Below are positions 1 through 64,000 of a stretch of 64,000 nucleotides of DNA, one piece after another. The translations under genes were made by a program, and so were the position numbers. Source of the DNA: Streptomyces rimosus (lineage in GTDB: Bacteria; Actinomycetota; Actinomycetes; Streptomycetales; Streptomycetaceae); the NCBI RefSeq assembly GCF_008704655.1, contig NZ_CP023688.1, positions 4,092,001 through 4,156,000 of the forward strand. The letters are read 5' to 3'. Numbering within the stretch: position 1 is the stretch's first letter; each line of letters begins with the position of its first letter. The notes under the pieces were generated by a model. That model was not told the DNA's origin. It was given only the letters and a program-made list of their open reading frames with translations, and did no database searches.

Positions 1-605
1 AGTTCGAGGTCGTGCGCGGCCTCCTTGGCGAAGCCCAGCCCGGGGTCGATCACGATGCGCTCGGGGCCGATGCCGCCGGCCACCGCCCGGTCCAGGCTCT
101 GCCGCAGCTCGTCGACGACCTCGGAGACCACGTCCCCGTAGACGGCCCGGTTGTTCATGTCGATGGACCGGCCGCGCCAGTGCATGACCACGAACGGCAC
201 CCCGGCCGCGGCGACCACCGGCACCATCGCCGGGTCGGCCGCGCCCGCGCTCACGTCGTTGACCAGCCGCGCACCCGCCGCGACGGCCTGCTCGGCGACC
301 GAGGCCCGCATGGTGTCCACCGAGACCGTGACCCCGGCGGCGCACAGCTCCCGTACGACCGGCACGACCCGGCGCAGTTCCTCCGCCTCGTCCACCCGCG
401 CGGCGCCCGGCCGCGTGGACTCGCCGCCCACGTCCACCAGGTCGGCGCCCTGCGCGACCAGATCGAGCCCGTGTTTGACGGCCAGCTCGGTGTCGAACCA
501 CTGCCCGCCGTCGGAGAACGAGTCGGGCGTCACGTTCACCACGCCCATCACCGCGCAGCGGTCCCAGTCCGGAAGTCCGGCCACCCGGCCGCGCAAGGTA
601 CTCAT
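1..605 (-). CDS. folP: Dihydropteroate synthase (3' end outside window)
   Basis: FolP joins 6-hydroxymethyl-dihydropterin pyrophosphate to p-aminobenzoate to make dihydropteroate in folate synthesis; it is cytosolic and the sulfonamide target. About 201 residues lie in the window, starting MSTLRGRVAG. They carry the family signatures MGVVNVTPDSF (about residues 20-30), GGESTRPG (about 60-67), SVDT and, near the edge, DPGLGFAK. The ATG at 605 gives the usual short N-terminus before the first TIM-barrel strand. The C-terminal part is cut by the window edge. folE lies about 3.3 kb away on the same strand, as expected for an actinobacterial folate region. Confidence 0.95.
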   Translation of the reverse strand, partial: MSTLRGRVAGLPDWDRCAVMGVVNVTPDSFSDGGQWFDTELAVKHGLDLVAQGADLVDVGGESTRPGAARVDEAEELRRVVPVVRELCAAGVTVSVDTMRASVAEQAVAAGARLVNDVSAGAADPAMVPVVAAAGVPFVVMHWRGRSIDMNNRAVYGDVVSEVVDELRQSLDRAVAGGIGPERIVIDPGLGFAKEAAHDLE

Positions 606-674
606 GGCTCCAGCCTAGGCGTGTGGGGTACGGGGCCGCCCACCCCGGTCAGGGGCGGGCGGCGTACCCGGTTC

Positions 675-2519
675 TTACGCGGCGGTCCCGACCGCGTCCG
701 CGGTGATGGGCTCGTCCTTGTGCGCGCACGGCTGCGGCTCGGCGGGTGCCTTGCGGCGCAGCGCCCGGGGCAGTCCCAGCTCCAGGTACCCCTCGGCCTG
801 TAGTGCGGCCAGGCCGATGCGCGGGATGTCCCGGCTGTTGCGGAAGACCACGAAGCGCGGCTCCCAGCGGGGCTGGAACTTGTCGTTGAACTTGTAGAGC
901 GATTCGATCTGGTACCAGCGGGACAGGAAGATCAGCATCCCGCGCCAGATCCGGATGACCGGGCCCGCGCCCAGCTTCTCGCCGCGCTCCAGGGAGGAGC
1001 GGAAGACCGCGAAGTTCAGCGACACCTGCTTGATCTTCAGACCGGGGGCCGCCTGGAGGGAGGCGACGATCAGCAGCTCGTTCATGCCGGGGTCGGCGGA
1101 GCGGTCGCGGCGCATCAGCTCCAGCGAGATGCCGTCCTTGCCCCACGGTACGTAGTGCTGCATGGCCTTCAGGTCGCCGAACGGGCCGGGCGCCTCGCCC
1201 TCGGCGGGCGCCAGGTGGGCGGTGGCGATCACCGCGTCGCCGTCCTTGTCCGCGTCGATACGGCCCAGCGCCATCGAGAAGCCGCGCTCGGTGTCGGTGT
1301 CGCGCCAGGCGTCGGCGGCCTTCTGGATACGGGCCAGCTCCTCGGGCTCCAGGTCGCGCACCCGCCGTACCCGGGTCTCGTAGCCGTTGCGCTCGATGCG
1401 CTTGACCATCTGGCGTACGTTGCGCATCGAGCGGCCCGTGAGGGTGAAGTCCGCCACGTCCACGATCGCCTCGTCGCCCAGCTCCAGCGCGTCCATGCCG
1501 GTCTCACGGGTCCAGACCTGGCCGCCGGTCTCGCTGCAGCCGGTGACGGCCGGGGTCCAGGAGTGCGCCCGCGCCTCCTCCATGAAGCGCTCGATGGCGC
1601 CCGGCCACGCCTCCACGTCGCCGATCGGGTCGCCGCTGGCGAGCATCACGCCGGATATGACCCGGTAGCAGACCGCGGCCTTGCCGGTCGGCGAGAAGAC
1701 CACGCCCTTGTCGCGGCGGAGCGCGAAGTAGCCGAGGGAGTCCCGGCCGCCGTGCTTGGCCAGCAGCTCGCGCAGCTTCTCCTCGTCCTCCTCGGTGAGC
1801 CGGGCGGCCGGGTGCTCGGGGCGGAAGGCCAGGTAGGCGGTGGTGGCGACGGTCAGCAGGCCGAGGGCGCCGAGGGAGTAGCCGACGGTGTAGTCGACGT
1901 TGTTCACGTACCGGACCGGGCCCTCGAAGCCGAACAGGCCCCACAGGACGTGCTTGATCCGCTCCCACACCGACGGATCACCGACGATCTTGTGCGGGTG
2001 AGTGTTCACGATCACCAGGCCGAGGCCGAAGCTGATGCCTCCGAGGGCGACGAAGTTCAGCAGCGCCTTCACCCGGCTGCGCGGGTCCGGCAGCGCCTCG
2101 AAGGCGCGGCGGTGCCACACCAGGAAGGCCAGCAGGGCCAGCGAGAAGGCCGCGCCCACGACGGAGTGCCGGTAGACCAGCTGGGCCGCGATGCCCACCG
2201 GGAGCAGCGCGACGGCCGCCACCCAGGCGCGGCGCTTACGCCGTTTGAGCCCGTGGGCGAGCATCAGGAGCAGGATGCCGACGACTATGGAGGAAGCCGC
2301 GGCCAGGGCGCTCACGGTGCCCGGCAGGACCTCCGCCAGCGCATGCAGCCGGCTGTGCCGGAAACGGGGGAAGAGCCCGGCCGCCAGATTCAGCAGCCCG
2401 ACGACCGCTCCGGCGGTCCCCACCAATGGCGGGACCTTTTCCGGGCGGGGACCGCGCAGCCAGCGTGGCGGACGCCACGCAACCGTCCCGGACTTTTCGC
2501 CATCTAGCCTGTCAGACAT
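675..2519 (-). CDS. MprF/LysX-like membrane protein with C-terminal DUF2156 transferase domain
   Basis: The N-terminal third has several hydrophobic segments (for example VGTAGAVVGLLNLAAGLF and a following stretch rich in L, V and A). The soluble C-terminal half, from about residue 270, looks like the GNAT-like DUF2156 domain of MprF/LysX proteins, which transfer lysine or alanine from tRNA to phosphatidylglycerol. There is no fused lysyl-tRNA synthetase domain. The ATG at 2519 has GGGAAAG just upstream. An in-frame ATG at 2570 would add 17 residues without a clear ribosome site. It is divergent from the membrane esterase at 2660. The substrate is inferred from the family only and could be something other than lysyl-phosphatidylglycerol. 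Confidence 0.8.
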   Translation of the reverse strand: MSDRLDGEKSGTVAWRPPRWLRGPRPEKVPPLVGTAGAVVGLLNLAAGLFPRFRHSRLHALAEVLPGTVSALAAASSIVVGILLLMLAHGLKRRKRRAWVAAVALLPVGIAAQLVYRHSVVGAAFSLALLAFLVWHRRAFEALPDPRSRVKALLNFVALGGISFGLGLVIVNTHPHKIVGDPSVWERIKHVLWGLFGFEGPVRYVNNVDYTVGYSLGALGLLTVATTAYLAFRPEHPAARLTEEDEEKLRELLAKHGGRDSLGYFALRRDKGVVFSPTGKAAVCYRVISGVMLASGDPIGDVEAWPGAIERFMEEARAHSWTPAVTGCSETGGQVWTRETGMDALELGDEAIVDVADFTLTGRSMRNVRQMVKRIERNGYETRVRRVRDLEPEELARIQKAADAWRDTDTERGFSMALGRIDADKDGDAVIATAHLAPAEGEAPGPFGDLKAMQHYVPWGKDGISLELMRRDRSADPGMNELLIVASLQAAPGLKIKQVSLNFAVFRSSLERGEKLGAGPVIRIWRGMLIFLSRWYQIESLYKFNDKFQPRWEPRFVVFRNSRDIPRIGLAALQAEGYLELGLPRALRRKAPAEPQPCAHKDEPITADAVGTAA

Positions 2520-2659
2520 TACTTTCCCGTCGCCCCGGTCGAGAGAACGTGCGAGTGTTAGTCGCAGCATCTGGACTTTTGCGCCCTGTATGACGGCGTT
2601 TCAGGGCCCGGGGTTCCACCTGCGGCCGTGTCGACCGGCCGCCCGGAAGAAAGCGCCAC

Positions 2660-3775
2660 ATGGGTCTCACCAGCAAAAAAGTGCTGCTCCTGGCCGTCCT
2701 TTTCGCGGTAGCACTCTTTGTCCTCACCATCTGGCTGTGGCCGCGCCTGTCCAGGCGCAACTGGCGTGCGGTCCTCGGCCGCATCGGCCTGCTGCTGGCG
2801 ACCCAGCTGTCGATCTTCGCGTCGATCGGCCTGTTCGCGAACAACTCGTTCGGTTTCTACGCGTCCTGGGCGGACCTGTTCGGCAAGGAGCAGGAGCCGG
2901 GCGTGGTGACCAATTACGAGACCGGCCCGAACGGCACCAAGCTGAAGATGCTCGGCAGCGAGCACGTGGGCGTGCCCGGCGGCTCCAAGCCGCACGTCGG
3001 CGGCCGGATAGACAAGGTCGTGCTCAAGGGCGAGAAGTCCAAGATCAACAGCCCGGCGTTCGTGTATCTGCCGCCGCAGTACTTCCAGGCCAAGTACGCG
3101 AAGAAGCGCTTCCCGGCGTCCGTGGTGCTGACCGGCTACCCGGGCACCGCGCAGGCCCTGTACAAGAAGCTGCACTTCCCGCAGACCCAGCACGACCTGG
3201 TCCGCAAGAACAAGATGCAGCCGACGATACTGGTCATGATGCGCCCGACCGTGGCGCCGCCGCGGGACACCGAGTGCGTGGACATCCCGAACGGCCCGCA
3301 GACCGAGACGTTCTTCACCCATGACGTGCGCCACGACATAGCCAGCCACTACCGGGTGGGCACCGACGCCAGGAACTGGGGCGTCATAGGGGACTCCACG
3401 GGCGGCTACTGCGCCCTGAAGATGCCGATGCGCTACCCGAAGGCGTTCTCCACCGGCGTGGCCCTCTCCGGCGCGTACAAGGCCCCGCTGGACGCCACGA
3501 CCGGCGCGCTGTTCGGCGGCGACAAGCAGCTGGAGCGGGAGAACGACCTCATGTGGCGGCAGAAAAACCTTCCTGCGGCGCCGGTGAACCTCCTCGTCAC
3601 CACCAGCAAGCAGGGCGAGGAGAACTACAAGGACACGCTGAAGTTCATCCAGCAGACCAAGTCCCCCAGCCGGATCGCGTCGATCATCCTCGACAGCGGC
3701 GGCCACAACTTCAACACCTGGCGCCGTGAGATACCGGCCGCCTTGGAGTGGATGGGCGGCCACCTCAGGGCGTAG
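2660..3775 (+). CDS. Membrane-anchored esterase-family alpha/beta hydrolase
   Basis: The protein has 371 residues. Two hydrophobic segments (about 7-26 and 40-60) anchor it, and the rest is an esterase-D/antigen-85-like alpha/beta hydrolase. The nucleophile is Ser246 in GDSTGGY. His349 in SGGHNF is the likely catalytic His. The catalytic domain is predicted to face outside the membrane, so it probably acts on a lipid, cell-envelope or extracellular ester; the substrate cannot be read from sequence. It is divergent from the MprF-like gene, with 140 bp between the starts, so the two may share control. A strong palindromic terminator follows it. Confidence 0.82.
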   Translation: MGLTSKKVLLLAVLFAVALFVLTIWLWPRLSRRNWRAVLGRIGLLLATQLSIFASIGLFANNSFGFYASWADLFGKEQEPGVVTNYETGPNGTKLKMLGSEHVGVPGGSKPHVGGRIDKVVLKGEKSKINSPAFVYLPPQYFQAKYAKKRFPASVVLTGYPGTAQALYKKLHFPQTQHDLVRKNKMQPTILVMMRPTVAPPRDTECVDIPNGPQTETFFTHDVRHDIASHYRVGTDARNWGVIGDSTGGYCALKMPMRYPKAFSTGVALSGAYKAPLDATTGALFGGDKQLERENDLMWRQKNLPAAPVNLLVTTSKQGEENYKDTLKFIQQTKSPSRIASIILDSGGHNFNTWRREIPAALEWMGGHLRA

Positions 3776-3804
3776 CGGACACCGCCCCGAGGGCGGCGTG
3801 ACGA

Positions 3805-3845
3805 CGAGGGCGGGGCCCGGTGGATTCCACCGGGCCCCGCCCTCG
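3805..3845. terminator. Bidirectional hairpin between esterase gene and folE
   Basis: Two perfect 20-nt inverted arms (3805-3824 and 3826-3845) surround a single base. They are very GC-rich (core GGGGCCCGGTGG). The site lies between the convergent ends of the esterase gene (3775) and folE (3905), so it can stop transcription from both sides. There is no T-tract, which is common for Streptomyces terminators. Confidence 0.8.
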
Positions 3846-3904
3846 TTCGTATCGCCGGAGGCCCGCCGGCCGGCCCCTGTGCGGCGCATCGGCCCCGTAC
3901 GGCC

Positions 3905-4510
3905 TCAGCGGGCCAGTATCAGGCTCATCGCCTCGGAGCGGGTCGTGGAGTCCCGCAGCTGGCCGCGTACGGCCGAGGTGGTCGTCTTCGCGCCCGGCTT
4001 GCGGATGCCGCGCACCGACATGCACATGTGCTCGGCCTCGATCACCACGATGGCGCCGCGGGCCTCCAGGATGCGCATCAGGGAATCGGCGATCTGCGTG
4101 GTGAGGCGTTCCTGCACCTGCGGGCGGCGGGCGAAGACCTCGACCAGCCGGGCCAGCTTGGACAGGCCGGTGATCTTGCCGCTCTCGGCCGGGATGTAGC
4201 CGACGTGCGCGACGCCGTGGAAGGGCAGCAGGTGGTGCTCGCACAGCGAGACGATCTCGATGTCCTTGACCAGCACCATCTCGTCGTGGCCCAGGTCGAA
4301 GGTGGTCGTCAGGACGTCCTCGGGCTCCTGGCGCAGTCCGGCCAGGATCTCCTTGTACGCGCGGGCGACCCGCGCCGGCGTCTCCAGGAGGCCCTCGCGG
4401 TCCGGGTCCTCGCCGACGGCGATCAACAGCTCACGTACGGCGTTCTCGGCGCGCTTCTCGTCGAACTCGCCGATCTTGCCGTCGCCGTCCAGCGTCACCG
4501 GATCGGTCAT
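3905..4510 (-). CDS. folE: GTP cyclohydrolase I
   Basis: FolE converts GTP to 7,8-dihydroneopterin triphosphate, the first step of pterin and folate synthesis. The length of 201 residues is normal. The zinc ligands are visible: Cys90 and His93 in [11 protein letters not shown] and Cys163 in HMCMSVRGI. The ATG start at 4510 follows a GAGGCACGAG ribosome site. It lies downstream of ftsH, with an intrinsic terminator between, so it probably has its own promoter in 4511-4650. folP nearby supports a folate role. Confidence 0.97.
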
Positions 4511-4646
4511 CTCGTGCCTCGTTCCTGTTGCGCCCGCTCCTCCGGCGGAGTACCACGTGTCCAGGCTAGAACCCGTGGGGCACGGCTTTCATTCCGGGGC
4601 CGGTGTGAGCCCTATGACATTCCGGTCATAACGATCGCGACGCTGC

Positions 4647-4688
4647 GAAAAAAACCGGGTCCGTACGGAATGTTCCGTACGGACCCGG
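4647..4688 (-). terminator. Intrinsic terminator of ftsH
   Basis: On the minus strand a perfect 17-bp hairpin (arms 4672-4688 and 4653-4669, 2-nt loop, so the top pairs must open) is followed directly by seven T residues (A-run 4647-4653 on the plus strand). It begins 53 nt after the ftsH stop. A classical T-tract is unusual in such GC-rich DNA, which makes this a confident call. Confidence 0.9.
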
Positions 4689-4740
4689 TCTGCTGCCGGG
4701 CGAACCCGGCCGGTGCCTTGTCAGCGACGCCCGAAAGCGG

Positions 4741-6756
4741 TCAGCTCTCCGGCGTCCGGTCCTCGGGGGACTCGGTCTTCTCCGTCGAGACATTCGACGA
4801 CGAGGAGGGGGCCGAGCCGTTGGCCGGGGCCAGCTCCTTCGGGGAGAGCACCGGCGGGCGGGTCGAGGGCGTACGCCGCGAGGAGCCGGTCCACGCCGGA
4901 CGGGCCGGGCGCTTGACGATGTGCTTGAAGACCTCGGCGACCTCTTCCTTGTTCAGCGTCTCCTTCTCCAGGAGCTGCAGAACCAGGTTGTCGAGCACAT
5001 CGCGGTTCTCGACCAGGATCTCCCACGCCTCGTTGTGCGCGGTCTCGATGAGCTTCTTGACCTCTTCGTCGACCAGCGCCGCGACCTCTTCGGAGTAGTC
5101 GCGCTGGTGTCCCATCTCACGGCCGAGGAACGGCTCGGAGTTGTCGGAGCCGAACTTGATCGCGCCGAGCCGCTCGGTCATGCCGTACTGGGTGACCATG
5201 GCACGGGCCGTCGCGGTCGCCTTCTCGATGTCGTTCGCGGCGCCGGTGGTCGGGTCGTGGAAGACCAGCTCCTCGGCCGCGCGGCCACCGAGCATGTACG
5301 CCAGCTGGTCGAGCATCTCGTTGCGCGTGGTCGAGTACTTGTCCTCGTCGGGCAGGACCATGGTGTAGCCCAGGGCCCGGCCGCGGGACAGGATCGTGAT
5401 CTTGTGGACCGGGTCGGAGTTCGGCGAAGCGGCCGCGACCAGGGCGTGTCCGCCCTCGTGGTACGCGGTGATCTTCTTCTCCTTCTCCGACATGATGCGG
5501 GTCCGCTTCTGCGGACCGGCCACCACGCGGTCGATCGCCTCGTCCAGCGCCTTGTTGTCGATCAGCTTCGCGTCGCTGCGGGCCGTCAGCAGCGCGGCTT
5601 CGTTGAGCACGTTCGACAGGTCGGCACCGGTGAAGCCGGGGGTGCGCTTGGCGACGGCCGACAGGTCGACGTCCGGCGCGACCGGCTTGCCCTTCTGGTG
5701 GACCTTGAGGATCTCCAGGCGGCCCTGCATGTCCGGGCGGTCGACGGCGATCTGCCGGTCGAAGCGGCCGGGGCGCAGCAGCGCCGGGTCCAGGATGTCC
5801 GGGCGGTTGGTCGCGGCGATCAGGATCACGCCGCCCTTGACGTCGAAGCCGTCCATCTCGACGAGCAGCTGGTTCAGCGTCTGCTCGCGCTCGTCGTGGC
5901 CGCCGCCGAGGCCCGCGCCGCGGTGCCGGCCGACGGCGTCGATCTCGTCGACGAAGACGATCGCCGGGGCGTTCGCCTTGGCCTGCTCGAACAGGTCACG
6001 GACCCGGGAGGCACCGACACCCACGAACATCTCGACGAAGTCGGAGCCGGAGATCGAGTAGAACGGCACACCCGCCTCGCCGGCGACGGCGCGCGCGAGC
6101 AGCGTCTTGCCCGTACCGGGCGGGCCGTACAGCAGCACACCCTTCGGGATCTTGGCGCCGACGGCCTGGAACTTGGCCGGCTCCTGGAGGAACTCCTTGA
6201 TCTCCTGGAGCTCCTCGACGGCCTCGTCCGAACCCGCGACGTCCGAGAACGTCGTCTTCGGGGTGTCCTTGGTGATCAGCTTGGCCTTGGACTTCCCGAA
6301 GTTCATCACCCGGGAGCCGCCGCCCTGCATCTGGTTCATCAGGAACAGGAAGATGACCACGATGAGGACGAAGGGCAGCAGCGAGATCAGCATCCCGACG
6401 AACGGGTTCTGCTTCGAGGGGGAGACGGTGTAGCCGTCCTTGATCTCGCCGGTCTGGTACCTGGCCTGCAGGGTCTTGGCCAGATCGACGCCCTGGTCGC
6501 CGATGTAGCTCGCCTGGAGCTTGTTGGAGCCGTCGACCTTGTTGTCGCCGGACAGCTCGACCTTGATCTTGTTCTCGTCGCCGGTCGTCAGCTCGGCGGA
6601 TTTCACCTTGTTGTCAGTGATCGCCTTGACGACCTGACCGGTGTCCACCGTCTTGTAGCCGCCGGACGAGCCGACGACCTGCATCAACACGACCACGGCG
6701 AGGACGGCCAGCACGATCCACATGACCGGCCCACGGAAGTATCGCTTCACGTCCAT
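4741..6756 (-). CDS. ftsH: ATP-dependent zinc metalloprotease FtsH
   Basis: Membrane AAA+ protease of 671 residues that degrades membrane and short-lived regulatory proteins. There are two membrane segments (about 12-28 and 120-140), an AAA module with Walker A GPPGTGKT (211-218) and Walker B IVFVDEID (267-273), an SRH region with GRFDRQ, and the zinc site HEGGH (433-437). The tail (from about 610) is Pro/Ser-rich and is likely disordered. The start at 6756 fits the usual [10 protein letters not shown]-terminus. It lies downstream of hpt and tilS in the conserved tilS-hpt-ftsH order. Confidence 0.97.
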
Positions 6757-7041
6757 CCATACGGAGCTCTTTGAGCCCCGTCCCTCCTGCCACAGTGAGG
6801 CACAACAGCCCTGTGGAGGGCTGGTCGTGCGTACGGTGTATTACTGGCCCGAAAAAAGACTGACCTTCGGACGGTACCCCAGCATTGTCACCCGACGACG
6901 CCGCCCACGGTTAACAATGCAGCTTCGGATGCCGTTCTCCCTGCTCCAACGGCGGGCGGCCCCACGGGGTTCCCGCCACCGGTCTCCGGTCGGTCCCGGG
7001 CCCCGGCCGCCGGTGCGGCGGCCGGACGGGTACGGCGCCGC

Positions 7042-7596
7042 TCAGCCGCCGTAGACGTGCGGTGCGAGCGTGCCGACGAACGGCAGGTTGCGGTACTTCT
7101 CCGCGAAATCCAGGCCGTAGCCCACGACGAACTCGTTGGGGATGTCGAAACCGATCCACTTCACGTCGATCGCCACCTTGGCCGCGTCCGGCTTGCGCAG
7201 CAGCGTGCAGACCTCCAGGCTGGCGGGCTCGCGCGAGCCCAGGTTCGACAGCAGCCAGGACAGCGTCAGACCGGAGTCGATGATGTCCTCGACGATCAGG
7301 ACGTGCTTGCCCTTGATGTCGGTGTCCAGGTCCTTGAGGATGCGGACCACTCCGGAGGACTGGGTGCCCGCGCCGTACGACGACACGGCCATCCAGTCCA
7401 TCGTGACGGGGTTGGACAGCGCACGCGCCAGGTCCGCCATGACCATCACGGCGCCCTTGAGGACGCCGCCCAGGAGCAGGTCCTTGCCCGCGTACTCCGC
7501 GTCGATCTTCGCGGCCAGCTCTGCCAGCTTCGCGTCGATCTCTTCCTTGCTGATGAGCACCGACTGAAGGTCGGAACCCATGTCCTTGTCGTCCAC
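7042..7596 (-). CDS. hpt: Hypoxanthine phosphoribosyltransferase
   Basis: Purine salvage enzyme that makes IMP or GMP from hypoxanthine or guanine and PRPP. The PRPP-binding loop [14 protein letters not shown] and the C-terminal [20 protein letters not shown] are typical, and the length of 184 residues is normal. The GTG at 7596 (VDDKDMGSD) has GAGAG about eight bases upstream. An ATG five codons later (7581) or another GTG nine bases upstream are alternatives. It lies 62 bp downstream of tilS on the same strand, so the two are probably cotranscribed. Confidence 0.95.
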
Positions 7597-7658
7597 CCGT
7601 GCCACTCTCGCTCGGTTCGGTGTCATGAGACTCATGCAGCAAGGCGGTCCCGTACGGC

Positions 7659-8741
7659 TCAGCCCTGCCGGATCACCAGTCTGCCACCCTGCCGTCGCAC
7701 ACCCACCCGCCCGGGGAGGTTGACGGTCCCCTGCCCGCGCCAGGCCGTGATCAGCCGGTCCACCTCTTCGATGTGGCGGGCGAAGAGCGAACCGGCCGGC
7801 GCGCCCGCCGCGATGGCCGCCCGGCGCAGCACCCGGCGGCGGACGGCGGCGGGCAGGGCGTACAGCTTGGCGGCGTCCAGGGCGCCGCGCTCGTCGACGA
7901 CCGTGCGCTCCGCGTCGGCGGCCCAGGAATCCAGGGCGTCGGCGTCGTCCCGGGAGAGCTGGGCCGTACGGGCGAGGGCCTCCACGACGCCCTTGCCGAG
8001 CGCCTTCTCCAGCGCGGGCAGGCCCTCGTGGCGCAGCCGGGAGCGCGTGTACAGGGGATCGGCGTTGTGCGGGTCGTCCCATACGGGCAGCGACTGGATC
8101 AGGCACGCCTTACGGGCCGTCTGCCGGTCCACCTCCAGGAAAGGGCGGCGATAGCGACCGCCGCGGCCCGTCGTGGCCGCCATGCCGGACAGGGAGCGCG
8201 TGCCGGAGCCCCTGGCGAGCCCCAGCAGGACCGTCTCTGCCTGGTCGTCGCGGGTGTGGCCGAGGAGGATCGCGGCGGCGCCGTGGCGCTCGGCGGCGGC
8301 GTCGAGCGCGGCGTAGCGCGCGTCGCGGGCGGCGGCCTCGGGGCCGCCCTCGGCGCCCACCTGGACGGCCACCGCGTCGACCGGGTCCAGACCGAGGGCG
8401 CGCAGACGCACCACGACCTCCGCGGCGCGCAGGTCGGAGCCGTCCTGGAGGCCGTGGTCGACGGTGATGCCGCCGGCCCGTACGCCCAGCTTGGGCGCCT
8501 CGAAGGCCAGCGCGGAGGCGAGTGCCATGGAATCGGCGCCGCCGGAGCACGCGACGAGCACCAGAGGGGGCGCGTCCGCCGCGGGGGACAGCGCCCCGGC
8601 GGACCGCGCGGAGCCCGCGGCGACCGGCTGCTGCGCGGCGTGCGCGGGGGCCGGGATCTGCGAGGAGTGGTGGTTCAGTACGTCGTGGAGCACGCGGCGG
8701 ACCGCCACGCGTATCGCGGCGACCGCTGGATGGGGACCCAT
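7659..8741 (-). CDS. tilS: tRNA(Ile)-lysidine synthetase
   Basis: PP-loop enzyme that ATP-dependently adds lysine to C34 of the CAU-anticodon tRNA-Ile, switching it to read AUA. The PP-loop motif SGGADSMAL is at about residues 66-74, followed by ITVDHGLQ and the [15 protein letters not shown] block. The first 60 residues contain an Ala/Ser-rich insert (about 25-58) ahead of the catalytic core, which is longer than in many bacteria. The ATG at 8741 ([10 protein letters not shown]) matches the conserved actinobacterial N-terminus. A start 17 codons upstream is possible but less likely. Confidence 0.93.
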
Positions 8742-8946
8742 GTCCGTTTCCAATCGTGGGGGGCTTCGGGCCGAGCAACGGCTTTTCGTCACACAGAGTG
8801 CCTAGATGGTGACAGAGACGAGCAGTTCCCTGAGCATTGCACGCCCATCCTGCGGTCACGGTCCCTCAGAAGAGTGATTGAGGGGAGCGTTCACCCGCCG
8901 TGCGGTGCGACCGGCTCGCGCCTTTGTCCCCCGGGGCTCCGCCCCC

Positions 8947-10101
8947 TCAGCGATGCACCCGCGCGACCCAGTCCGCCGGTTTGGCGATCTCCTGTTTGGT
9001 CGGCAGCGTGTTCGGCGACGTCCACACCCGGTTGAAGCCGTCCATGCCGACCTCGTCCACGACGGCCCGTACGAACCGCTCGCCGTCCCGGTACTGGCGC
9101 AACTTCGCGTCCAGCCCCAGCAGCTTGCGCAGCGCCTGGTCCAGCCGGCCCGCGCCGCTGGCCCGCCGCTTCTGGAACTTCTCGCGGATCTCCGCGACGG
9201 ACGGCACCACATCCGGGCCGACACCGTCCATCACATAATCGGCGTGCCCCTCCAGGAGCGACATCACCGCCGTCAGCCGCGCCAGGATCTCCCGCTGCGC
9301 CGGGGTCTGCACCAGGTCCACGAAGCTGCGGCTCCCGTCGTCCCCCTCCTCGCCCTCCGGCCGGCCGCCGGTCAGCGACTGGACGGCCTCCCGCAGCCGC
9401 TCCAGCAGCGTGCCCGGGTCGATCTCCGTCTCGCCCAGGAAGGACTGGATCTCGCCCTCGATGTGATCGCGCAGCCAGGGCACGGCCGTGAACTGCGTAC
9501 GGTGCGTCTCCTCGTGCAGGCACACCCACATGCGGAAGTCGTGCGGGTCCACCTCCAGCTCCCGCTCCACGTGCACGATGTTCGGCGCCACCAGCAGCAG
9601 TCGGCCGCCCTGCGCCCCCGCCGGCAGGTCGCGCGAGGCGGGCGCGAAGGTCTCGTACTGGCCGAGAACGCGCGAGGCCAGGAACGACAGCAGCATCCCC
9701 AGCTCGACGCCGGTCACCTTGCCGCCGACAGCGCCCAGCACGGCGCCGCCCGGCATGGAGGAGCGGCGCTCCTCCATCTTGTGCAGCAGCGGCTTCAGCA
9801 CGGCGCGGAAACCGGCCACATTGGCCCTGATCCAGCCGGGGCGGTCCACGACGAGGACAGGGGTGTCGTGCTGAGTACGAGGCTGCTCCGCGCCCGGCTC
9901 CCCCTCCGCCGCCGACTCCGGGTGCACCATGCGCGTGAACCTGCGCACATGCTCCTCGGAAGACTTCGCGTGCCGCCGCAGCTCGGCGACGATCTCCCGC
10001 GCCTCGTCGCGGCTCACCTCTGGTCCCGGCCGCACGAACCGGGTCGCGGTCGCTACCGCGAGGTTCCAGTCGACCATCTCCACACCACCGATGCTCGTCA
10101 T
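8947..10101 (-). CDS. Zinc-dependent metalloprotease of the DUF2342 (F420-biosynthesis-associated) family
   Basis: The 384-residue protein has no signal peptide. The metzincin-like motif HEETH at 196-200 within VCLHEETHRTQF, followed by a long helical C-terminus, is typical of the DUF2342 family, often annotated as a zinc-dependent metalloprotease or coenzyme F420 biosynthesis-associated protein. Its substrate is unknown. It occupies its usual place between tilS and a D-Ala-D-Ala carboxypeptidase gene. The ATG at 10101 was taken; another in-frame ATG lies eight codons on (MVDWNLAV). Confidence 0.88.
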   Translation of the reverse strand: MTSIGGVEMVDWNLAVATATRFVRPGPEVSRDEAREIVAELRRHAKSSEEHVRRFTRMVHPESAAEGEPGAEQPRTQHDTPVLVVDRPGWIRANVAGFRAVLKPLLHKMEERRSSMPGGAVLGAVGGKVTGVELGMLLSFLASRVLGQYETFAPASRDLPAGAQGGRLLLVAPNIVHVERELEVDPHDFRMWVCLHEETHRTQFTAVPWLRDHIEGEIQSFLGETEIDPGTLLERLREAVQSLTGGRPEGEEGDDGSRSFVDLVQTPAQREILARLTAVMSLLEGHADYVMDGVGPDVVPSVAEIREKFQKRRASGAGRLDQALRKLLGLDAKLRQYRDGERFVRAVVDEVGMDGFNRVWTSPNTLPTKQEIAKPADWVARVHR

Positions 10102-10359
10102 GGGTTCACGGTACGTGGGCGCATCCGCTGGGGGTAGCGCAGCGCGGGTCGCCTGCGGCGGGCCGGGCCGGTTCGTCGGTGGCGGTTCGGTTTCGGCTGC
10201 CGGTCCATTTGCGCCTGCGGCGGGCTGTGGCCGCTGCGCGGGGCTGTCAGGTTCGGGGACGGGCCTGCGCGGCAGGCCGCTCCGGCCCGTCCCCTTCCGT
10301 GGTGGGGTGGGGAGAGGGTGGGGTCTTGCTGGTGTGGGTGGTCGGGTGCTGGTTGTTTG

Positions 10360-11988
10360 CTAACGGCAACCGCAGTTCGCTACTGCTGTTGCCAGGCGGT
10401 CCAGTGCCTGTTGGGCGGCCTGGGGGTCGGTGGTGTTGTTCGTCATGAAGGCGAAGAGCAGGAGGCGGCCGTCGGTGTCGACGACCGTGCCGGCCAGGGT
10501 GTTCACGCCGGTGAGGGTGCCGGTTTTGGCGCGTACGGTGCCGGCGCCCGCCTTTTCGCCCGCGTAGCGGCCGCTGAGGGTGCCGGTGAAGCCGGCGACC
10601 GGGAGGCCGGTGGTGACCGGGCGCAGTTCGGGGTGGTCGGCGGATGTGGCCAGGGTGAGGATGCGGGAGAGCAGGCCGGCCGAGATCTTGTCGTCGCGGT
10701 CCAGGCCGCTGCCGTCCTCGAAGACGGCGCCGTTCAGCGGGAGCTTGAGGGTCGCCAATTCCTTGCGTACGGCCCGGCCTGCGCCCTCGAAGCCGGCCGG
10801 TTCGCCGCCGGCCAGGGCCGTCTGGCGGGCCAGCGCCTCCGCGATGTCGTTGTCGCTGTGGGTCAGCATCCGCTCGACGAGCCCGGCGAGCGGCAGGGAG
10901 CGGACGGTGGCGAGGCGGGGGGCCTTGGCGGGGGCGGTGGTCTTGGCGGGCTCGCCGTCGACCGTGATGCCGCGGTCCTTGAGCATCCGCGCGAAGGTAC
11001 GGGCGGCCGCGGCGGCCGGGTCGGTGTCGCGGGGCGCGGGCCCGTATTCGCTCTGGTCGAGGCGTCCCTCGTCGGCCATGAGGGGCGTGACGGGGGCGAT
11101 GTTCTCGTTGGGGCTTATGGGGTGCAGCACCGGTCCCGTATAGGCCGAGGTGTCATACCCGAGCCGTACCTTGGTGGTGCCGCGGTCCTTGAGCGCACGG
11201 GCCGTCCCGTCGGCCAGCGCCCGCAGGCTTGCCGGCTGGTCCTGGGCGTCCTGCTTCGGCGTGCGGGCGGTGAGGGTGGGATCGCCGCCGCCGACCAGGG
11301 CGATGCCGCCGCTCCCGGCCTCGACGACCGTGGTGTCGATGCGGTGCTCGGGGCCGAGCGCGGAGAGCGCGGCGGTGGCGATGGCCAGCTTGACGGTCGA
11401 GGCGGGCGTGGCGTTGCGCGCCGGTTCGGTGCCGAAGAGTTCCCGGCCGGTGGCGGCGTCCACGACCGATGCCGTACGCAGCGAGCCGAGCGCCGGGTCC
11501 TTCATCAGTGGCGCGAGCACGTCGGCCAGGGCCTTGGCTTCGGGCGCGGGCGGCGTTCCGCCCGCGGGTGCGCCGGCCGCGGCCAGTACGGGCGGCGCGC
11601 TGGGTACGGTCGCGGTGCCGCCCGGGGCGTGACGCTCGCCACCCCTTCCGTCGGCCGCCGCGGCGCGGGACCGCTCCGCCGTACGCTGGCCGGAGTCCCA
11701 GGGGCCGGCCAGCGTCACCGCTCCGGCCGAGACCACGAGTCCCAGGACGGTGGAGCTGGCCGTCAGTCGTACGGTCTGCCGCTGCTGCTTGGAGGCGGAC
11801 CGCCAGGCGGTACGGGTGGTGTCCACGGCGGACCGGTAGGCCGAACGCGCCGAGCCCGCCGCCGAACGGGTCACGGACGCGGCGGTGGACCCCGCCGACC
11901 GGGCCGAGCCCGCCGCCCGCCGGGCGGAACGTTGCGCCAACCGCTGCGCGGCCTGCCACCTGACCTGCCACGACCTGGTCTCCGGCAC
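10360..11988 (-). CDS. dacB: D-alanyl-D-alanine carboxypeptidase/endopeptidase, PBP4 (S13) family
   Basis: Peptidoglycan-trimming penicillin-binding protein of 542 residues. The N-terminus is Arg/Ala/Ser-rich and followed by one membrane segment (about residues 82-100, [17 protein letters not shown]), so the catalytic part is extracytoplasmic. The active-site motifs are STVK (nucleophile Ser197, Lys200), SDN in [10 protein letters not shown] and KTG in [10 protein letters not shown]. The C-terminus ends in CGCR. The start is GTG at 11988 with AAGGGG ten bases upstream. It is divergent from ppa, with 86 bp between the starts. Confidence 0.93.
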
Positions 11989-12074
11989 TTAGGACCAGCC
12001 CCTTTCGCCACCACACACCTGCGTGGGGGACACTTAATCACCAGACGTATGTGTTGATCATGGAGGAGCCACCC

Positions 12075-12572
12075 GTGGAGTTCGACGTCACCATCGAGAT
12101 CCCGAAGGGTTCGCGGAACAAGTACGAGGTGGACCACGAGACCGGACGGATCCGCCTGGACCGTCGACTCTTCACCTCGACCAGCTACCCGGCCGACTAC
12201 GGCTTCGTCGAGAACACCCTCGGCGAGGACGGCGACCCGCTGGACGCGCTGGTCATCCTGGACGAGCCGACGTTCCCCGGATGCCTGATCAAGTGCCGCG
12301 CCATCGGCATGTTCCGTATGACGGACGAGGCCGGCGGCGACGACAAGCTGCTGTGCGTCCCGGCTTCCGACCCGCGCGTGGAGCACCTGCGCGACATCCA
12401 CCACGTGTCGGAGTTCGACCGCCTGGAGATCCAGCACTTCTTCGAGGTCTACAAGGACCTGGAGCCCGGCAAGTCCGTCGAGGGCGCCGACTGGGTCGGC
12501 CGCGCCGAGGCCGAGGCCGAGATCGAGGCTTCCTTCAAGCGCCTGGAGGCGCAGGGCGGCGCCCACCACTGA
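12075..12572 (+). CDS. ppa: Inorganic pyrophosphatase, family I
   Basis: Cytosolic soluble pyrophosphatase that hydrolyses PPi and pulls biosynthetic reactions forward. The product has 165 residues and begins with GTG ([17 protein letters not shown]), preceded by a strong GGAGGAG at 12062-12068 with six bases of spacing, which decides against the ATGs slightly upstream. Active-site segments include PADYGFVE, the Asp-rich [10 protein letters not shown] (the PROSITE pyrophosphatase signature region) and the lysine-containing [11 protein letters not shown]. It is divergent from dacB and is a conserved neighbour in Streptomyces. Confidence 0.96.
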
Positions 12573-12764
12573 GCCTGCGGCTCGGGAGGAAGTCGGCCGC
12601 CTGACGAAGTAGGTGCAGGTCGGCTGACAGCAGTATGTGTTCGCGGAGGCGGCATCCGGATGGTCGGGTGCCGCTTTTGCGTTGTCGGGGTGCATCCGGA
12701 ACGGTCCAGCCAAGTTCAGCCTTTCGCGGCTGCCGGGCGGGCCCAGCCAGATCAAGCCCGTCCG

Positions 12765-12795
12765 GGGGTACCTCCCAGCGTTGGCTGGGGGAGCT
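12765..12795. repeat. Streptomyces intergenic CCTCCCAGC...GCTGGGGGAG element
   Basis: Between ppa and the ThrE-like gene lies a GGGGGTACCTCCCAGC stretch followed after three bases by GCTGGGGGAG. The arms pair imperfectly. I recall closely similar short palindromic segments scattered between genes in Streptomyces genomes. It may act as a terminator for either convergent gene. The rest of the gap (12573-12837) shows no convincing coding sequence. Confidence 0.55.
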
Positions 12796-12837
12796 TGAGG
12801 ATGACGCGGCCGGAGGCACGCGGAAAACCGCCGCCCC

Positions 12838-14637
12838 CTAGAAGCCCCGCGTCCGCTTCGCCGCCCGCCGCTCCCCCGGCTCCTCCTGAGCCATCCCGGG
12901 TGCCTTCATGAACAGGCGGGCCACCTCGCCGCCGAGGTTCACGCCGACCGCGATGGCCAGGGCCAGGGACGCGGCCTTGATGAGGGAGGAGACGCCGGGG
13001 CCGATGTCGCCCTGGGCGAAGTTGAGGAGGCCGAAGTACGTGGCGCTACCGGGCAGCAGCGGACCGATCGCGGCGGTGACGTACGGCAGCGCGGAGGCGT
13101 ACCGGTAGCGGCTCAGGAGCTGGCCGAAGAGGCCGACGAGGCCGGCGGCGATGGCCGTGGCGGGTACCGCGTTCATGCCGCTGACGTTGGCGAGCGCGCC
13201 GTAGGTGACCCACGCGACGCCGCCGTTGAGCGTGGCGAGCAGGACGGTGTGACGTTCCTGCTGGAGCAGTACGCAGAAGGACAGCGCCAGCAGCATGGCG
13301 GCCAGCGTCTGCACCGGCGGATCGTTGTACGCGCCGAATCCGGCCGCCGGGTACAGGTACTCCGGATTGAGCTGCAGCCCGATGTAGAGCGCGGCGAGCA
13401 CGCCGATGACGATGCCGACGATGAGGTAGCCGACTTCCAGCAGGCGTGCCGAGGCGGTGATGTAGTACCCCGTCAGACCGTCCTGTACGGAGGCCACCAG
13501 GGCCCGTCCGGGGATCAGCGCGAAGAGGCCACCGGTGATCACCGCGGACGCCTGCACGGCGACGTGCGAGAAGCTGAGCGCGACCCCTATGGCGGCCGGC
13601 GGCATCGCCGCGACCACGAACTGGTAGAACTCCGGCAGCCCGCGGCTGGACGCCAGCCAGGCCAGCCGGTCGCCGAGCATCGAGCCGATCGCCGCCGCGA
13701 TGAAGACGATCGCCCCGCCGCCGACCAGCATGCTCGCCGCGCCGGACAGCAGTCCGGAGGCGACGGTGAGGGACCAGCTGGGGAAGGGGTGGCGGTTACG
13801 GCGGATCTCGGCCAGGCCGCGGTACGCCTCCTCCAGGGTGATGCCTTCGGAGGTGATGTCGTCGACGAGGCGGAAGACCGCGGACAGCCGGGTGTAGTCC
13901 ACGCCGCGCCGCCGCACCGTACGGCTGGCCGTGACCGGGTCGTCGACCAGCGACGGCTGGTAGGAGATCGACAGCAGCGTGAAGGTGACGGTGGGCTCGA
14001 CCCGCTCCAGCCCGTACGCGTGCGCGACGCCGAACATCGCGGCTTCCACGTCCTCCGCGCCCTCGCCGCCGGCCAGCAGGATCTCGCCGATACGCAGCGT
14101 CAGGTCCAGGACGCGCGGTACGGCGGGCCCGGTGTCCTCCGCGCGCTCCACCCGCTCCGGCACCGGCCGCTCGCCGACCGGCATGCGCAGCATCGTGCGC
14201 ATCCGGTCCTGCCAGGGCGTCTGCTTGGTCAGGTTGATGACGGGGATGCCGTGCGGCGGTGTGAAGGCGGGCCAGCCCGCCGGGGTCCGGTCGGGCAGCT
14301 GGTGCTGCCCGGTGGTGCTGCCGTTGCCGGTGGCCGTACCGCCGGGCGGGCTGAAGGCGGAGCCTTCCGGCTCGGCCGGCGACTCGGTCTTCAGGCCCTC
14401 GGGGAGGGCGAACTCGGAGGTGGGGTGTTCTTCCTCGGGGACCGGCGGGTACGGCACGCCGAGCGGTGGTGTGAAGGCGCTGCGCGCCTCGTCCGTCTGC
14501 GGTTTGCGGTCCTCGGAGTGATCGGTTCCGCCGTTCGCACCATTGCTGGTTCCGTGCACGCCTTTGACGCTGTTCACGCCGTTCTTCCCGTTCGTGCCGT
14601 TGGTTCCGCGCTGTCCCCGCTGTGCGTCCGACGCCAC
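12838..14637 (-). CDS. ThrE-like threonine/serine exporter family membrane protein
   Basis: The 599-residue protein has a cytosolic region (about 1-210), a conserved DUF1212-type domain (PRVLDLTLRIGEILLAGGE onward, with the VTFTLLSISY and RRRGVDYTRL segments), then roughly ten hydrophobic helices including the second (DUF3815-like) half. ThrE of Corynebacterium exports threonine and serine; substrate here is inferred. The N-terminus has a Gly/Asn/Thr/Lys-rich low-complexity stretch (GTNGTNGKNG) and Pro-rich repeats. The GTG start at 14637 has GAGGAG nine bases upstream. Earlier in-frame ATG would place coding sequence across a perfect inverted repeat. Confidence 0.85.
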   Translation of the reverse strand: MASDAQRGQRGTNGTNGKNGVNSVKGVHGTSNGANGGTDHSEDRKPQTDEARSAFTPPLGVPYPPVPEEEHPTSEFALPEGLKTESPAEPEGSAFSPPGGTATGNGSTTGQHQLPDRTPAGWPAFTPPHGIPVINLTKQTPWQDRMRTMLRMPVGERPVPERVERAEDTGPAVPRVLDLTLRIGEILLAGGEGAEDVEAAMFGVAHAYGLERVEPTVTFTLLSISYQPSLVDDPVTASRTVRRRGVDYTRLSAVFRLVDDITSEGITLEEAYRGLAEIRRNRHPFPSWSLTVASGLLSGAASMLVGGGAIVFIAAAIGSMLGDRLAWLASSRGLPEFYQFVVAAMPPAAIGVALSFSHVAVQASAVITGGLFALIPGRALVASVQDGLTGYYITASARLLEVGYLIVGIVIGVLAALYIGLQLNPEYLYPAAGFGAYNDPPVQTLAAMLLALSFCVLLQQERHTVLLATLNGGVAWVTYGALANVSGMNAVPATAIAAGLVGLFGQLLSRYRYASALPYVTAAIGPLLPGSATYFGLLNFAQGDIGPGVSSLIKAASLALAIAVGVNLGGEVARLFMKAPGMAQEEPGERRAAKRTRGF

Positions 14638-14660
14638 GTCTCTTCGCTCCTCGTACGCCT

Positions 14661-14701
14661 CCTGCCGACCATCAAGGACACGATGCCTGATGGTCGGCAG
14701 G
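14661..14701 (-). promoter_or_regulatory. 14-bp perfect inverted repeat in leader of ThrE-like gene
   Basis: Arms 14661-14674 (CCTGCCGACCATCA) and 14688-14701 are perfect reverse complements around a 13-nt loop. On the minus strand the hairpin ends 23 nt before the GTG start and just before the GAGGAG ribosome site. It could be an RNA attenuation structure or a repressor operator. There is no T-tract, so a simple terminator is less likely. Confidence 0.6.
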
Positions 14702-14871
14702 GGCGCGCGGGGCGGGGCCCTCACTGAGGTTCTTATGGGCTGCGGGTTTCCCCTGCGCAACGAGAGAAACCCGGGACTTCCGGTGCGCCGGTCACCGGCG
14801 CCGCCGGGGCCGGGCGCACGAACGCGCGGGCCGGTGGGCCCGCGCGCCGCGTCGCCCGTAGGGCCGTACGC

Positions 14872-15591
14872 CTACCGCTTCGCGTGCCGTCCCCGGCGCC
14901 CGTCGTTGCCGGGCTGGCGGGGCGGCTGGACGGCGCCGGCCGGGTCGTACGCCGCCCGGGCCGTCGCCTTCTTGTTCTTGCCGCGGGAGCGCAGGTACTC
15001 GATGGCGATCGGGACGACGGAGATCAGCACGATCGCGATGAGGATCAGCTCGATGTGCTTGTGCACGAACTCCACATTGCCGAGCGAGGCGCCGAGCAGG
15101 GTCACGCCCGCGCCCCACAGGACGCCGCCGACCACGTTGAAGATGATGAACGAGCGGTAGTTCATCCGGCTCACGCCCGCGATGATGGGCGTGAAGGTGC
15201 GGACGATCGGCACGAAACGGGCCAGGATCAGCGATTTCGGACCGTGCTTCTCGAAGAACTCATGCGCCTTCTCCACGTTCTCCTGCTTGAACAGCTTGGA
15301 GTCCGGGCGCTTGAAGAGCGCGGGCCCGACCTTGCGGCCGAAGAGATAGCCCACCTGGTCGCCGAGGATCGCCGCCACCACGATCAGCAGGGACACCAGC
15401 CCCAGCGGCTTGTCCAGCTTGTTCGTCGTCACCAGCAGGCCGGTGGTGAACAGCAGCGCGTCGCCCGGCAGGAAGAAGCCGATCAGCAGGCCGGACTCCG
15501 CGAAGACGATGATCAGCACGCCGATCAGCCCGAACGTGCCGATCAGGTAGTCCGGGTCCAGCCACTGGGGGCCGAGCGCGAGAGTATTCAC
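14872..15591 (-). CDS. DedA family membrane protein
   Basis: The 239-residue protein starts VNTLALGPQWLDPDYLIGTF (GTG at 15591, AGGAG ten bases upstream). DedA/VTT proteins act as lipid scramblases or are linked to undecaprenyl-phosphate recycling and membrane homeostasis. The family signatures FFLPGDALLFTTG and GRKVGPALF are present, followed by ARFVPIVRTFTPIIAGVSRM and a C-terminal Lys/Arg-rich tail. About four to five membrane helices are visible. It is 170 bp upstream of the hairpin that leads the ThrE-like gene on the same strand. Confidence 0.92.
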   Translation of the reverse strand: MNTLALGPQWLDPDYLIGTFGLIGVLIIVFAESGLLIGFFLPGDALLFTTGLLVTTNKLDKPLGLVSLLIVVAAILGDQVGYLFGRKVGPALFKRPDSKLFKQENVEKAHEFFEKHGPKSLILARFVPIVRTFTPIIAGVSRMNYRSFIIFNVVGGVLWGAGVTLLGASLGNVEFVHKHIELILIAIVLISVVPIAIEYLRSRGKNKKATARAAYDPAGAVQPPRQPGNDGRRGRHAKR

Positions 15592-15881
15592 GGGGTGAAG
15601 GCTCCTGGGTCGAGGGCGCCGGATCGTGCGGTGCGACGGGGATGGAGGCGCAGTGTGCGGCCCAAAGCTATCAACGCCGGATGACATGCCGTGGTTCCAG
15701 CCGCCTGTCACCGGCCTCCGCGGGCCCTCGGACACGTCCCGGAACGGCCCCCGCGCCCTCCCTGGCCGGACGCCGACGGCCCCCTCCCCCGGGTCCCCCG
15801 GTTTCACCCCGCCCCCATGAGACGCTCCCCCGAGGAGCCGGCCTCCCGGCGGGCTCACCGCACGGAGGGACAGGACACACG

Positions 15882-16253
15882 ATGGGCATCGAGGAGTTCG
15901 GCGGCGGGCAGGCCGCGCAGGCCGACGTACTGGTGGTGACGACCAACGACGTCCCCGGATACGAGGTGCAGCGGGTCATCGGCGAGGTCTTCGGCCTGAC
16001 GGTGCGCTCGCGGCACCTGGGCAGCCAGATCGGGGCCGGGCTGAAGTCGATGATCGGCGGCGAGCTGAAGGGCCTGACCAAGACGCTCGTGGAGACCCGT
16101 AACCAGGCCATGGAGCGGCTGGTCGAACAGGCGCGGGCCCGCGGTGCGAACGCGGTGCTGATGTTCCGCTTCGACGTGACGGAGGCGGCGGATGTGGGCA
16201 CGGAGGTCTGCGCGTACGGCACCGCCGTGGTGATCGCCCCGAAGACCGCCTGA
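15882..16253 (+). CDS. YbjQ (UPF0145) family protein
   Basis: A 123-residue protein of the heavy-metal-binding YbjQ family: VLVVTTNDVPGYEVQRVIGEVFGLTVRS, then GGELKGLTKTLVETRNQA and GANAVLMFRFD. The family forms small oligomers; its function is not established. The ATG at 15882 follows GGAGGGA at 15864-15870 with rather long spacing. It is divergent from dedA and convergent with the TipA-like gene. The gap upstream (15592-15881) holds no clear gene. Confidence 0.88.
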   Translation: MGIEEFGGGQAAQADVLVVTTNDVPGYEVQRVIGEVFGLTVRSRHLGSQIGAGLKSMIGGELKGLTKTLVETRNQAMERLVEQARARGANAVLMFRFDVTEAADVGTEVCAYGTAVVIAPKTA

Positions 16254-16351
16254 GCGGCCGGTCCCGGCGACGCGGCCGTACGGACCGGTCCGGTCCGGCC
16301 CGCGACGCAGCCGTACGGGCCAGGGGGCGCGCTCCCCTGTCCCGTACGGGC

Positions 16352-17110
16352 TCAGCTGTTGCGCACCGCGTTGGCGAGCATCGCGTCGCGCATGTAGACG
16401 GCCAGCCCGGGCCGGATGGCCTCATAGGTGGCGGTGAAACGCTCGTCCGCGACGTACATCTCGCCGAGTCCGGTGTGCATCTCGTACGAGCAGTCGTAGT
16501 AGCCGGACGAGATGAACCGGCGGTGCTCCTCCGCGACGTCCATCGCCTCGGCCGAGTCGGCCGGCAGCCCGCTCGCCATCGTGTCGGCCATCTTCCGGTG
16601 GATGGCGTCGAACTCCTCCGTCAGCCGCTTCCAGTCCTCCTTCGTGTACGCGGCCGTGCGGCGCTGCGACTCCTTGTACGCCTCGGTTCCGCCCCAGCGC
16701 TCGCGCACCTCGCCCGCGTAGTCGTCCGGGTCGAAGTCCCCGAAGACCTCGAACTTCTCCTCAGGGGTCAGGTTGACGCCCATCTTGCGTGCCTCCATCG
16801 CGTGTTCGACGGCGGTGGCCATGGCCTGGAGCTTGCCGATCCGGGCGCTCAGCAGCGCGTGCTGCCGCCGCAGGTGCTCCTGCGGGTCGGCGTCCGGGTC
16901 GTCCAGGAGGGCCGCCACCTCGTCGAGCGGGAAGCCGAGCTCCCGGTAGAACATGATCTGCTGGAGCCGGTCGAGATCGGCGTCGCTGTAGCGCCGGTGG
17001 CCGGCGTGGCTGCGCCCGCCCGGCACCAGCAGCCCGATCTCGTCGTAGTGGTGCAGGGTACGCACCGTCACACCGGCGAATCCGGCGACCTGTCCCACGG
17101 AGTAGCCCAT
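16352..17110 (-). CDS. tipA: TipA-type MerR family regulator lacking the reactive Cys214
   Basis: The 252-residue protein has an N-terminal MerR winged-helix domain (YSVGQVAGFAGVTVRTLHHY, 3-22), a dimerisation helix (about 75-110) and a C-terminal TipAS antibiotic-recognition domain (about 111-252). TipAL of S. lividans binds thiopeptides such as thiostrepton covalently at Cys214 and activates its own promoter. Here Cys207 is kept in YYDCSYEMHTGLGEMY, but residue 214 is Gly, encoded GGA. The protein is otherwise very close to TipAL as I recall it, and numbering matches exactly. A tipA-like operator lies immediately upstream. Ligand capture must therefore be non-covalent, use another ligand, or be lost. 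Confidence 0.93.
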   Translation of the reverse strand: MGYSVGQVAGFAGVTVRTLHHYDEIGLLVPGGRSHAGHRRYSDADLDRLQQIMFYRELGFPLDEVAALLDDPDADPQEHLRRQHALLSARIGKLQAMATAVEHAMEARKMGVNLTPEEKFEVFGDFDPDDYAGEVRERWGGTEAYKESQRRTAAYTKEDWKRLTEEFDAIHRKMADTMASGLPADSAEAMDVAEEHRRFISSGYYDCSYEMHTGLGEMYVADERFTATYEAIRPGLAVYMRDAMLANAVRNS

Positions 17111-17141
17111 CGCTCCCGCCCTCCTTCTCGGTACGCACTTC

Positions 17142-17172
17142 ACGATGCGCCCTCACGTCACGTGAGGTGCAA
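17142..17172 (-). promoter_or_regulatory. tipA-type autoregulated promoter with palindromic operator
   Basis: On the minus strand TTGCAC (17172-17167) and CATCGT (17147-17142) stand 19 bp apart, the long spacing typical of MerR-controlled promoters. Between them is a perfect inverted repeat, CCTCACGT and ACGTGAGG (17151-17167) around one base. This agrees with the tipA promoter as I remember it. The predicted transcript starts about 25 nt before the tipA ATG. Confidence 0.85.
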
Positions 17173-17227
17173 GTCCGTATCCCGGAAACCTGTGGGACGG
17201 ATGGGACCCCAGTGGCATCCTGCCCCC

Positions 17228-17902
17228 ATGCTGGGGATAACCGATCTTCCGACCTATCTGGTGGGCGTCGCGCTCATCGTGCTGCTGCCGGGCCCGAACT
17301 CGCTGTACGTCGTCTCCGTCGCGGCCCGCCGGGGCCCGCGCATCGCCTACCGCGCGGCGGCCGGCGTGCTGTGCGGCGACACGGTGCTGATGACGCTGTC
17401 CGCGGGCGGCGTGGCCTCACTCCTCCAGACCAGCCCGGTCCTCTTCGCCATTGTGAAGTTCGCGGGGGCGGGCTATCTGACGTGGCTCGCGATCGGCATG
17501 CTGCGCGGCGCCTGGTCGCTGTGGCGCAACCGCGAGGCCGCCAAGTCCCTCCGCAAAAAGGCCACAGCCGACGAGGCCGGCCGGACCAAGGAGGTCCGCG
17601 AGCGCCCGTACCGCCGCGCCCTGGTGATCAGCCTCCTCAACCCCAAGGCGATCCTCTTCTTCATCTCCTTCTTCGTCCAGTTCGTGGACCCCCACTACGC
17701 CCACCCCGTCCTCTCCTTCCTCACCCTCGGCGCCTGGGCCCAACTCTTCAGCTTCACCTACCTCACCATCCTCATCTTCAGCGGCACCTACCTGGCCGCC
17801 ACGTTCCGCCGCCGCAAGCGTCTGACGGCGGGACTGTCGGCGGGCGCCGGAGCGGCATTCCTGGGCTTCGCGGCAAAGCTTTCGCTGGCGAGTGCGGGGT
17901 GA
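17228..17902 (+). CDS. LysE family amino-acid exporter (LeuE-like)
   Basis: The 224-residue membrane protein has about five to six hydrophobic helices. The N-terminal signature VALIVLLPGPNSLYVVSVAARRG and the central LLNPKAILFFISFFVQFVD are characteristic of LysE/RhtB/LeuE translocators, which export amino acids. The ATG at 17228 has no obvious ribosome site, so the message may be leaderless or weakly translated. It is divergent from the tipA-like gene, with 117 bp between the starts, so the TipA operator could influence both. The substrate is not predictable. Confidence 0.88.
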   Translation: MLGITDLPTYLVGVALIVLLPGPNSLYVVSVAARRGPRIAYRAAAGVLCGDTVLMTLSAGGVASLLQTSPVLFAIVKFAGAGYLTWLAIGMLRGAWSLWRNREAAKSLRKKATADEAGRTKEVRERPYRRALVISLLNPKAILFFISFFVQFVDPHYAHPVLSFLTLGAWAQLFSFTYLTILIFSGTYLAATFRRRKRLTAGLSAGAGAAFLGFAAKLSLASAG

Positions 17903-17915
17903 AGGGCGGGGCCCA

Positions 17916-18326
17916 CTAATCCCGGGTGGCCCCAGCAGGCCAGATGACATCAACCGGCACGCCCACACGCCGGGCGTACGCGACCACATCGGCCGTACCG
18001 CCGAGCCCCCGGGCCTCCTTCCCGTCCCACACCGCCACCAGCCGGTCGACCAGCCTCACCAGAATTTCGCTCCCCGCCATGTGAGCCTCCGGACACGACT
18101 CCCGCAGCCCGGTGCGATGCACCTCCACCGCCTGCCCAAGGAGCGCGTCATACGTGGCGCGGTGCCCCTCCGGAAGCCCGGCACGATAGCCCTCCGCGGG
18201 CACGACGGCCTCGATACGCCCTCCGAACGCGAGCACGATCTCCGCAAACCACGTATCGGGCCCGTCAGCAAGACACGAGACCCCACAGAGTTCCGAGGCC
18301 CCATACCCCCGCAAGCGCGCCTGCAT
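17916..18326 (-). pseudogene. SLOG-like (TGHR-type) protein, apparently frameshifted near its start
   Basis: The open frame from ATG 18326 gives 136 residues. It ends KEARGLGGTADVVAYARRVG with VPVDVIWPAGA, typical of SLOG/LOG-like Rossmann proteins that bind nucleotide-related ligands. Upstream in the same frame, without any start codon, are the residues TGHRGLSAAIEE, which look like the family's N-terminal TGHRG motif. A well-placed ATG (18382-18380) with AGAGGAG seven bases upstream reads a different frame. So an indel within the first few codons has probably split start from body. The shorter product from 18326 may still be made but lacks the N-terminal strand and has no good ribosome site. 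Confidence 0.6.
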
Positions 18327-18508
18327 CTCGGCCCGCGCGGTCTCCTCGATGGCCGCCGAGAGCCCTCTGTGCCCAGTCGCATGGTGCGGCTCCTCTCACG
18401 TCCGGCCCCAGACCAGGCCGCTGTCGGGCCGATGGAGACCATCGTGGCGCGTGAGTGCCGCGGATTCGACGGGCGGTGGCCGTAGGCGTGAGGTGTGGCA
18501 CTAGCTCA

Positions 18509-18528
18509 GTTGTACGTATTCGTATAAC
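18509..18528. promoter_or_regulatory. Imperfect palindrome upstream of XRE regulator gene
   Basis: GTTGTACG (18509-18516) and CGTATAAC (18521-18528) are inverted with one mismatch around TATT. They lie 66 nt before the XRE gene start. The half-site CGTACAAC recurs at 19741-19748 over the next promoter of the locus, which suggests an autoregulatory operator for the XRE protein. Confidence 0.45.
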
Positions 18529-18593
18529 TCGTTGGACCTGATAGACCCCCATAAGTACGCGGGCCACACTGAGACCCGACAGAAGGGGAGCGG

Positions 18594-19442
18594 ATGCCAC
18601 CCAGGAAGTCGCCAACAGCGCGACAGCGCCGTGTGGGCACCGAGTTGCGGAAAATGCGTGAGCACGCCGGCCTCACACTCGCCGAGGCCGCAACCCTGCT
18701 CGGCACGGACCGGACCACGATCAGCAACACCGAATCGGGGCGCTTCGGGGTGAGCCGGGAACGTGTGCGAGCGTGGGCGTCGCACTACGCCTGTCCCGAC
18801 GCCTCCTACATCGATGCCCTGGCCTCCATGGCGGAAGAGCGCATCAGCGGTTGGTGGGAGGACTACAGGGGAGACCTGTCGGGCGGTGCGCTCGACCTCT
18901 CCGAGTTGGAGCACCACGCAGTCGCACTGCGCTCGGTGCAAATCATGCACATGCCCGGCCTGCTCCAGTCCGAGGAGTACGCCCGCGCCGTCTTCGCGGA
19001 AGCCGTACCGCCCCTCGAACCTGCCACCCTCCGCCGTCGGCTGTCCCACCGGCTGAGGCGTCGTGACGTGCTCGACCGTCCAACGCCTCCGACCTGTACG
19101 TTCCTCATCCACGAGGCCGCGCTGCGGATGGAGTTCGGCGGGCGAGGGGTTGCTCGAACGCAGCGCGCGTACCTGCTCAAAGAGATGGAGCGGGACAACG
19201 TCGAAGTACGCGTCATCCCCTTCGGAGCGGGGTTCCCGAACGCCGGAAGCTCGACCCTCTACGCGTACGGCCCCGTGCCGCAGCTCGACACCGTGCAGAC
19301 GGACACGCCGACGGGGCCTGCTTTCCTTGATGCGGATACTCGGCTCGCCAATTATCGAGCGGTTCTCGACCGCACCCAAGAAAGAGCCCTGACCCCCGCG
19401 AAGTCGTTCGACTTCGTCCATAAATTGACGCATCAAGCGTGA
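18594..19442 (+). CDS. XRE family regulator with DUF5753 domain
   Basis: The 282-residue protein has an N-terminal helix-turn-helix (LRKMREHAGLTLAEAATLLG and TTISNTESGRFG, about 15-50) and a long C-terminal DUF5753 domain (from about 90: WWEDYRG, VQIMHMPGLLQSEEYARAV, FLIHEAALRM, VRVIPFGAGF). This type is abundant in Streptomyces and usually sits next to a small DUF397 protein, together acting as a developmental or stress switch with an unknown signal. AAGGGGAG lies five bases before ATG 18594. The DUF397 gene follows after 12 bp. Confidence 0.93.
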   Translation: MPPRKSPTARQRRVGTELRKMREHAGLTLAEAATLLGTDRTTISNTESGRFGVSRERVRAWASHYACPDASYIDALASMAEERISGWWEDYRGDLSGGALDLSELEHHAVALRSVQIMHMPGLLQSEEYARAVFAEAVPPLEPATLRRRLSHRLRRRDVLDRPTPPTCTFLIHEAALRMEFGGRGVARTQRAYLLKEMERDNVEVRVIPFGAGFPNAGSSTLYAYGPVPQLDTVQTDTPTGPAFLDADTRLANYRAVLDRTQERALTPAKSFDFVHKLTHQA

Positions 19443-19454
19443 AAGCTGGGAACC

Positions 19455-19646
19455 GTGGACATTCAGTGGCAGAAGTCTTCGAAGTCGACCGACGCGGAGG
19501 GTAACTGCATAGAAATTGCCGTCCATGGAGGCGGGATTCTGATACGTGAGAGCGATGCCCCGCAGGACATCATACGGACGTCGCAAGCCCAATTGTGCGC
19601 ACTCATCTCGGGAGCCAAGGAAGGACGGTTCGGCGACCCGAACTGA
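19455..19646 (+). CDS. DUF397 domain protein
   Basis: A 63-residue protein starting at GTG 19455. It has the typical DUF397 layout: WQKSSKSTDAEGNCIEIAVHGGGILIRES, then a C-terminal segment for a short helix. Such proteins are partners of XRE-DUF5753 regulators in Streptomyces, possibly antagonists or toxin-like partners; the mechanism is not settled. It is 12 bp after the regulator gene and thus in one operon. Its stop codon shares two bases with a perfect 27-bp palindrome. Confidence 0.92.
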   Translation: MDIQWQKSSKSTDAEGNCIEIAVHGGGILIRESDAPQDIIRTSQAQLCALISGAKEGRFGDPN

Positions 19647-19706
19647 CCCGTGAACAGGTGAGCCCCTACGCCGAGATCTGCGTAGGGGCTCACCTGTTCA
19701 CGGGTC
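19645..19706. terminator. Perfect 27-bp palindrome at end of XRE-DUF397 operon
   Basis: Arms 19645-19671 and 19680-19706 are exact reverse complements around the 8-nt loop CGAGATCT. The left arm begins within the TGA stop of the DUF397 gene. It would form a very stable hairpin and most likely ends the operon, in either direction. There is no T-tract. The length without mismatch is exceptional for a plain terminator. Confidence 0.8.
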
Positions 19707-20057
19707 GCAATCGTTGGCGCGCCTCGTCTCACTCTTTAGACGTACAACAGTTGATACGCATCAGTGTCAGGCGCTACGTTCCTCATGCGTCACCGTTCCA
19801 CGACCACAACGGCACGGTTCAACGCTTCCCTTCCCGTCGATCACACGTGCGGGACTCATGAGAAGCGCGCCGCCAACGCGCCCGACAGCGCGACAACACA
19901 AGCGACAACCAGCGACAAGCTCTACGCGGAAACGGTGCTGCGCCGAATAATTCCCCAAGCTCGCCCACTCCTCGATGTCGACGCAATGAGGGCCGACCAC
20001 AGCCACTGAAACGTCGCGCCAATCAGGAGGGCGAGGGCGACGAAAGGTTGCCGACCC
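19707..20057. other. Intergenic region with promoter, possible leaderless small gene
   Basis: This 351-bp gap is visibly less GC-rich than its surroundings. TTGATA (19751-19756) and TACGTT (19775-19780), 18 bp apart, form a plausible plus-strand promoter. An ATG at 19785 sits where transcription would start and opens a 74-codon frame to 20009 (MRHRSTTTTARFNASLPVDH), with no recognised family. Otherwise it looks like the leader of the ATPase gene at 20058. Confidence 0.4.
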
Positions 20058-20486
20058 ATGCAGAACATCGCCCGCGGAGACTCCCTTCAGGAAGTACTCA
20101 CACTCGCATCACCACGGACATTTCCCGGTACGGCCAGAAGCGTTGGGCAAGCCCGCACCTACGCCCGCCAAGCGGTCCAAAAGTCCGTACCCGGAATCAC
20201 CGAAGAACAACTCGACCAAGTCGAACTCCTCGTCAGCGAACTCGTCACCAACGCCTGCCGCTACGGGACCGAGCCCGGAGACCTCGTCGCCGTGGCCGTG
20301 ACGGCCTCTTGCGCCGGGGCGCGGATTCAGGTGCATGATCCGGCTCGGCGTCGGCCCCGTCGGAAACCCCCTAACGCGGACCGCCAAAGGGGCCGCGGGC
20401 TGCTCATCGTCGAGGCGCTTTGCGACAGTTGGGGCGTGGCGGACCGGCCGCTCGGGAAGGTCGTGTGGGCGGTGCTGGCATGGTGA
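20058..20486 (+). CDS. RsbW-like ATP-binding (HATPase) protein
   Basis: The 142-residue protein is a stand-alone GHKL ATPase domain of the kind used by anti-sigma-factor kinases. The N box LLVSELVTNACRYG (about 55-68), a degenerate G1 region, and the G2-like QRGRGLLIVEALCDSWG are present. In Streptomyces these small proteins are numerous and often flank XRE/DUF397 genes; the target is unknown. The gene follows the XRE-DUF397 pair by 411 bp. The next gene overlaps its 3' end. Confidence 0.88.
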   Translation: MQNIARGDSLQEVLTLASPRTFPGTARSVGQARTYARQAVQKSVPGITEEQLDQVELLVSELVTNACRYGTEPGDLVAVAVTASCAGARIQVHDPARRRPRRKPPNADRQRGRGLLIVEALCDSWGVADRPLGKVVWAVLAW

Positions 20487-20953
20487 TCGCGGTCCCGCCC
20501 GTGCCGGGGCCGGCGTTCGTCGGCGGTGTCGTGGTCAGTACGTGGCTCGACGCGGCCCCGCCGACCGGCCTCGTGGCGTGGATGCTGATCGCGCACCCGC
20601 CTCCGCGCCGTCCCGGCGAATCCGTCGAGCGTATCGAGACCTCTTTGCTCGGCATGGCCGGTGGCCTCGGGTTGCGCGCCGCTTCGGGGCGGGTTCCGAA
20701 CATCGGTGACCGGCTGACGGTCCGGGGGCCGCACCTCGTACTCGACTACGGCCACCCGGACTTCTGTTTGCGGGTGCCACGGCCGACGGTCCGATGGGCC
20801 GAACACGTGCTGGGTGGCGTGCCTGTCTGCCTTGTGATCGGTCTTGACGCGATTGCGTCCGGGGCGGGTCGCGATGCGATCGAGGGGTATGTGGACCGAT
20901 CCACCGCCCGCGACCGCGCCTACATGGGAGCCACAGCCGTATGCCGCCCATAG
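20480..20953 (+). CDS. Uncharacterised protein translationally coupled to ATPase gene
   Basis: The ATG at 20480 lies inside the end of the ATPase gene (stop 20484-20486), giving a 157-residue product beginning MVIAVPPVPGPAFVGGVVVS. It has no signal peptide, membrane helix or recognised motif. The middle contains VRGPHLVLDYGHPDFCLRVP. The overlap implies cotranslation with the ATPase. It resembles small conserved Streptomyces proteins without known function. A GC-rich terminator follows. Confidence 0.6.
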   Translation: MVIAVPPVPGPAFVGGVVVSTWLDAAPPTGLVAWMLIAHPPPRRPGESVERIETSLLGMAGGLGLRAASGRVPNIGDRLTVRGPHLVLDYGHPDFCLRVPRPTVRWAEHVLGGVPVCLVIGLDAIASGAGRDAIEGYVDRSTARDRAYMGATAVCRP

Positions 20954-20969
20954 CGACAGCCCCCAACCA

Positions 20970-21007
20970 ACGCGCCGCCCGGCCGGGCAGGTTGCCGGGC
21001 GGCGCGT
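20970..21007. terminator. Bidirectional hairpin between convergent genes
   Basis: Perfect 13-bp arms, ACGCGCCGCCCGG (20970-20982) and its complement (20995-21007), around a 12-nt loop. It lies between the plus-strand stop at 20953 and the minus-strand stop at 21043. Confidence 0.8.
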
Positions 21008-21042
21008 GGTGGGCCGGTCGGAAGTGACCGGCCCGTACCGGC

Positions 21043-22092
21043 TCAGACCGGAGCGGCCTCGATGAGGACGTAAGGGTCCGGGGCCGGTAGTGGGGTGAGG
21101 CCGGTGAGGTGGAAGCCGGCCTTGGTGCAGAGGGTTTCGAAGTCGGCGCGGGTGCGTTCCCGGCCGCCTACGTTGACGAGCATGTTGAGGTCGCTCAAGT
21201 AGGGGAGGGCCGAGGTGTCGGGGCCCACGGTGTCGGTGAGGACCGGCTCGATGATCAGGAGGCGGCCGTCCGGGGGCAGTACCTGGCGGATGTTGCGCAG
21301 GATTTGCGCGCACTGGTCGTCGTTCCAGTCGTGGATGACGCTTTTGAGGAGGTAGAGGTCGCCGCCGGCGGGGGCCTCGGTGAAGAAGTCGCCGGTGCGC
21401 AGGGTGACGCGGTCGGCGACGCCCTCGGCGGCCAGTTTGGCGCCGGCCTGGGCGAGGCCCTCGGCGCTGTCGTAGATCATGCCGCGCGGTGCGGGGTGGG
21501 CCCGCAGGATGGCGGCGAGCAGCGTGCCGTCGCCGCCGCCCACGTCGACGATGGTGCCGAAGCGCCCGAAGTCGTAGGCGGGCGGCACGTCCTGGGCGGC
21601 GATGCGGGTGCCCTGGCCCATCGCGGTGTTGAACACCCGCGACAGTTCCGGCTCACTCTTGAGGTGGCTGAAGAAGTCCGTACCGAAGATCGCGTCGAAG
21701 ACGGGTTCGCCGGTGCGAACGCTGTCCTCCATGCGTTCCCGGGCGCGGGTCATGAGCGGCTCGCTGAAGATGCGCGCGAGCGCGTACATGGAGTCCGGGG
21801 CGTCGCTGCGCAGCAGCGCTCCGGCGGCGGTGGCCTCGAAGACGGCCGGTTCGGGTTCGGTCAGCAGGTCCAGTGCGGCCAGGGCGCGCAGCAGGCGCAG
21901 CGTGGCCTGCGGGTGGGTTCCGCAGTCGGCCGCCACCTCGTCCGCCGTACGGGTGCCGGCCCCGATGCGGTCCAGCAGGCCGAGCCGGACGGCCGTGCCC
22001 ACGGCGTACGTGGCGAGCTGTCCGAACAGCAGCCCGGTGACGGTGCCGCGGGCCGCGCGTGTGGGTGTCGCCCGTTCCTCGTTCGCTTCCAC
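21043..22092 (-). CDS. SAM-dependent O-methyltransferase (methyltransferase_2 type)
   Basis: The 349-residue protein has an N-terminal dimerisation winged-helix domain (LLFGQLATYAVGTAVRLGLLDRI, about 18-100) and a C-terminal class I methyltransferase domain with the SAM loop VDVGGGDGTLLAAI and the LLKSVIHDWNDDQCAQIL segment containing the usual catalytic His. This is the architecture of small-molecule O-methyltransferases such as those of anthracycline and caffeate pathways. No biosynthetic cluster surrounds it. An iron-box-like site lies about 100 bp upstream, so it may serve iron-related metabolism. Confidence 0.9.
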   Translation of the reverse strand: MEANEERATPTRAARGTVTGLLFGQLATYAVGTAVRLGLLDRIGAGTRTADEVAADCGTHPQATLRLLRALAALDLLTEPEPAVFEATAAGALLRSDAPDSMYALARIFSEPLMTRARERMEDSVRTGEPVFDAIFGTDFFSHLKSEPELSRVFNTAMGQGTRIAAQDVPPAYDFGRFGTIVDVGGGDGTLLAAILRAHPAPRGMIYDSAEGLAQAGAKLAAEGVADRVTLRTGDFFTEAPAGGDLYLLKSVIHDWNDDQCAQILRNIRQVLPPDGRLLIIEPVLTDTVGPDTSALPYLSDLNMLVNVGGRERTRADFETLCTKAGFHLTGLTPLPAPDPYVLIEAAPV

Positions 22093-22446
22093 GTCCGCTC
22101 CTTGGTCTCATTCGCCTCGGACGCCGCTTCCGTGCCAGGTCGTGGCCCGGGGACGGCGCGGCGGGCCGGCGGACCGTACCCCCCGCCCCGCGTTAGTTAG
22201 GTAAGCCTAAGTTGATCGCCAGGGCTGCGCAACACACGTACGGGAATCGGTTGTTGACGCTTCACTCATCGAGCGTCACGGTGGGGATAGGCGCCGTACA
22301 CGGCCCGGCGACCTGCGGCCGGGCGCGACCGCGGGCGCGGCCCGACCGGGCGCGACCGCGGCGCGGTCGCCGACACAGCCGCGGGCGCGCCCAATCCCCC
22401 GTATAACCCGGTATGCCCGTATCGTCCCTCCAGAGGAGGTATCACC
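22093..22446. other. Divergent promoter region between O-methyltransferase and wrbA
   Basis: The 354-bp gap contains no convincing gene. Near the methyltransferase is the iron-box-like site (22197-22210). Nearer wrbA are a 16-bp direct repeat (CCGGGCGCGACCGCGG at 22319-22334 and 22346-22361) and a short hairpin (about 22352-22370). Confidence 0.6.
22197..22210. promoter_or_regulatory. Iron-box-like (DmdR1/IdeR-type) site
   Basis: TTAGGTAAGCCTAA reads on the minus strand as TTAGGCTTACCTAA, which matches 14 contiguous bases of a typical Streptomyces iron box (TTAGGTTAGGCTTACCTAA). The remaining left part of the 19-mer is not conserved. It lies 105 bp upstream of the methyltransferase start, so iron-dependent repression is plausible. 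Confidence 0.6.
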
Positions 22447-23109
22447 ATGACCCAGCCCAGCGACCGGCCCGAAAGCAGCACCGGCCCCGGCGACCGCTCC
22501 GTACGCCTCGCCGTCATCTACTACTCCTCGACCGGGACCATCACCGAACTGGCCAAGGCCATCGCGGACGCCGCCGAGAAGGCGGGCGCCGAGGTACGGC
22601 TGCGCAAGGCCGCCGAGCTGGCCCCGCAGGCGGCCATCGAGTCCAACCCCGCCTGGGCCGAAAACGTCCGCGCGACCGCCGACATCGCCGAGGCCACGCC
22701 CGACGACATGCTCTGGGCGGACGCGGTGATCTTCGGCTCGCCCACCCGGTACGGCAACATCGCCTCGCAGCTCAAGCAGTTCATCGACACGCTCGGCGGG
22801 CTGTGGCAGCAGGGCAAGCTGGCGGACAAGGTCTACAGCGGCTTCACCGCCTCCGCGACCAAGCACGGCGGCCAGGAGACGACCCTGCTCGCCCTCTACA
22901 CCACGATCCACCACTTCGGCGGCATCGTCGTGACGCCCGGTTACACCGACCCGAGCAAATTCGCGGACGGCAACCCGTACGGCACCTCACACGTCGGTGG
23001 CCCCGAGACGCCGCTCGACGACGAGGTGCGCACCGCCGCCGGCGTCCAGGCGCGGCGTGTCGTGAAATACACCCGCGCCCTGAAGGCGGGGCTTTCCGAG
23101 GCCGGCTGA
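22447..23109 (+). CDS. wrbA: NAD(P)H:quinone oxidoreductase, WrbA type
   Basis: Flavodoxin-like FMN enzyme that reduces quinones by two electrons and so limits oxidative stress. The product has 220 residues. The FMN phosphate loop YYSSTGTITELA (about 25-36), the FGSPTRYGNIASQLKQF segment and the GGQETTLL and GTSHVGG segments are those of WrbA. An N-terminal extension of about 18 residues is Pro/Ser-rich. AGAGGAGG lies seven bases before ATG 22447. gadB follows after 15 bp and is probably cotranscribed. Confidence 0.95.
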   Translation: MTQPSDRPESSTGPGDRSVRLAVIYYSSTGTITELAKAIADAAEKAGAEVRLRKAAELAPQAAIESNPAWAENVRATADIAEATPDDMLWADAVIFGSPTRYGNIASQLKQFIDTLGGLWQQGKLADKVYSGFTASATKHGGQETTLLALYTTIHHFGGIVVTPGYTDPSKFADGNPYGTSHVGGPETPLDDEVRTAAGVQARRVVKYTRALKAGLSEAG

Positions 23110-23124
23110 GGGTACGCGGCCACC

Positions 23125-24537
23125 ATGGCACTCCACGAGGGCGCGTCCGCCAGGGACCGCGAGCAGCGTCTGTCGGTCAATCCCTTCTACGGGGAGGCCG
23201 ACCCGGTGGCGGGCATGGCCGAGGCGCCGCCCCGGCATTCCCTGCCGGACGCCCCGGTCACCCCGCGCGCCGCCTACCAGCTGGTCCACGACGAGCTGAT
23301 GCTGGACGGCAACGCCCGGCTGAACCTCGCCACCTTCGTCACCACCTGGATGGAGCCGCAGGCCGACATCCTGATGGCGGAGTGCCGCGACAAGAACATG
23401 ATCGACAAGGACGAGTACCCGCGCACCGCCGAACTGGAGCAGCGGTGCGTGGCCATGCTCGCCGACCTGTGGCACGCGCCCGACCCGGCCGGCGCCGTCG
23501 GCTGCTCCACGACCGGCTCCAGCGAGGCGTGCATGCTCGCCGGCATGGCCCTCAAGCGCCGCTGGTCCAGGGCGAACGCCGACCGCTACCCGGCCACCGC
23601 CCGGCCCAACCTGGTCATGGGCGCGAACGTGCAGGTGTGCTGGGAGAAGTTCTGTACGTTCTGGGAGGTCGAGGCGCGGCAGGTGCCCATGCGGGGCGAC
23701 CGCTTCCACCTGGACGGGGAGTCGGCCGCCGCGCTCTGCGACGAGAACACCATCGGCGTCGTGGCGGTCCTCGGCTCGACGTTCGACGGGTCGTACGAGC
23801 CGGTGGCGGAGATCTGCGCGGCCCTGGACGCCCTTCAGGAGCGCACCGGGCTGGACATCCCCGTGCACGTGGACGGGGCGTCCGGCGCCATGATCGCGCC
23901 GTTCCTGGACGAGGACCTGGTGTGGGACTTCCGGCTGCCGCGCGTCGCCTCCATCAACACCTCGGGCCACAAGTACGGGCTGGTCTACCCCGGCGTCGGC
24001 TGGGCCCTGTGGCGCGACAAGCAGGCGCTACCGGAGGAGCTGGTCTTCCGCGTCGACTACCTGGGCGGCGACATGCCGACCTTCGCCCTCAACTTCTCCC
24101 GGCCCGGCGCCCAGGTCGTCGCCCAGTACTACACGTTCCTGCGGCTGGGCCGGGCCGGCTACCGCGCCGTACAACAGAACACGCGCGACGTGGCGCGCTC
24201 GCTCGCCGACCGTATCGGCGCCCTGGGCGACTTCCGCCTGCTGACCCGCGGCGACGAACTGCCCGTCTTCGCCTTCACCACGGCCGACGGCGTGCGCGAC
24301 TTCGATGTCTTCGACGTCTCCCGCCGCATGCGCGAACGCGGCTGGCTCATCCCCGCCTACACCTTCCCGCCCGACCGCGACGACCTCTCCGTCCTCCGCG
24401 TCGTCTGCCGCAACGGCTTCTCCCACGACCTGAGCGACCTGTTCATGGCCGACTTGGAACGTTTGCTACCGGAACTGCGGAAGCAGGGCGGACCGCTGGG
24501 GAACCGGTCGGGGACGGACACGTCGTTCCATCACTGA
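23125..24537 (+). CDS. gadB: Glutamate decarboxylase
   Basis: PLP enzyme that turns glutamate into GABA and CO2, consuming a proton. The product has 470 residues, normal for the family. The PLP lysine is Lys283 in NTSGHKYGLVYPGVGW. Other group II decarboxylase segments are GCSTTGSSEACMLAGMALKRRW and HVDGASGAMIAPF. It follows wrbA by 15 bp. No glutamate/GABA antiporter gene is adjacent, so a role in GABA metabolism or mild acid stress is inferred. Confidence 0.95.
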   Translation: MALHEGASARDREQRLSVNPFYGEADPVAGMAEAPPRHSLPDAPVTPRAAYQLVHDELMLDGNARLNLATFVTTWMEPQADILMAECRDKNMIDKDEYPRTAELEQRCVAMLADLWHAPDPAGAVGCSTTGSSEACMLAGMALKRRWSRANADRYPATARPNLVMGANVQVCWEKFCTFWEVEARQVPMRGDRFHLDGESAAALCDENTIGVVAVLGSTFDGSYEPVAEICAALDALQERTGLDIPVHVDGASGAMIAPFLDEDLVWDFRLPRVASINTSGHKYGLVYPGVGWALWRDKQALPEELVFRVDYLGGDMPTFALNFSRPGAQVVAQYYTFLRLGRAGYRAVQQNTRDVARSLADRIGALGDFRLLTRGDELPVFAFTTADGVRDFDVFDVSRRMRERGWLIPAYTFPPDRDDLSVLRVVCRNGFSHDLSDLFMADLERLLPELRKQGGPLGNRSGTDTSFHH

Positions 24538-24688
24538 GGACTGCACCGAGGACAGTGGCAACGCGTCACCCGGCGTCACTCGTGCTGGTGGCGCTACGGT
24601 CGGTCGCAGGACGCGGAGCCACGAACGCGTATACGATTCGGTTCCGTTCCCGGTCGAAACCGGCCTCCACTCCCTGACCGAAGCGTGA

Positions 24689-25351
24689 TCAATCACCGGA
24701 CGCCGCCGCCTCCTCCTCATCCGCCGGCTCCGGCTCCCCCGTCGCATACGGATTCTCCTCCCCCTCCGCCAGCACCCCCACGAACGGCTCCCCCTCCCCC
24801 GCGAAGACGTACGCCCCGCCCTCGATCCGCTCGATCAGCCCACGGGTCCAGTCCGCGCCGGTGTCCGCCGCGTTCACCCACATGTTCATGATCTCGCCGA
24901 TATGGCCGAGCTGCTCCGGGCCGTCCGCCGGTGTGTAGTACTCGGTGACCGACTCCCGCCACTCCTCCAGGCCCCGCACCCGCTCCTTGAGCAGGGCCAC
25001 GGCCTCCTCGCGGGGCAGGTCGACGATGAAGCCGATCGCCGCGCTCAGTTCGTCCACCTTGCGGTCGTACTGGGACAGGGAGTCGCGCAGCAGCTTGAAG
25101 TACTCCGCCGTGCCCGCCTCGGTAATCTCGTACTCCGTGCGCGGGGGGCCGCCGGCGGTACTGGGGGCGATGTCGTGCGCGTGCAGCAGTCCCTGCTTCG
25201 CCATCTGTTTGAGAGCGTGGTAGATCGACCCCGGTTTGGCGTTGGACCACTCGTGGGCGCCCCAGTATTCGAGGTCGTTGCGCACCTGGTAACCGTGCGC
25301 CCGCCCGTGCTGTCGCACGGCCCCCAGTACCAACAGCCGGATCGCCGACAT
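24689..25351 (-). CDS. PadR family transcriptional regulator
   Basis: The 220-residue protein has an N-terminal winged-helix domain (LLVLGAVRQHGRAHGYQVRNDL, then KPGSIYHALKQMAKQGLL) and a helical C-terminal dimerisation region. The last 50 residues, with the acidic EPADEEEAAA stretch, look unstructured. It is divergent from the VOC gene with 97 bp between the starts and likely controls it and itself. The ligand is unknown. Confidence 0.92.
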   Translation of the reverse strand: MSAIRLLVLGAVRQHGRAHGYQVRNDLEYWGAHEWSNAKPGSIYHALKQMAKQGLLHAHDIAPSTAGGPPRTEYEITEAGTAEYFKLLRDSLSQYDRKVDELSAAIGFIVDLPREEAVALLKERVRGLEEWRESVTEYYTPADGPEQLGHIGEIMNMWVNAADTGADWTRGLIERIEGGAYVFAGEGEPFVGVLAEGEENPYATGEPEPADEEEAAASGD

Positions 25352-25448
25352 CGTCTCCTCGCATCCTTCACGCTCGCGCTGTGGCCAGCCTAGACCTCTT
25401 CTCTAATCAAGTTTGAATACCTGCTTGGCGCGCCCTACGCTCACCCTC

Positions 25449-26186
25449 ATGGCCGAGACCGTGATTCCGATCCTCCCGTGCCCCTCCATCGACGAACTCC
25501 TCGACTTCTACCGGGCCCTCGGTTTCGAGGAGACCGCGTACCAGAAGAGCCCGAACCCGTACTGCGGCGTCCGCCTGCGCGGCATCGAGCTGCAGTTCTT
25601 CGGGATGAAGTCGTACGACCCGACCACCTCGTACAGCACCTGCTACGTCCTGACCGACGACGTGGACGGGCTCCACGCGGCCTTCCGCGCGAGCCTGAAG
25701 GCCGCGTACGGCAAGGTGCCGACCCGCGGGCTGCCGCGGATCGGGGCGCTGAAGGACATGGCGTACGGCGTGCGGCAGTTCCTGATGACCGACCCCGGCG
25801 GCAACTGCATACGCATCGGGCAGCCGATCGCGGACAGCTTCGAGTACCCGGCCGTCCCCAAGGAGCGGTACGCGCGCGCCCTGCACCAAGCGACGTTGTT
25901 CGCCGAGTCCAAGGGCGACCACGCCGCGGCGGCCCGCGTCATCGACCGGGCGCTGGAGAACGAACGGGGCGTACCGGGCAGTGAAGCGGCACCGGCCGGG
26001 CCGACCGCGCTCCAGCTCTTCCAGCTTCTCGTCCTGCGCGCCGAGACGGCTGCTCAGTTGGACGGCTCGACAGCGGCCGTTCCCTGGCTCGACCGGGCGG
26101 ACGCGGTCGAACTCGACGCCGCGGAACGCGAGTCGGCACGCGACGTGCTGCGCCGGGCGGCGGAGTTGCGCGACGCCGCGAGCTGA
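25449..26186 (+). CDS. VOC-superfamily (glyoxalase/bleomycin-resistance-like) protein
   Basis: The N-terminal 125 residues (ETVIPILPCPSIDELLDFYR, then VRQFLMTDPGGNCIRIGQP) form a vicinal-oxygen-chelate fold like bleomycin-binding proteins. The C-terminal half (ATLFAESKGDHAAAARVIDR onward) is a helical, TPR-like region. The ATG at 25449 follows CCTACGCTCACCCTC without a ribosome site, and a -10-like TACGCT lies just upstream, so a leaderless message is possible. It is divergent from padR. The function could be drug sequestration, but no ligand can be named. Confidence 0.8.
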   Translation: MAETVIPILPCPSIDELLDFYRALGFEETAYQKSPNPYCGVRLRGIELQFFGMKSYDPTTSYSTCYVLTDDVDGLHAAFRASLKAAYGKVPTRGLPRIGALKDMAYGVRQFLMTDPGGNCIRIGQPIADSFEYPAVPKERYARALHQATLFAESKGDHAAAARVIDRALENERGVPGSEAAPAGPTALQLFQLLVLRAETAAQLDGSTAAVPWLDRADAVELDAAERESARDVLRRAAELRDAAS

Positions 26187-26426
26187 AGGCGGGTCGGCGG
26201 TACGGAATGGCCCGCAGGCGCCCCATCCAGTCGGGCCGCTGTCCGGGACACGCCCGTCCCAGCGCTCTGACCAGCCCGGACACCAGCCCGCTTGTCCGGG
26301 ACAGGCCAACCCCGTTGTCCCGCCGCCATGGCCGTACGCAGACTCCTGACCCGTCGGCCGGAGCCGGGGCGGAAGCCCTGCCCCCGGCAGCGACCTGTCC
26401 AGATGGTTTCTGCGAAGGGATTCCGC

Positions 26427-26795
26427 ATGCGTACGTCGAAGAAGCTGGTGGCCGTGGCCGGGCTGGTGGCCGGAAGTGGACTGATCTGGGCGGGGCCTGC
26501 GACAGCTCGGGCGAGCGCGCCGACGACGACCGCGGCGGCCGTACGGGCCCTCCCCGCCGGTACGGCGCTCTCCCCCGCCCAGGCCCTCGCGGCGGGGTGC
26601 ACCAAGGGCGGCCACGGCCAGTCGGTCGGCTTCGCGAACTGCCCGTCGTCCTTCGGCAAGTTCAAGGTACGGGTCTGGTGCACCTGGGCCGGCAGCGGCC
26701 TCAGCGCGTCGTGGCGCACCAAGTACAACGCCGCGAGCTGCAGCACCGGCAGCGTGCACACCGAGTCCAACGGCATCGAGATCATCAAGTACTGA
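26427..26795 (+). CDS. Small secreted protein with four cysteines
   Basis: The 122-residue product starts at ATG 26427, six bases after GAAGGGA. A Sec signal peptide is clear: MRTSKKLVAVAGLVAGSGL, ending near ATARASA. The mature part of about 90 residues has four cysteines (in AAGCTK, FANCPS, VWCTW and AASCST), which could make two disulfides. It also contains a Trp-rich core (VRVWCTWAGSGLSASWR). No family is recognised with confidence. It is flanked by its own terminator, so it is transcribed alone. Confidence 0.72.
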   Translation: MRTSKKLVAVAGLVAGSGLIWAGPATARASAPTTTAAAVRALPAGTALSPAQALAAGCTKGGHGQSVGFANCPSSFGKFKVRVWCTWAGSGLSASWRTKYNAASCSTGSVHTESNGIEIIKY

Positions 26796-26803
26796 GCGCA
26801 GCG

Positions 26804-26834
26804 CCCGGCACCGGCACGGGGGGCCGGTGCCGGG
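26804..26834. terminator. Hairpin after the small secreted protein gene
   Basis: Perfect 12-bp arms CCCGGCACCGGC (26804-26815) and GCCGGTGCCGGG (26823-26834) around a G-rich loop. It lies 8 bp after the stop at 26795 and before the convergent DinB gene end at 26860. Confidence 0.75.
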
Positions 26835-26859
26835 TCCGGCCGGTACGGAGGGGGCCGCG

Positions 26860-27405
26860 TCAGCCCTGCGCCGCGCGCTCCTCATCGACCAGGGTGAAGG
26901 CGGTCTTGCCGTCCAGGGACTCGCGGATGATGTCCGCGTGGCCGGCGTGCCGGGCGATCTCCTCGATCAGGTGGAGCAGCAGCCAGCGCATCGACTGCTC
27001 CGCCTTCGGCGGGAACCAGGGGGCCTCGGGCAGCGGGAACGTGCCGTTCAGGTCCGGCTGCGACCGGATGAACTCCTCGGTCGCCCGCGCCGTCTCCTCC
27101 CACTCGGCGAGCAGGCTCGCGACCGTCTGCGACTCCTCCAGCTGGAAGCTCAGGTGGTAGTTGGACATGTCGCGCTGGACGGTGTGCGGCACCTGCTGGG
27201 CGGTTTCCAGCCAGTCGCGCTCCACCTCGACGACGTGCTTGAGCAGACCGGCCAGGGACAGTTCGCTGGCGGACGGCTTACGGCTGGCCTGTTCGTCGGT
27301 CAGCCCGAGAACGGACCGGCGGATACCGCCGCGCTGCGCCTCCAGGAAGGCCAGGAGCGCGCCGCGCTCGTCGCCGTGGGCTTCGGCCGGAACGTGAGCG
27401 GGCAT
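26860..27405 (-). CDS. DinB family (DUF664) protein
   Basis: The 181-residue four-helix-bundle protein is of the DinB/mycothiol-transferase type. The metal-ligand-like histidines are in AGLLKHVVEVERDW, the MSNYHLS region and LIEEIARHAGHADIIRE. Members bind a divalent metal and some transfer mycothiol or bacillithiol; the substrate here is unknown. ATG 27405 has GAAAGG upstream. It is separated by a T-tailed terminator from the aldehyde dehydrogenase gene, so it has its own promoter. Confidence 0.88.
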   Translation of the reverse strand: MPAHVPAEAHGDERGALLAFLEAQRGGIRRSVLGLTDEQASRKPSASELSLAGLLKHVVEVERDWLETAQQVPHTVQRDMSNYHLSFQLEESQTVASLLAEWEETARATEEFIRSQPDLNGTFPLPEAPWFPPKAEQSMRWLLLHLIEEIARHAGHADIIRESLDGKTAFTLVDEERAAQG

Positions 27406-27453
27406 GGGAGCCGCCTTTCGTGAGGGCCGCGGCGCTGCTGCCGTGGTCGACAG

Positions 27454-27501
27454 GGAAAAAGCTACGGGCCATTGAGGACAGGTGGTGTCCTCAATGGCCC
27501 G
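27454..27501 (-). terminator. T-tailed intrinsic terminator after aldehyde dehydrogenase gene
   Basis: A perfect 16-bp hairpin (27465-27480 with 27486-27501, loop GGTGG) is followed on the minus strand by TAGCTTTTTC. It lies 130 bp after the dehydrogenase stop and 60 bp before the DinB start, and should insulate the two. Confidence 0.85.
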
Positions 27502-27630
27502 CGGCTTTGGCCGCGTCCCGAAAATCGCCGCCCTGGATACGGGAAGCCTGGCCACCGGCGCCCGTCCGGGCCGCGTCGGCCGGTCCGGACGGGCGTGCTG
27601 GCGGTGCCGCGGACGGAAAGCGGCCGACCC

Positions 27631-29088
27631 TCAGAACGGGAACCGCGACCGCCCGTGCTGGATGGAGATCCACTTGGTGGTGGTGAACGCCTCCACCATC
27701 GCGTCGCCGTTCAGCCGCCCCAGCCCGGAGCCCTTCTCGCCGCCGAAGGGCACGATCGGCTCGTCGTGCACCGTGCCGTCGTTGATGTGGATCATGCCGG
27801 TCTCGATGCGCTTGGCGAACCGCACGCCGCGCTCGATGTCCCCGGTGTGCACGGCGCCGCTGAGCCCGTACGGGGAGTCGTTGGTGATCCGTACGGCCTC
27901 CTCGTCCCCGTCGAACGGGACCAGCGAGACGACCGGGCCGAAGACCTCCTGGGTGAGCGCGCACGAGCCCTCGGGCAGGCCGGCCAGGACGGTCGGACCG
28001 ACCAGCGTGCCCCGGGCCGTGCCGTGCACCAGCGCGGTGCCGCCTTCGGAGACGGCACGCTCCACCACCGCGGTCACCGCCTCCGCCTGGCCCTCGTTGA
28101 TCAGCGGGCCGATGTGGGTGGCCGGATCGGTCGGGTCGCCCACCTTCAGGGTCTTGACCTTGGCGACGAACTTCTCGGTGAACTCCTGCTCCACCGCGCG
28201 GTCCACCAGCACCCGGTTGGCGGCCATGCAGACCTGGCCCTGGTGCACGAAGCGGCTGAAGACGGCGGCGTCCACCGCGTAGTCGATGTCGGCGTCGTCC
28301 AGGACGACCAGCGCGCTGTTGCCGCCCAGCTCCAGGACGGTGCGCTTGAAGTGGGAGGCGGCGACGGTCGCAACGTGGCGGCCGACCTTCTCCGAGCCGG
28401 TGAAGGAGATGACCTTCGGCACCGGGTGCTCGATGAGCGCGTCACCGATCTCCGCGATGTCGGTGACCACGACGTTCAGCAGCCCGGCCGGCAGCCCGGC
28501 CTCCTCGAAGACCTTGGCGACCAGGCCGCCGCCGCAGATCGGGGTGTTCTGGTGGGGCTTGAGCACGACGGCGTTGCCGAGCGCGAGCGCGGGCGCCACC
28601 GACTTGACCGACAGCAGGAACGGGAAGTTGAAGGGGCTGATGACGCCGACGACGCCGACCGGGAGGCGGTAGAGCCGGTTTTCCTTGCCATCCACCGGGG
28701 ACGGCAGAATGCGGCCCTCGGCCCGCAGCGAGAGCTGGATCGCCTCGCGCAGGAATTCCCGTACGAGATGCAGCTCGAAGGCCACCTTGGCGTGCGTGCC
28801 GCCGACCTCGGCGGCGATCGCCGCGCCGAGTTCCTGCTCCCGGTCGTCGATGATCCGCAGCGCGCGCTCGAAGACCAGCCTGCGGGTGTACGGGTTGGTG
28901 GCCCCCCACTCCCCCTGCGCGCGTTCGGCGGCACGGTACGCCTGGTCGATCTCGTCAACGGTGGCGACGGTTATGGACGCCAGCTTCTCCCCGTCATAGG
29001 GATTGAAGTCGACGATGTCCCACGAGCCGCTTCCGGCCCGCCATTCGCCGTCGATGTACTGGTACGCCAACTCGTCGAAGAAGGACAT
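27631..29088 (-). CDS. Aldehyde dehydrogenase family protein (benzaldehyde/salicylaldehyde type)
   Basis: The 485-residue NAD(P)-dependent dehydrogenase oxidises aldehydes to acids. The general base is Glu253 in VLELGGNSALV and the nucleophile is Cys287 in GQVCMAANRV; the FNFPFLLSVKSVAPAL cofactor-binding stretch is also present. Overall it resembles benzaldehyde or vanillin dehydrogenases rather than betaine aldehyde dehydrogenase. ATG 29088 (MSFFDELAYQYIDGEW) is preferred over one 11 codons upstream because the conserved region starts here. No pathway genes adjoin it, so the substrate is open. Confidence 0.9.
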   Translation of the reverse strand: MSFFDELAYQYIDGEWRAGSGSWDIVDFNPYDGEKLASITVATVDEIDQAYRAAERAQGEWGATNPYTRRLVFERALRIIDDREQELGAAIAAEVGGTHAKVAFELHLVREFLREAIQLSLRAEGRILPSPVDGKENRLYRLPVGVVGVISPFNFPFLLSVKSVAPALALGNAVVLKPHQNTPICGGGLVAKVFEEAGLPAGLLNVVVTDIAEIGDALIEHPVPKVISFTGSEKVGRHVATVAASHFKRTVLELGGNSALVVLDDADIDYAVDAAVFSRFVHQGQVCMAANRVLVDRAVEQEFTEKFVAKVKTLKVGDPTDPATHIGPLINEGQAEAVTAVVERAVSEGGTALVHGTARGTLVGPTVLAGLPEGSCALTQEVFGPVVSLVPFDGDEEAVRITNDSPYGLSGAVHTGDIERGVRFAKRIETGMIHINDGTVHDEPIVPFGGEKGSGLGRLNGDAMVEAFTTTKWISIQHGRSRFPF

Positions 29089-29177
29089 GAGAAATCCCAA
29101 TCTGGAGGGCGGGACGCGCATCGGGGCGCCCGGCCGGGGGGTGCTGGCTCCTGATTGGCACTCATGCTACCTACGGG

Positions 29178-30041
29178 TTAAGTCAGTTGGAGTAGACCAC
29201 GTATCAAGTCCCTGGTCTCGGCCGGATTCGGACTGTCCTCCTGGAGGCGGTCCATGACACGCGCGTACTGCGTCACCTCGTCGCGCTTGTCGAGATAGAG
29301 GGCGCTGGTCAGCTGCTCCAGGTAGACGACGTCGGGCAGCCCGGGCTCCGGGAATCCGAGCGTGGTGAAGGCGCCGCTCTCGCCCGCGTGCCCGCCGAAG
29401 CTGAACGGCATCACCTGGAGGCGCACATTCGGCCGCTCGGAGAGTTCGATCAGGTGCCGCAGCTGCCCGCGCATCACCTCGCGGTCGCCGTACGGGCGGC
29501 GCAGCGCCGCCTCGTCGAGCACACAGTGGAACTCCGGCGGGCGCTCTGCCAGCAACAACTTCTGCCGCTCCAGACGCAGCGCGACCCGGCGGTCGATTTC
29601 TGCCGCACCGGCATCGGGCATACCGCGGCGCACGACCGCATGCGCGTACTCCTGCGTTTGCAGAAGCCCGTGCACGAACTGGACCTCGTAGGCGCGGATG
29701 AGGGAAGCGGCCCCCTCCAGGCCCACATATGTCTGAAACCAGCCGGGCAGAACGTCGCCGTAACTGTGCCACCAGCCCGCGACGTTGGCCTCCCGGGCCA
29801 GTACGAGCAGTGCCTCGCGCTCCTGCGGATCGTTCACGCCGTACAGCGTGAGCAGGTCCTCGACGTCCCTCGCCTTGAAGCTCACCCGGCCCAGTTCCAT
29901 CCGGCTGATCTTCGACTCGGAGGCGCGGATGGAGTAGCCGGCCGCCTCGCGGGTGATCCCGCGCGACTCACGCAACCTGCGGAGCTGTGCCCCCAGCAGG
30001 ATGCGCCGCACCACGGACCCGCTCGATTCACTTGCGGACAC
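29178..30041 (-). CDS. XRE family regulator with DUF5753 domain (second locus)
   Basis: The 287-residue protein has a helix-turn-helix (LGAQLRRLRESRGITREAAG, SESKISRMELGR) and a DUF5753 sensor domain (WWHSYGDVLPGWFQTYVGLE, HGLLQTQEYAHAVVRRGMPD, VRLQVMPFSFG). The start GTG at 30041 has GGGAGGG eight bases upstream. Longer readings would run through sequence that does not look coding. It is divergent from an RsbW-like ATPase gene, and a DUF397 gene lies just beyond, so this is a second copy of the same regulatory gene set as at 18.6 kb. Confidence 0.92.
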   Translation of the reverse strand: MSASESSGSVVRRILLGAQLRRLRESRGITREAAGYSIRASESKISRMELGRVSFKARDVEDLLTLYGVNDPQEREALLVLAREANVAGWWHSYGDVLPGWFQTYVGLEGAASLIRAYEVQFVHGLLQTQEYAHAVVRRGMPDAGAAEIDRRVALRLERQKLLLAERPPEFHCVLDEAALRRPYGDREVMRGQLRHLIELSERPNVRLQVMPFSFGGHAGESGAFTTLGFPEPGLPDVVYLEQLTSALYLDKRDEVTQYARVMDRLQEDSPNPAETRDLIRGLLQLT

Positions 30042-30361
30042 CTTTGTGACCCTCCCATGGCCCACCCCGTCCAACAGTGGGCCGCAGTCTGCCACGTCCG
30101 GGCTTCGTTGAGTGCTCATCCGGTTACTGATGTGTGAGGTCCGGGCAGCCGCTCCACAAGAACACGTAGGAAGAAATACGCGTGAAGTGGCATGCCCGCC
30201 CCCAAACAGGGCGCGTGCACGTGCATCTGCCCTTGCATCTGGCGTACGCATTGGGAACCATGGGCAGCGCACGCATGCACGCTCGTGAAAGATCCGCCAG
30301 ACCGCCAGATCCGGGTGCCCGGCCAGGATCATGACGTCCGCGAATGCCAGGGGTGCCTCGC
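30042..30361. other. Divergent regulatory region between XRE and ATPase genes
   Basis: The 320-bp gap shows no plausible gene. It is rich in TGCA-containing words and carries the 28-bp element at 30215-30242 that recurs upstream of the DUF397 gene. Promoters for both divergent genes must lie here. Confidence 0.6.
30215..30242 (+). promoter_or_regulatory. 28-bp conserved element, copy 1 (upstream of ATPase gene)
   Basis: The element begins GTGCACGTGCATC and ends TTGCATCTGG. It contains the palindrome TGCACGTGCA and two TGCATC words one helical turn apart. About 23 of 28 bases match copy 2. It lies 120 bp upstream of the ATPase start, in the orientation of that gene. It is a candidate operator for the adjacent XRE protein. 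Confidence 0.6.
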
Positions 30362-30859
30362 ATGGGAACGACTGTTTTGACCATGCTCCAGCCGTTATGG
30401 CAGGACTTTCCTTCCGCCGACCCCCTGGCCGTCTCCGGTTCCGTCTCCTATTCGCTGGCACCACGGTACGAGTCGGTGCGCGGAGCCCGGCAGTTCACCC
30501 GCGAGACACTGCACCGTTGGGAGCTGGAGGACATCTTCGACGGGGTCGCCCTGGTCGTCTCCGAACTGGTCACCAACGCGCTGCGGCACACCGCGGCGGT
30601 CGGCGGCGGAGCGTGCGAGACGTCCCACGACGCGTCCGCACTGCCCGCCAGGCTGCACCTGATGCGCTGGTCGTCCCGGCTGGTGTGCGCGGTACGGGAC
30701 TCCAGCGACGCGACGCCGGAGGCCGGGGAGGCCGAGGCCGGCGCGGAGTCGGGCCGCGGCCTGTACCTGGTGGACGCCTTCAGTGACGGCTGGGGCTGGC
30801 ACCCCCTGGCCAACGCGCCGCACGGCAAGATCGTGTGGGCGCAGTTCAGACTGCCCTGA
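30362..30859 (+). CDS. RsbW-like ATP-binding (HATPase) protein
   Basis: The 165-residue stand-alone GHKL ATPase starts at ATG 30362 (MGTTVLTMLQPL), a start that matches related Streptomyces proteins as I recall them. The N box is VALVVSELVTNALRHT, and the G2 region is ESGRGLYLVDAFSDGWG. Between them is an Ala/Glu-rich insert. It is a likely anti-sigma or anti-anti-sigma kinase of unknown target. It is divergent from the XRE gene and convergent with the DUF397 gene, from which it is separated by two hairpins. Confidence 0.88.
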   Translation: MGTTVLTMLQPLWQDFPSADPLAVSGSVSYSLAPRYESVRGARQFTRETLHRWELEDIFDGVALVVSELVTNALRHTAAVGGGACETSHDASALPARLHLMRWSSRLVCAVRDSSDATPEAGEAEAGAESGRGLYLVDAFSDGWGWHPLANAPHGKIVWAQFRLP

Positions 30860-30860
30860 G

Positions 30861-30951
30861 CGGCGGATGTTCCGGGGCCGCGGGGGCACGGGGCCCGGGG
30901 GCCCCGGAACATCCGCCGGCCTGCCCGGACGGCCGGAACCGTCCGGGCAGG
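30861..30951. terminator. Tandem hairpins between convergent ATPase and DUF397 genes
   Basis: Two perfect inverted repeats: 19-bp arms 30861-30879 and 30900-30918 (core GGCGGATGTTCCGGGGCC), then 13-bp arms CCTGCCCGGACGG (30920-30932) and its complement (30939-30951). They stop convergent transcription from both sides. Confidence 0.85.
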
Positions 30952-30969
30952 CGCGCGGGCAGGCGGTGA

Positions 30970-31209
30970 TCAGTCCCTGACCAGGTGGTCGAACTCGCCG
31001 TCCTTGACGCCCAGGATCATCGCCTCGACCTCGGCCGGCGTGTAGACGAGCGCCGGGCCGTCCGGGAAGCGCGAGTTGCGTACGGCGATCTCGCCGCCCG
31101 GCAGTCGCGCGAACTCCACGCAGGAGCCCTGCGAGTTGCTGTGCCTGCTCTTCTGCCAGATCACACCGTGGAGATCCGTTGCGGCCATGCCGTTGTATGC
31201 GTCGGGCAC
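30970..31209 (-). CDS. DUF397 domain protein (second locus)
   Basis: The 79-residue protein has the DUF397 pattern: IWQKSRHSNSQGSCVEFARL, then IAVRNSRFPDGPALVYTPAE. The GTG start at 31209 has GGGGAG six bases upstream; an ATG seven codons on is an alternative. It belongs with the XRE-DUF5753 gene at 29178 although the ATPase gene lies between them. A copy of the shared 28-bp element lies 150 bp upstream. Confidence 0.92.
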   Translation of the reverse strand: MPDAYNGMAATDLHGVIWQKSRHSNSQGSCVEFARLPGGEIAVRNSRFPDGPALVYTPAEVEAMILGVKDGEFDHLVRD

Positions 31210-31317
31210 AGGTGTCTCCCCCGGTGGATGCGGTGGTCAGCGGTGGTGGATCCGGGCGCGCTGAGCGGTTGGCATTCGATGATGGTCTGTCAGTAGCAGT
31301 GCCGACAACAGGAACGG

Positions 31318-31323
31318 TGTCAA
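31318..31323 (-). promoter_or_regulatory. Possible -35 box upstream of DUF397 gene
   Basis: On the minus strand TTGACA stands about 35 bp downstream of the 28-bp element copy 2 and 109 bp before the DUF397 start. The matching -10 is not clear. Confidence 0.35.
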
Positions 31324-31358
31324 CTGCAACTGCTTCGGATCATAGCTGCGTTCATGTG

Positions 31359-31386
31359 CCGATGCATGGTCGGATGCACGTGCACG
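31359..31386 (-). promoter_or_regulatory. 28-bp conserved element, copy 2 (upstream of DUF397 gene)
   Basis: Read on the minus strand it starts GTGCACGTGCATC and continues with CGACC and ATGCATCGGC. It matches copy 1 at about 23 of 28 positions. It is oriented toward the DUF397 gene, 150 bp upstream of its start, just as copy 1 is oriented toward the ATPase gene. Confidence 0.6.
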
Positions 31387-31479
31387 ACGGCCCGTAAAAG
31401 CCTGGTCACAGCACGTCGAGCACCCCGGGCACCTCACGCAACACCCGCATCACCGGGCCACCGCGCCCGGATCCCCCGC

Positions 31480-31716
31480 TCACTTCGACGCGTACGGCAG
31501 CAAAGCCATCTCCCGCGCGTTCTTGATCGCACGGGCCAGCTGCCGCTGCTGCTGCGCGCTCACCCGCGTGATCCGGCGACTGCGGATCTTGCCGCGGTCG
31601 GAGATGAACTTCCGCAGCAGGTCGGTGTTCTTGTAGTCGATGTAGGTGATTCCGGCCGCGTCCAGGGGGTTGGGACGGGGCGCGGACTTCTTACGGGGGT
31701 CGTGGCGGCGGGGCAC
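31480..31716 (-). CDS. rpsR: 30S ribosomal protein S18, zinc-independent paralogue
   Basis: The 78-residue S18 starts at GTG 31716 with AGGAG seven bases upstream. The body [20 protein letters not shown] and [20 protein letters not shown] is typical. It has no cysteine, so it is the C-minus form that replaces the zinc-binding copy when zinc is scarce. It follows the CobW-like gene by 175 bp on the same strand, and I see no Zur-like site in that gap, so it is probably the last gene of the rpmG-rpmE2-cobW operon. Confidence 0.93.
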
Positions 31717-31891
31717 GGAGGGGCTCCTGAGGTCGTACGGGCAGGTCACGGCCGTAGGGAAGCGGCGGACGCTACCGGCGGGGGGCGGGGAGGGCGGCCC
31801 GGGGGGACGGGGAAGGCGGCCCGGTGGGGAGCCGGCGGACCGGCGACCGGTGCCATGCCGGCGGATCGGCGGTCGGCAGGAAACCGGCGGA

Positions 31892-33127
31892 TTACGGAAC
31901 GGGATCGAGGAGTTCGTCGAACGCGGGGGCCAGCCGCTTCCACGCCTCGGGCCCGCCCGCGTACTCCTCGTCCGTCAGCAGGCAGGACTCCAGCAGCGAC
32001 GTCAGACCGTCGCGGTCCAGCCCCGGCGAGGTGAAGACCAGGTGCTGCGCGCGGTCGCCGTGCTCGGGGTGCCAGTCCAGCGCGGCCGCGGCGCGGCGTA
32101 CCGGCGGCACCAGCTCCCAGGCGGCGTCCGGCAGCGCGGCCAGCCACGGACCGGCGTTCTCGACGCACAGCGCGCCGCCCGCCGCGTCCCAGGACAGCAG
32201 CGTGTCCGGCCGGTCGGCCAGCCAGAACCGGCCACGGCTGCGGGCCGCCGCACAGGTCAGGTCCTCCAGCGCCGCGTACAGCCGGGCCGGGTGGAAGGGC
32301 CGGTCGCGGTGCCAGACGAGGGTGCCGACGCCGTCCGCGTCGGCCTCCTGCGGCAGCAGCGCGCACGCCGGGTGCTGCCGTGCCGCCGCCGCTTCCACGT
32401 CGAAGCCCGCGAGGGCCGCGGCGGCCAGCTCGCCGGGGGCGTCGACGGCCACCTGCCGGGCGGTGGGGTGCAGCTGCGCGAGCAGCGCCAGGTCGGACGC
32501 GTCGCCCTCCTCCTCGCCGGGCGCGATGGCAAGGACCGGCGGGTACTCCAGCTGCCGCGCCCAGGTATCCGCGACGGTCCGCTGATCGGAGGCCGCCGCG
32601 GCGAGCCCCGCCTCGGCCAGGTCGTCGCCGCAGCCCAGGTACGGCAGCAGCAGCGCCGGTTCGACGGCCGTGATGACGCCGGTCAGCGCCAGCTCCGTAC
32701 CGCCGCAGGCCGTGACCACCTCGGCCATGGCCTTGGGCTCCACGGAGTCCCACAGCTCGACGACGGCCAGCCGGCAGGTCCGCCCCGCGGCCAGCCGCTC
32801 CAGTTCGGGCACCAGGTCCTCGCGCAGCGCGCAGCACGCGCAGTCGTTGACCAGCGGCGCCTCGCCCGTGTCGAGCACGCCGCCGGCGTCCCGTACGGTC
32901 CGGCGAACCGTTCCTTCAGCGGCCGTGGCGAGGTCGTGGTGCAGCGCGACACTGCCGGGCACGGCGCGCAGCAGGCGCTCCACGGTGGTCCGGCGGGCGT
33001 CCGAGTGCAGCCCGCCGACGATCACCACGGGCAGCCGGTCCCCGTAGCCGCCACTGGGGCCGCCGGGACCGCCGGTCGCGCCTTCGCGCGGCTGGTCCGG
33101 CGACGGGTCCTGCGACGGGCCGCCCAT
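31892..33127 (-). CDS. CobW/COG0523 family protein with degenerate P-loop
   Basis: The 411-residue protein belongs to the G3E GTPase/CobW family of putative zinc chaperones. The metal motif is present as DCACC (Cys96, Cys98, Cys99). The expected Walker A motif GxxGxGKT is replaced by [11 protein letters not shown] (about 38-48), without the GK pair. The C-terminal CobW domain ([15 protein letters not shown]) is present. Its ATG (33127-33125) overlaps the rpmE2 stop, so the two are translationally coupled. Its place among zinc-starvation ribosomal proteins points to zinc supply, but GTP hydrolysis looks unlikely. Confidence 0.87.
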
Positions 33128-33381
33128 CAGCGGGCCCCGCGCTTCCCGTAACGGCGCTCGAACCGCTCCACGCGCCCCGCGGTGTCCAGTACGCGCGCCG
33201 TCCCCGTGTAGAAGGGGTGGCTCGCGGACGAGATCTCGACGTCGATGACCGGGTACGTGTTGCCGTCCTCCCACTCGATCGTCTTGTCGCTGGTCGCGGT
33301 CGACCGGGTCAGGAAGGCGAAGTCGGCGGCCCGGTCACGGAAGACGACGGGCCCGTACGCGGGGTGGATTCCAGGCTTCAT
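33127..33381 (-). CDS. rpmE2: 50S ribosomal protein L31 type B
   Basis: The 84-residue L31B begins [16 protein letters not shown] and has the type-B core [21 protein letters not shown]. The zinc-binding CxxC of type A is absent. Type B proteins replace the zinc form of L31 in zinc deficiency, freeing zinc. It starts 8 bp after the rpmG stop and overlaps the CobW gene start, so all three form one operon. Confidence 0.95.
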
Positions 33382-33389
33382 GACGCTGC

Positions 33390-33554
33390 TCAGCGCTCCT
33401 CTCGGAAGTCGACGTGGCGGCGGACGACCGGGTCGTACTTCCTCAGCACCAGCCGGTCGGGGTCGTTCCTGCGGTTCTTGCGGGTCACGTACGTGTAGCC
33501 GGTCCCGGCGGTGGACCGGAGCTTGATCAAGGGGCGTAGTTCGTTGCGGGCCAT
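33390..33554 (-). CDS. rpmG: 50S ribosomal protein L33, zinc-independent
   Basis: A short gene of 54 residues: [20 protein letters not shown] with [15 protein letters not shown] and a Lys/Arg-rich end. It has no cysteine, so it is the C-minus L33. TATAGT lies only about eight bases before the ATG on the minus strand, so the message is probably leaderless. The Zur-like operator overlaps the region where the -35 box must be. Confidence 0.93.
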
Positions 33555-33570
33555 GGGCGCTACTATACAG

Positions 33571-33588
33571 AAATGGTTTCCATTTTCA
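33571..33588. promoter_or_regulatory. Zur-box-like operator between divergent ribosomal protein operons
   Basis: AAATGG-TTT-CCATTT (33571-33585) is a perfect 6-bp inverted repeat, and the minus strand reads TGAAAATGGAAACCATTTC, whose first eight bases match the Zur half-site TGAAAATG. It lies between rpmG (start 33554) and rpmB (start 33605), where it can shut both promoters when zinc is plentiful. It is A/T-rich in very GC-rich surroundings. Confidence 0.75.
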
Positions 33589-33604
33589 TTAGGAGGTCCT
33601 GACC

Positions 33605-33841
33605 TTGTCCGCCCACTGCCAGCTGACCGGCCGCGCCCCCGGCTTCGGCAAATCCGTCTCGCACTCGCACCGCCGCACCTCGCGGCGCTTCGACCCGAAC
33701 ATCCAGCGCAAGCGCTACTGGCTGCCCAGCGAAGGCCGGCACGTCCGGCTGACGCTGAGCGCCAAGGGGATCAAGACCGTGGACACGATCGGGATCGAGG
33801 CGGCCGTCGCCCGTATCCGCGCACGAGGGGAGAAGATCTGA
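33605..33841 (+). CDS. rpmB: 50S ribosomal protein L28 (alternative copy)
   Basis: The 78-residue L28 starts at TTG 33605, eight bases after AGGAGG. It has the conserved [21 protein letters not shown] and [17 protein letters not shown] segments. Only one cysteine is present, so a full zinc site is missing. Its last base overlaps the start of rpsN (TGATG), giving coupling. It is divergent from rpmG across the Zur-like site. Confidence 0.94.
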
Positions 33842-34146
33842 TGGCCAAGAAGAGCAAGATCGCGAAGAACGAGAAGCGGCGCGCGACGGTGGCCCGTTAC
33901 GCCGCCCGGCGGGCCCTGCTGAAGTCCGTCATCCGCAACCCGCACACCCCCGAACAGGAACGGCTCGCCGCCCAGCGCGAACTGACCCGCCAGCCGCGCG
34001 ACGCGAGCGCCACCCGCGTCCGCAACCGCGACAGCGTCGACGGCCGCCCGCGCGGCTACTTCCGCGCGTTCGGACTCTCCCGCGTCGGCCTGCGGGAGCA
34101 GGCGCACGCGGGGTTCCTGCCGGGGGTGCGGAAGTCGAGCTGGTAG
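33841..34146 (+). CDS. rpsN: 30S ribosomal protein S14, zinc-independent long form
   Basis: The 101-residue S14 is the long, cysteine-free form ([20 protein letters not shown], later [20 protein letters not shown]). The zinc-binding form is only about 61 residues. It overlaps rpmB by one base and forms its operon partner. Together with L28, L31B, L33 and S18 it makes a set for ribosome remodelling during zinc limitation. Confidence 0.95.
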
Positions 34147-34192
34147 GGGTGGGGGCGGTCCGTCCTGGTGGGGGGCGGGCCGCCGGACAGCT

Positions 34193-34789
34193 TCAGAACT
34201 CGGCGGTGTCGATCTCGAAGTCGAACGGGGCGGGAAGGGCGATCGTCTTGGAGAAGGCGACCGCCGACTCGCGGGTGTAACGGTCCCCCGCGGGCTCGGA
34301 GTACAGGGTCACGCGGTGTGCCTCCCGGTCCACCAGGAGGTAGAGGGGGATGCCGACGCGGGCGTAACCGCGCAGCTTGGGGCCGCGGTCGCGGTCCGTG
34401 GTGGCCTCGGAGGTCACCTCGCCCACCAGCATCACGGGCGACGGGTCGTGGAATTTCAGCCGCCCGCCGAAGCTTCCCTTCGGGGCGATCACCAGGTCGG
34501 GAGTGACCTTGCCGGTGATCCATACGCCCGGCACGTTCAGTCCGAGCCCGGTACGCGTGCGCAGCCCCGCGTCCTTGCGACGGCCGGTCACCTGGTCCGC
34601 GACTTCGGCCACGATTTCCGCGTGCTCGCCGTCGGCGGGTGCTGCCACGTGGATCTCCCCCTCGATCTGTTCCACGCCCCACCCCTCGGGGGCTGCCGCG
34701 CTCAGCGCTTCGAAGGTCTCCTCGACCGACGCGATCTTGAGCGCGGCGCTGATCGCTTGATGCTCGCGCTCCGGGGCTGCCCAGGCCAC
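34193..34789 (-). CDS. Uma2 family (DUF820) endonuclease-like protein
   Basis: The 198-residue protein has the PD-(D/E)xK-like Uma2 layout: LGLNVPGVWITGKVTPDLVI supplies the Asp and LVGEVTSEATTDRDRGPKLRGYAR supplies the Glu and Lys residues. Such proteins are numerous in cyanobacteria and Streptomyces; a nuclease role is predicted but unproven. The GTG start at 34789 has AAGGAGG close upstream. It stands alone between rpsN and the nitrilase gene. Confidence 0.88.
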   Translation of the reverse strand: MAWAAPEREHQAISAALKIASVEETFEALSAAAPEGWGVEQIEGEIHVAAPADGEHAEIVAEVADQVTGRRKDAGLRTRTGLGLNVPGVWITGKVTPDLVIAPKGSFGGRLKFHDPSPVMLVGEVTSEATTDRDRGPKLRGYARVGIPLYLLVDREAHRVTLYSEPAGDRYTRESAVAFSKTIALPAPFDFEIDTAEF

Positions 34790-34891
34790 AGGACCTCCTT
34801 CGTACGGAACGAGCCTGGCAGCACCGGCGACGTCAGGCAGGCGTTCGGGCGATCCTTCACCCGAACGAGCGTGCCCTCCCTCTCCCCCACC

Positions 34892-35737
34892 TCAGCTGTC
34901 CCCGCCCTCATCGATCAAGCGCCGCACCTCCCGGTCGATGAGACCCAACCGGGCCTCCGCGACCAGGGGAACGGCGCGGCGCTGGCGGCGTGCCTCGGAG
35001 GGGTCGATGTCGACCGTGACCAGCGCGGGCTCCCACTTCGGGGCCTGTGCCACCACCGTGCCGCGCGGGTCCACCACGCGGGAGCCGCCCCAGAAGGTGG
35101 CGCCGTGCTCGTTGCCGACGCGGTTGACGAAGACGATCCAGCACTGGAGCATCCGCGCCGTGTAGGAGAGCAGGGTGTCCCAGTACGAGCCGGTGTCCAT
35201 GGCCTCCGGGTCGAGGCTGGCCGCGCTGTTGGTGGGGACGAACAGGACCTCGGCGCCGTCCTGCACGGCGAGCCAGGGCAGGACCGGCTGCCAGGCGTCG
35301 TTGCAGACCAGCGTCGCGCCCCGGCCGCCGCTGGGGGACTTCGTGAGGCTGTACGCGCGCAGCGACTGGCCGGGGCTGACGTGCTTGCGCTCCTCCCAGG
35401 AGAGGTAGTTGGGGAGGTACAGCTTGCGGTGGGCGTGCAGCAGCGCGCCGTCCGTGTAGTAGGCGGCGGTGTTGTACGCGCGGAGCACCGTGTGTTCGTG
35501 GAAGCCCACGAGGACGTCCGGGCCGAGCGTGCTCAGGTCGCGCAGCCGCGGGTCCTGCGCCTCGACCGACACGTCCCGGGGCAGGACGCCGAGGTGGTAG
35601 CCGTGCAGGCTCAGCTCGGGGAAGACGACGAGGTCGGCGCCCTGTTCCGCCGCCTTCTCGACCTCTTCGCGCGCGGTGGCGACGTTCGCGTCCACCTCGC
35701 CCAGCGCACAGTCCGTCTGCGCCAGCGCCACCCGCAT
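34892..35737 (-). CDS. Carbon-nitrogen hydrolase (nitrilase superfamily)
   Basis: The 281-residue enzyme has the nitrilase triad Glu41 (VFPELSLHGY), Lys105 (HRKLYLPNY) and Cys145 (TLVCNDAWQ). This family cleaves amides, nitriles or carbamoyl groups. The WQP following the Cys and the overall length fit the amidase or N-carbamoylputrescine-type branches; the substrate is not predictable. ATG 35737 begins directly with the first strand MRVALAQTDC. It is 171 bp upstream of no other coupled gene. Confidence 0.9.
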   Translation of the reverse strand: MRVALAQTDCALGEVDANVATAREEVEKAAEQGADLVVFPELSLHGYHLGVLPRDVSVEAQDPRLRDLSTLGPDVLVGFHEHTVLRAYNTAAYYTDGALLHAHRKLYLPNYLSWEERKHVSPGQSLRAYSLTKSPSGGRGATLVCNDAWQPVLPWLAVQDGAEVLFVPTNSAASLDPEAMDTGSYWDTLLSYTARMLQCWIVFVNRVGNEHGATFWGGSRVVDPRGTVVAQAPKWEPALVTVDIDPSEARRQRRAVPLVAEARLGLIDREVRRLIDEGGDS

Positions 35738-35907
35738 GCCCGTACCTCGCTCCGTCGGCCACCACGCCCGCCGTGACGCCACGCCGCGCGCCGGAGCGGC
35801 GGCGAGTCCGCTTCGTGGCGTTTTGTGGCGTTACGGGCAGTACGTAGCCATGCTGACAGAGGTTGCGGGCGCGGGCGCGTTCGGGAAGGCGCGGTCCGGT
35901 GCCCCGC

Positions 35908-36675
35908 CTACCCCCGGAGGAATTCCTCCATCGTGGTCGCCAGGGCCACGGGGGTTTCGTGCATCGGGTAGTGGCCCGATCCCTCGATGGTGACGATCTC
36001 GACCTGCGGGTACCACCGCTGCCAGGTCTCCCTCATGAGGCCGGCGGTCACCGCCAGGTCGTACGCGCCGACGACCACCCGTACGGGCACGGGGTGGCGC
36101 TTGACCGCGTCCGTGACCGCCTCCGAGAGGTCGAGCTGCTGCCAGCTCGCCAGATAGGAGGCATGCGCCTCCTGGCGGGAGATGTCCAGGGAGTGCCGGA
36201 CCATGCGGTCCAGCCAGATGCGGCCCGCGCGGTGGCCGGTGACCAGGTCGATGATGGCGCGGCGCTTCTCCGGGTCCGCCGAGGCGCCGTAGAAGAGCTC
36301 GTGCGTCGCGTCGTCCATCGAGTACGGGGCGGCGGGCACCGGCGCGAGGCCGAGGAGGCGGTTCACCCGATGGGGCGCGTTGACCAGTACCTGCTGTGCG
36401 GCCTTGGCGCCCATCGAGTGCCCCACCAGGGAGAACCGGTCCCAGCCGAGCTGGTCGGCGAGGGCCAGCGCGTCGCCGGCGATCTCCGGCAGGTCGTAGC
36501 GGCCCGGGACGTACTTGCGGTCGCCGTAGCCACGGCAGTCGAGGAAGGCGTAGGTGAAGGCGTCCCGGTCGAGGAAGTCCAGTACGGAGCCCCAGTTGGC
36601 CGAGGTCCCGAACCAGTCGTGAAGGACGATCACCGGGTGCGGTCCGGAACCGATGGCGCGGTGCGCGATGGCCAT
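35908..36675 (-). CDS. Alpha/beta hydrolase
   Basis: The 255-residue single-domain hydrolase has an oxyanion-hole region VIVLHDWFGTSANW and a nucleophile Ser87 in LVGHSMGAKAAQ. The catalytic His is likely in IEGSGHYPMHETP. It is close to non-heme haloperoxidase/epoxide hydrolase-like esterases. No signal peptide. It is divergent from the AlkZ-like gene with a 251-bp gap in which I see no gene. The substrate is unknown. Confidence 0.88.
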   Translation of the reverse strand: MAIAHRAIGSGPHPVIVLHDWFGTSANWGSVLDFLDRDAFTYAFLDCRGYGDRKYVPGRYDLPEIAGDALALADQLGWDRFSLVGHSMGAKAAQQVLVNAPHRVNRLLGLAPVPAAPYSMDDATHELFYGASADPEKRRAIIDLVTGHRAGRIWLDRMVRHSLDISRQEAHASYLASWQQLDLSEAVTDAVKRHPVPVRVVVGAYDLAVTAGLMRETWQRWYPQVEIVTIEGSGHYPMHETPVALATTMEEFLRG

Positions 36676-36926
36676 ATGGGCGACTCCCTTGTCTGCCGTG
36701 GCGGGGTGGGGCGGTATGCGGCGAGGTGGGCGAAGTGCGGCGTGTGGCAGCCGGGCCCGGGTGGGGTCGGCGGGCGCATTCTCCCTTTCCTCGGACGGGC
36801 CGGGTAGGGGACGTAACCGGCCAATGCGGTGGTTGACGGCGCGACTTGACGGGGCCGGTCGGCCGGGGCCGACGGGGCTCGGGTTGCGCGAGGGCCGTTG
36901 TCAGTGGGGTGGTGTGCAATGGGGTC

Positions 36927-38048
36927 ATGAACGGGGATGTGCGGGTGACGTACGAGCAGGTGCTGGCCTGGCGGCTGCGGCGGCAGGGCCTCCTGCCTCG
37001 TACGGACACGTCGGCCGAGGAGATCGTCGGGCGGCTCGCGGGGGTGCAGGCGCAGGTGGCCTCGGCGGCGGAGCTGGCGGTCGCGGTGCGACAGGAGAAG
37101 CCCTCGGCGGCGGGTGTGCGGGAGGCGCTGGAGGCGCGTTCGCTCGTCAGGACGTGGGCCATGCGGGGGACGCTGCATCTGTTGCCGGCCGGCGGGGCGG
37201 GGGCGTATCTCTCCCTGCTCGCCGCCGCGCGGACGTGGGAAAAGGGCGCCTGGCAGCGGGCGTTCGGGGTGAGCCCGCGGCAGATGGAGGCGCTGGGCGA
37301 GGCGGTCGGGGAAATCCTGGACGGGCAGGTGCTGACCCGGCGGGAACTGACCGAGGCGGTGCTCGCGCGGCCGGGCCTGGCCGGACTCGGGGAACAGCTG
37401 GCGTCCGGGTGGAGCACGGTGCTCAAGCCGTTGGCATGGACGGGGCGGCTGTGCCAGGGCCCGGCGCGCGGGCAGCACGTGACGTTCACGTCGCCCCGGT
37501 CGTGGCTGCCGGGGTGGCGCGGCATACCGGGCCCGGAAGAGGCTGCGGCGGCCGTGATACCGGCGTACCTGCGCGCGCACGGGCCGGCGACGCCCGCGGT
37601 GTTCGACGCATGGCTGCTGCGGGGCGCCACGCGCAAGGCGGTGCTGCGGGGCTGGTTCGAGGCGCTGGGCGACCGGGTGGTGGAGGTCGAGGTGGACGGC
37701 GACCGGGCGTATGTGATGTCCGACGACGCGGAAGACCTCGCCCGCACCGAACCCCACCACGGCCTCCACCTCCTCCCCGCCTTCGACCAGTACGTCCTCG
37801 CCCCCGGCACCTCCGACACCCGCCTGATACCGGCGGCCCACCGCGGCAAGGTGAGCCGGGCGGCGGGGTGGATATCCCCGGTGGTACTCCTCGGCGGCCG
37901 CGTCGTGGGCACCTGGTCCCTGACCGGTTCGAGGGTGGAACTCACGACGTTCGACGGCTCGGCGCTGCCGGGGGCGGAGCTGGAGGAGGAGGTACGGCGG
38001 TTGGGGGTTTGCGTGGGGGAGGAGTTGGTGGTGGTGGGGGGCGGGTGA
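36927..38048 (+). CDS. Winged-helix DNA-binding (AlkZ/HTH_42 family) protein
   Basis: The 373-residue protein has the HTH_42/DUF1006 architecture of the AlkZ and AlkX DNA glycosylases, three winged helices around a DNA groove. The QxQ catalytic-type motif is visible as GVQAQVASAAELAVAVR (near residue 38). TWAMRGTLHLLPAGGAGAYL is the family's second hallmark, and LLPAFDQYVLA lies in the C-terminal half. AlkZ unhooks interstrand crosslinks made by natural products; most relatives have no known lesion. ATG 36927 is chosen because the conserved region starts soon after. Confidence 0.85.
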   Translation: MNGDVRVTYEQVLAWRLRRQGLLPRTDTSAEEIVGRLAGVQAQVASAAELAVAVRQEKPSAAGVREALEARSLVRTWAMRGTLHLLPAGGAGAYLSLLAAARTWEKGAWQRAFGVSPRQMEALGEAVGEILDGQVLTRRELTEAVLARPGLAGLGEQLASGWSTVLKPLAWTGRLCQGPARGQHVTFTSPRSWLPGWRGIPGPEEAAAAVIPAYLRAHGPATPAVFDAWLLRGATRKAVLRGWFEALGDRVVEVEVDGDRAYVMSDDAEDLARTEPHHGLHLLPAFDQYVLAPGTSDTRLIPAAHRGKVSRAAGWISPVVLLGGRVVGTWSLTGSRVELTTFDGSALPGAELEEEVRRLGVCVGEELVVVGGG

Positions 38049-38264
38049 GGGGAGCCGGTAGGGGGCCGGGGTGCCGCGAGCTGCGGCCTGGCTCTTGAAC
38101 GGCGTCGGCCGACTTTCGGGAGGTTGGTGGTCAGCATGTACAGCAGCGGGACGAGAACGCCCAGCAGCGTGATGGCGACGGCGACGACGGGCGGCCACGT
38201 CGACACCCACCTCCCGGGAGTCGGCCGACGCCGTGCAAGCGTCGAGCGGCAGCTCGCCGTCGGC
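38049..38264. other. Non-coding gap with 23-bp inverted repeats
   Basis: Arms 38101-38123 and 38210-38232 match as inverted repeats at 21 of 23 positions (core GGCGTCGGCCGACT), enclosing 86 bp. The enclosed minus strand could encode a hydrophobic stretch (VVAVAITLLGVLVPLLYML), but without a clear gene around it. It looks like a remnant. Confidence 0.5.
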
Positions 38265-38447
38265 ATGAGCCTGCTGGACGAGCGCGGCATGGCCCTGGCC
38301 CAGCCGGCCGAACGGGTCGGTGTGACCGTCGCCAGCCTCTCCGTCCTGAAGAACGACTGGGCCAGGGCGATCCGCTACCCCACGCTCAGCGCCATCTGCC
38401 GCGGGCACGCCGCGCCGCGCCGTTGTCAGTGGTGGATGCGAAGGTGA
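38265..38447 (+). pseudogene. Degenerate YozG-like helix-turn-helix gene
   Basis: The frame from ATG 38265 encodes LLDERGMALAQPAERVGVTV with ASLSVLKNDWARAIRYPTLS and AICR, which closely resembles the small Cro/CI-type regulators with the pattern AERVG(I/L)TPAN(L/I)AVLKNGRAKAVR. The family's C-terminal CQPGDLL part is missing and replaced by unrelated HAAPRRCQWW residues, and the NGRAKAVR helix has changes. With no ribosome site and a broken end it is probably a pseudogene. Its usual partner, a DUF2975 membrane protein gene, is absent. Confidence 0.6.
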
Positions 38448-38451
38448 GCCC

Positions 38452-40119
38452 ATGCGGTGGGTTGTCGGGGGATCCGGGGATGGCGGGGTGGTGGCTTGTG
38501 CTGTGGACGGGGGCGGGCGGGCCGTGGGGGTGCCGGTCCGGGCGGGGAGCGTGGTGGAGGCCGTACGGGCGTGTCCGCAGGCGGAGCGGTGGGTGTGGCG
38601 CTCCACCGCGGAGACGTACCGCAAGCTGCTCGCGGCGGGGGTGCGTGTCGAGCGGTGCTACGACGTGGAGGCGGCCGAGGCGCTGCTGATCGGGCACGAG
38701 GAGGGGCAGTCCGGCCAGCCGCGGTCGCTGGCCGCGGCGTGGGCGCGGCTGCACCGGCTGCCGGTGCCCGACGACCCGCCGGTGCGCGGCGCGGAGACAC
38801 AGCCGTCGCTGTTCGAGCCGGGCCCGGTGCCGCTGCCGCCCGGCGTGGACGAGTTCACGGCGCTGCTGGAGGTGTACGCCGGGCAGCTTGAGCGTACGGA
38901 GCGGGCCGAGCACCCGGACCGGATGCGGCTGCTGCTGGCCGCGGAGTCGGCCGGAATGCTCGTGGCCGCCGAGATGGGGCGCGCCGGGCTGCCGTGGCGG
39001 GCGGACGTGCACCGGGAGTTGCTGGACGAGCTGCTGGGCGAGCGCTATCCGGGCGGGCTGGAGCCGCGCCGGATGGCGGAGCTGGCCGATGAGGTGTCGC
39101 GGGCGTTCGGAGAGGGCGTGCGGGTGCGCCCCGACCTGCCCGCCGAGATCGTCAAGGCATTCGCCGGCGCCGGGATCACGCTGCGCTCGACCCGTAAGTG
39201 GGAGTTGCAGGAGGTACGGCACCCTGCGGTGGCGCCCCTCCTGGAGTACAAGCGGCTGTACCGGCTGCACACCGCGCACGGTTGGTCGTGGTTGCAGCAG
39301 TGGGTCCACGAGGGCCGCTTCCGCCCGGAGTACCTGCCCGGGGGCACGGTTTCGGGCCGCTGGACCACCAATGGCGGCGGCGCGCTGCAGATTCCGAAGG
39401 TGGTCCGCAGGGCCGTGGTCGCCGACCCGGGCTGGCGGCTGGTGGTCGCCGACGCCGAGCAGATGGAGCCGCGGGTGCTCGCGGCGGTCTCGCGGGACCG
39501 CGGGCTGATGGAGGTGGCGGGCAGCGGCCGCGACCTGTACGCGGACCTGGCGGCGCGGGCGTTCGGGGGCGACCGCGATCAGGCCAAGCTGGCGCTGCTG
39601 GGGGCCATTTACGGCCAGACGTCCGGGGACGCCCTCAAGCACATGGCGGACCTGCGGCGGCGCTATCCCGACGCGGTGGAGTACGTGGACACGGCCGCGC
39701 GGGCGGGCGAGGAGGGCCGTCTCGTACGGACCTGGCTGGGGCGTACGTGCCCGCCCGCCTCCGTGGCGCCGCCCGACGAGGCGGGCCTGCCGCAGGAGGA
39801 GGCACCGGCGTACGGCAGCACGGCGGGCGCCCGGGCCCGCGGCCGGTTCACCCGCAACTTCGTGGTGCAGGGCAGCGCCGCCGACTGGGCGCTGCTGATG
39901 CTGGCCGCGCTGCGCAGGTCGCTGGCACCGCTCCGGGCGGAGCTGGTCTTCTTCCAGCACGACGAGGTGATCGTGCACGCCCCCGAGGAAGAGGCCGGGG
40001 CGGTGGCCGGATTCGTGGCGGAGGCCGCCGAGCTGGCGGGGCGGATCGCGTTCGGCGGGACGCCGGTCCGGTTCCCGTTCAGTACGGCGGTGGTGGAGTG
40101 CTATGCCGATGCGAAGTGA
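38452..40119 (+). CDS. DNA polymerase I-like protein (family A, second copy)
   Basis: The 555-residue protein has a degenerate N-terminal 3'-5' exonuclease-like region without visible catalytic carboxylates and no 5' nuclease domain. The family A polymerase core is intact: motif A VVADAEQMEPRVLA (Asp334), motif B RDQAKLALLGAIYGQ, and motif C FFQHDEVIVH (His503, Asp504). It is shorter than PolA, so it is an accessory polymerase, perhaps for repair. It begins four bases after the HTH remnant. Its cellular job is not known. Confidence 0.88.
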   Translation: MRWVVGGSGDGGVVACAVDGGGRAVGVPVRAGSVVEAVRACPQAERWVWRSTAETYRKLLAAGVRVERCYDVEAAEALLIGHEEGQSGQPRSLAAAWARLHRLPVPDDPPVRGAETQPSLFEPGPVPLPPGVDEFTALLEVYAGQLERTERAEHPDRMRLLLAAESAGMLVAAEMGRAGLPWRADVHRELLDELLGERYPGGLEPRRMAELADEVSRAFGEGVRVRPDLPAEIVKAFAGAGITLRSTRKWELQEVRHPAVAPLLEYKRLYRLHTAHGWSWLQQWVHEGRFRPEYLPGGTVSGRWTTNGGGALQIPKVVRRAVVADPGWRLVVADAEQMEPRVLAAVSRDRGLMEVAGSGRDLYADLAARAFGGDRDQAKLALLGAIYGQTSGDALKHMADLRRRYPDAVEYVDTAARAGEEGRLVRTWLGRTCPPASVAPPDEAGLPQEEAPAYGSTAGARARGRFTRNFVVQGSAADWALLMLAALRRSLAPLRAELVFFQHDEVIVHAPEEEAGAVAGFVAEAAELAGRIAFGGTPVRFPFSTAVVECYADAK

Positions 40120-40210
40120 GGTGGGGACGGACATCGGGTGACGGGGTAGGCGGGAGAGGAGGGCCCCTCTGGGGGCGGTGATCGGACGAGTCCGAGGGTG
40201 GGAGTGGTGA

Positions 40211-41338
40211 GTGCCTGCTGTGCCGGTAGATCCTGAGCTGCCTGGAGACCCCCCACCGCGTGCGCATCCCGAGCTGCCCGTGGCCCCCGAGCTGGCGCCC
40301 GTCCTGGAGCAACTGCCGCCGATGCTCGACCCGTACGCCGACATCGCGGGCACCCGCGCCGGCCTGCACACGCTGGCCTGCCATTTCCCGGCGGACCGGA
40401 CCGGGGTGGAGAGCGAGCGGTTCGGCGTGCCGCGGCCGGACGGTTCGGAGCTGGCGGTGGAGGTCTACCGGCCGGTGGGCGCGCCGGGTGCGTCGCCGGG
40501 CGGACCGGGACCGCTGCCGTACGAGCACGGCCCGCTGCCGTACGAGCCGGACCCTCTCCCAGGCGTACTGCAGTTCCACGGCGGCGGTTACACCTTCGGG
40601 CAGGCGCCGCCCGGTGAGGACCGTACGGCGATCGAGCTGGTCCGCGCGGTGGGCGCCGCGGTGGTGTCCGTGGAATACCGCCTCGCGCCGGAGCACCCGT
40701 GTCCGGCGGCGGTCGAGGACTGTTTCCTCGCCCTGGAGTGGACGGCGGGGCAGGCGGCGGCGCTCGGTATCGATCCGGCACGCCTGGCGGTCAGTGGGCA
40801 GTCCGCCGGGGGCGGGCTCGCCGCGGCCGTCGCGCTGATGGCCCGCGACCGTGGCGGCCCGGCCCTGGTCCACCAGTCGCTCGTCGTACCGGACCTGGAC
40901 GATTCGGCCGGTACGCGCCCGACGCCCGCGGACGACGATCCGCGGCTGCCCGACGGCGCGTTCGTACAGCGGGGCTGGCGGCATTACGTGCCCGAGGGGG
41001 CCGGCGCGCACCCGTACGCGGCGGCGGCCCGCGCCACCGACCTGCGCGGCCTGCCCGGCGCGTGCGTCGTCGTCTGCGGCCTCGACCCACTGCGCGACAC
41101 CGGGCTCGCCTATGCCCGCCGGCTGGCGGACGCCGGTGTGCCGGTCGCGCTGCACTACGTACCGGGCGCGTGGCACGGCTTCGAGATGTTCGCGCCGGAG
41201 ACCCGGCTCGCGCGGGAGACGACGGCGTACTGGACGGGGCGGCTGCGTGCCGCGTTGCACGGCGGGCGCGAGGGCGGCTCCGAAGAGGGGCCTGGTTCCG
41301 GCCTCACTCCCCGGCCGTCATCAGCAGCCCCCGCGTGA
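40211..41338 (+). CDS. Alpha/beta hydrolase of the hormone-sensitive lipase family
   Basis: The 375-residue esterase has the oxyanion-hole motif HGGG (123-126, in LQFHGGGYTFG) and a nucleophile Ser198 in VSGQSAGGGLAAA. GLDPLRD marks the catalytic Asp region and AWHGFEMF the His. The N-terminal 60 residues are Pro-rich, and a repeated LPYE-rich insert (100-117) precedes the HGGG motif. The start is GTG 40211. It converges with the TetR gene and overlaps it by 35 bp, so the two may be regulatory partners. Confidence 0.88.
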   Translation: MPAVPVDPELPGDPPPRAHPELPVAPELAPVLEQLPPMLDPYADIAGTRAGLHTLACHFPADRTGVESERFGVPRPDGSELAVEVYRPVGAPGASPGGPGPLPYEHGPLPYEPDPLPGVLQFHGGGYTFGQAPPGEDRTAIELVRAVGAAVVSVEYRLAPEHPCPAAVEDCFLALEWTAGQAAALGIDPARLAVSGQSAGGGLAAAVALMARDRGGPALVHQSLVVPDLDDSAGTRPTPADDDPRLPDGAFVQRGWRHYVPEGAGAHPYAAAARATDLRGLPGACVVVCGLDPLRDTGLAYARRLADAGVPVALHYVPGAWHGFEMFAPETRLARETTAYWTGRLRAALHGGREGGSEEGPGSGLTPRPSSAAPA

Positions 41339-41903
41339 TCCGCACCATCGCCGCGACCAGCACCTCGCGCGGCTGCTCGGGGTGATCCAGCCACCACAGG
41401 GCGAGTCCGTACAGGGAGCTGCGGATCGCCTCGCCGAGCGGTTCCAGCTCGGCTTCCGGCAGGCCGGGGATGTGCTCGCGCAGGAGCGCCACGTCGGTGG
41501 CGCGCTGGCGGCGTTGCAGTTCGCGGTGGAAGTCCTGCACCTCCGGGTCGCCGGTGGTGTCGCGGAACATCATGCGCCAGATGTACGGGTGGCTCCGCAC
41601 GTGCCCGAACCACGCGTCGTACATCGCTTCCATGCGCGTGAGCAGGTCGCCCTCGCCGTGCAGGAGCTGCTGGACGGGCGCGGCGGCGAGTTCGTCGCGG
41701 TGGCGTTCCAGAAGGGCGAGGTGGAGTTCCTTCTTGGAGTCGAAGTGGCGGTAGAGCATCGGTTTGCTCAGGCCCGCGCCGTCGGCGATGTCGCCGATGG
41801 TGGTGCCGGCGTAGCCGCGCTCGGCGAAGAGGCGGGCGGCGGTGTCCTCGATGCGTCTGCGGGTCTCGGCGCGGGCCGCGCGCGTCCGGTCGATGTCGCT
41901 CAT
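41304..41903 (-). CDS. TetR family transcriptional regulator
   Basis: The 199-residue repressor starts MSDIDRTRAARAETRR. The DNA-binding domain is ETRRRIEDTAARLFAERGYA with TTIGDIADGAGLSKPMLYRHF (about 14-60). The C-terminal ligand domain is helical and rich in His/Trp (GLALWWLDHP). Its 3' end overlaps the convergent HSL gene. An imperfect palindrome 49-70 bp upstream may be its operator, shared with the divergent CrtA-like gene. Confidence 0.9.
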   Translation of the reverse strand: MSDIDRTRAARAETRRRIEDTAARLFAERGYAGTTIGDIADGAGLSKPMLYRHFDSKKELHLALLERHRDELAAAPVQQLLHGEGDLLTRMEAMYDAWFGHVRSHPYIWRMMFRDTTGDPEVQDFHRELQRRQRATDVALLREHIPGLPEAELEPLGEAIRSSLYGLALWWLDHPEQPREVLVAAMVRITRGLLMTAGE

Positions 41904-41951
41904 GGGCTCGCCTTCACGGTGTCTCCGGTGGATACTGAGGCGTGTACTCAA

Positions 41952-41973
41952 GCGTGTACCACAAAGTATACGC
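41952..41973. promoter_or_regulatory. TetR-type operator candidate
   Basis: GCGTGTAC (41952-41959) and GTATACGC (41966-41973) are inverted with one mismatch around CACAAA. A further CGTGTAC lies 11 bp away at 41941-41947. The site is between the TetR gene and the divergent CrtA-like gene. Confidence 0.5.
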
Positions 41974-42039
41974 GGTAGTAACTACGGCTGAGGGTGATCG
42001 GCCCATATGGCGGGCCGGCCCCTGGAACGGGGTACGAAA

Positions 42040-42738
42040 ATGATCGTTTCCGTGCATCTCGCCGACATCGGCCTCCGCGCCGCCCGCGACGTCCTGCGCT
42101 CCCGCCCGCGCCCCGGCGCCCTCCCCGGCCTGCGGCACGCGCAGACCGCGCTGACCGGCGACATCGCGGCCGGGCTGCCGCGGCTGCGCCCGGGGCGCGC
42201 CGCGCTGATCGCCGCGTGGGACGACGACGCCGCCCTGGACCGCTTCCTGGCGGACCATCCGCTGGCCGGGCACTTCGCCTCCGGGTGTCAGGTGCGTCTC
42301 GAACCGCTCGGGGTACGGGGCTCCTGGTCCGGCATGCCCGTCGAAGTCGCGCCCGACGCCCGCCCGGCGGACGACGACGAGCAGGTGGTGGTGCTCACCC
42401 TGGGCGAGACCCGGCTCCGCCGCCTGGGGCCGTTCCTGCGCGCCAACTCCCGGGCGTCGGGGCGGGCCGCCGCCGACCCGGCCATGACGGCGTCGGCCGC
42501 GCTGGCCCGGCCGCCACGCTTCGTCGGCACCCTCTCCGTGTGGCGCAGTCTGCGCGAGATGACGGCGTACGCCTACGGTGAGCGGCGTCCGAAGCACCGG
42601 GAGACGGTCGCGGCGCACCGGGCCCGGCCTTTCCACCACGAGGCGGCGTTCGTCCGCTTCCGCCCGTACGCGGCGCACGGAACGCTCGGCGGCCGGACCC
42701 TGTGCGAGACGGCGGCCCCGGGCGTGCCCACGCCATAG
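42040..42738 (+). CDS. CrtA-like (spheroidene monooxygenase-like) protein
   Basis: The 232-residue protein matches the CrtA/spheroidene-monooxygenase-like family of small heme-type proteins. Its hallmark is GTLSVWRSLREMTAYAYG near 170 with HRETVAAHRARPFHHEAAFVRF after it. True CrtA oxidises carotenoids, but most actinobacterial members stand outside carotenoid clusters, as here. ATG 42040 (MIVSVHLADIGL) is preferred over 42007 because GGAACGGGG lies upstream at suitable spacing. It is divergent from TetR. Confidence 0.7.
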   Translation: MIVSVHLADIGLRAARDVLRSRPRPGALPGLRHAQTALTGDIAAGLPRLRPGRAALIAAWDDDAALDRFLADHPLAGHFASGCQVRLEPLGVRGSWSGMPVEVAPDARPADDDEQVVVLTLGETRLRRLGPFLRANSRASGRAAADPAMTASAALARPPRFVGTLSVWRSLREMTAYAYGERRPKHRETVAAHRARPFHHEAAFVRFRPYAAHGTLGGRTLCETAAPGVPTP

Positions 42739-42847
42739 CCGAGGCGCCGGGCCCCGGTGCGACCACGCCCCGCACGAGGCGGCGACCCGGGCGTGACCAC
42801 GCCATAGACTCGGCGGACAGCCGAGCACGTATGGAAAGGGATCAGCG

Positions 42848-43735
42848 TTGGCCGACACCGGAGCAACTCCAGACGCCTCGGCACCGGCCACGGGAGCGGA
42901 CCGGTCCGCGAAGGGCGGCGACAAGGCCGTCAGGACCGCGGTTCCCGAGGGGAAGCTGAGCCCCAAGGACCGGCGCAAGCGGATCGCGGACCGGGTGCTG
43001 GCCGAAGGGCAGGTCAGCATCGAGGACCTGGTCCAGGAGCTGGGCGTCAGCCAGATGACGGTCCACCGCGACCTGGACTCGCTGGAGCACCAGGGCTGGC
43101 TGCGCAAGGTGCGCGGCGGGGCGACCGCCGCGCCCAACGCCCTGTTCGAGTCCAACGCGCGCTGGCGCGGCAACGAGCAGGTGGCGGCGAAGGAGGCGAT
43201 CTGCGCGGCGGCGCTGGCGATCGCCGAGCCCGGCCAGGCCGTGATCATCGACGACTCCAGTACGGCGCTGCCGCTGGCCCGCTCGCTCGCCTCGCGCGGC
43301 GCGTACACGGTCATCACCAACTCGCTCCAGGTGATCAACGAGCTGGCCGAGGAGCCGGACATCCGGGTGATCGCGCTGGGCGGCGAGTACCACGCCGCCT
43401 TCAACGCCTTCCTGGGCATGTCCACGGCCGACATCGCCCGCAGCTTCCGCGCCGATGTGGCCTTCCTGTCCACCTCCGCCGTCGACAACGGCCACTGCTA
43501 CCACCAGGCGCAGGAGAACGTCCTGGTCAAGCGGGCTTTGATGGCGGCGGCACGGCGCCGGGTACTGCTGGTGGACCACTCCAAGTTCGGCCGCCAGGCG
43601 CTGTACGAGCTGGCTCCGCTGGCCGATTTCGACCTCGTCATCTCGGACGAGCGGCTTCCGCAGGAAGAGCGGGACGCGCTGCAATCCCTGGGGGTGCGGT
43701 ACGAGTTGGCCGCCGAGGGAGCACACCGGGCATGA
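42848..43735 (+). CDS. DeoR family transcriptional regulator
   Basis: The 295-residue repressor has an unstructured first 30 residues, then a DeoR winged helix (RRKRIADRVLAEGQVSIEDL, VSQMTVHRDLDSLEHQGWL) and the sugar-phosphate-binding domain of the isomerase-like DeoR type (VIIDDSSTALPLARSL, ALGGEYHAAFNAFLG, LLVDHSKFGRQAL). The TTG start at 42848 has AAGGGA six bases upstream. The RidA gene follows after 32 bp, so the regulator may control it. The ligand is probably a phosphosugar. Confidence 0.92.
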   Translation: MADTGATPDASAPATGADRSAKGGDKAVRTAVPEGKLSPKDRRKRIADRVLAEGQVSIEDLVQELGVSQMTVHRDLDSLEHQGWLRKVRGGATAAPNALFESNARWRGNEQVAAKEAICAAALAIAEPGQAVIIDDSSTALPLARSLASRGAYTVITNSLQVINELAEEPDIRVIALGGEYHAAFNAFLGMSTADIARSFRADVAFLSTSAVDNGHCYHQAQENVLVKRALMAAARRRVLLVDHSKFGRQALYELAPLADFDLVISDERLPQEERDALQSLGVRYELAAEGAHRA

Positions 43736-43767
43736 GGCCATGAAGGCATGAAGGGGGCACACCAGGG

Positions 43768-44187
43768 ATGAGCGAGGGACAGGCATCCGGCGGTTTCGAG
43801 CGGGTGAATCCGCCCGTGCTGTCACCGCCGACCGGCTTCAGCCACGCCGTACGGGCCGCGCCCGGGACGATCGTGTTCCTGGCCGGGCAGACCGCGCTGG
43901 ACGGGGCGGGCCGCATCGTCGGCGACGGCGTCGTCGAGCAGTTCGAGCGTGCGCTGAGCAATCTGCTGACCGCCGCCGAAGCCGCCGGCGCGGGCCCCGG
44001 CGACCTGGCCAAGCTGACGGTCTTCGCCGTGGACGTGGCCGACTACCGCAGCAACGCGGCGGCCATCGGCCAGGTGTGGAAGCGGCTGGTCGGCGGCGAC
44101 TACCCGGCGATGGCGGTGATCGGCGCGACGCGGCTGTGGGACGAGGCGGCGCTCGTGGAGATCGAGGGGTTCGCGGTCGTACGGTAG
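43768..44187 (+). CDS. RidA family (YjgF/UK114) deaminase
   Basis: The 139-residue protein is of the RidA superfamily, which hydrolyses reactive enamine/imine intermediates from PLP enzymes. Conserved parts are GFSHAVRAAPGTIVFLAGQT and LLTAAEAAGAGPGDLAKLTV with a C-terminal AMAVIGATRLWDEAALVEIE. The catalytic-type Arg of RidA proper (usually in the RVxVA motif region) is not obvious, so it may belong to another subfamily. It follows DeoR by 32 bp. Confidence 0.88.
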   Translation: MSEGQASGGFERVNPPVLSPPTGFSHAVRAAPGTIVFLAGQTALDGAGRIVGDGVVEQFERALSNLLTAAEAAGAGPGDLAKLTVFAVDVADYRSNAAAIGQVWKRLVGGDYPAMAVIGATRLWDEAALVEIEGFAVVR

Positions 44188-44250
44188 CCGCGCCCGGCCC
44201 GGCCCCGGCCGCTCACCGGGGCCGGCCCGCCCGCCGGGAGCCCGCCGGGC

Positions 44251-45117
44251 CTACGCCACCGGCTGCTCCCGGTGCAGGGCCACCAGCTCGGCCGCGTCCC
44301 GCTCGTCCAGTACGAGGCCGAAGTCCGACTCCAGTACGGCCGGCAGTTCCTCGGCCGGGACCTGGCGCACCACCCGGGACCAGTCGGGGCGGGTCAGCGT
44401 CAGCTCCGTACCGATCAGGGTGCGCCGCAGGTCGGGGCCGGGCTGCTGGACCACCAGCCGGCCGGTGAACGGCGAGCGCGGGTGGCTGGAGATGTAGTAG
44501 TTGAAGACGCCGTAGTCGGCCGGGTAGCGCGCCTCCGGGCCGAAGGCGTACAGGTCGAACCAGCCGTCCTCGTGCCGCGACCGCAGCACCCAGGTGCCGC
44601 AGGCCGTGTCCGCGCCCTCCGCACCCTCCGGCGCTTCGCGTACGAGGCCGAACGTCCAGCCGCCCTGCCGGACCTCGATGCCCTCGCGCAGCGGGACCGG
44701 CGCCAGCAGGGCCTCGCCGCCGAAGCCGACGTCGGTGATCCAGTCCTCGCCGTCCAGCCGCACCTTGAGCAGCGCGTGCGTGACCGGACGGATCTTGGAC
44801 TCGCCCATGCGGATGCGGGCGCCCAGGCCCGAGACCCGGAAGCCGAGCCGGTCCAGCGCGGCGGCGTAGAGCAGGTTCTGCTCGTAGCAGTAGCCGCCGC
44901 GGCGGCGGCCGACCATCTTCTCCTGGAGCGACTTCAGGTCCAGCGGGACCGGCCGTCCGAGGATGATCTCCAGGTTCTCGAAGCCGAAGGCGGCCGCGTG
45001 GCGGGCGTGCAGTTCCCGCAGGGTGGCTTCGGTGGGCGTGCGCTCGCCCTCGTATCCGATGCGTGCGAGGTACGCGTCGAGGTCCAGCTGGTCCCCGCCC
45101 CAGACGGTGTCGCTCAT
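44251..45117 (-). CDS. nat: Arylamine N-acetyltransferase
   Basis: Acetyl-CoA-dependent enzyme that acetylates arylamines and hydrazines. The product has 288 residues. The catalytic triad is Cys77 (RRGGYCYEQN), His114 (PVTHALLK) and Asp129 (ITDVGFGGE), each in a family-typical motif. ENLEIILGRPVPLDLKSLQE is the conserved N-terminal region. In actinomycetes such enzymes also modify amino-benzoyl building blocks, but no such cluster is adjacent. It is downstream of the ABC permease gene on the same strand, 72 bp apart. Confidence 0.94.
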   Translation of the reverse strand: MSDTVWGGDQLDLDAYLARIGYEGERTPTEATLRELHARHAAAFGFENLEIILGRPVPLDLKSLQEKMVGRRRGGYCYEQNLLYAAALDRLGFRVSGLGARIRMGESKIRPVTHALLKVRLDGEDWITDVGFGGEALLAPVPLREGIEVRQGGWTFGLVREAPEGAEGADTACGTWVLRSRHEDGWFDLYAFGPEARYPADYGVFNYYISSHPRSPFTGRLVVQQPGPDLRRTLIGTELTLTRPDWSRVVRQVPAEELPAVLESDFGLVLDERDAAELVALHREQPVA

Positions 45118-45189
45118 GGTCGGTCTCTGCTCCTTCGTGCCCTGGGGCGGCCGCTTCCGTACGGTCGGCAGCGTGCCACCCCTTCGACC

Positions 45190-46863
45190 CTACGAGACGG
45201 CCGGGGCCCGGCGCAGAGGGCCCGCCGCTGCCACCACTCCGGCCAGCAGCAGGGCGGCGAGCCCGGCGACGAGCAGGGGGGAGAGGGCTGCGGGCCGGCC
45301 TTCCGGCCGGGTGGCGCCCATGTAGTCGAGCAGCGGCAGCCCGTTGAAGACGCAGTACCAGAGCGGGAGGTACAGGGCCTGGAAGAGTCGGTGGGTACGG
45401 GAGAGCGAGCCCAGCGCCAGGGCCAGCGCGGGAATGAAGACCGCGCCGCCCGCCCAGGAGGCCACGCCCTGCCAGTCCCCCGCCATCGCCAGCCGCAGCA
45501 GTGGTACGGACCCGGTTGCCGCGGTGAGGGCGAAGCCCGCTGACCATTCGGCCAGCGCGCGGTGGCGTGCTGCCGGGTAGCTGCCCAGTAGGGCCTGCAC
45601 GCCGTGTTCGTGGCGCTGGGCGCCGAGCCGGGACCAGATCAGTACGGGCCAGATCCAGGCCAGCGGCAGGACCACCCGGGCCGCACCGGCCGTGGGCACA
45701 CACAGCCCCGCGATGGAGATCAGGGCGGCTCCGGTCCACCACCACCAGGCGACGCCTTGGAGCAGGATGCGGAGTTCGCCAAGGACGAGGCGGTGGTAGG
45801 TGGCTCCGGGGGGTGTGGCGGTGGCGGGGCTCAGGAAGGAAAGCGGCCGGTGGACGGTGGTCACGGTGGGGCCATGGGGCTGGGGCGGCCCCGGGACCGT
45901 GCCCGGGGCCGCCTCCTGAACCCTCTGGCCGGCCGTCGCGCCGCGCGCTCCCCCGCGCGCCGGATCGAAGCGGCCGAACCAGAGGGCGGGCAGCAGGGCC
46001 AGCGCCACGGCGGCGAGGACCAGGGCCACACGGCCCAGTACAAAGCCCTGCTCCGGTGTGAAGCCGTGCCACACGAACGTGCGCAGCGGCTGTTCCAGGT
46101 AGGTGAACCCGAGGCTGAACTCGCCTGTTACGCGTGTGTGTTGGGCGGCCAGATCGTCCGCCATCGAAGCCACCGCACCGTGTACGCCGATGCCGCCCAG
46201 CGGCGCGTCCGGCCGCTGGCCGCCCAGGACCAGCGCCAGCCACACGAAGAACCAGACGACGTTCCCCACGCCGCCGCGCAGCACCGGCAGCGACTCGAAC
46301 AGCAGCGCCGCGGCCCCGGTGACGACCATCAGGGGCAGCGCGATCAGCACGAACGGCTTCAGCAGCGCCACCGGGTCGATGCGGTAGGACTCGCCGCGTG
46401 CCAGTTGCATGACCACCGCGGTGACCGCCAGCACGCCCAGCATCGAGACCAGCACCAGCACATTGCTCAGCAGCTTGCCCGCGAAGTAGCCGGTGGTCCG
46501 CAGCGGGGTGGCCGCGAGCAGCCGCCCCACGCCCGAACGCTCGTCCCTGACCAGCGCGTTGCGTACGACATAGAACCCGGCCAGCGGCAGCCACAGCGCC
46601 GCGGCGAGGGCGGTCGCGACACCGACGTACGCGCTGTTGTACGTCCCCCGGAAATCGCCGATCTGGAGGATGACCCAGTGCGAGGTGGGCTGCGGGACGG
46701 CGAGATAGCCCAGGAGGACGGCGGCCAGCAGCGTCACGGCGTACGCGGGGCGGCGCACCCGGTCGCGGACATCGCCCAGCGCCAGGCGGCCGAGCCTCAC
46801 CGGAAGACTGCCGATACCCACCCGGAACCCGCCGGGGCTCACCGGGACCCTGCCGACGCTCAT
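45190..46863 (-). CDS. ABC transporter permease (ABC-2-like, two-half fused)
   Basis: The 557-residue membrane protein has two groups of helices, about six in residues 35-295 and six in 370-550, joined by a Pro/Gly-rich linker (about 300-350). It looks like two fused ABC-2-type halves. The start ATG 46863 overlaps the stop of the ATPase gene (46860), so they are translationally coupled. Lipoprotein and two-component genes lie upstream in the same direction. The substrate is unknown. Confidence 0.82.
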   Translation of the reverse strand: MSVGRVPVSPGGFRVGIGSLPVRLGRLALGDVRDRVRRPAYAVTLLAAVLLGYLAVPQPTSHWVILQIGDFRGTYNSAYVGVATALAAALWLPLAGFYVVRNALVRDERSGVGRLLAATPLRTTGYFAGKLLSNVLVLVSMLGVLAVTAVVMQLARGESYRIDPVALLKPFVLIALPLMVVTGAAALLFESLPVLRGGVGNVVWFFVWLALVLGGQRPDAPLGGIGVHGAVASMADDLAAQHTRVTGEFSLGFTYLEQPLRTFVWHGFTPEQGFVLGRVALVLAAVALALLPALWFGRFDPARGGARGATAGQRVQEAAPGTVPGPPQPHGPTVTTVHRPLSFLSPATATPPGATYHRLVLGELRILLQGVAWWWWTGAALISIAGLCVPTAGAARVVLPLAWIWPVLIWSRLGAQRHEHGVQALLGSYPAARHRALAEWSAGFALTAATGSVPLLRLAMAGDWQGVASWAGGAVFIPALALALGSLSRTHRLFQALYLPLWYCVFNGLPLLDYMGATRPEGRPAALSPLLVAGLAALLLAGVVAAAGPLRRAPAVS

Positions 46864-47738
46864 CGGACGCCTCCCGCGCCGACCGTCGCCAGGTACGCGT
46901 CCTCCAGGTCGGGCATCCGCTGCACCGCTCCCTCGTACGGCCGGAACGGCGACAGCAGCCGTACCCGTACGCCCTCGGGGGTCCGGACCATCCGGCTGAC
47001 GACGTGCCGCGCCTGCACCTCCGCCACCTCCTGCGTGCCGACCAGCACCTCCCACACCTGCCCGGCCACCGCGGCGAGCAGTTCCTCCGGCGTGCCGCGG
47101 CGCAGCAGCCGGCCGCCCGCGACGACGGCGATGTCCCCGGCGACCGACTCGATGTCGGAGACGATGTGGGTGGAGAGCAGCACGACGCGTTCCATGGCCA
47201 GTTCGGCGAGCAGGTTGCGCAGACGGGCGCGCTCCTCGGGGTCGAGTCCCGCGGTCGGCTCGTCCACGATGATCACCTTGGGGTCGGCGAGCAGGGCCTG
47301 CGCGATGCCGACGCGGCGCAGCATGCCGCCCGAGTACGCGCCCAGCGGGCGGCGGGCCGCCTCCGTCAGGTTGAGCAGCTCCAGCAGCTCGCCGATACGG
47401 GTGCGGGCCCGGCCCGCGGGCACGCCCTTGGCGGCGGCGAGGTAGGCCAGGAACTCGCGGGCCGTCAGGTTCGGGTAGACGCCGAAGTCCTGCGGGAGGT
47501 AGCCCAGGGCGGCGCGCAGCGGCCCGGGGCGCCGGACCGCGTCCTCGCCGTCGTAGCGGAGCTGTCCGGCGGTGGGCCGGGTGAGGGTGGCGGCGATGCG
47601 CATCAGGGAGGACTTGCCGGCGCCGTTGGGGCCGAGCAGGCCCAGCAGACCGGGGCCCATACGGAGGGTCAGGCCGTCCACGGCCTGCTTGCCGCCGCGG
47701 TAGACCTTGCTGACGCCGAGGAGTTCGAGGGTGGTCAT
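46860..47738 (-). CDS. ABC transporter ATP-binding protein
   Basis: The 292-residue ATPase has Walker A LLGPNGAGKSS (about 35-45), the Q loop in LGYLPQDFGVYP, signature SGGMLRRVGIAQ, Walker B KVIIVDEPTAGLD and the H-switch LLSTHIVSDIES. The C-terminal 75 residues have the typical extension of ABC-2 exporters. Its ATG overlaps the lipoprotein gene stop and its stop overlaps the permease start, so all three are cotranslated. Confidence 0.93.
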   Translation of the reverse strand: MTTLELLGVSKVYRGGKQAVDGLTLRMGPGLLGLLGPNGAGKSSLMRIAATLTRPTAGQLRYDGEDAVRRPGPLRAALGYLPQDFGVYPNLTAREFLAYLAAAKGVPAGRARTRIGELLELLNLTEAARRPLGAYSGGMLRRVGIAQALLADPKVIIVDEPTAGLDPEERARLRNLLAELAMERVVLLSTHIVSDIESVAGDIAVVAGGRLLRRGTPEELLAAVAGQVWEVLVGTQEVAEVQARHVVSRMVRTPEGVRVRLLSPFRPYEGAVQRMPDLEDAYLATVGAGGVR

Positions 47739-48184
47739 GCGGGGGTGTGGTCCTTGCCGTGCTGGGCGCCGCCGTGCGGCTCCGCCTTCGTATCGCCGCG
47801 CAGGTCCGTCTTCGCGCCCTCGCGCAGCACGGTCACGCCGCGCGGCACCTCGACCTTGAAGCGCGCGTCACAGATGGCCAGGCCGGTGCACCCGGCCTCC
47901 AGGTCGAGGGTCTCCCCCGTCAGCTCCCACCGCAGCCTCTTGCTGCCGCTCTTCGCGTCGAACCAGCGGGTGACCTTGATGTCCTTGCGGTCGGTGGCGA
48001 CCAGGTCGGCCGGGATCTCGTGGGTCTTCACGTTCAGCGTCCGGCCGGCGAAGGGGAACGTCTTCACCGCGGGTGCGGCGGACTTGGCGTCCACGGAACA
48101 GCCGGTCAGGGCGAGCGCGGCCAGCGGTGCGGCGCAGGCCGCCGCGAGGCGGAAGCCGGTCGTACGGGTGCTGCGTGGAACCAC
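47735..48184 (-). CDS. Putative lipoprotein associated with ABC transporter
   Basis: The 149-residue protein starts at GTG 48184, eight bases after GGAGGAG. A lipoprotein signal peptide ends at the lipobox LTGC, so the mature protein is anchored outside the membrane. The mature part (TFPFAGRTLNVKTHEIPADL) contains a possible beta-rich domain with two more cysteines. No family is recognised. It is translationally coupled to the ABC ATPase gene and may be a substrate-binding or accessory part of that system. Confidence 0.78.
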   Translation of the reverse strand: MVPRSTRTTGFRLAAACAAPLAALALTGCSVDAKSAAPAVKTFPFAGRTLNVKTHEIPADLVATDRKDIKVTRWFDAKSGSKRLRWELTGETLDLEAGCTGLAICDARFKVEVPRGVTVLREGAKTDLRGDTKAEPHGGAQHGKDHTPA

Positions 48185-48345
48185 CGGAATCGCTCCTCCG
48201 AGGTGCGGGAATGGGTGCACCTCCGAGGATCGGCGGCTCGCGCCCGTGCCACATCTGCCGTTCGGCAGATATCGCGTGGCTTTGTCGCGCGGCTGTATTG
48301 CCCGGCTGTGCGGAGCGTTACGGTCCGGGCCCCGGGCGTCCCGTT

Positions 48346-49566
48346 TCAGGTCGCCGGGAGTACGGCGTGCACCCGCCAGCCGTCCCCGTGCCGTCCGTAC
48401 GCCAGCGTGCCGCCGAGCGCTTCGACGCGCGCGGTGAGGGCGGCGAGACCGGTGCCGCCGCCGTGCCGCGGGAGGCCCAGCGGCCCTGCCGGGCGGCCGC
48501 CGCCGTCGTCGGTGACCGTCACCGCGACCCGGCGGCCGTCCCCCGGCCCGTCACCGGCAGGAGCGCCCGCGACCTCGACGCTCACGCGTTCCGCACCGGC
48601 CGCGTGCCGCCGGATGTTGGTGAGCGCTTCCAGTACGACCCGGTGGACGGCGTCCTCGGTGGCGCGGGGCAGGGTGCCGGACAGGGCGTCGTCGAGGTCG
48701 AGCGCCGTCCGGACGCCGGTCGCGCCGAACCGTTCGACCATCTCGGCCAGGTCCGCCAGCCCGTACAGGCGGGTCGGCGGAAGCTCGCCCGCGTCGCCGT
48801 ACGCCTCGGGAGGCTGCGGGCTGTCGGCCACCGCATGCCCCTCCGGGTCGCGCAGCGTCCGTACCGTACGGTCCATCGAGTCCAGCGCGCGCAGGCCCGC
48901 GTCCTCCAGCCGGGCCAGCAGCTCCGCCGTCTGCTCCCGGTCGTACTCGGCGACCCGGGCGGCCTGCACCTCCAGCACGATGCCGGTGATCTCGTGCGCC
49001 ACGAAGTCGTGCAGGTCACCGGCGACTTCGAGGCGCTGTTCGCGACGGGCCTGCGCCACCGCGCGGTGTCGCCGATCTTCCTGGGCCCGCAGGTACAGCG
49101 CGAGGCCGCCGACGCCCACCGTGACGAACAGGGCCGGCGCGCTCACCAGGACGGCCGCACCGCCCTTCACGGGCGGATCGGCGTGCAGGAACCGCAGCGG
49201 CAGCAGGATGAACGCCAGCGCCGCCAGGAACCCGCCCACGGCGGCCTGCCGGGCCGGTGCGCGGCGGATCTGCCGCGCGGCCAGTACGAGCAGCGCCGGG
49301 GCCTCGGCGAACTCCCACAGGGCCGCGTAGCTCTTCGGGCCCCGGTAGACCAGGTCGACGGCGAGGGACAGCACGGCGGCGGTGATCACGGCGGCGCCGA
49401 GGGTGATCCTGCCCCACGGCCAGCGCATCGGCGCGGCGAACGCGGCCACGACCGCGGGCAGCGCCGCGATCAGCGCTTCGAGCGGCGCCCCGCCCCTGAC
49501 CAGCGGCACCGGCAGGAGCAGGCACAGCGCCCCGGCAGCGGACCACCCCAGCCGCCGCCCCGTCAC
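48346..49566 (-). CDS. Sensor histidine kinase (HisKA_3, NarL partner type)
   Basis: The 406-residue kinase has six hydrophobic helices in its first 175 residues and no large extracellular loop, so it probably senses in or near the membrane. The H box EVAGDLHDFVAHEITG (phospho-His) is followed by the HATPase domain with the N box LEALTNIRRHAAG and TDDGGGRP and GTGLAALTARVEALGG boxes. The GTG start at 49566 overlaps the regulator stop by four bases, so both are made together. Confidence 0.92.
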   Translation of the reverse strand: MTGRRLGWSAAGALCLLLPVPLVRGGAPLEALIAALPAVVAAFAAPMRWPWGRITLGAAVITAAVLSLAVDLVYRGPKSYAALWEFAEAPALLVLAARQIRRAPARQAAVGGFLAALAFILLPLRFLHADPPVKGGAAVLVSAPALFVTVGVGGLALYLRAQEDRRHRAVAQARREQRLEVAGDLHDFVAHEITGIVLEVQAARVAEYDREQTAELLARLEDAGLRALDSMDRTVRTLRDPEGHAVADSPQPPEAYGDAGELPPTRLYGLADLAEMVERFGATGVRTALDLDDALSGTLPRATEDAVHRVVLEALTNIRRHAAGAERVSVEVAGAPAGDGPGDGRRVAVTVTDDGGGRPAGPLGLPRHGGGTGLAALTARVEALGGTLAYGRHGDGWRVHAVLPAT

Positions 49567-50261
49567 CACCGCGGGACCTCCCGCCCCGCGTAGCCCATCT
49601 CCCAGGCGTGCACCGCGATGCCGACCCGGTTCCGTACGCCCAGCTTGCGCTGGATGCTGGCGACGTGGGTCTTGACCGTGCCGGGCGAGATGAACAGTTC
49701 GCGGGCGATGTCGGCGTTGGTCAGGCCCGCCGCCACCTGCCCGGCGATCTCGGTCTCGCGCTCGGTCAGCGCCTCCAGGGCGCGGGGCGCGGCGGGCCGG
49801 GAGCCGGTGACGTGCTTGAGCAGCCGGACCGTGATCGAGGGGCTGATCAGGCTGTCCCCGGCGACCGCGGCACGCACGGCTTCGATCAGCAGCGCCGGGC
49901 CCGAACGCTTCAGCAGGAAGCCGCAGGCGCCGTGCCGCAGCGCGGGATACACGTATTCGTCCAGGTCGAAGGTGGTCACGACGACGACCCTGACCTTGGG
50001 CAGCGGATCGGCCGTACCGCCCGCCGGGCCGGAGTCCGTACCCGTACCGGCCAGCCTGCGGGTGACCTCCAGGCCGTCCATCCGCGGCATGCGGATGTCC
50101 ACGAGGGCCACGTCGGGCCGCAGGGCGCGGGCCGCCTCCAGGGCCGCCACCCCGTCCGCCGCCTCGCCCACCACCTCGATGTCCGGTTGGCTCTCCAGTA
50201 TCCGCCGCAGCCCCCGGCGGACCATCTCCTGATCGTCCGCGATCAGCACCCGAATCGTCAC
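49563..50261 (-). CDS. NarL/FixJ family response regulator
   Basis: The 232-residue regulator has a receiver domain (IRVLIADDQEMVRRGL, phospho-Asp in VALVDIRMPRMDG, the conserved Lys in GFLLKRSGPA) and a C-terminal LuxR-type helix-turn-helix (ALTERETEIAGQVAAGLTNA with VKTHVASIQRKLG). It precedes the kinase gene, with a four-base overlap. The ABC-lipoprotein genes downstream are the most likely target. Confidence 0.94.
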   Translation of the reverse strand: MTIRVLIADDQEMVRRGLRRILESQPDIEVVGEAADGVAALEAARALRPDVALVDIRMPRMDGLEVTRRLAGTGTDSGPAGGTADPLPKVRVVVVTTFDLDEYVYPALRHGACGFLLKRSGPALLIEAVRAAVAGDSLISPSITVRLLKHVTGSRPAAPRALEALTERETEIAGQVAAGLTNADIARELFISPGTVKTHVASIQRKLGVRNRVGIAVHAWEMGYAGREVPRW

Positions 50262-50354
50262 GACCGGTCATCCTGCCATGACGGCTCCGGGCGGGCCGGG
50301 GCGGCCGGACCACGACCCGGGCGGCCCGGGAGCCGCCCGTACCGGCGGCCGCGC

Positions 50355-51248
50355 CTAGACGATGACCCCGTCCAGGCCGTAAGCGGCGGCGATCCGGTGG
50401 TAGTTCCGCGGCGGTACGTCCCATGCGAAGACCTCCAGCCGGTCGCCGTGCGCACCGTGCAGCCGGTGGACGGCGGACACGTACTGGGCGTTCACCTTGG
50501 ACAGCTGGGGGTTGATCTGGTCCACGTAACGCGCGTACGAAGCCAGGGAGTTCACCGGCGGGTTGCCGAGGAAACCCGTGCGCACCTGGGGGACGAGGTT
50601 GTGCACCGTGCGGACGCTGTTCGCGCTGAAGCTCTGCACCACCAGCCTGCGGCGCACATGGGAGCGGTCGAGCCAGCCCGCGCCCGCGAGTTCCCTGACG
50701 ATGCGGGACTCGATGCCGGGGTACTGCTGCGGGTTCTTGATCTCCAGCAGCAGCCGCAGATCGCGGTCCTCCATGCGCCGCAGGAACTCCTTGAGCGTCG
50801 GCACCCGTTCGCGCGCGAAGCGCTTGCCGTACCAGCTCCCGGCGTCCAGCCGCGCGATCTCGGCGGCCGTGAAGTCCCGTACCCGCCAGGGGGAGCGGTC
50901 GGGGTACAGCTGCTCGACGTTGGTGGTGCGGGCCAGCGTGGCGTCGTGCATCACCACGAGCTGCCCGTCCCGGGTCCGCTGTACGTCGTTCTCCACCCAC
51001 TCGAAGCCCTGGCGCTCCGCCGCGTCCACCGCGGCGAGGGTGTTCTCCGGCGCCACCTGGGAGGCGCCGCGGTGCGCCACGACGACCGGTCCGCCGAACC
51101 AGGGGAACCGCACGGCGTCGGCCAGCGGGGCCGCCACCCGGCCTACCGTCGAACTGGCGTTCGCCATCGCCGTACTCACCGGGGCCAGGGCCGCGAGCAG
51201 CAGTGCGCATCCGGTGGCCGCCACGACACGGAACGATCTCTGGTTCAT
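50355..51248 (-). CDS. glpQ: Secreted glycerophosphodiester phosphodiesterase
   Basis: The 297-residue enzyme splits glycerophosphodiesters into glycerol-3-phosphate and an alcohol. It starts at ATG 51248 with GGGAGG seven bases upstream. A Sec signal (VVAATGCALLLAALAPVS) puts it outside the cell. The GDPD motifs are HRGASQVAPENT, WVENDVQRTRDGQLVVMHD and LLLEIKNP. The C-terminus ends after GLDGVIV, typical for the domain. It stands alone. Confidence 0.9.
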   Translation of the reverse strand: MNQRSFRVVAATGCALLLAALAPVSTAMANASSTVGRVAAPLADAVRFPWFGGPVVVAHRGASQVAPENTLAAVDAAERQGFEWVENDVQRTRDGQLVVMHDATLARTTNVEQLYPDRSPWRVRDFTAAEIARLDAGSWYGKRFARERVPTLKEFLRRMEDRDLRLLLEIKNPQQYPGIESRIVRELAGAGWLDRSHVRRRLVVQSFSANSVRTVHNLVPQVRTGFLGNPPVNSLASYARYVDQINPQLSKVNAQYVSAVHRLHGAHGDRLEVFAWDVPPRNYHRIAAAYGLDGVIV

Positions 51249-51427
51249 CGGGGGGCCTCCCGGGCGCACAACCGCAGACGGCAACGCCTGCGACGGACAG
51301 CAACGACTGTGGCAGCCTTGCCCCGATATGCCCTTAAGCATTCAAAAATGCCGCCATGCGGGGCGCGCACTCCGGGTAGTGCACGCCCCGGCGCGCGGGG
51401 CGCCCACCGGCCGCGGAGGAGGCCGCC

Positions 51428-52327
51428 TCACCCCTCGTCGGCCACCAGCCGGTACGCCCCCTCCCCCGCACCGCCCCGCCGCACCAGCCCGCCGGTCGGC
51501 GCCGGGAAGTGGCTGCCGAGCAGCAGGGCTCCGGTGCGCGCCACCTCGTCGAGGAGGCGGCGACGGGTCCGTACGGCCTCCTCCGGGTCGATGTCCACGC
51601 TGCTGCACAGGTCGGGGTGGGCGAGTTGGACGGGATGGTGCACGCAGTCGCCGGTGATGAGGGCCGACCGCCCGTCGCTGCGCAGGGCGACCGCGCTCTG
51701 GCCGGGCGTGTGGCCGGGGGCCGGGACGAGGGTGAGCCCCGGGATGATCTCGACACCCGGCCCGGCAACGTCGATCAGGTCCAACTGGCCGTTCTCCCGT
51801 ACGGGTTCGACCGAGTCGCGGAACATCTGGCGGCGGCTCTCCTCCATCTCGACGCCGGACCAGTAGGCGTACTCGGCGCGCGCCGTGAGGTACCGGGCGC
51901 GGGGGAACGTCGGGCGCCAGCTGCCGTCGGGGGCGAGGCGGGTGTTCCAGCCGACGTGGTCGGCGTGGAGGTGCGTGAGGATCACGTGGTCGACGCTCTC
52001 CGGCGGGAAGCCGGCGGCGGCCAGCCGGTCGAGGTAGGGCGTGTCGAGCTGGTGCCAGGCCGGGTTGGCGCGCGTCTTGCCGTTGCCGATGCCGGTGTCG
52101 ACCAGCACGCGCCGGCCGCCGATCTCCAGCGCGAAGGTCTGCACGGCGGCGCGCAGGGTGCCGTCGGGGCGCGCGAACGACGGCGCGAGCCAGGGCACCT
52201 CGGTGACGAGCCCGGACGTCGCGTCCGGGAGCAGCCAGGCACCGGTCTCGGGCGGCAGCGCCACCTCGTCGATGCGGTGGACGACGATGTCGCCGATGTG
52301 CCAGGGGGATGCGGGGTGGACGGTCAT
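51428..52327 (-). CDS. MBL-fold metallo-hydrolase
   Basis: The 299-residue protein has the metallo-beta-lactamase motif HLHADHVGW (in VILTHLHADHVGWNTRL), then GHTPGQSAV and GDCVHHPVQ, and a C-terminal GSHFPAP. It resembles lactonases and other quorum-type hydrolases. ATG 52327 has GGAGG five bases upstream. It is divergent from the amidase operon across a palindromic region shared with the TetR gene, so the two units are probably controlled together. Confidence 0.9.
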   Translation of the reverse strand: MTVHPASPWHIGDIVVHRIDEVALPPETGAWLLPDATSGLVTEVPWLAPSFARPDGTLRAAVQTFALEIGGRRVLVDTGIGNGKTRANPAWHQLDTPYLDRLAAAGFPPESVDHVILTHLHADHVGWNTRLAPDGSWRPTFPRARYLTARAEYAYWSGVEMEESRRQMFRDSVEPVRENGQLDLIDVAGPGVEIIPGLTLVPAPGHTPGQSAVALRSDGRSALITGDCVHHPVQLAHPDLCSSVDIDPEEAVRTRRRLLDEVARTGALLLGSHFPAPTGGLVRRGGAGEGAYRLVADEG

Positions 52328-52410
52328 GGAGACCTCCGTACGGGTGGGGGCGGGAAGGGGACGGAGACGGGGCCGGGATCGCGCAACTGAAGAGCCGTAA
52401 AAGCTAAGCA

Positions 52411-52454
52411 TTTGCGTTTGGCGAGCCTAGCCCCCTACGCTCACCAAACGCAAA
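52411..52454. promoter_or_regulatory. Inverted repeat between MBL and amidase units (candidate TetR operator)
   Basis: TTTGCGTTTGG (52411-52421) and CCAAACGCAAA (52444-52454) are perfect 11-bp inverted arms 22 bp apart. The same TTTGCGT word occurs in the palindrome at 54809-54831 beside the TetR gene. The region lies between divergent starts 52327 and 52512. Confidence 0.7.
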
Positions 52455-52511
52455 GCCTTTGCTTTAACGCGTCCCTCAGAGCTGCCCCCGCCCACTCCCA
52501 CGGAGACCCCC

Positions 52512-52745
52512 GTGCCCTCTCCCGCCCACCCCCCGCTTCCCCCGCTCCCGCCCGACCACCTCGCCCACCTGGCCCGACGCGCCGGACTGCCGCTTCCGTC
52601 CGACCGCCTGGCCGGTGTCGCGGCGACCGTGCACGCCATCGACACGGTTCTCGGCTCGCTGCGCGACATACCGCTGGGCGAGACCCCGCCCGCGCCCTCC
52701 TTCACCGCCGTACCCGGCGGCTCCCCCTCCCGGAGGACCTCATGA
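52512..52745 (+). CDS. Small GatC-like protein upstream of amidase
   Basis: The 77-residue protein starts at GTG 52512, after GGAGACCCCC. A short helical region, PDHLAHLARRAGLPLPSDRLAGVAA, then VHAIDTVLGSLRDIPLGETPPAPSF, is reminiscent of the small GatC-type subunit that accompanies amidases. The C-terminus is disordered. Its stop overlaps the amidase ATG (ATGA), so they are coupled. GatC homology is by pattern only and weak in detail; a stabilising partner role for the amidase is inferred. Confidence 0.65.
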   Translation: MPSPAHPPLPPLPPDHLAHLARRAGLPLPSDRLAGVAATVHAIDTVLGSLRDIPLGETPPAPSFTAVPGGSPSRRTS

Positions 52746-54169
52746 GCCACACCGAGCCCTACCGCCTCTCGCTCACCGAAGCCGCCCGCCTCATCGCGGA
52801 CCGCGCCCTGTCCCCCGTCGAACTCACCACCTCCGTCCTCGACCGGGCCGAAGCCGTGGAGCCGAAGCTCGGGGCCTATGTGTCGGTGGCCCGCGAGGCC
52901 GCGCTGCGGTCCGCCGCAGAGGCCGAGCGGGAGATCGCCGCCGGACGGCCGCGGGGGCCGCTGCACGGCGTTCCGGTGGCGCTGAAGGACCTGATCGACG
53001 TCGCGGGCGTACCGACCACGGCCAGTTCCCGGGTGCGCGCGGACCACGTACCGGACGCGGACGCCGCCGTGACGGAGCGGCTGCGCGCGGCCGGCGCGGT
53101 GCTGACCGGCAAGACCCACACCCACGAGTTCGCGTACGGACTGACCACCCCGCAGACCCGCAACGCCTGGTCGCCCGAGCACATACCCGGCGGCTCCAGC
53201 GGCGGTTCGGCGGCGGCCGTCGCCGCCGGTACGGCCACCTTCGCCCTCGGTACGGACACCGGCGGCTCGATCCGCGTCCCCGCCGCCCTCAACCACGTCG
53301 TCGGTCTGAAGCCGACGTACGGCCTGGTGCCCCGGCACGGCGTGACGTCCCTGTCGTGGTCGCTGGACCATGTGGGCCCGCTGACCCGTACGGCGGCCGA
53401 CGCGGCCCTGGTCCTCCAGGCCCTCGCCGGACACGACCCGCGCGACCCGGCGTCCCTCGCCCACCCGCCCGAGGACTACACGCGGGCTCTCGGCGCACCG
53501 ATCGCCGGACTGCGTATCGGCATCCCCGCCAACTACTACTTCGAGCGCGTACAGCCCCAGGTTGCGGCCGCGGTCCGCACCGCCGTCGACGCGCTCACCG
53601 CGCTCGGCGCCACCGCCGTGCCCGTGCGCGTACCGATGACGGAGTACGTGCACGCCTCCCAGTGGGGCCTGATGGTGCCGGAAGCCACGGCGTACCACCA
53701 GGACATGCTGCGGGCCTCGCCCGGCCTGTACGCCGACGACGTGCGCATCCTCCTGGAGGCGGGCGAATTCGTCCCGGCCACCGACTACATCCGCGCCCAG
53801 CGCACCCGGACGCTCATGCACCAGCGGTGGCTGGCGCTCTTCGACGGGACGGATGGCGCGGAGGGCGCCGGTGGTATCGATGTACTCGCGGCTCCGGCCG
53901 TCCCCGCCACCGCCGCCCGCGCCGGGCAGTCGGAGTTCATCTGGCCCGACGGCTCGACCGAGTCGGTCTCCGACGCGTACGTACGGCTCTCCGCCCCCGC
54001 CAACCTGACCGGCTTCCCGGCGCTTTCCGTGCCCGTCGGCCGCGACGACGAGGGCCTGCCGATCGGTATGCAGCTGATCGGCCGTCCGCTGGCCGAAGCC
54101 ACCCTGCTCCGGCTGGCGCACGCCTACGAGAGCGCCCACCGGCCGGCGCCGGAACTCGCGCCGCTGTAG
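52742..54169 (+). CDS. Amidase (amidase signature family)
   Basis: The 475-residue hydrolase has the amidase-signature triad: Lys82 (VALKDLIDVAGV), cis-Ser152 (GGSSGGSAAAV) and nucleophile Ser176 (TDTGGSIRVP). The 24-residue Ser-Ser spacing is as expected. It cleaves an amide or possibly an allophanate-type substrate; not GatA, since the gatB gene is absent. ATG 52742 overlaps the small upstream gene. The TetR gene lies convergent immediately downstream (4 bp). Confidence 0.92.
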   Translation: MSHTEPYRLSLTEAARLIADRALSPVELTTSVLDRAEAVEPKLGAYVSVAREAALRSAAEAEREIAAGRPRGPLHGVPVALKDLIDVAGVPTTASSRVRADHVPDADAAVTERLRAAGAVLTGKTHTHEFAYGLTTPQTRNAWSPEHIPGGSSGGSAAAVAAGTATFALGTDTGGSIRVPAALNHVVGLKPTYGLVPRHGVTSLSWSLDHVGPLTRTAADAALVLQALAGHDPRDPASLAHPPEDYTRALGAPIAGLRIGIPANYYFERVQPQVAAAVRTAVDALTALGATAVPVRVPMTEYVHASQWGLMVPEATAYHQDMLRASPGLYADDVRILLEAGEFVPATDYIRAQRTRTLMHQRWLALFDGTDGAEGAGGIDVLAAPAVPATAARAGQSEFIWPDGSTESVSDAYVRLSAPANLTGFPALSVPVGRDDEGLPIGMQLIGRPLAEATLLRLAHAYESAHRPAPELAPL

Positions 54170-54172
54170 CCG

Positions 54173-54799
54173 TCAGGCGGGCAGCAGCCGCTCCACCAGG
54201 CTCCGGGCGTAGTCCACCGCGCCCGGGCCGGTCTCCGGCCCCGGCCGGAACAGGATGCGGTACATCATCGGCGCCACGAGGTGATCCATGACCTCCTCCA
54301 GCTCCGGCACCGCCTCGTCCCGCGCCAGCGCCCGGTCCAGGACGGTGCGCACCTGCTCGGCGGCGTACCCGGAACACTGCCCGGCGTTGCTGCCGTCCGG
54401 GTCACCGGCCAGCGCGTCACGGATGTACGCGCGGCCGGCCGCGGACGCCATCTCCTCAAGGAACTGCTCGGCCCAGGCCCCCAGGTCGGCTCGCAGCGAG
54501 CCGTGATCCTCCGGCGGCCCCTCCGGCCGCAGCCGCTCCACCGCCACGTCCGACAGCAGTTCGTGCAGGTCACCCCACCGCCGGTACACGGTGGACGGCG
54601 TGACTTCGGCCCGCGCCGCGATGGCCGGCACGGTCAGCCCCTCCCGCCCCCGCTCGGCGGTCAGCTCCCGCACGGCCCGGTGCACCGACTCCTGCACCCG
54701 CGCACTGCGGCCTCCGGGGCGGGCGGATTTACGGGGACTGCCCTTGGCGCCCGCCGTCCCGGCCCCGGATGCGGCCTCCGCGCTCTTCCTGGCATTCAC
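54173..54799 (-). CDS. TetR family transcriptional regulator
   Basis: The 208-residue repressor has a Lys/Arg/Ser-rich N-terminal tail of about 30 residues, then the DNA-binding domain VQESVHRAVRELTAERGREG with LTVPAIAARAEVTPSTVYRR, and a helical ligand domain. Convergent with the amidase, it ends three bases after the amidase stop. Its upstream palindrome carries the TTTGCGT word found between the MBL and amidase units, so it probably represses both and itself. Confidence 0.92.
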   Translation of the reverse strand: MNARKSAEAASGAGTAGAKGSPRKSARPGGRSARVQESVHRAVRELTAERGREGLTVPAIAARAEVTPSTVYRRWGDLHELLSDVAVERLRPEGPPEDHGSLRADLGAWAEQFLEEMASAAGRAYIRDALAGDPDGSNAGQCSGYAAEQVRTVLDRALARDEAVPELEEVMDHLVAPMMYRILFRPGPETGPGAVDYARSLVERLLPA

Positions 54800-54808
54800 C
54801 GGCCCAGC

Positions 54809-54831
54809 TTAACGCGAAATATTTGCGTCAA
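54809..54831. promoter_or_regulatory. TetR-gene upstream palindrome
   Basis: An imperfect 23-bp palindrome, TTAACGCGAAA and TTTGCGTCAA around the centre, 8 of 11 positions paired. It begins 10 bp upstream of the TetR start and overlaps the last codons of the ProC-like gene. It is A/T-rich against its surroundings. Confidence 0.65.
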
Positions 54832-55625
54832 GACGGCCCGACATCCGCTGCCCGGCTCCCCGCCAAGTGCGCGAGCAGACCATCGAGCGCCTCCCTGAGC
54901 GCCCCCGCGTTCTTCTCGTCGAACCAGGTCGTGCGGATGCGCTCGTTGCTCCCGTTCGGCGTCTCGTGGTCCGCCACGAGACGGGGCAGCGGCCGGGAGC
55001 CGTCACCCAGGGACCGTCCGACGTCCTGGAACAGACTGCGGAGGTACTGGTCCGCGGTCTCGGCCGGGACGCCGTGGCCCGTGGCCCATTCGGTCAGCGT
55101 GGCGAGGTACTGGTAGTGGCTGGTGATGGTTCCCGTAAGGGCGGAGAAGACGTTGAACGACGCCTCGTCCGCCAGTGGCAGCGCGCCGCCGAGCGTGCCG
55201 AAGAGCGCTGCGGCAGCGGGGTGGTCCGGGCAGATGACGGTGACCGAGGTGCGGCTGCGTACGGCGGGGAGCGGGATCGCCCGTACGACCGGCGCCTCGG
55301 TGCCGAGGGTGCGGCGTACCTCGTCGATCGCCACTCCGGCCAGCACGCTGACCACGACCCGGTCCGCGGGGACCGTGAGTCCGGGGAGGGCTTCGGCGCG
55401 CTGGTCGGGGCGGACGGCGATGACGATCAGCCCGGCGCGGTCGATCACGTCCTGGTTGCCGGAGCAGACGCGCGCGGTGGGGTAGCGGGCGGCCAGTTCG
55501 GCGGCCGTGTCCGCTCCCCTGGGGGAGAGGAAGATTTCCGGCGGGGCCTCGTTCCCCTCGCACAGGCCCTCCACCATGGCGCGGGCTATCTCGCCCACGC
55601 CGATGATCCCGATGCGCTCCGTCAC
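54828..55625 (-). CDS. Pyrroline-5-carboxylate reductase family protein
   Basis: The 265-residue NAD(P)-binding protein has the N-terminal Rossmann motif IGIIGVGEIARAMVEG and the mid-protein VSVLAGVAIDEVRRTLG and VVRAIPLPAVRSRTS segments. The helical C-terminus with SALTGTITSHYQYLATL is less typical of true ProC. A role in proline synthesis is thus uncertain; it may reduce another imine. The GTG at 55625 has AAGGA seven bases upstream, and starts the conserved part; an ATG at 55652 is possible. The gene reads into the TetR region. Confidence 0.82.
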   Translation of the reverse strand: MTERIGIIGVGEIARAMVEGLCEGNEAPPEIFLSPRGADTAAELAARYPTARVCSGNQDVIDRAGLIVIAVRPDQRAEALPGLTVPADRVVVSVLAGVAIDEVRRTLGTEAPVVRAIPLPAVRSRTSVTVICPDHPAAAALFGTLGGALPLADEASFNVFSALTGTITSHYQYLATLTEWATGHGVPAETADQYLRSLFQDVGRSLGDGSRPLPRLVADHETPNGSNERIRTTWFDEKNAGALREALDGLLAHLAGSRAADVGPS

Positions 55626-56013
55626 GGCGGTGTCCTTCGCTCGGTTGACCATGAATGTTCGTCCTTCTCATGAGGGCGGTGATCCGGCCGGACCGCCGAG
55701 CGGCGGGGCGAAGAGCGCGGCGTCCCGTACGGCGGGGTCGGGGAACCGGGTGTCCGGCGGGGATCACCACCGTGCCGCCGGGCGTGCGCGGCCCTTCCGC
55801 GCGATGCCGGTGGCCGGCTGCCCGTGGGTGTGCCGGTCGAAGGAGAAGCGCCGAAGGCGCGCGGCGAGCGGTTCCGCCGGTCCGCTCCCGGCGGCGGTCC
55901 ATGACCGGGCGTGCTCCCCCTCGGTGACCATGCGGGCATGGTCACAGACGGGCGGGCGGTGGCGTATGGCCTGGCTCACAGCGGCCGTACGGTCGCGATA
56001 CGGCCTTTGCCCC
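55626..56013. other. 388-bp gap without a recognisable gene
   Basis: Open frames on both strands here lack coding-like composition and recognisable motifs. It contains the promoter of the ProC-like gene and the end of the methyltransferase gene at 56014. No terminator is obvious. Confidence 0.5.
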
Positions 56014-57036
56014 TCAGCGCAGCCGCGCGACGACCGTGACCTCGTGGCGGTTGTGGTGCAGCTGGCGGGCGTGCAGGATCTCGTACTTCTTGCGCAGCCG
56101 GGCCAGGCATTTGTGCACGACCTCGACCACGTTGCCGTGAGCCAGCTTCAGGGTGACGACGGCCGTGCCGCCGGGGCGCAGCCGTTGTGCGGCGGTGAGC
56201 ATGGTGTCGCAGGTCAGGCGGGGGTCCATCTTCATGTCGTTGACGACGACGTCGAAGCGCGTCTGGTTGGACGCGAAGAAGTTGCCGGCCGTCGTCCTGG
56301 CGTGGTGGACGCCGGGGTCGGCGAGCAGCCGGGGGTCGATGTCGCCGGGGTCCACGGCCCACACCTTCAGGCCGTGGGTGCGCAGGATGCGGGTCCAGCC
56401 GCCCGGGCTGGCGCCGAGGTCGGCGGCCACTCCGGAGCGGGGGAGGCCGAGGCCGAAGACCTTGATCGCCTCTTCCAGCTTGAACTCCGCCCGCGAGATG
56501 GTGTCGGGGCCGCGCGAGAGCCGGACCCGGCCGCCCGGCCAGTCCGAGAGGCTGTCGGTGGGGTTCCCGATCCCGAGCAGGACGCCCGAACGGGTGATGC
56601 ACGCCGACAGGACCGCGGGCGCGCCGGAGCGCACGACCTCGAAGCCCTGCTTCTCCAGGGCGTCGGCCAGGCCGCGGAACAGCTGCGCCGAGCCGTATTC
56701 GGCGGGGTTCTGGCCGCTCACCCATGCCTGGACGGCCAGCGGTCCCGAGGGAAGGTCCTCGGGGAGGGCGGCGAGCGCGCGCCGCGTCACGGCGTCGAGG
56801 TCCCGCGCCTCGTCGACGGGCACCCGGGCGATCTCGGCGGTCAGGTGCTTGACGAAGGACACCGGCCGGGTCCGGCACAGCTCGGACACGTCCCGCAGCG
56901 TGGCGTCGGGCAGGGTCAGCGCGCCGACGTCCGGGCCGAGGCGCTCGACGGCCGCGCGCTTGCCCCAGACGTCCGTCAACTCCCGCCGCGCTGCGGGAAG
57001 ATACTCCTCCGAGGTGGAGAATATGCTGGTGGGCAT
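56014..57036 (-). CDS. RlmM-like rRNA 2'-O-methyltransferase
   Basis: The 340-residue protein has an N-terminal THUMP-like region and a C-terminal FtsJ/RrmJ-type methyltransferase with the SAM motif AADLGASPGGWT. The K-D-K-E tetrad is recognisable: Lys in AEFKLEEAIKVF, Asp in VVVNDMKMDP, Lys in VVTLKLAHGN, Glu in RHEVTVVARLR. RlmM methylates C2498 of 23S rRNA; by homology this enzyme probably acts on rRNA too. ATG 57036 (MPTSIFSTSEEYL) begins the conserved part. It is 77 bp downstream of the thioesterase gene, perhaps by chance. Confidence 0.85.
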   Translation of the reverse strand: MPTSIFSTSEEYLPAARRELTDVWGKRAAVERLGPDVGALTLPDATLRDVSELCRTRPVSFVKHLTAEIARVPVDEARDLDAVTRRALAALPEDLPSGPLAVQAWVSGQNPAEYGSAQLFRGLADALEKQGFEVVRSGAPAVLSACITRSGVLLGIGNPTDSLSDWPGGRVRLSRGPDTISRAEFKLEEAIKVFGLGLPRSGVAADLGASPGGWTRILRTHGLKVWAVDPGDIDPRLLADPGVHHARTTAGNFFASNQTRFDVVVNDMKMDPRLTCDTMLTAAQRLRPGGTAVVTLKLAHGNVVEVVHKCLARLRKKYEILHARQLHHNRHEVTVVARLR

Positions 57037-57113
57037 CGCGTCGTCGCTTTCGAAGGGTCTTCGTCCGGGCAGGCTGGGCCCGGGGCAGTTTACCGAAGCA
57101 CCGGTCCGCGCCT

Positions 57114-57881
57114 TCACATACGCGTAGCGTCCCAAAGGGGCACCCGGTCCGCGATCGCCGCGAGCAGCTCGGCCTGCCGGTCCCGGAGGTAGAAGTGGCC
57201 TCCGTCGAACCGTACGCACTCCGTGTCCGCGGTGGTGGCCCCGGCCCAGGCGGCCGCGTCCGCCGGGTCCACATACGGGTCCGCTTCTCCGTACAGCACG
57301 GTGACGGGGCAGGTCAGCGCGGTGCCGGTACGCGGCCGGTAGGCGTCCACGGCCCGGTAGTCGCCGCGCATGCCGGGCAGCAGCAGCTCCAGGAGCTCGG
57401 GGTGCTCGGTGATCGCGTCGGCGGTGCCGCCCATCTCCCGCAGTTCCCGTACGAGGGTGTCGTCGGAGGCGTCGCCCAGCCCGCCCGGGGGCCGTCGTCC
57501 GGGCGCGTTCTGAGCGGACGCGAACAGGCGCGCCGGTGTCCGGCCGGCCCGCTGCATGCGCAGCGCGACCTCGTAGGCGACCAGAGCCCCCATGCTGTGC
57601 CCGAACAGGACGCAGGGCCGGTCGGCGGTCCGCAGCAGGTCTTCGGCCGCCAGGTCGGCGAGCCGGTGGAGGTCGTCCACGGGGTCTTCCGGCAGGCGGT
57701 CCTCACGGGCCGGGTACTGGGCCACCAGGACCTCGATACGGGCGGGAAGGGCGCGGGCCCAGTCCCGGTAATAGCTCGCGGCTCCCCCGGCGTGCGGAAA
57801 ACACACGGCCTGGATATCGGCATCCGGCCTCGGGGTGTAGCGGCGGAACCAGGTGGAGTGCGCGACTGATCGGGCGTGCAA
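57114..57881 (-). CDS. Type II thioesterase of the NRPS locus
   Basis: The 255-residue editing thioesterase removes wrong or stalled acyl groups from the carrier domains. It has the nucleophile Ser96 in LFGHSMGALVAYE, the N-terminal VCFPHAGGAASYYRDWARAL and the His in FDGGHFYLRD, characteristic of the type II family. It follows the MbtH gene by 87 bp and the NRPS gene beyond, all in one direction, as is common in NRPS operons. Confidence 0.95.
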   Translation of the reverse strand: MHARSVAHSTWFRRYTPRPDADIQAVCFPHAGGAASYYRDWARALPARIEVLVAQYPAREDRLPEDPVDDLHRLADLAAEDLLRTADRPCVLFGHSMGALVAYEVALRMQRAGRTPARLFASAQNAPGRRPPGGLGDASDDTLVRELREMGGTADAITEHPELLELLLPGMRGDYRAVDAYRPRTGTALTCPVTVLYGEADPYVDPADAAAWAGATTADTECVRFDGGHFYLRDRQAELLAAIADRVPLWDATRM

Positions 57882-57967
57882 AGCGGGTGGGTCCCTTTTC
57901 TCGTGGGGGCTGGGTTTCCGGCGGGCGGCTTTGTGTGTGCCGCCCGCCGGTCACGAATACGAGAGGG

Positions 57968-58186
57968 TCAGGCCGCCTCGCCGTCCATGGCGTCGGCGAG
58001 GCTCTTCGGGCGCATGTCCGTCCACGTCTCGTTCACGTAGTCCACGCACGCCTGGTGGCTCTCCTCGCCGAAGCGGATCTCCCAGCCGTCGGGGATCTCC
58101 GCGAAAGCGGGCCACAGGGAGTGCTGGTTCTCCGCGTTGACCAGGACGTAGTAGGTGCCCTCGGGGTTCTCGAACGGGTTCTGCAC
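57968..58186 (-). CDS. mbtH: MbtH family protein
   Basis: The 72-residue chaperone binds the adenylation domains and is needed for their folding or activity. The sequence MQNPFENPEGTYYVLVNAEN with QHSLWPAFAEIPDGWEIRFG and VNETWTDMRPKSL carries the conserved Trp residues and the NxExQxSLWP pattern. It lies 58 bp after the NRPS gene and 87 bp before the thioesterase gene. Confidence 0.97.
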   Translation of the reverse strand: MQNPFENPEGTYYVLVNAENQHSLWPAFAEIPDGWEIRFGEESHQACVDYVNETWTDMRPKSLADAMDGEAA

Positions 58187-58244
58187 GGTGAGCTCCTTGC
58201 TCTGGGGACTGCTCTGGGATTGCTTCGGGATTTACCGGGTGTTC

Positions 58245-61200
58245 TCAGGTGAGTTTCTCGGACAGGACAGCGGTGATCTTCGTGAGCGCCGACCGCTGTT
58301 CGAGCATGTCGGAATGGGCGCAGTCGACGGGGTGTATCTCGATATGCCCTTCGGTGTACGGCGCCCACGATTCGGGACGCAGGTCGGCGGCCTGATCCTC
58401 GGTGGCCCGGAAGAACACCGGGTCGCCGTGGAAGACGGCAGGGCGGAATTCCCTGCTCGCCCGCACGCCCCGGCCGATGATCCGGCCGATGGCCAGCAGG
58501 CGTTCCGTACCCAGTGCCGCGTAAGTGATCGGGTCGTCCGCCAGGAGCCGGGCCAATTCCTCCGGAGTGGGGGCCGTGCCGCCGAATTCGGCGGGGTCGA
58601 TTCCGAGGAATTCCAGCAGGGCCGTCTGCTCCTCCTCCTGGTCGGTGGTGGACGGGGCCGCCCCCGGCACCGGCGGGTAGCTGTCCAGCAGGGCCAGCAG
58701 CGCGACCTCCTCGCCGTCCTCCTGGAGCCGGGTGGCCATGGCGTGCGCGATCAGCCCGCCGAAGGACCAGCCGAGCAGGTGGTACGGGCCGGTGGGCTGT
58801 ACGTCGCGCAGCCGCGTCACGTACGCGCGGGCCATCTCCTCGATCGTGTCCGGCAGGCCGGTCTCGCCGTCCCCGTCCATGCCGTCGGCCTGGAGCGCGT
58901 AGACCGGCCGGTCCGGGTCGAGGCCGCGCAGCAGGCCGAAGTAGTCCCAGCCCAGACCGCCCACGGGGTGCACGCAGAACAGCGGGGCGCGGTCGCCGCC
59001 GGTCCGCAGGGGCAGCAGCGGCTCGAACCCGCCGGGCCCGCCGTCCAGGCCGGATTCCGCGAGCCCGGCCACCGTCGGGTGCTCGAAGAGGCTGCGCAGC
59101 GGGAGCCGTACGCCGAGCGTGCGTTCGACGCCGTTGACCACCTGGAGCACCAGCAGCGAGTGGCCGCCCAGCTCGAAGAAGTTGTCGTCGGCGGTCACCG
59201 TGTCGACGCCGAGCGCTTCCGCGAAGACCTCGCACAGGGCGCGTTCGACGGGGGTGCGCGGGGCCCGGCCGCCCGAGGAGGCGTAGGCCGGTGCGGGCAG
59301 GGCCTTCACGTCCACCTTGCCGCGGGAGGTGACCGGCAGCGCGGGCAGCGCGACGAAGGCCGCGGGAACCATGTAGTCGGGCAGCCGCTCGGCGGCGAGT
59401 TCCCGCAGGTCGGCAGTGTCGGCGGCGCCCACGAGGTAGGCGACGACGCGCCGGTCCCCCGGCACGTCCTCGCGGACCGTCACCTTGACCTGCTCGACCG
59501 AGGGGTGCCCGGCGAGCACGGTCTCGATCTCGCCCGGCTCGATGCGGAAGCCGCGCACCTTCACCTGGTCGTCGGCCCGCCCGACGAACTCCAGCTCGCC
59601 CCGGGCGTTCCACCGCACCACGTCGCCGGTGTTGTACATCCGCGACCCGGGCGGGCCGTACGGGTCGGCGACGAAGCGCTGGGCGGTGAGCCCGGGGCGG
59701 TTCCCGTAGCCCCGGGCCAGCCCGGCGCCCGCGACGTGGAGCACTCCGGGCACGCCCGGCGGGACCAGCCGCAGGGACGGGTCGAGGACGTACAGGCGGG
59801 TGTTCACGACGGGCCCGCCGATGGGGACCGTGTCGCGGGGGCCCGGCGCGCAGACCGCGATGCTGGCGTCCACGGTGGTCTCGGTCGGACCGTAGGAGTT
59901 GATCACGCGGTGGTGTGCGGCCCAGCGCTCCACCAGGCCGGGCCCGGACGCCTCACCGGCGACGATCACCGTACGGCCGGCCGGCAGCCGTGCCGGGTCC
60001 AGCCGGGCGAGCACCGCGGGCGGGATCGTCGCGTGGGTGACGCCCTGCTCGGTGAGCAGGCGGACCAGCGGCTCCCCCGGGCCGCGCTCGTCGTCGGCCG
60101 CGACCACCAGGGCCGCGCCGGTGAGCAGGCCCATGGTGATCTCCCACACCGAGGTGTCGAAGGAGACCGCCGCGAACTGGAGCACCCGGCTGCCCGCACC
60201 GGCCGCCGGCCACCGGCGGTGGGTGGCCACCAGCGAGGAGATGCCCGCGTGGGAGACGACCACGCCCTTGGGGCGGCCGGTGGAACCGGAGGTGTAGATC
60301 GTGTAGGCCGCGTGCGACGGCAGCAGCGCGGCGCTCCGCTCGGCGTCACCGATGTCGTGCGACGGCTGCTCCGCCAGGTCCGGTTCCCGCTCGTCGAGGA
60401 GTACGACGGGGAGCGAGCGGCCTGCCGTGTCCAGCACCCCGCTGACCTCGGCGAGGCTGACGGCGAGCCGTGGCGCGGTGTCCCGCAGGATGAAGTCGAT
60501 CCGCTCCTGCGGATAGGTGAGATCCAGCGGGAGGTAGGCGGCGCCGGTCTTCAGCACCGCCAGCAGGGCCACGAACAGGTCGGTGCCGCGCGGCAGCGCC
60601 AGGGCGACGAACTGCTCCGGGCCGGCTCCCCGTGCGATCAGCAGCCGGGCCAGGCGGTTGGCGCGGGCGTTCAGCTCGCCGTACGACAGCGTGTCGCGGC
60701 CCGCGCCGTCGCGGGCCGGCGCGACGAGCGCCGGGGCGTCCGGGTCCGCTGCCACCACGCTCTCGAACAGCTCCGGGAACGTCGTGGGTACGGCGCCCGC
60801 GTCAATGTGCTGCCCCTGGTCGAGCAGGCGTGCCGTCTCCGGCCCGGACAGCAGGTCGATCTCGCCGACCGGCCGCGCCGGGTCCGCGGTCACCGCGGTG
60901 AGCACGCGGGTCAGCCGGTCGGCCAGCGACCGGGCCGTGGACTCCTCGAAGAGGTCGGTGGCGTATTCGAGTTCGCCGTCGATGCCGGACGGCTCGCCAC
61001 CGGGCTCGTAGCTCTCCGCGAGGTTGAAGGTGAGGTCGAACTTGGCCGCGACGTTGTCCACGGAGTACGGCTCGGCCTCGACGCCCGGCCAGTCGGCCGC
61101 CGGGCGCGCGGGGCCGCCGTTCTCCATGGCCAGCATGACCTGGAAGAGCGGGTGGCGCGCCATGGACCGGGCCGGTTGCAGCACTTCCACCAGCCGCTCG

Positions 61201-62096
61201 AAGGGCACGTCCTGGTGGGCGTAGGCGGCGAGGCCGGTCTCCCGTACGCGGTGCAGCAGTTCGGCGAAGGACGGGTTGCCGGTCAGGTCGGTGCGCATGA
61301 CCAGGGTGTTGACGAAGAACCCGACGAGGTCGTCCAGGGCCTGGTCGGTGCGGCCCGCGACGGGGCTGCCGATCGGCACGTCCTCCCCCGCGCCCAGCCG
61401 CGACAGCATCGTGGCCAGCGCCGCCTGGACGACCATGAACACGGTCGCGTCGTGCGCCCGCGCCAGCTCGGCCAGCTTGCCGTGCAGCGCGGCGTCGAGG
61501 TGTACGGCGACGCTGCCGCCCCGGTGGCTGCTGACCGCCGGGCGGGGCCGGTCGAAGGGCAGGTCCAGCTCTTCGGGCAGGCCGGCCAGGGCGCGCCGCC
61601 AGTAGGCGACCTGCTCGCTGATCGGGCTGTCCGGGTCCTGTTCGTCGCCGAGCACCCGCCGCTGCCACAGCGTGTAGTCCGCGTACTGCACCGGGAGCGG
61701 CGCGAACGACGGCTCCGTACCGGCGGCCCGTGCCGCGTAGGCGACTTGCAGGTCGGCGGCCAGCGGCGCCAGGGACTGGCCGTCACCGGCGATGTGGTGC
61801 AGTACGAGGGCGAGGACCGCTTCGCCGTCGGCCACCGGGAACAGCGCGGCGCGCAGCGGTATTTCGGCGGTCAGGTCGAAGGCGTGGTCCACGAACCGGT
61901 CGACGGCCGCGGGCAGTTCCTCCTCCGTGGTACGGGCGGCCTGCCAGCCGGGCACGTCGTCCACGACACGGACGACCTGCTGGGGAGCCCCGTCCACCTC
62001 GGGGAAGACCGTACGCAGGCTCTCGTGCCGGTCCAGTACGTCCACCAGGGCCGCGCGCAGGGCCGCCGGGTCGAGGCTGCCGCGCAGGCGCACCAC
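58245..62096 (-). CDS. NRPS, downstream part: C-A-PCP-TE module after the in-frame stop
   Basis: This is the second visible module of a nonribosomal peptide synthetase: condensation (HHIAGDG at 100-106), adenylation (about 440-930, with [12 protein letters not shown]), carrier (Ser980 in DNFFELGGHSLL) and thioesterase (Ser1111 in GWSFGG). My alignment to GrsA gives the specificity code D-T-W-T-I-A-S-V-D-K. It resembles an aromatic code in six positions, but Asp331 fits basic residues; the substrate is uncertain. From the coding start shown (GTG 62096) no ribosome site is seen. The first 17 residues of the condensation domain lie upstream of it, directly after the in-frame TAA. Confidence 0.85.
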   Translation of the reverse strand: MVRLRGSLDPAALRAALVDVLDRHESLRTVFPEVDGAPQQVVRVVDDVPGWQAARTTEEELPAAVDRFVDHAFDLTAEIPLRAALFPVADGEAVLALVLHHIAGDGQSLAPLAADLQVAYAARAAGTEPSFAPLPVQYADYTLWQRRVLGDEQDPDSPISEQVAYWRRALAGLPEELDLPFDRPRPAVSSHRGGSVAVHLDAALHGKLAELARAHDATVFMVVQAALATMLSRLGAGEDVPIGSPVAGRTDQALDDLVGFFVNTLVMRTDLTGNPSFAELLHRVRETGLAAYAHQDVPFERLVEVLQPARSMARHPLFQVMLAMENGGPARPAADWPGVEAEPYSVDNVAAKFDLTFNLAESYEPGGEPSGIDGELEYATDLFEESTARSLADRLTRVLTAVTADPARPVGEIDLLSGPETARLLDQGQHIDAGAVPTTFPELFESVVAADPDAPALVAPARDGAGRDTLSYGELNARANRLARLLIARGAGPEQFVALALPRGTDLFVALLAVLKTGAAYLPLDLTYPQERIDFILRDTAPRLAVSLAEVSGVLDTAGRSLPVVLLDEREPDLAEQPSHDIGDAERSAALLPSHAAYTIYTSGSTGRPKGVVVSHAGISSLVATHRRWPAAGAGSRVLQFAAVSFDTSVWEITMGLLTGAALVVAADDERGPGEPLVRLLTEQGVTHATIPPAVLARLDPARLPAGRTVIVAGEASGPGLVERWAAHHRVINSYGPTETTVDASIAVCAPGPRDTVPIGGPVVNTRLYVLDPSLRLVPPGVPGVLHVAGAGLARGYGNRPGLTAQRFVADPYGPPGSRMYNTGDVVRWNARGELEFVGRADDQVKVRGFRIEPGEIETVLAGHPSVEQVKVTVREDVPGDRRVVAYLVGAADTADLRELAAERLPDYMVPAAFVALPALPVTSRGKVDVKALPAPAYASSGGRAPRTPVERALCEVFAEALGVDTVTADDNFFELGGHSLLVLQVVNGVERTLGVRLPLRSLFEHPTVAGLAESGLDGGPGGFEPLLPLRTGGDRAPLFCVHPVGGLGWDYFGLLRGLDPDRPVYALQADGMDGDGETGLPDTIEEMARAYVTRLRDVQPTGPYHLLGWSFGGLIAHAMATRLQEDGEEVALLALLDSYPPVPGAAPSTTDQEEEQTALLEFLGIDPAEFGGTAPTPEELARLLADDPITYAALGTERLLAIGRIIGRGVRASREFRPAVFHGDPVFFRATEDQAADLRPESWAPYTEGHIEIHPVDCAHSDMLEQRSALTKITAVLSEKLT

Positions 62097-62144
62097 GAGC
62101 GGCAGGTTGTAGGTGGCGTTCGGGCCTTCGAGGCGGTTGAGGAA

Positions 62145-62147
62145 TTA
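62145..62147 (-). other. In-frame TAA stop splitting the NRPS gene
   Basis: The frame upstream ends [13 protein letters not shown]. The next codons, in the same frame, read FLNRLEGPNATYNLPLVVR, exactly what follows the C1 motif (SxAQxRLW/YxL). The stop occupies the Trp/Tyr position of the motif. TGG would need two changes to TAA and TAC one. It could be a real null mutation, an error in the sequence, or a functional split. Confidence 0.9.
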
Positions 62148-64000
62148 GAGCCTGCGCTGCGCGAAGGACAGCGGCACGCGCTCCGGCCGCGGCACCGGGG
62201 CCAGGGCCTCCCGTACCGTCCCGGCCGGGTCCAGGCGCTCCGCGAGCCCCGCCACGGTCGGCGCCTCGAACAGCGCCCGTATCGGCAGTTCCGCGTCCAG
62301 GAGCGTACGGACCCGGCCGATGAGCCGGGTGGCCAGCAGCGAGTGGCCGCCGAGGTGGAAGAAACTGTCGTCGATGCCGACCTCGGGCACGCCCAGCACC
62401 TCCGCGAACGCCTCGCACAGGACGCGTTCGGTGGCGGTGCGGGGGCCGCGCCGGGCCGCCCGCGGCGCCCCGGTGTGGCCGGGCGCGGGCAGCGCCTTGT
62501 GGTCCAGCTTCCCGTTCACGGTCAGCGGCAGCCGCTCCAGCGCCACGAACGCCGAGGGCACCATGTACTCCGGCAGCCGCGCGGCGGCGAACTCCCGCAG
62601 CACGTCATGGTCCGTGCCGTCCGCGGCATCCCCGGCGGACACCACGTAGGCCACCAGCCGGTGGTCCCCGGGAGTGTCCTCGCGTGCGATGACCGCGGCC
62701 TGCGCGACGGCCGGGTGCGCCTCCAAAGTGGCCTCGATCTCGCCGAGTTCGATACGGAACCCGCGGATCTTCACCTGGGTGTCGGCCCGGCCCAGGTACT
62801 CCAGCTCCCCGGCCTCGTTCCACCGCACCACGTCGCCCGTGCGGTACATCCGGGTGCCGGGCGCGCCGAACGGGTCGGCGACGAAGCGCTGCGCGGTCAG
62901 GCCGGGGCGTCCGAGGTAGCCGCGGGCCAGGCCCGCGCCGGCGACGTACAGTTCGCCGGCGGCTCCCGGGGCGGCGGGGCGCAGTCCGGCGTCCAGCACG
63001 TACGTGCGCAGGTCCGGGATGGCCTCGCCGATGAGGCTGCCGGTGGCCCCCTGTGCCGTCTCGCGGTCGAGCGGCAGGTGGGTGACGTGGACGGTGGTCT
63101 CGGTGATGCCGTACATGTTGACCAGGCGCGGCGCGTCGTCGGCGTGCCGGGCGTACCAGCCCGCCAGACGGCGCAGTTCCAGCGCCTCGCCGCCGAAGAC
63201 GACGTAGCGCAGGGCGAGCGGTACGTCCGTCTCCTCGTCGGCCTGCATGAGCTGGTAGAAGGCCGACGGGGTCTGGTTGAGGACGGTGACCCGTTCACGG
63301 GAGAGCAGTCGCAGGAAGTCCCGCGGCGAACGGCTCACCTCGTGCGGTACGACCACCAGGCGGCCGCCGCTCAGCAGCGGCCCCCACAGCTCCCACACCG
63401 AGAAGTCGAAGGCGTAGGAGTGGAACAGCGTCCAGGCGTCGTCGGCGCCGACGTCGAACCAGTGCCGGGTCGCCGAGAAGAGCCGTACGACGTTGGCGTG
63501 CGGTACGACCACGCCCTTGGGCCGCCCGGTCGAGCCCGATGTGTAGATCACGTACGCCGGGTTCCCGGGCAGCGGCCGCGCGGACGGTGCCCTCTCGGCC
63601 TCGTCGTCCCAGGCCCGCAGCGCGTCGAGCGACAGCCTGCTGCCGGGCGCGCCGTCCAGATCCCGCGCCGTCTCGGTGATCACGACCACCGGTGCGGTGT
63701 CGTCGAGCATGTACGCGATGCGGTCCGCCGGGTAGCCGGGGTCCACCGGTACGTACGCGGCACCGGACTTGAGCACCGCGAGCAGGGCGGCGACGAGGTC
63801 CGCCGAGCGCGGCAGCGCCACCGCGACGAAGGTCTCGGGTCCGGCGCCGTGCGCGGTCAGCGCCCGCGCCCAGCGCTCCGCGCGGGCGTCCAGCTCCGCG
63901 TAGGTCAGGCGCTCGTCCTCGTGGACGACCGCGACCGCGTCCGGCACGGCCCGCGCGCGGGCCGCGAACAGTTCGGGCAGCGTGGCGTCCGGGGCCCGGT
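62145..64000 (-). CDS. NRPS, upstream part: A(Thr)-PCP module with C1-motif stub, 5' end outside window
   Basis: The partial gene enters from the right edge and encodes an adenylation domain ([50 protein letters not shown]), a carrier domain ([13 protein letters not shown]) and the first residues of a condensation domain, ending at the TAA. The specificity residues, read by alignment to GrsA, are D-F-W-N-V-G-M-V-H-K, which is the known threonine code. The MbtH gene downstream fits. The peptide made by the whole assembly line cannot be named from here. Confidence 0.9.

Follow-up and report, generated by a model that had tools for sequence, protein, structure and literature searches.

A peptide synthetase gene of Streptomyces rimosus has probably been interrupted by a real and very recent nonsense mutation. 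The mutated gene, the second of a ten-module synthetase, would be a null allele that loses the last module together with its release enzyme. The stop is a TAA on the minus strand (62147-62145), located inside the sequence SFAQRRL*FLNRLEGPNATYNLP. Positions refer to the window, the whole stretch of 64,000 nucleotides analysed, which corresponds to positions 4092001-4156000 of a single-contig 9.36 Mb genome and whose right-hand end carries the synthetase on the minus strand (Table 1). The stop falls within QRRL*FLNRLEG, the C1 motif of the synthetase's final condensation (C) domain. The reading frame is identical on either side of the TAA and unbroken on both flanks, and in a profile search of the whole genome a single Pfam C-domain match of 315 bits, flagged '1 TAA', spans the codon directly, which is more than coincidence would give. 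Two statements of a preliminary description of this DNA are confirmed: the stop is in frame within the C1 motif, with the phase kept on both sides, and one synthetase gene is cut in two. A 4140-aa frame is followed in the same frame by a piece of 1299 codons.

The upstream frame, which ends at the TAA, extends past the window to chromosome position 4166567. The downstream frame ends at a TGA (58247-58245), and its first GTG is at 62096. It contains C, A, T and thioesterase domains in this order (PF00668, PF00501, PF13193, PF00550 and PF00975), as befits a last module, and the Pfam match to its C domain begins at position 16 of the 456 in the profile. Gene one (8363 aa, with its start codon taken mechanically) and gene two (4140 aa) overlap by 4 bases, the end of the former with the start of the latter. 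Whole-genome matches gave ten adenylation (A) domains and sixteen condensation-type domains in the synthetase stretch, the latter divided by motif reading into ten C and six epimerisation (E) domains. Gene one, gene two and the downstream piece thus make up a ten-module peptide synthetase line. The modules of gene one are C-A-T, three times C-A-T-E, C-A-T and C-A-T-E; gene two contains twice C-A-T-E and then C-A-T (modules 7-9); and C-A-T-thioesterase comes after the stop. Apart from the TAA codon, all 41,415 coding bases of the synthetase are open. Adenylation codes were read at motif positions in modules 4, 5 and 9 and partly in module 10, and no substrate is claimed from them. At least 77 loci, at 44-56% identity, were present in the named genome collection.

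Table 1. Features of the synthetase region, in positions of the window.
Feature	Position	Strand	Basis
TAA in C1 of last C domain; TGG in sister genome G048	62145..62147	-	Frames and relatives
3' end of 4140-aa upstream frame (module 9)	62148..64000	-	Frames, Pfam
Module 9 A domain	about 62913-63968	-	Pfam
Module 9 T domain	about 62232-62423	-	Pfam
Downstream open piece, 1299 codons, last module	58245..62144	-	Frames, Pfam
Downstream piece, C domain, without first 15 profile positions	about 60822-62144	-	Pfam
Downstream piece, A domain	about 59706-60767	-	Pfam
Downstream piece, T domain	about 59055-59240	-	Pfam
Downstream piece, thioesterase	about 58284-58985	-	Pfam
First GTG after stop, without ribosome-binding site	62094..62096	-	+0.9 kcal/mol with 16S tail
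Best-paired GTG in first 150 codons after stop (codon 61)	61962..61964	-	-7.2 kcal/mol
Separate type II thioesterase gene adjoining synthetase, intact	57114..57881	-	Frame, Pfam

Two further features of the window were observed. An antisense open frame of 1948 codons runs on the plus strand through the whole broken region (58155-63998); in all likelihood it reflects the GC-rich coding strand opposite and is not a gene. Some 18 kb from the synthetase, a gene for an AlkZ-like DNA glycosylase stands beside one that matches DNA polymerase A (36846-40119).

We collected 179 distinct C1-like motifs by a regular expression over the loci fetched by then. The codon in question was TGG in 131 of them and encoded Leu in 31, Phe in 14, and His and Arg in one each; the single stop was the TAA described here. 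The genome as a whole is rich in peptide synthetases, with 106 condensation-family and 122 AMP-binding matches. Two of the 106 C-domain matches were flagged for a stop, one for this TAA and the other for a TGA at 2351463. The latter was rejected as a parallel case, since there a gene simply ends, as it normally would, where its domain does. True internal stops accordingly number one among the 106 C-domain matches and none among the 122 A-domain matches, and no stop was present among those listed of the 199 matches in five other genomes.

These counts bear on whether the TAA is an error in the assembled consensus, the gene of the strain being intact. Such an error would agree with the Trp codon or residue of the relatives described below, and with a synthetase that is otherwise intact and constrained, as in a working gene. 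It would require, however, that two adjacent bases outside any homopolymer be wrong, and the consensus looks clean, because neither the A-domain matches nor the other 105 C-domain matches contain a true internal stop. We therefore regard an assembly error as unlikely.

The ancestral state of the codon was deduced from three relatives. In the sister genome G048, whose DNA is 92-94% identical here, TGG stands in place of the stop within a continuous frame of 3120 aa. The database protein P0241, which stands for 90 members and is named as from Streptomyces albus subsp. albus, has Trp at the stop position; it shares 95.7% identity with the 1299-residue downstream piece and 96.5% with 3414 residues of the upstream chain. 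A more distant protein, P0242, also has Trp there (74% identity to the downstream piece and 72% to the upstream chain), and its length of 5445 aa corresponds to an undivided form of gene two plus the downstream piece. The orthologous site was found in 2 of 392 genomes of the genus, namely this one and G048, by a pattern search allowing up to three mismatches, which can miss orthologues with more; the first DNA search had left 246 of the 392 genomes unscored. Among a list of 61 relatives that does not include G048, the site was matched in this genome alone. A protein search with the upstream piece was considered for its best 120 of 1429 matches, ranked by summed repeats, so that orthologues could be missed.

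Because G048 has TGG and both proteins have Trp, the comparison of sequences indicates that TAA is the derived state and Trp the ancestral one. The preliminary description had allowed either Trp or Tyr as the ancestor; the relatives speak for Trp and leave no place for Tyr. Its remark that TGG requires two changes to become TAA holds, and with Trp in the relatives two adjacent bases must have changed. It had also proposed that a second strain with TGG would mean an assembly error. A TGG there does not by itself imply an error; that of G048 shows that the stop is derived.

On the plus strand, the change from TGG to TAA is one from CC to TT. A single tandem event most likely explains this two-base change best, because a long-lived first stop (TAG or TGA) predicts other lesions in the 41 kb and none was seen. 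This reading is not compelled, since CC/TT doubles are not rare between the two genomes: they make up 22 of the 295 adjacent double differences between this genome and G048 in 61.5 kb, with the direction unassigned. CC-to-TT changes are reported for mycobacteria in which UV damage is bypassed by an error-prone route, and tandem changes likewise for Caulobacter (PMC3901139). The conserved Trp codon would most probably have turned into TAA through a single tandem change of CC to TT, such as arises when dipyrimidine lesions, from UV or otherwise, are bypassed with errors. The change fits a UV origin without proving UV. A UV signature sought in the comparison of the two genomes was uninformative, because the direction of the changes cannot be assigned.

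A cytosine base editor or UV in the laboratory would also give CC to TT, and the stop could in principle have been made deliberately or by mutagenesis in the sequenced strain. The site would be within reach of an editor that uses an NG PAM (G at 62159, 62161 or 62163, judged by eye). With an NGG PAM, however, both cytosines lie at protospacer positions 1-2, outside the editing window of positions 4-9 given in PMC11227558. Together with the lack of any pointer to an engineered strain, this makes a laboratory origin highly improbable.

The age of the stop was judged from constraint and from further decay. Against G048, dN/dS was 0.182 before the stop (1785 codons), 0.274 after it (1299 codons) and 0.21 in gene one; after the stop it was 0.347 in the C domain, 0.295 in the A domain and 0.175 in the T-thioesterase part. 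Five neighbouring comparisons gave values between 0.02, for part of an ABC gene, and 0.47. Residues changed in this genome alone numbered 9 in 1739 columns before the stop and 13 in 1296 after it, compared with 6 and 8 in P0241 alone and 15 and 16 in G048 alone. Since the raised rate after the stop is common to the intact P0241, no relaxation specific to this lineage is apparent, and the slight rise is no sign of decay in this genome. Insertions and deletions relative to G048 in the pieces of genes two and three were all multiples of three, save two that lie in G048 itself. A sense codon in the orthologues, the lack of further decay and the lack of lineage-specific relaxation are what a recent nonsense mutation would leave.

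The frame and constraint kept on both sides could also mean that read-through or suppression of the TAA yields enough full-length protein, yet recency accounts for them equally. TAA is usually a tight stop, and the TTC that follows is not known as a context for read-through. We consider sufficient read-through extremely improbable.

The G048 copy of the gene has breaks of its own. It lacks 94 and 113 bases, which leaves frames of 789, 1505 and 3120 aa; the gaps are on contig C31, near 84810 and 89338. They begin at matching points of modules 7 and 8 (own positions 2314 and 6942, an offset of 4628), and a 140-base exact repeat lies close to them at an offset of 4629. Modules 7 and 8 (chromosome positions 4157670-4166546) are near-duplicates, 75% identical over 6.2 kb of DNA and sharing this exact repeat, which points to duplication or conversion of modules. 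The first gap lies about 45 codons after the point where P0241 begins. Because the gaps match in near-duplicate modules and P0241 begins near the first of them, collapse of repeats in draft assemblies is the likelier cause, and the breaks were rejected as a case of parallel decay.

We then considered whether translation could restart after the stop. Possible starts in the first 150 codons were scored by the energy of their duplex with the 16S tail, along with eight reference starts, which ranged from -10.0 to -0.3 kcal/mol. The preliminary description had seen no ribosome site in front of the first GTG (62096), and the scores bear it out: this GTG and the one at 62093 both gave +0.9 kcal/mol, against -10.0 at the start of gene two. 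A functional split calls for a start with a ribosome site close to the cut, and these first two GTGs have none. The best GTG, at 61964, lies inside the reference range, and among CTGs after the stop those at codons 20-37 gave -4.9 to -6.2 kcal/mol and that at codon 77 gave -9.5. Solved C domains align to the downstream piece from its first residue onward; a late, weak internal start may exist, but one at 61964 would cost the C domain about 60 more residues, some 75 in total.

A working split, with translation of the last module beginning at an internal codon and the nonapeptide passed to it in trans, would make use of the moderate pairing at 61964 and would account for a downstream piece that is open and constrained. 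There are natural synthetase lines divided into subunits that meet via docking domains, with the borders between domains, and the present line would likewise consist of three proteins instead of two. Unlike in those lines, however, the cut is inside C1, the first GTGs are without a ribosome site, and a start at 61964 would remove part of the C domain. The split was not encountered in any relative, since all three orthologues that were inspected (G048, P0241 and P0242) continue past the codon. No near-identical protein of 714-2273 aa was among the best 120 protein matches, where a longer cluster representative could hide one. A working split is thus very unlikely, and we give only a slim chance to a functioning three-protein line whose last module, started internally, does without C1 and receives the nonapeptide in trans. 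If this were true, a C domain could function without its N-terminal edge.

The nonsense mutation, as the preferred reading, would have consequences for the product. Translation would end just past the carrier domain of module 9, and the last module, which is responsible for residue 10 and contains the releasing thioesterase, would not be made, or in traces alone. The nonapeptide chain would then stall on the module 9 carrier, unreleased, and no finished product would form. It had been left open whether the line is dead or the second part is made separately; because the last module with its thioesterase is lost, a dead line is the likelier outcome and a working separate protein the less likely one. 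One may speculate that the adjoining type II thioesterase frees the stalled chain as a shunt product.

Comparable losses are described in two reports on fungi, one on sister taxa in which an ascochitine polyketide synthase is abrogated (PMC6763771) and the other on cluster polymorphism within a single species (PMC5711037). As in those cases, one lineage carries a broken copy of a large biosynthetic gene that is intact in relatives, and the rest of the cluster stays. The present case differs in that the synthetase is a bacterial one, in which one codon has changed, apparently in tandem, without further decay. Among the open-licence papers listed, no title or abstract opening dealt with nonsense codons in condensation domains of Streptomyces. 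The phenomenon is most likely an ordinary case of a costly secondary metabolite lost recently through a single codon. Genome mining that counts domains would report an intact ten-module cluster, since domain matches extend over the stop, although the product should be absent in this strain. For culture, the relatives with an intact frame would be the ones to grow.
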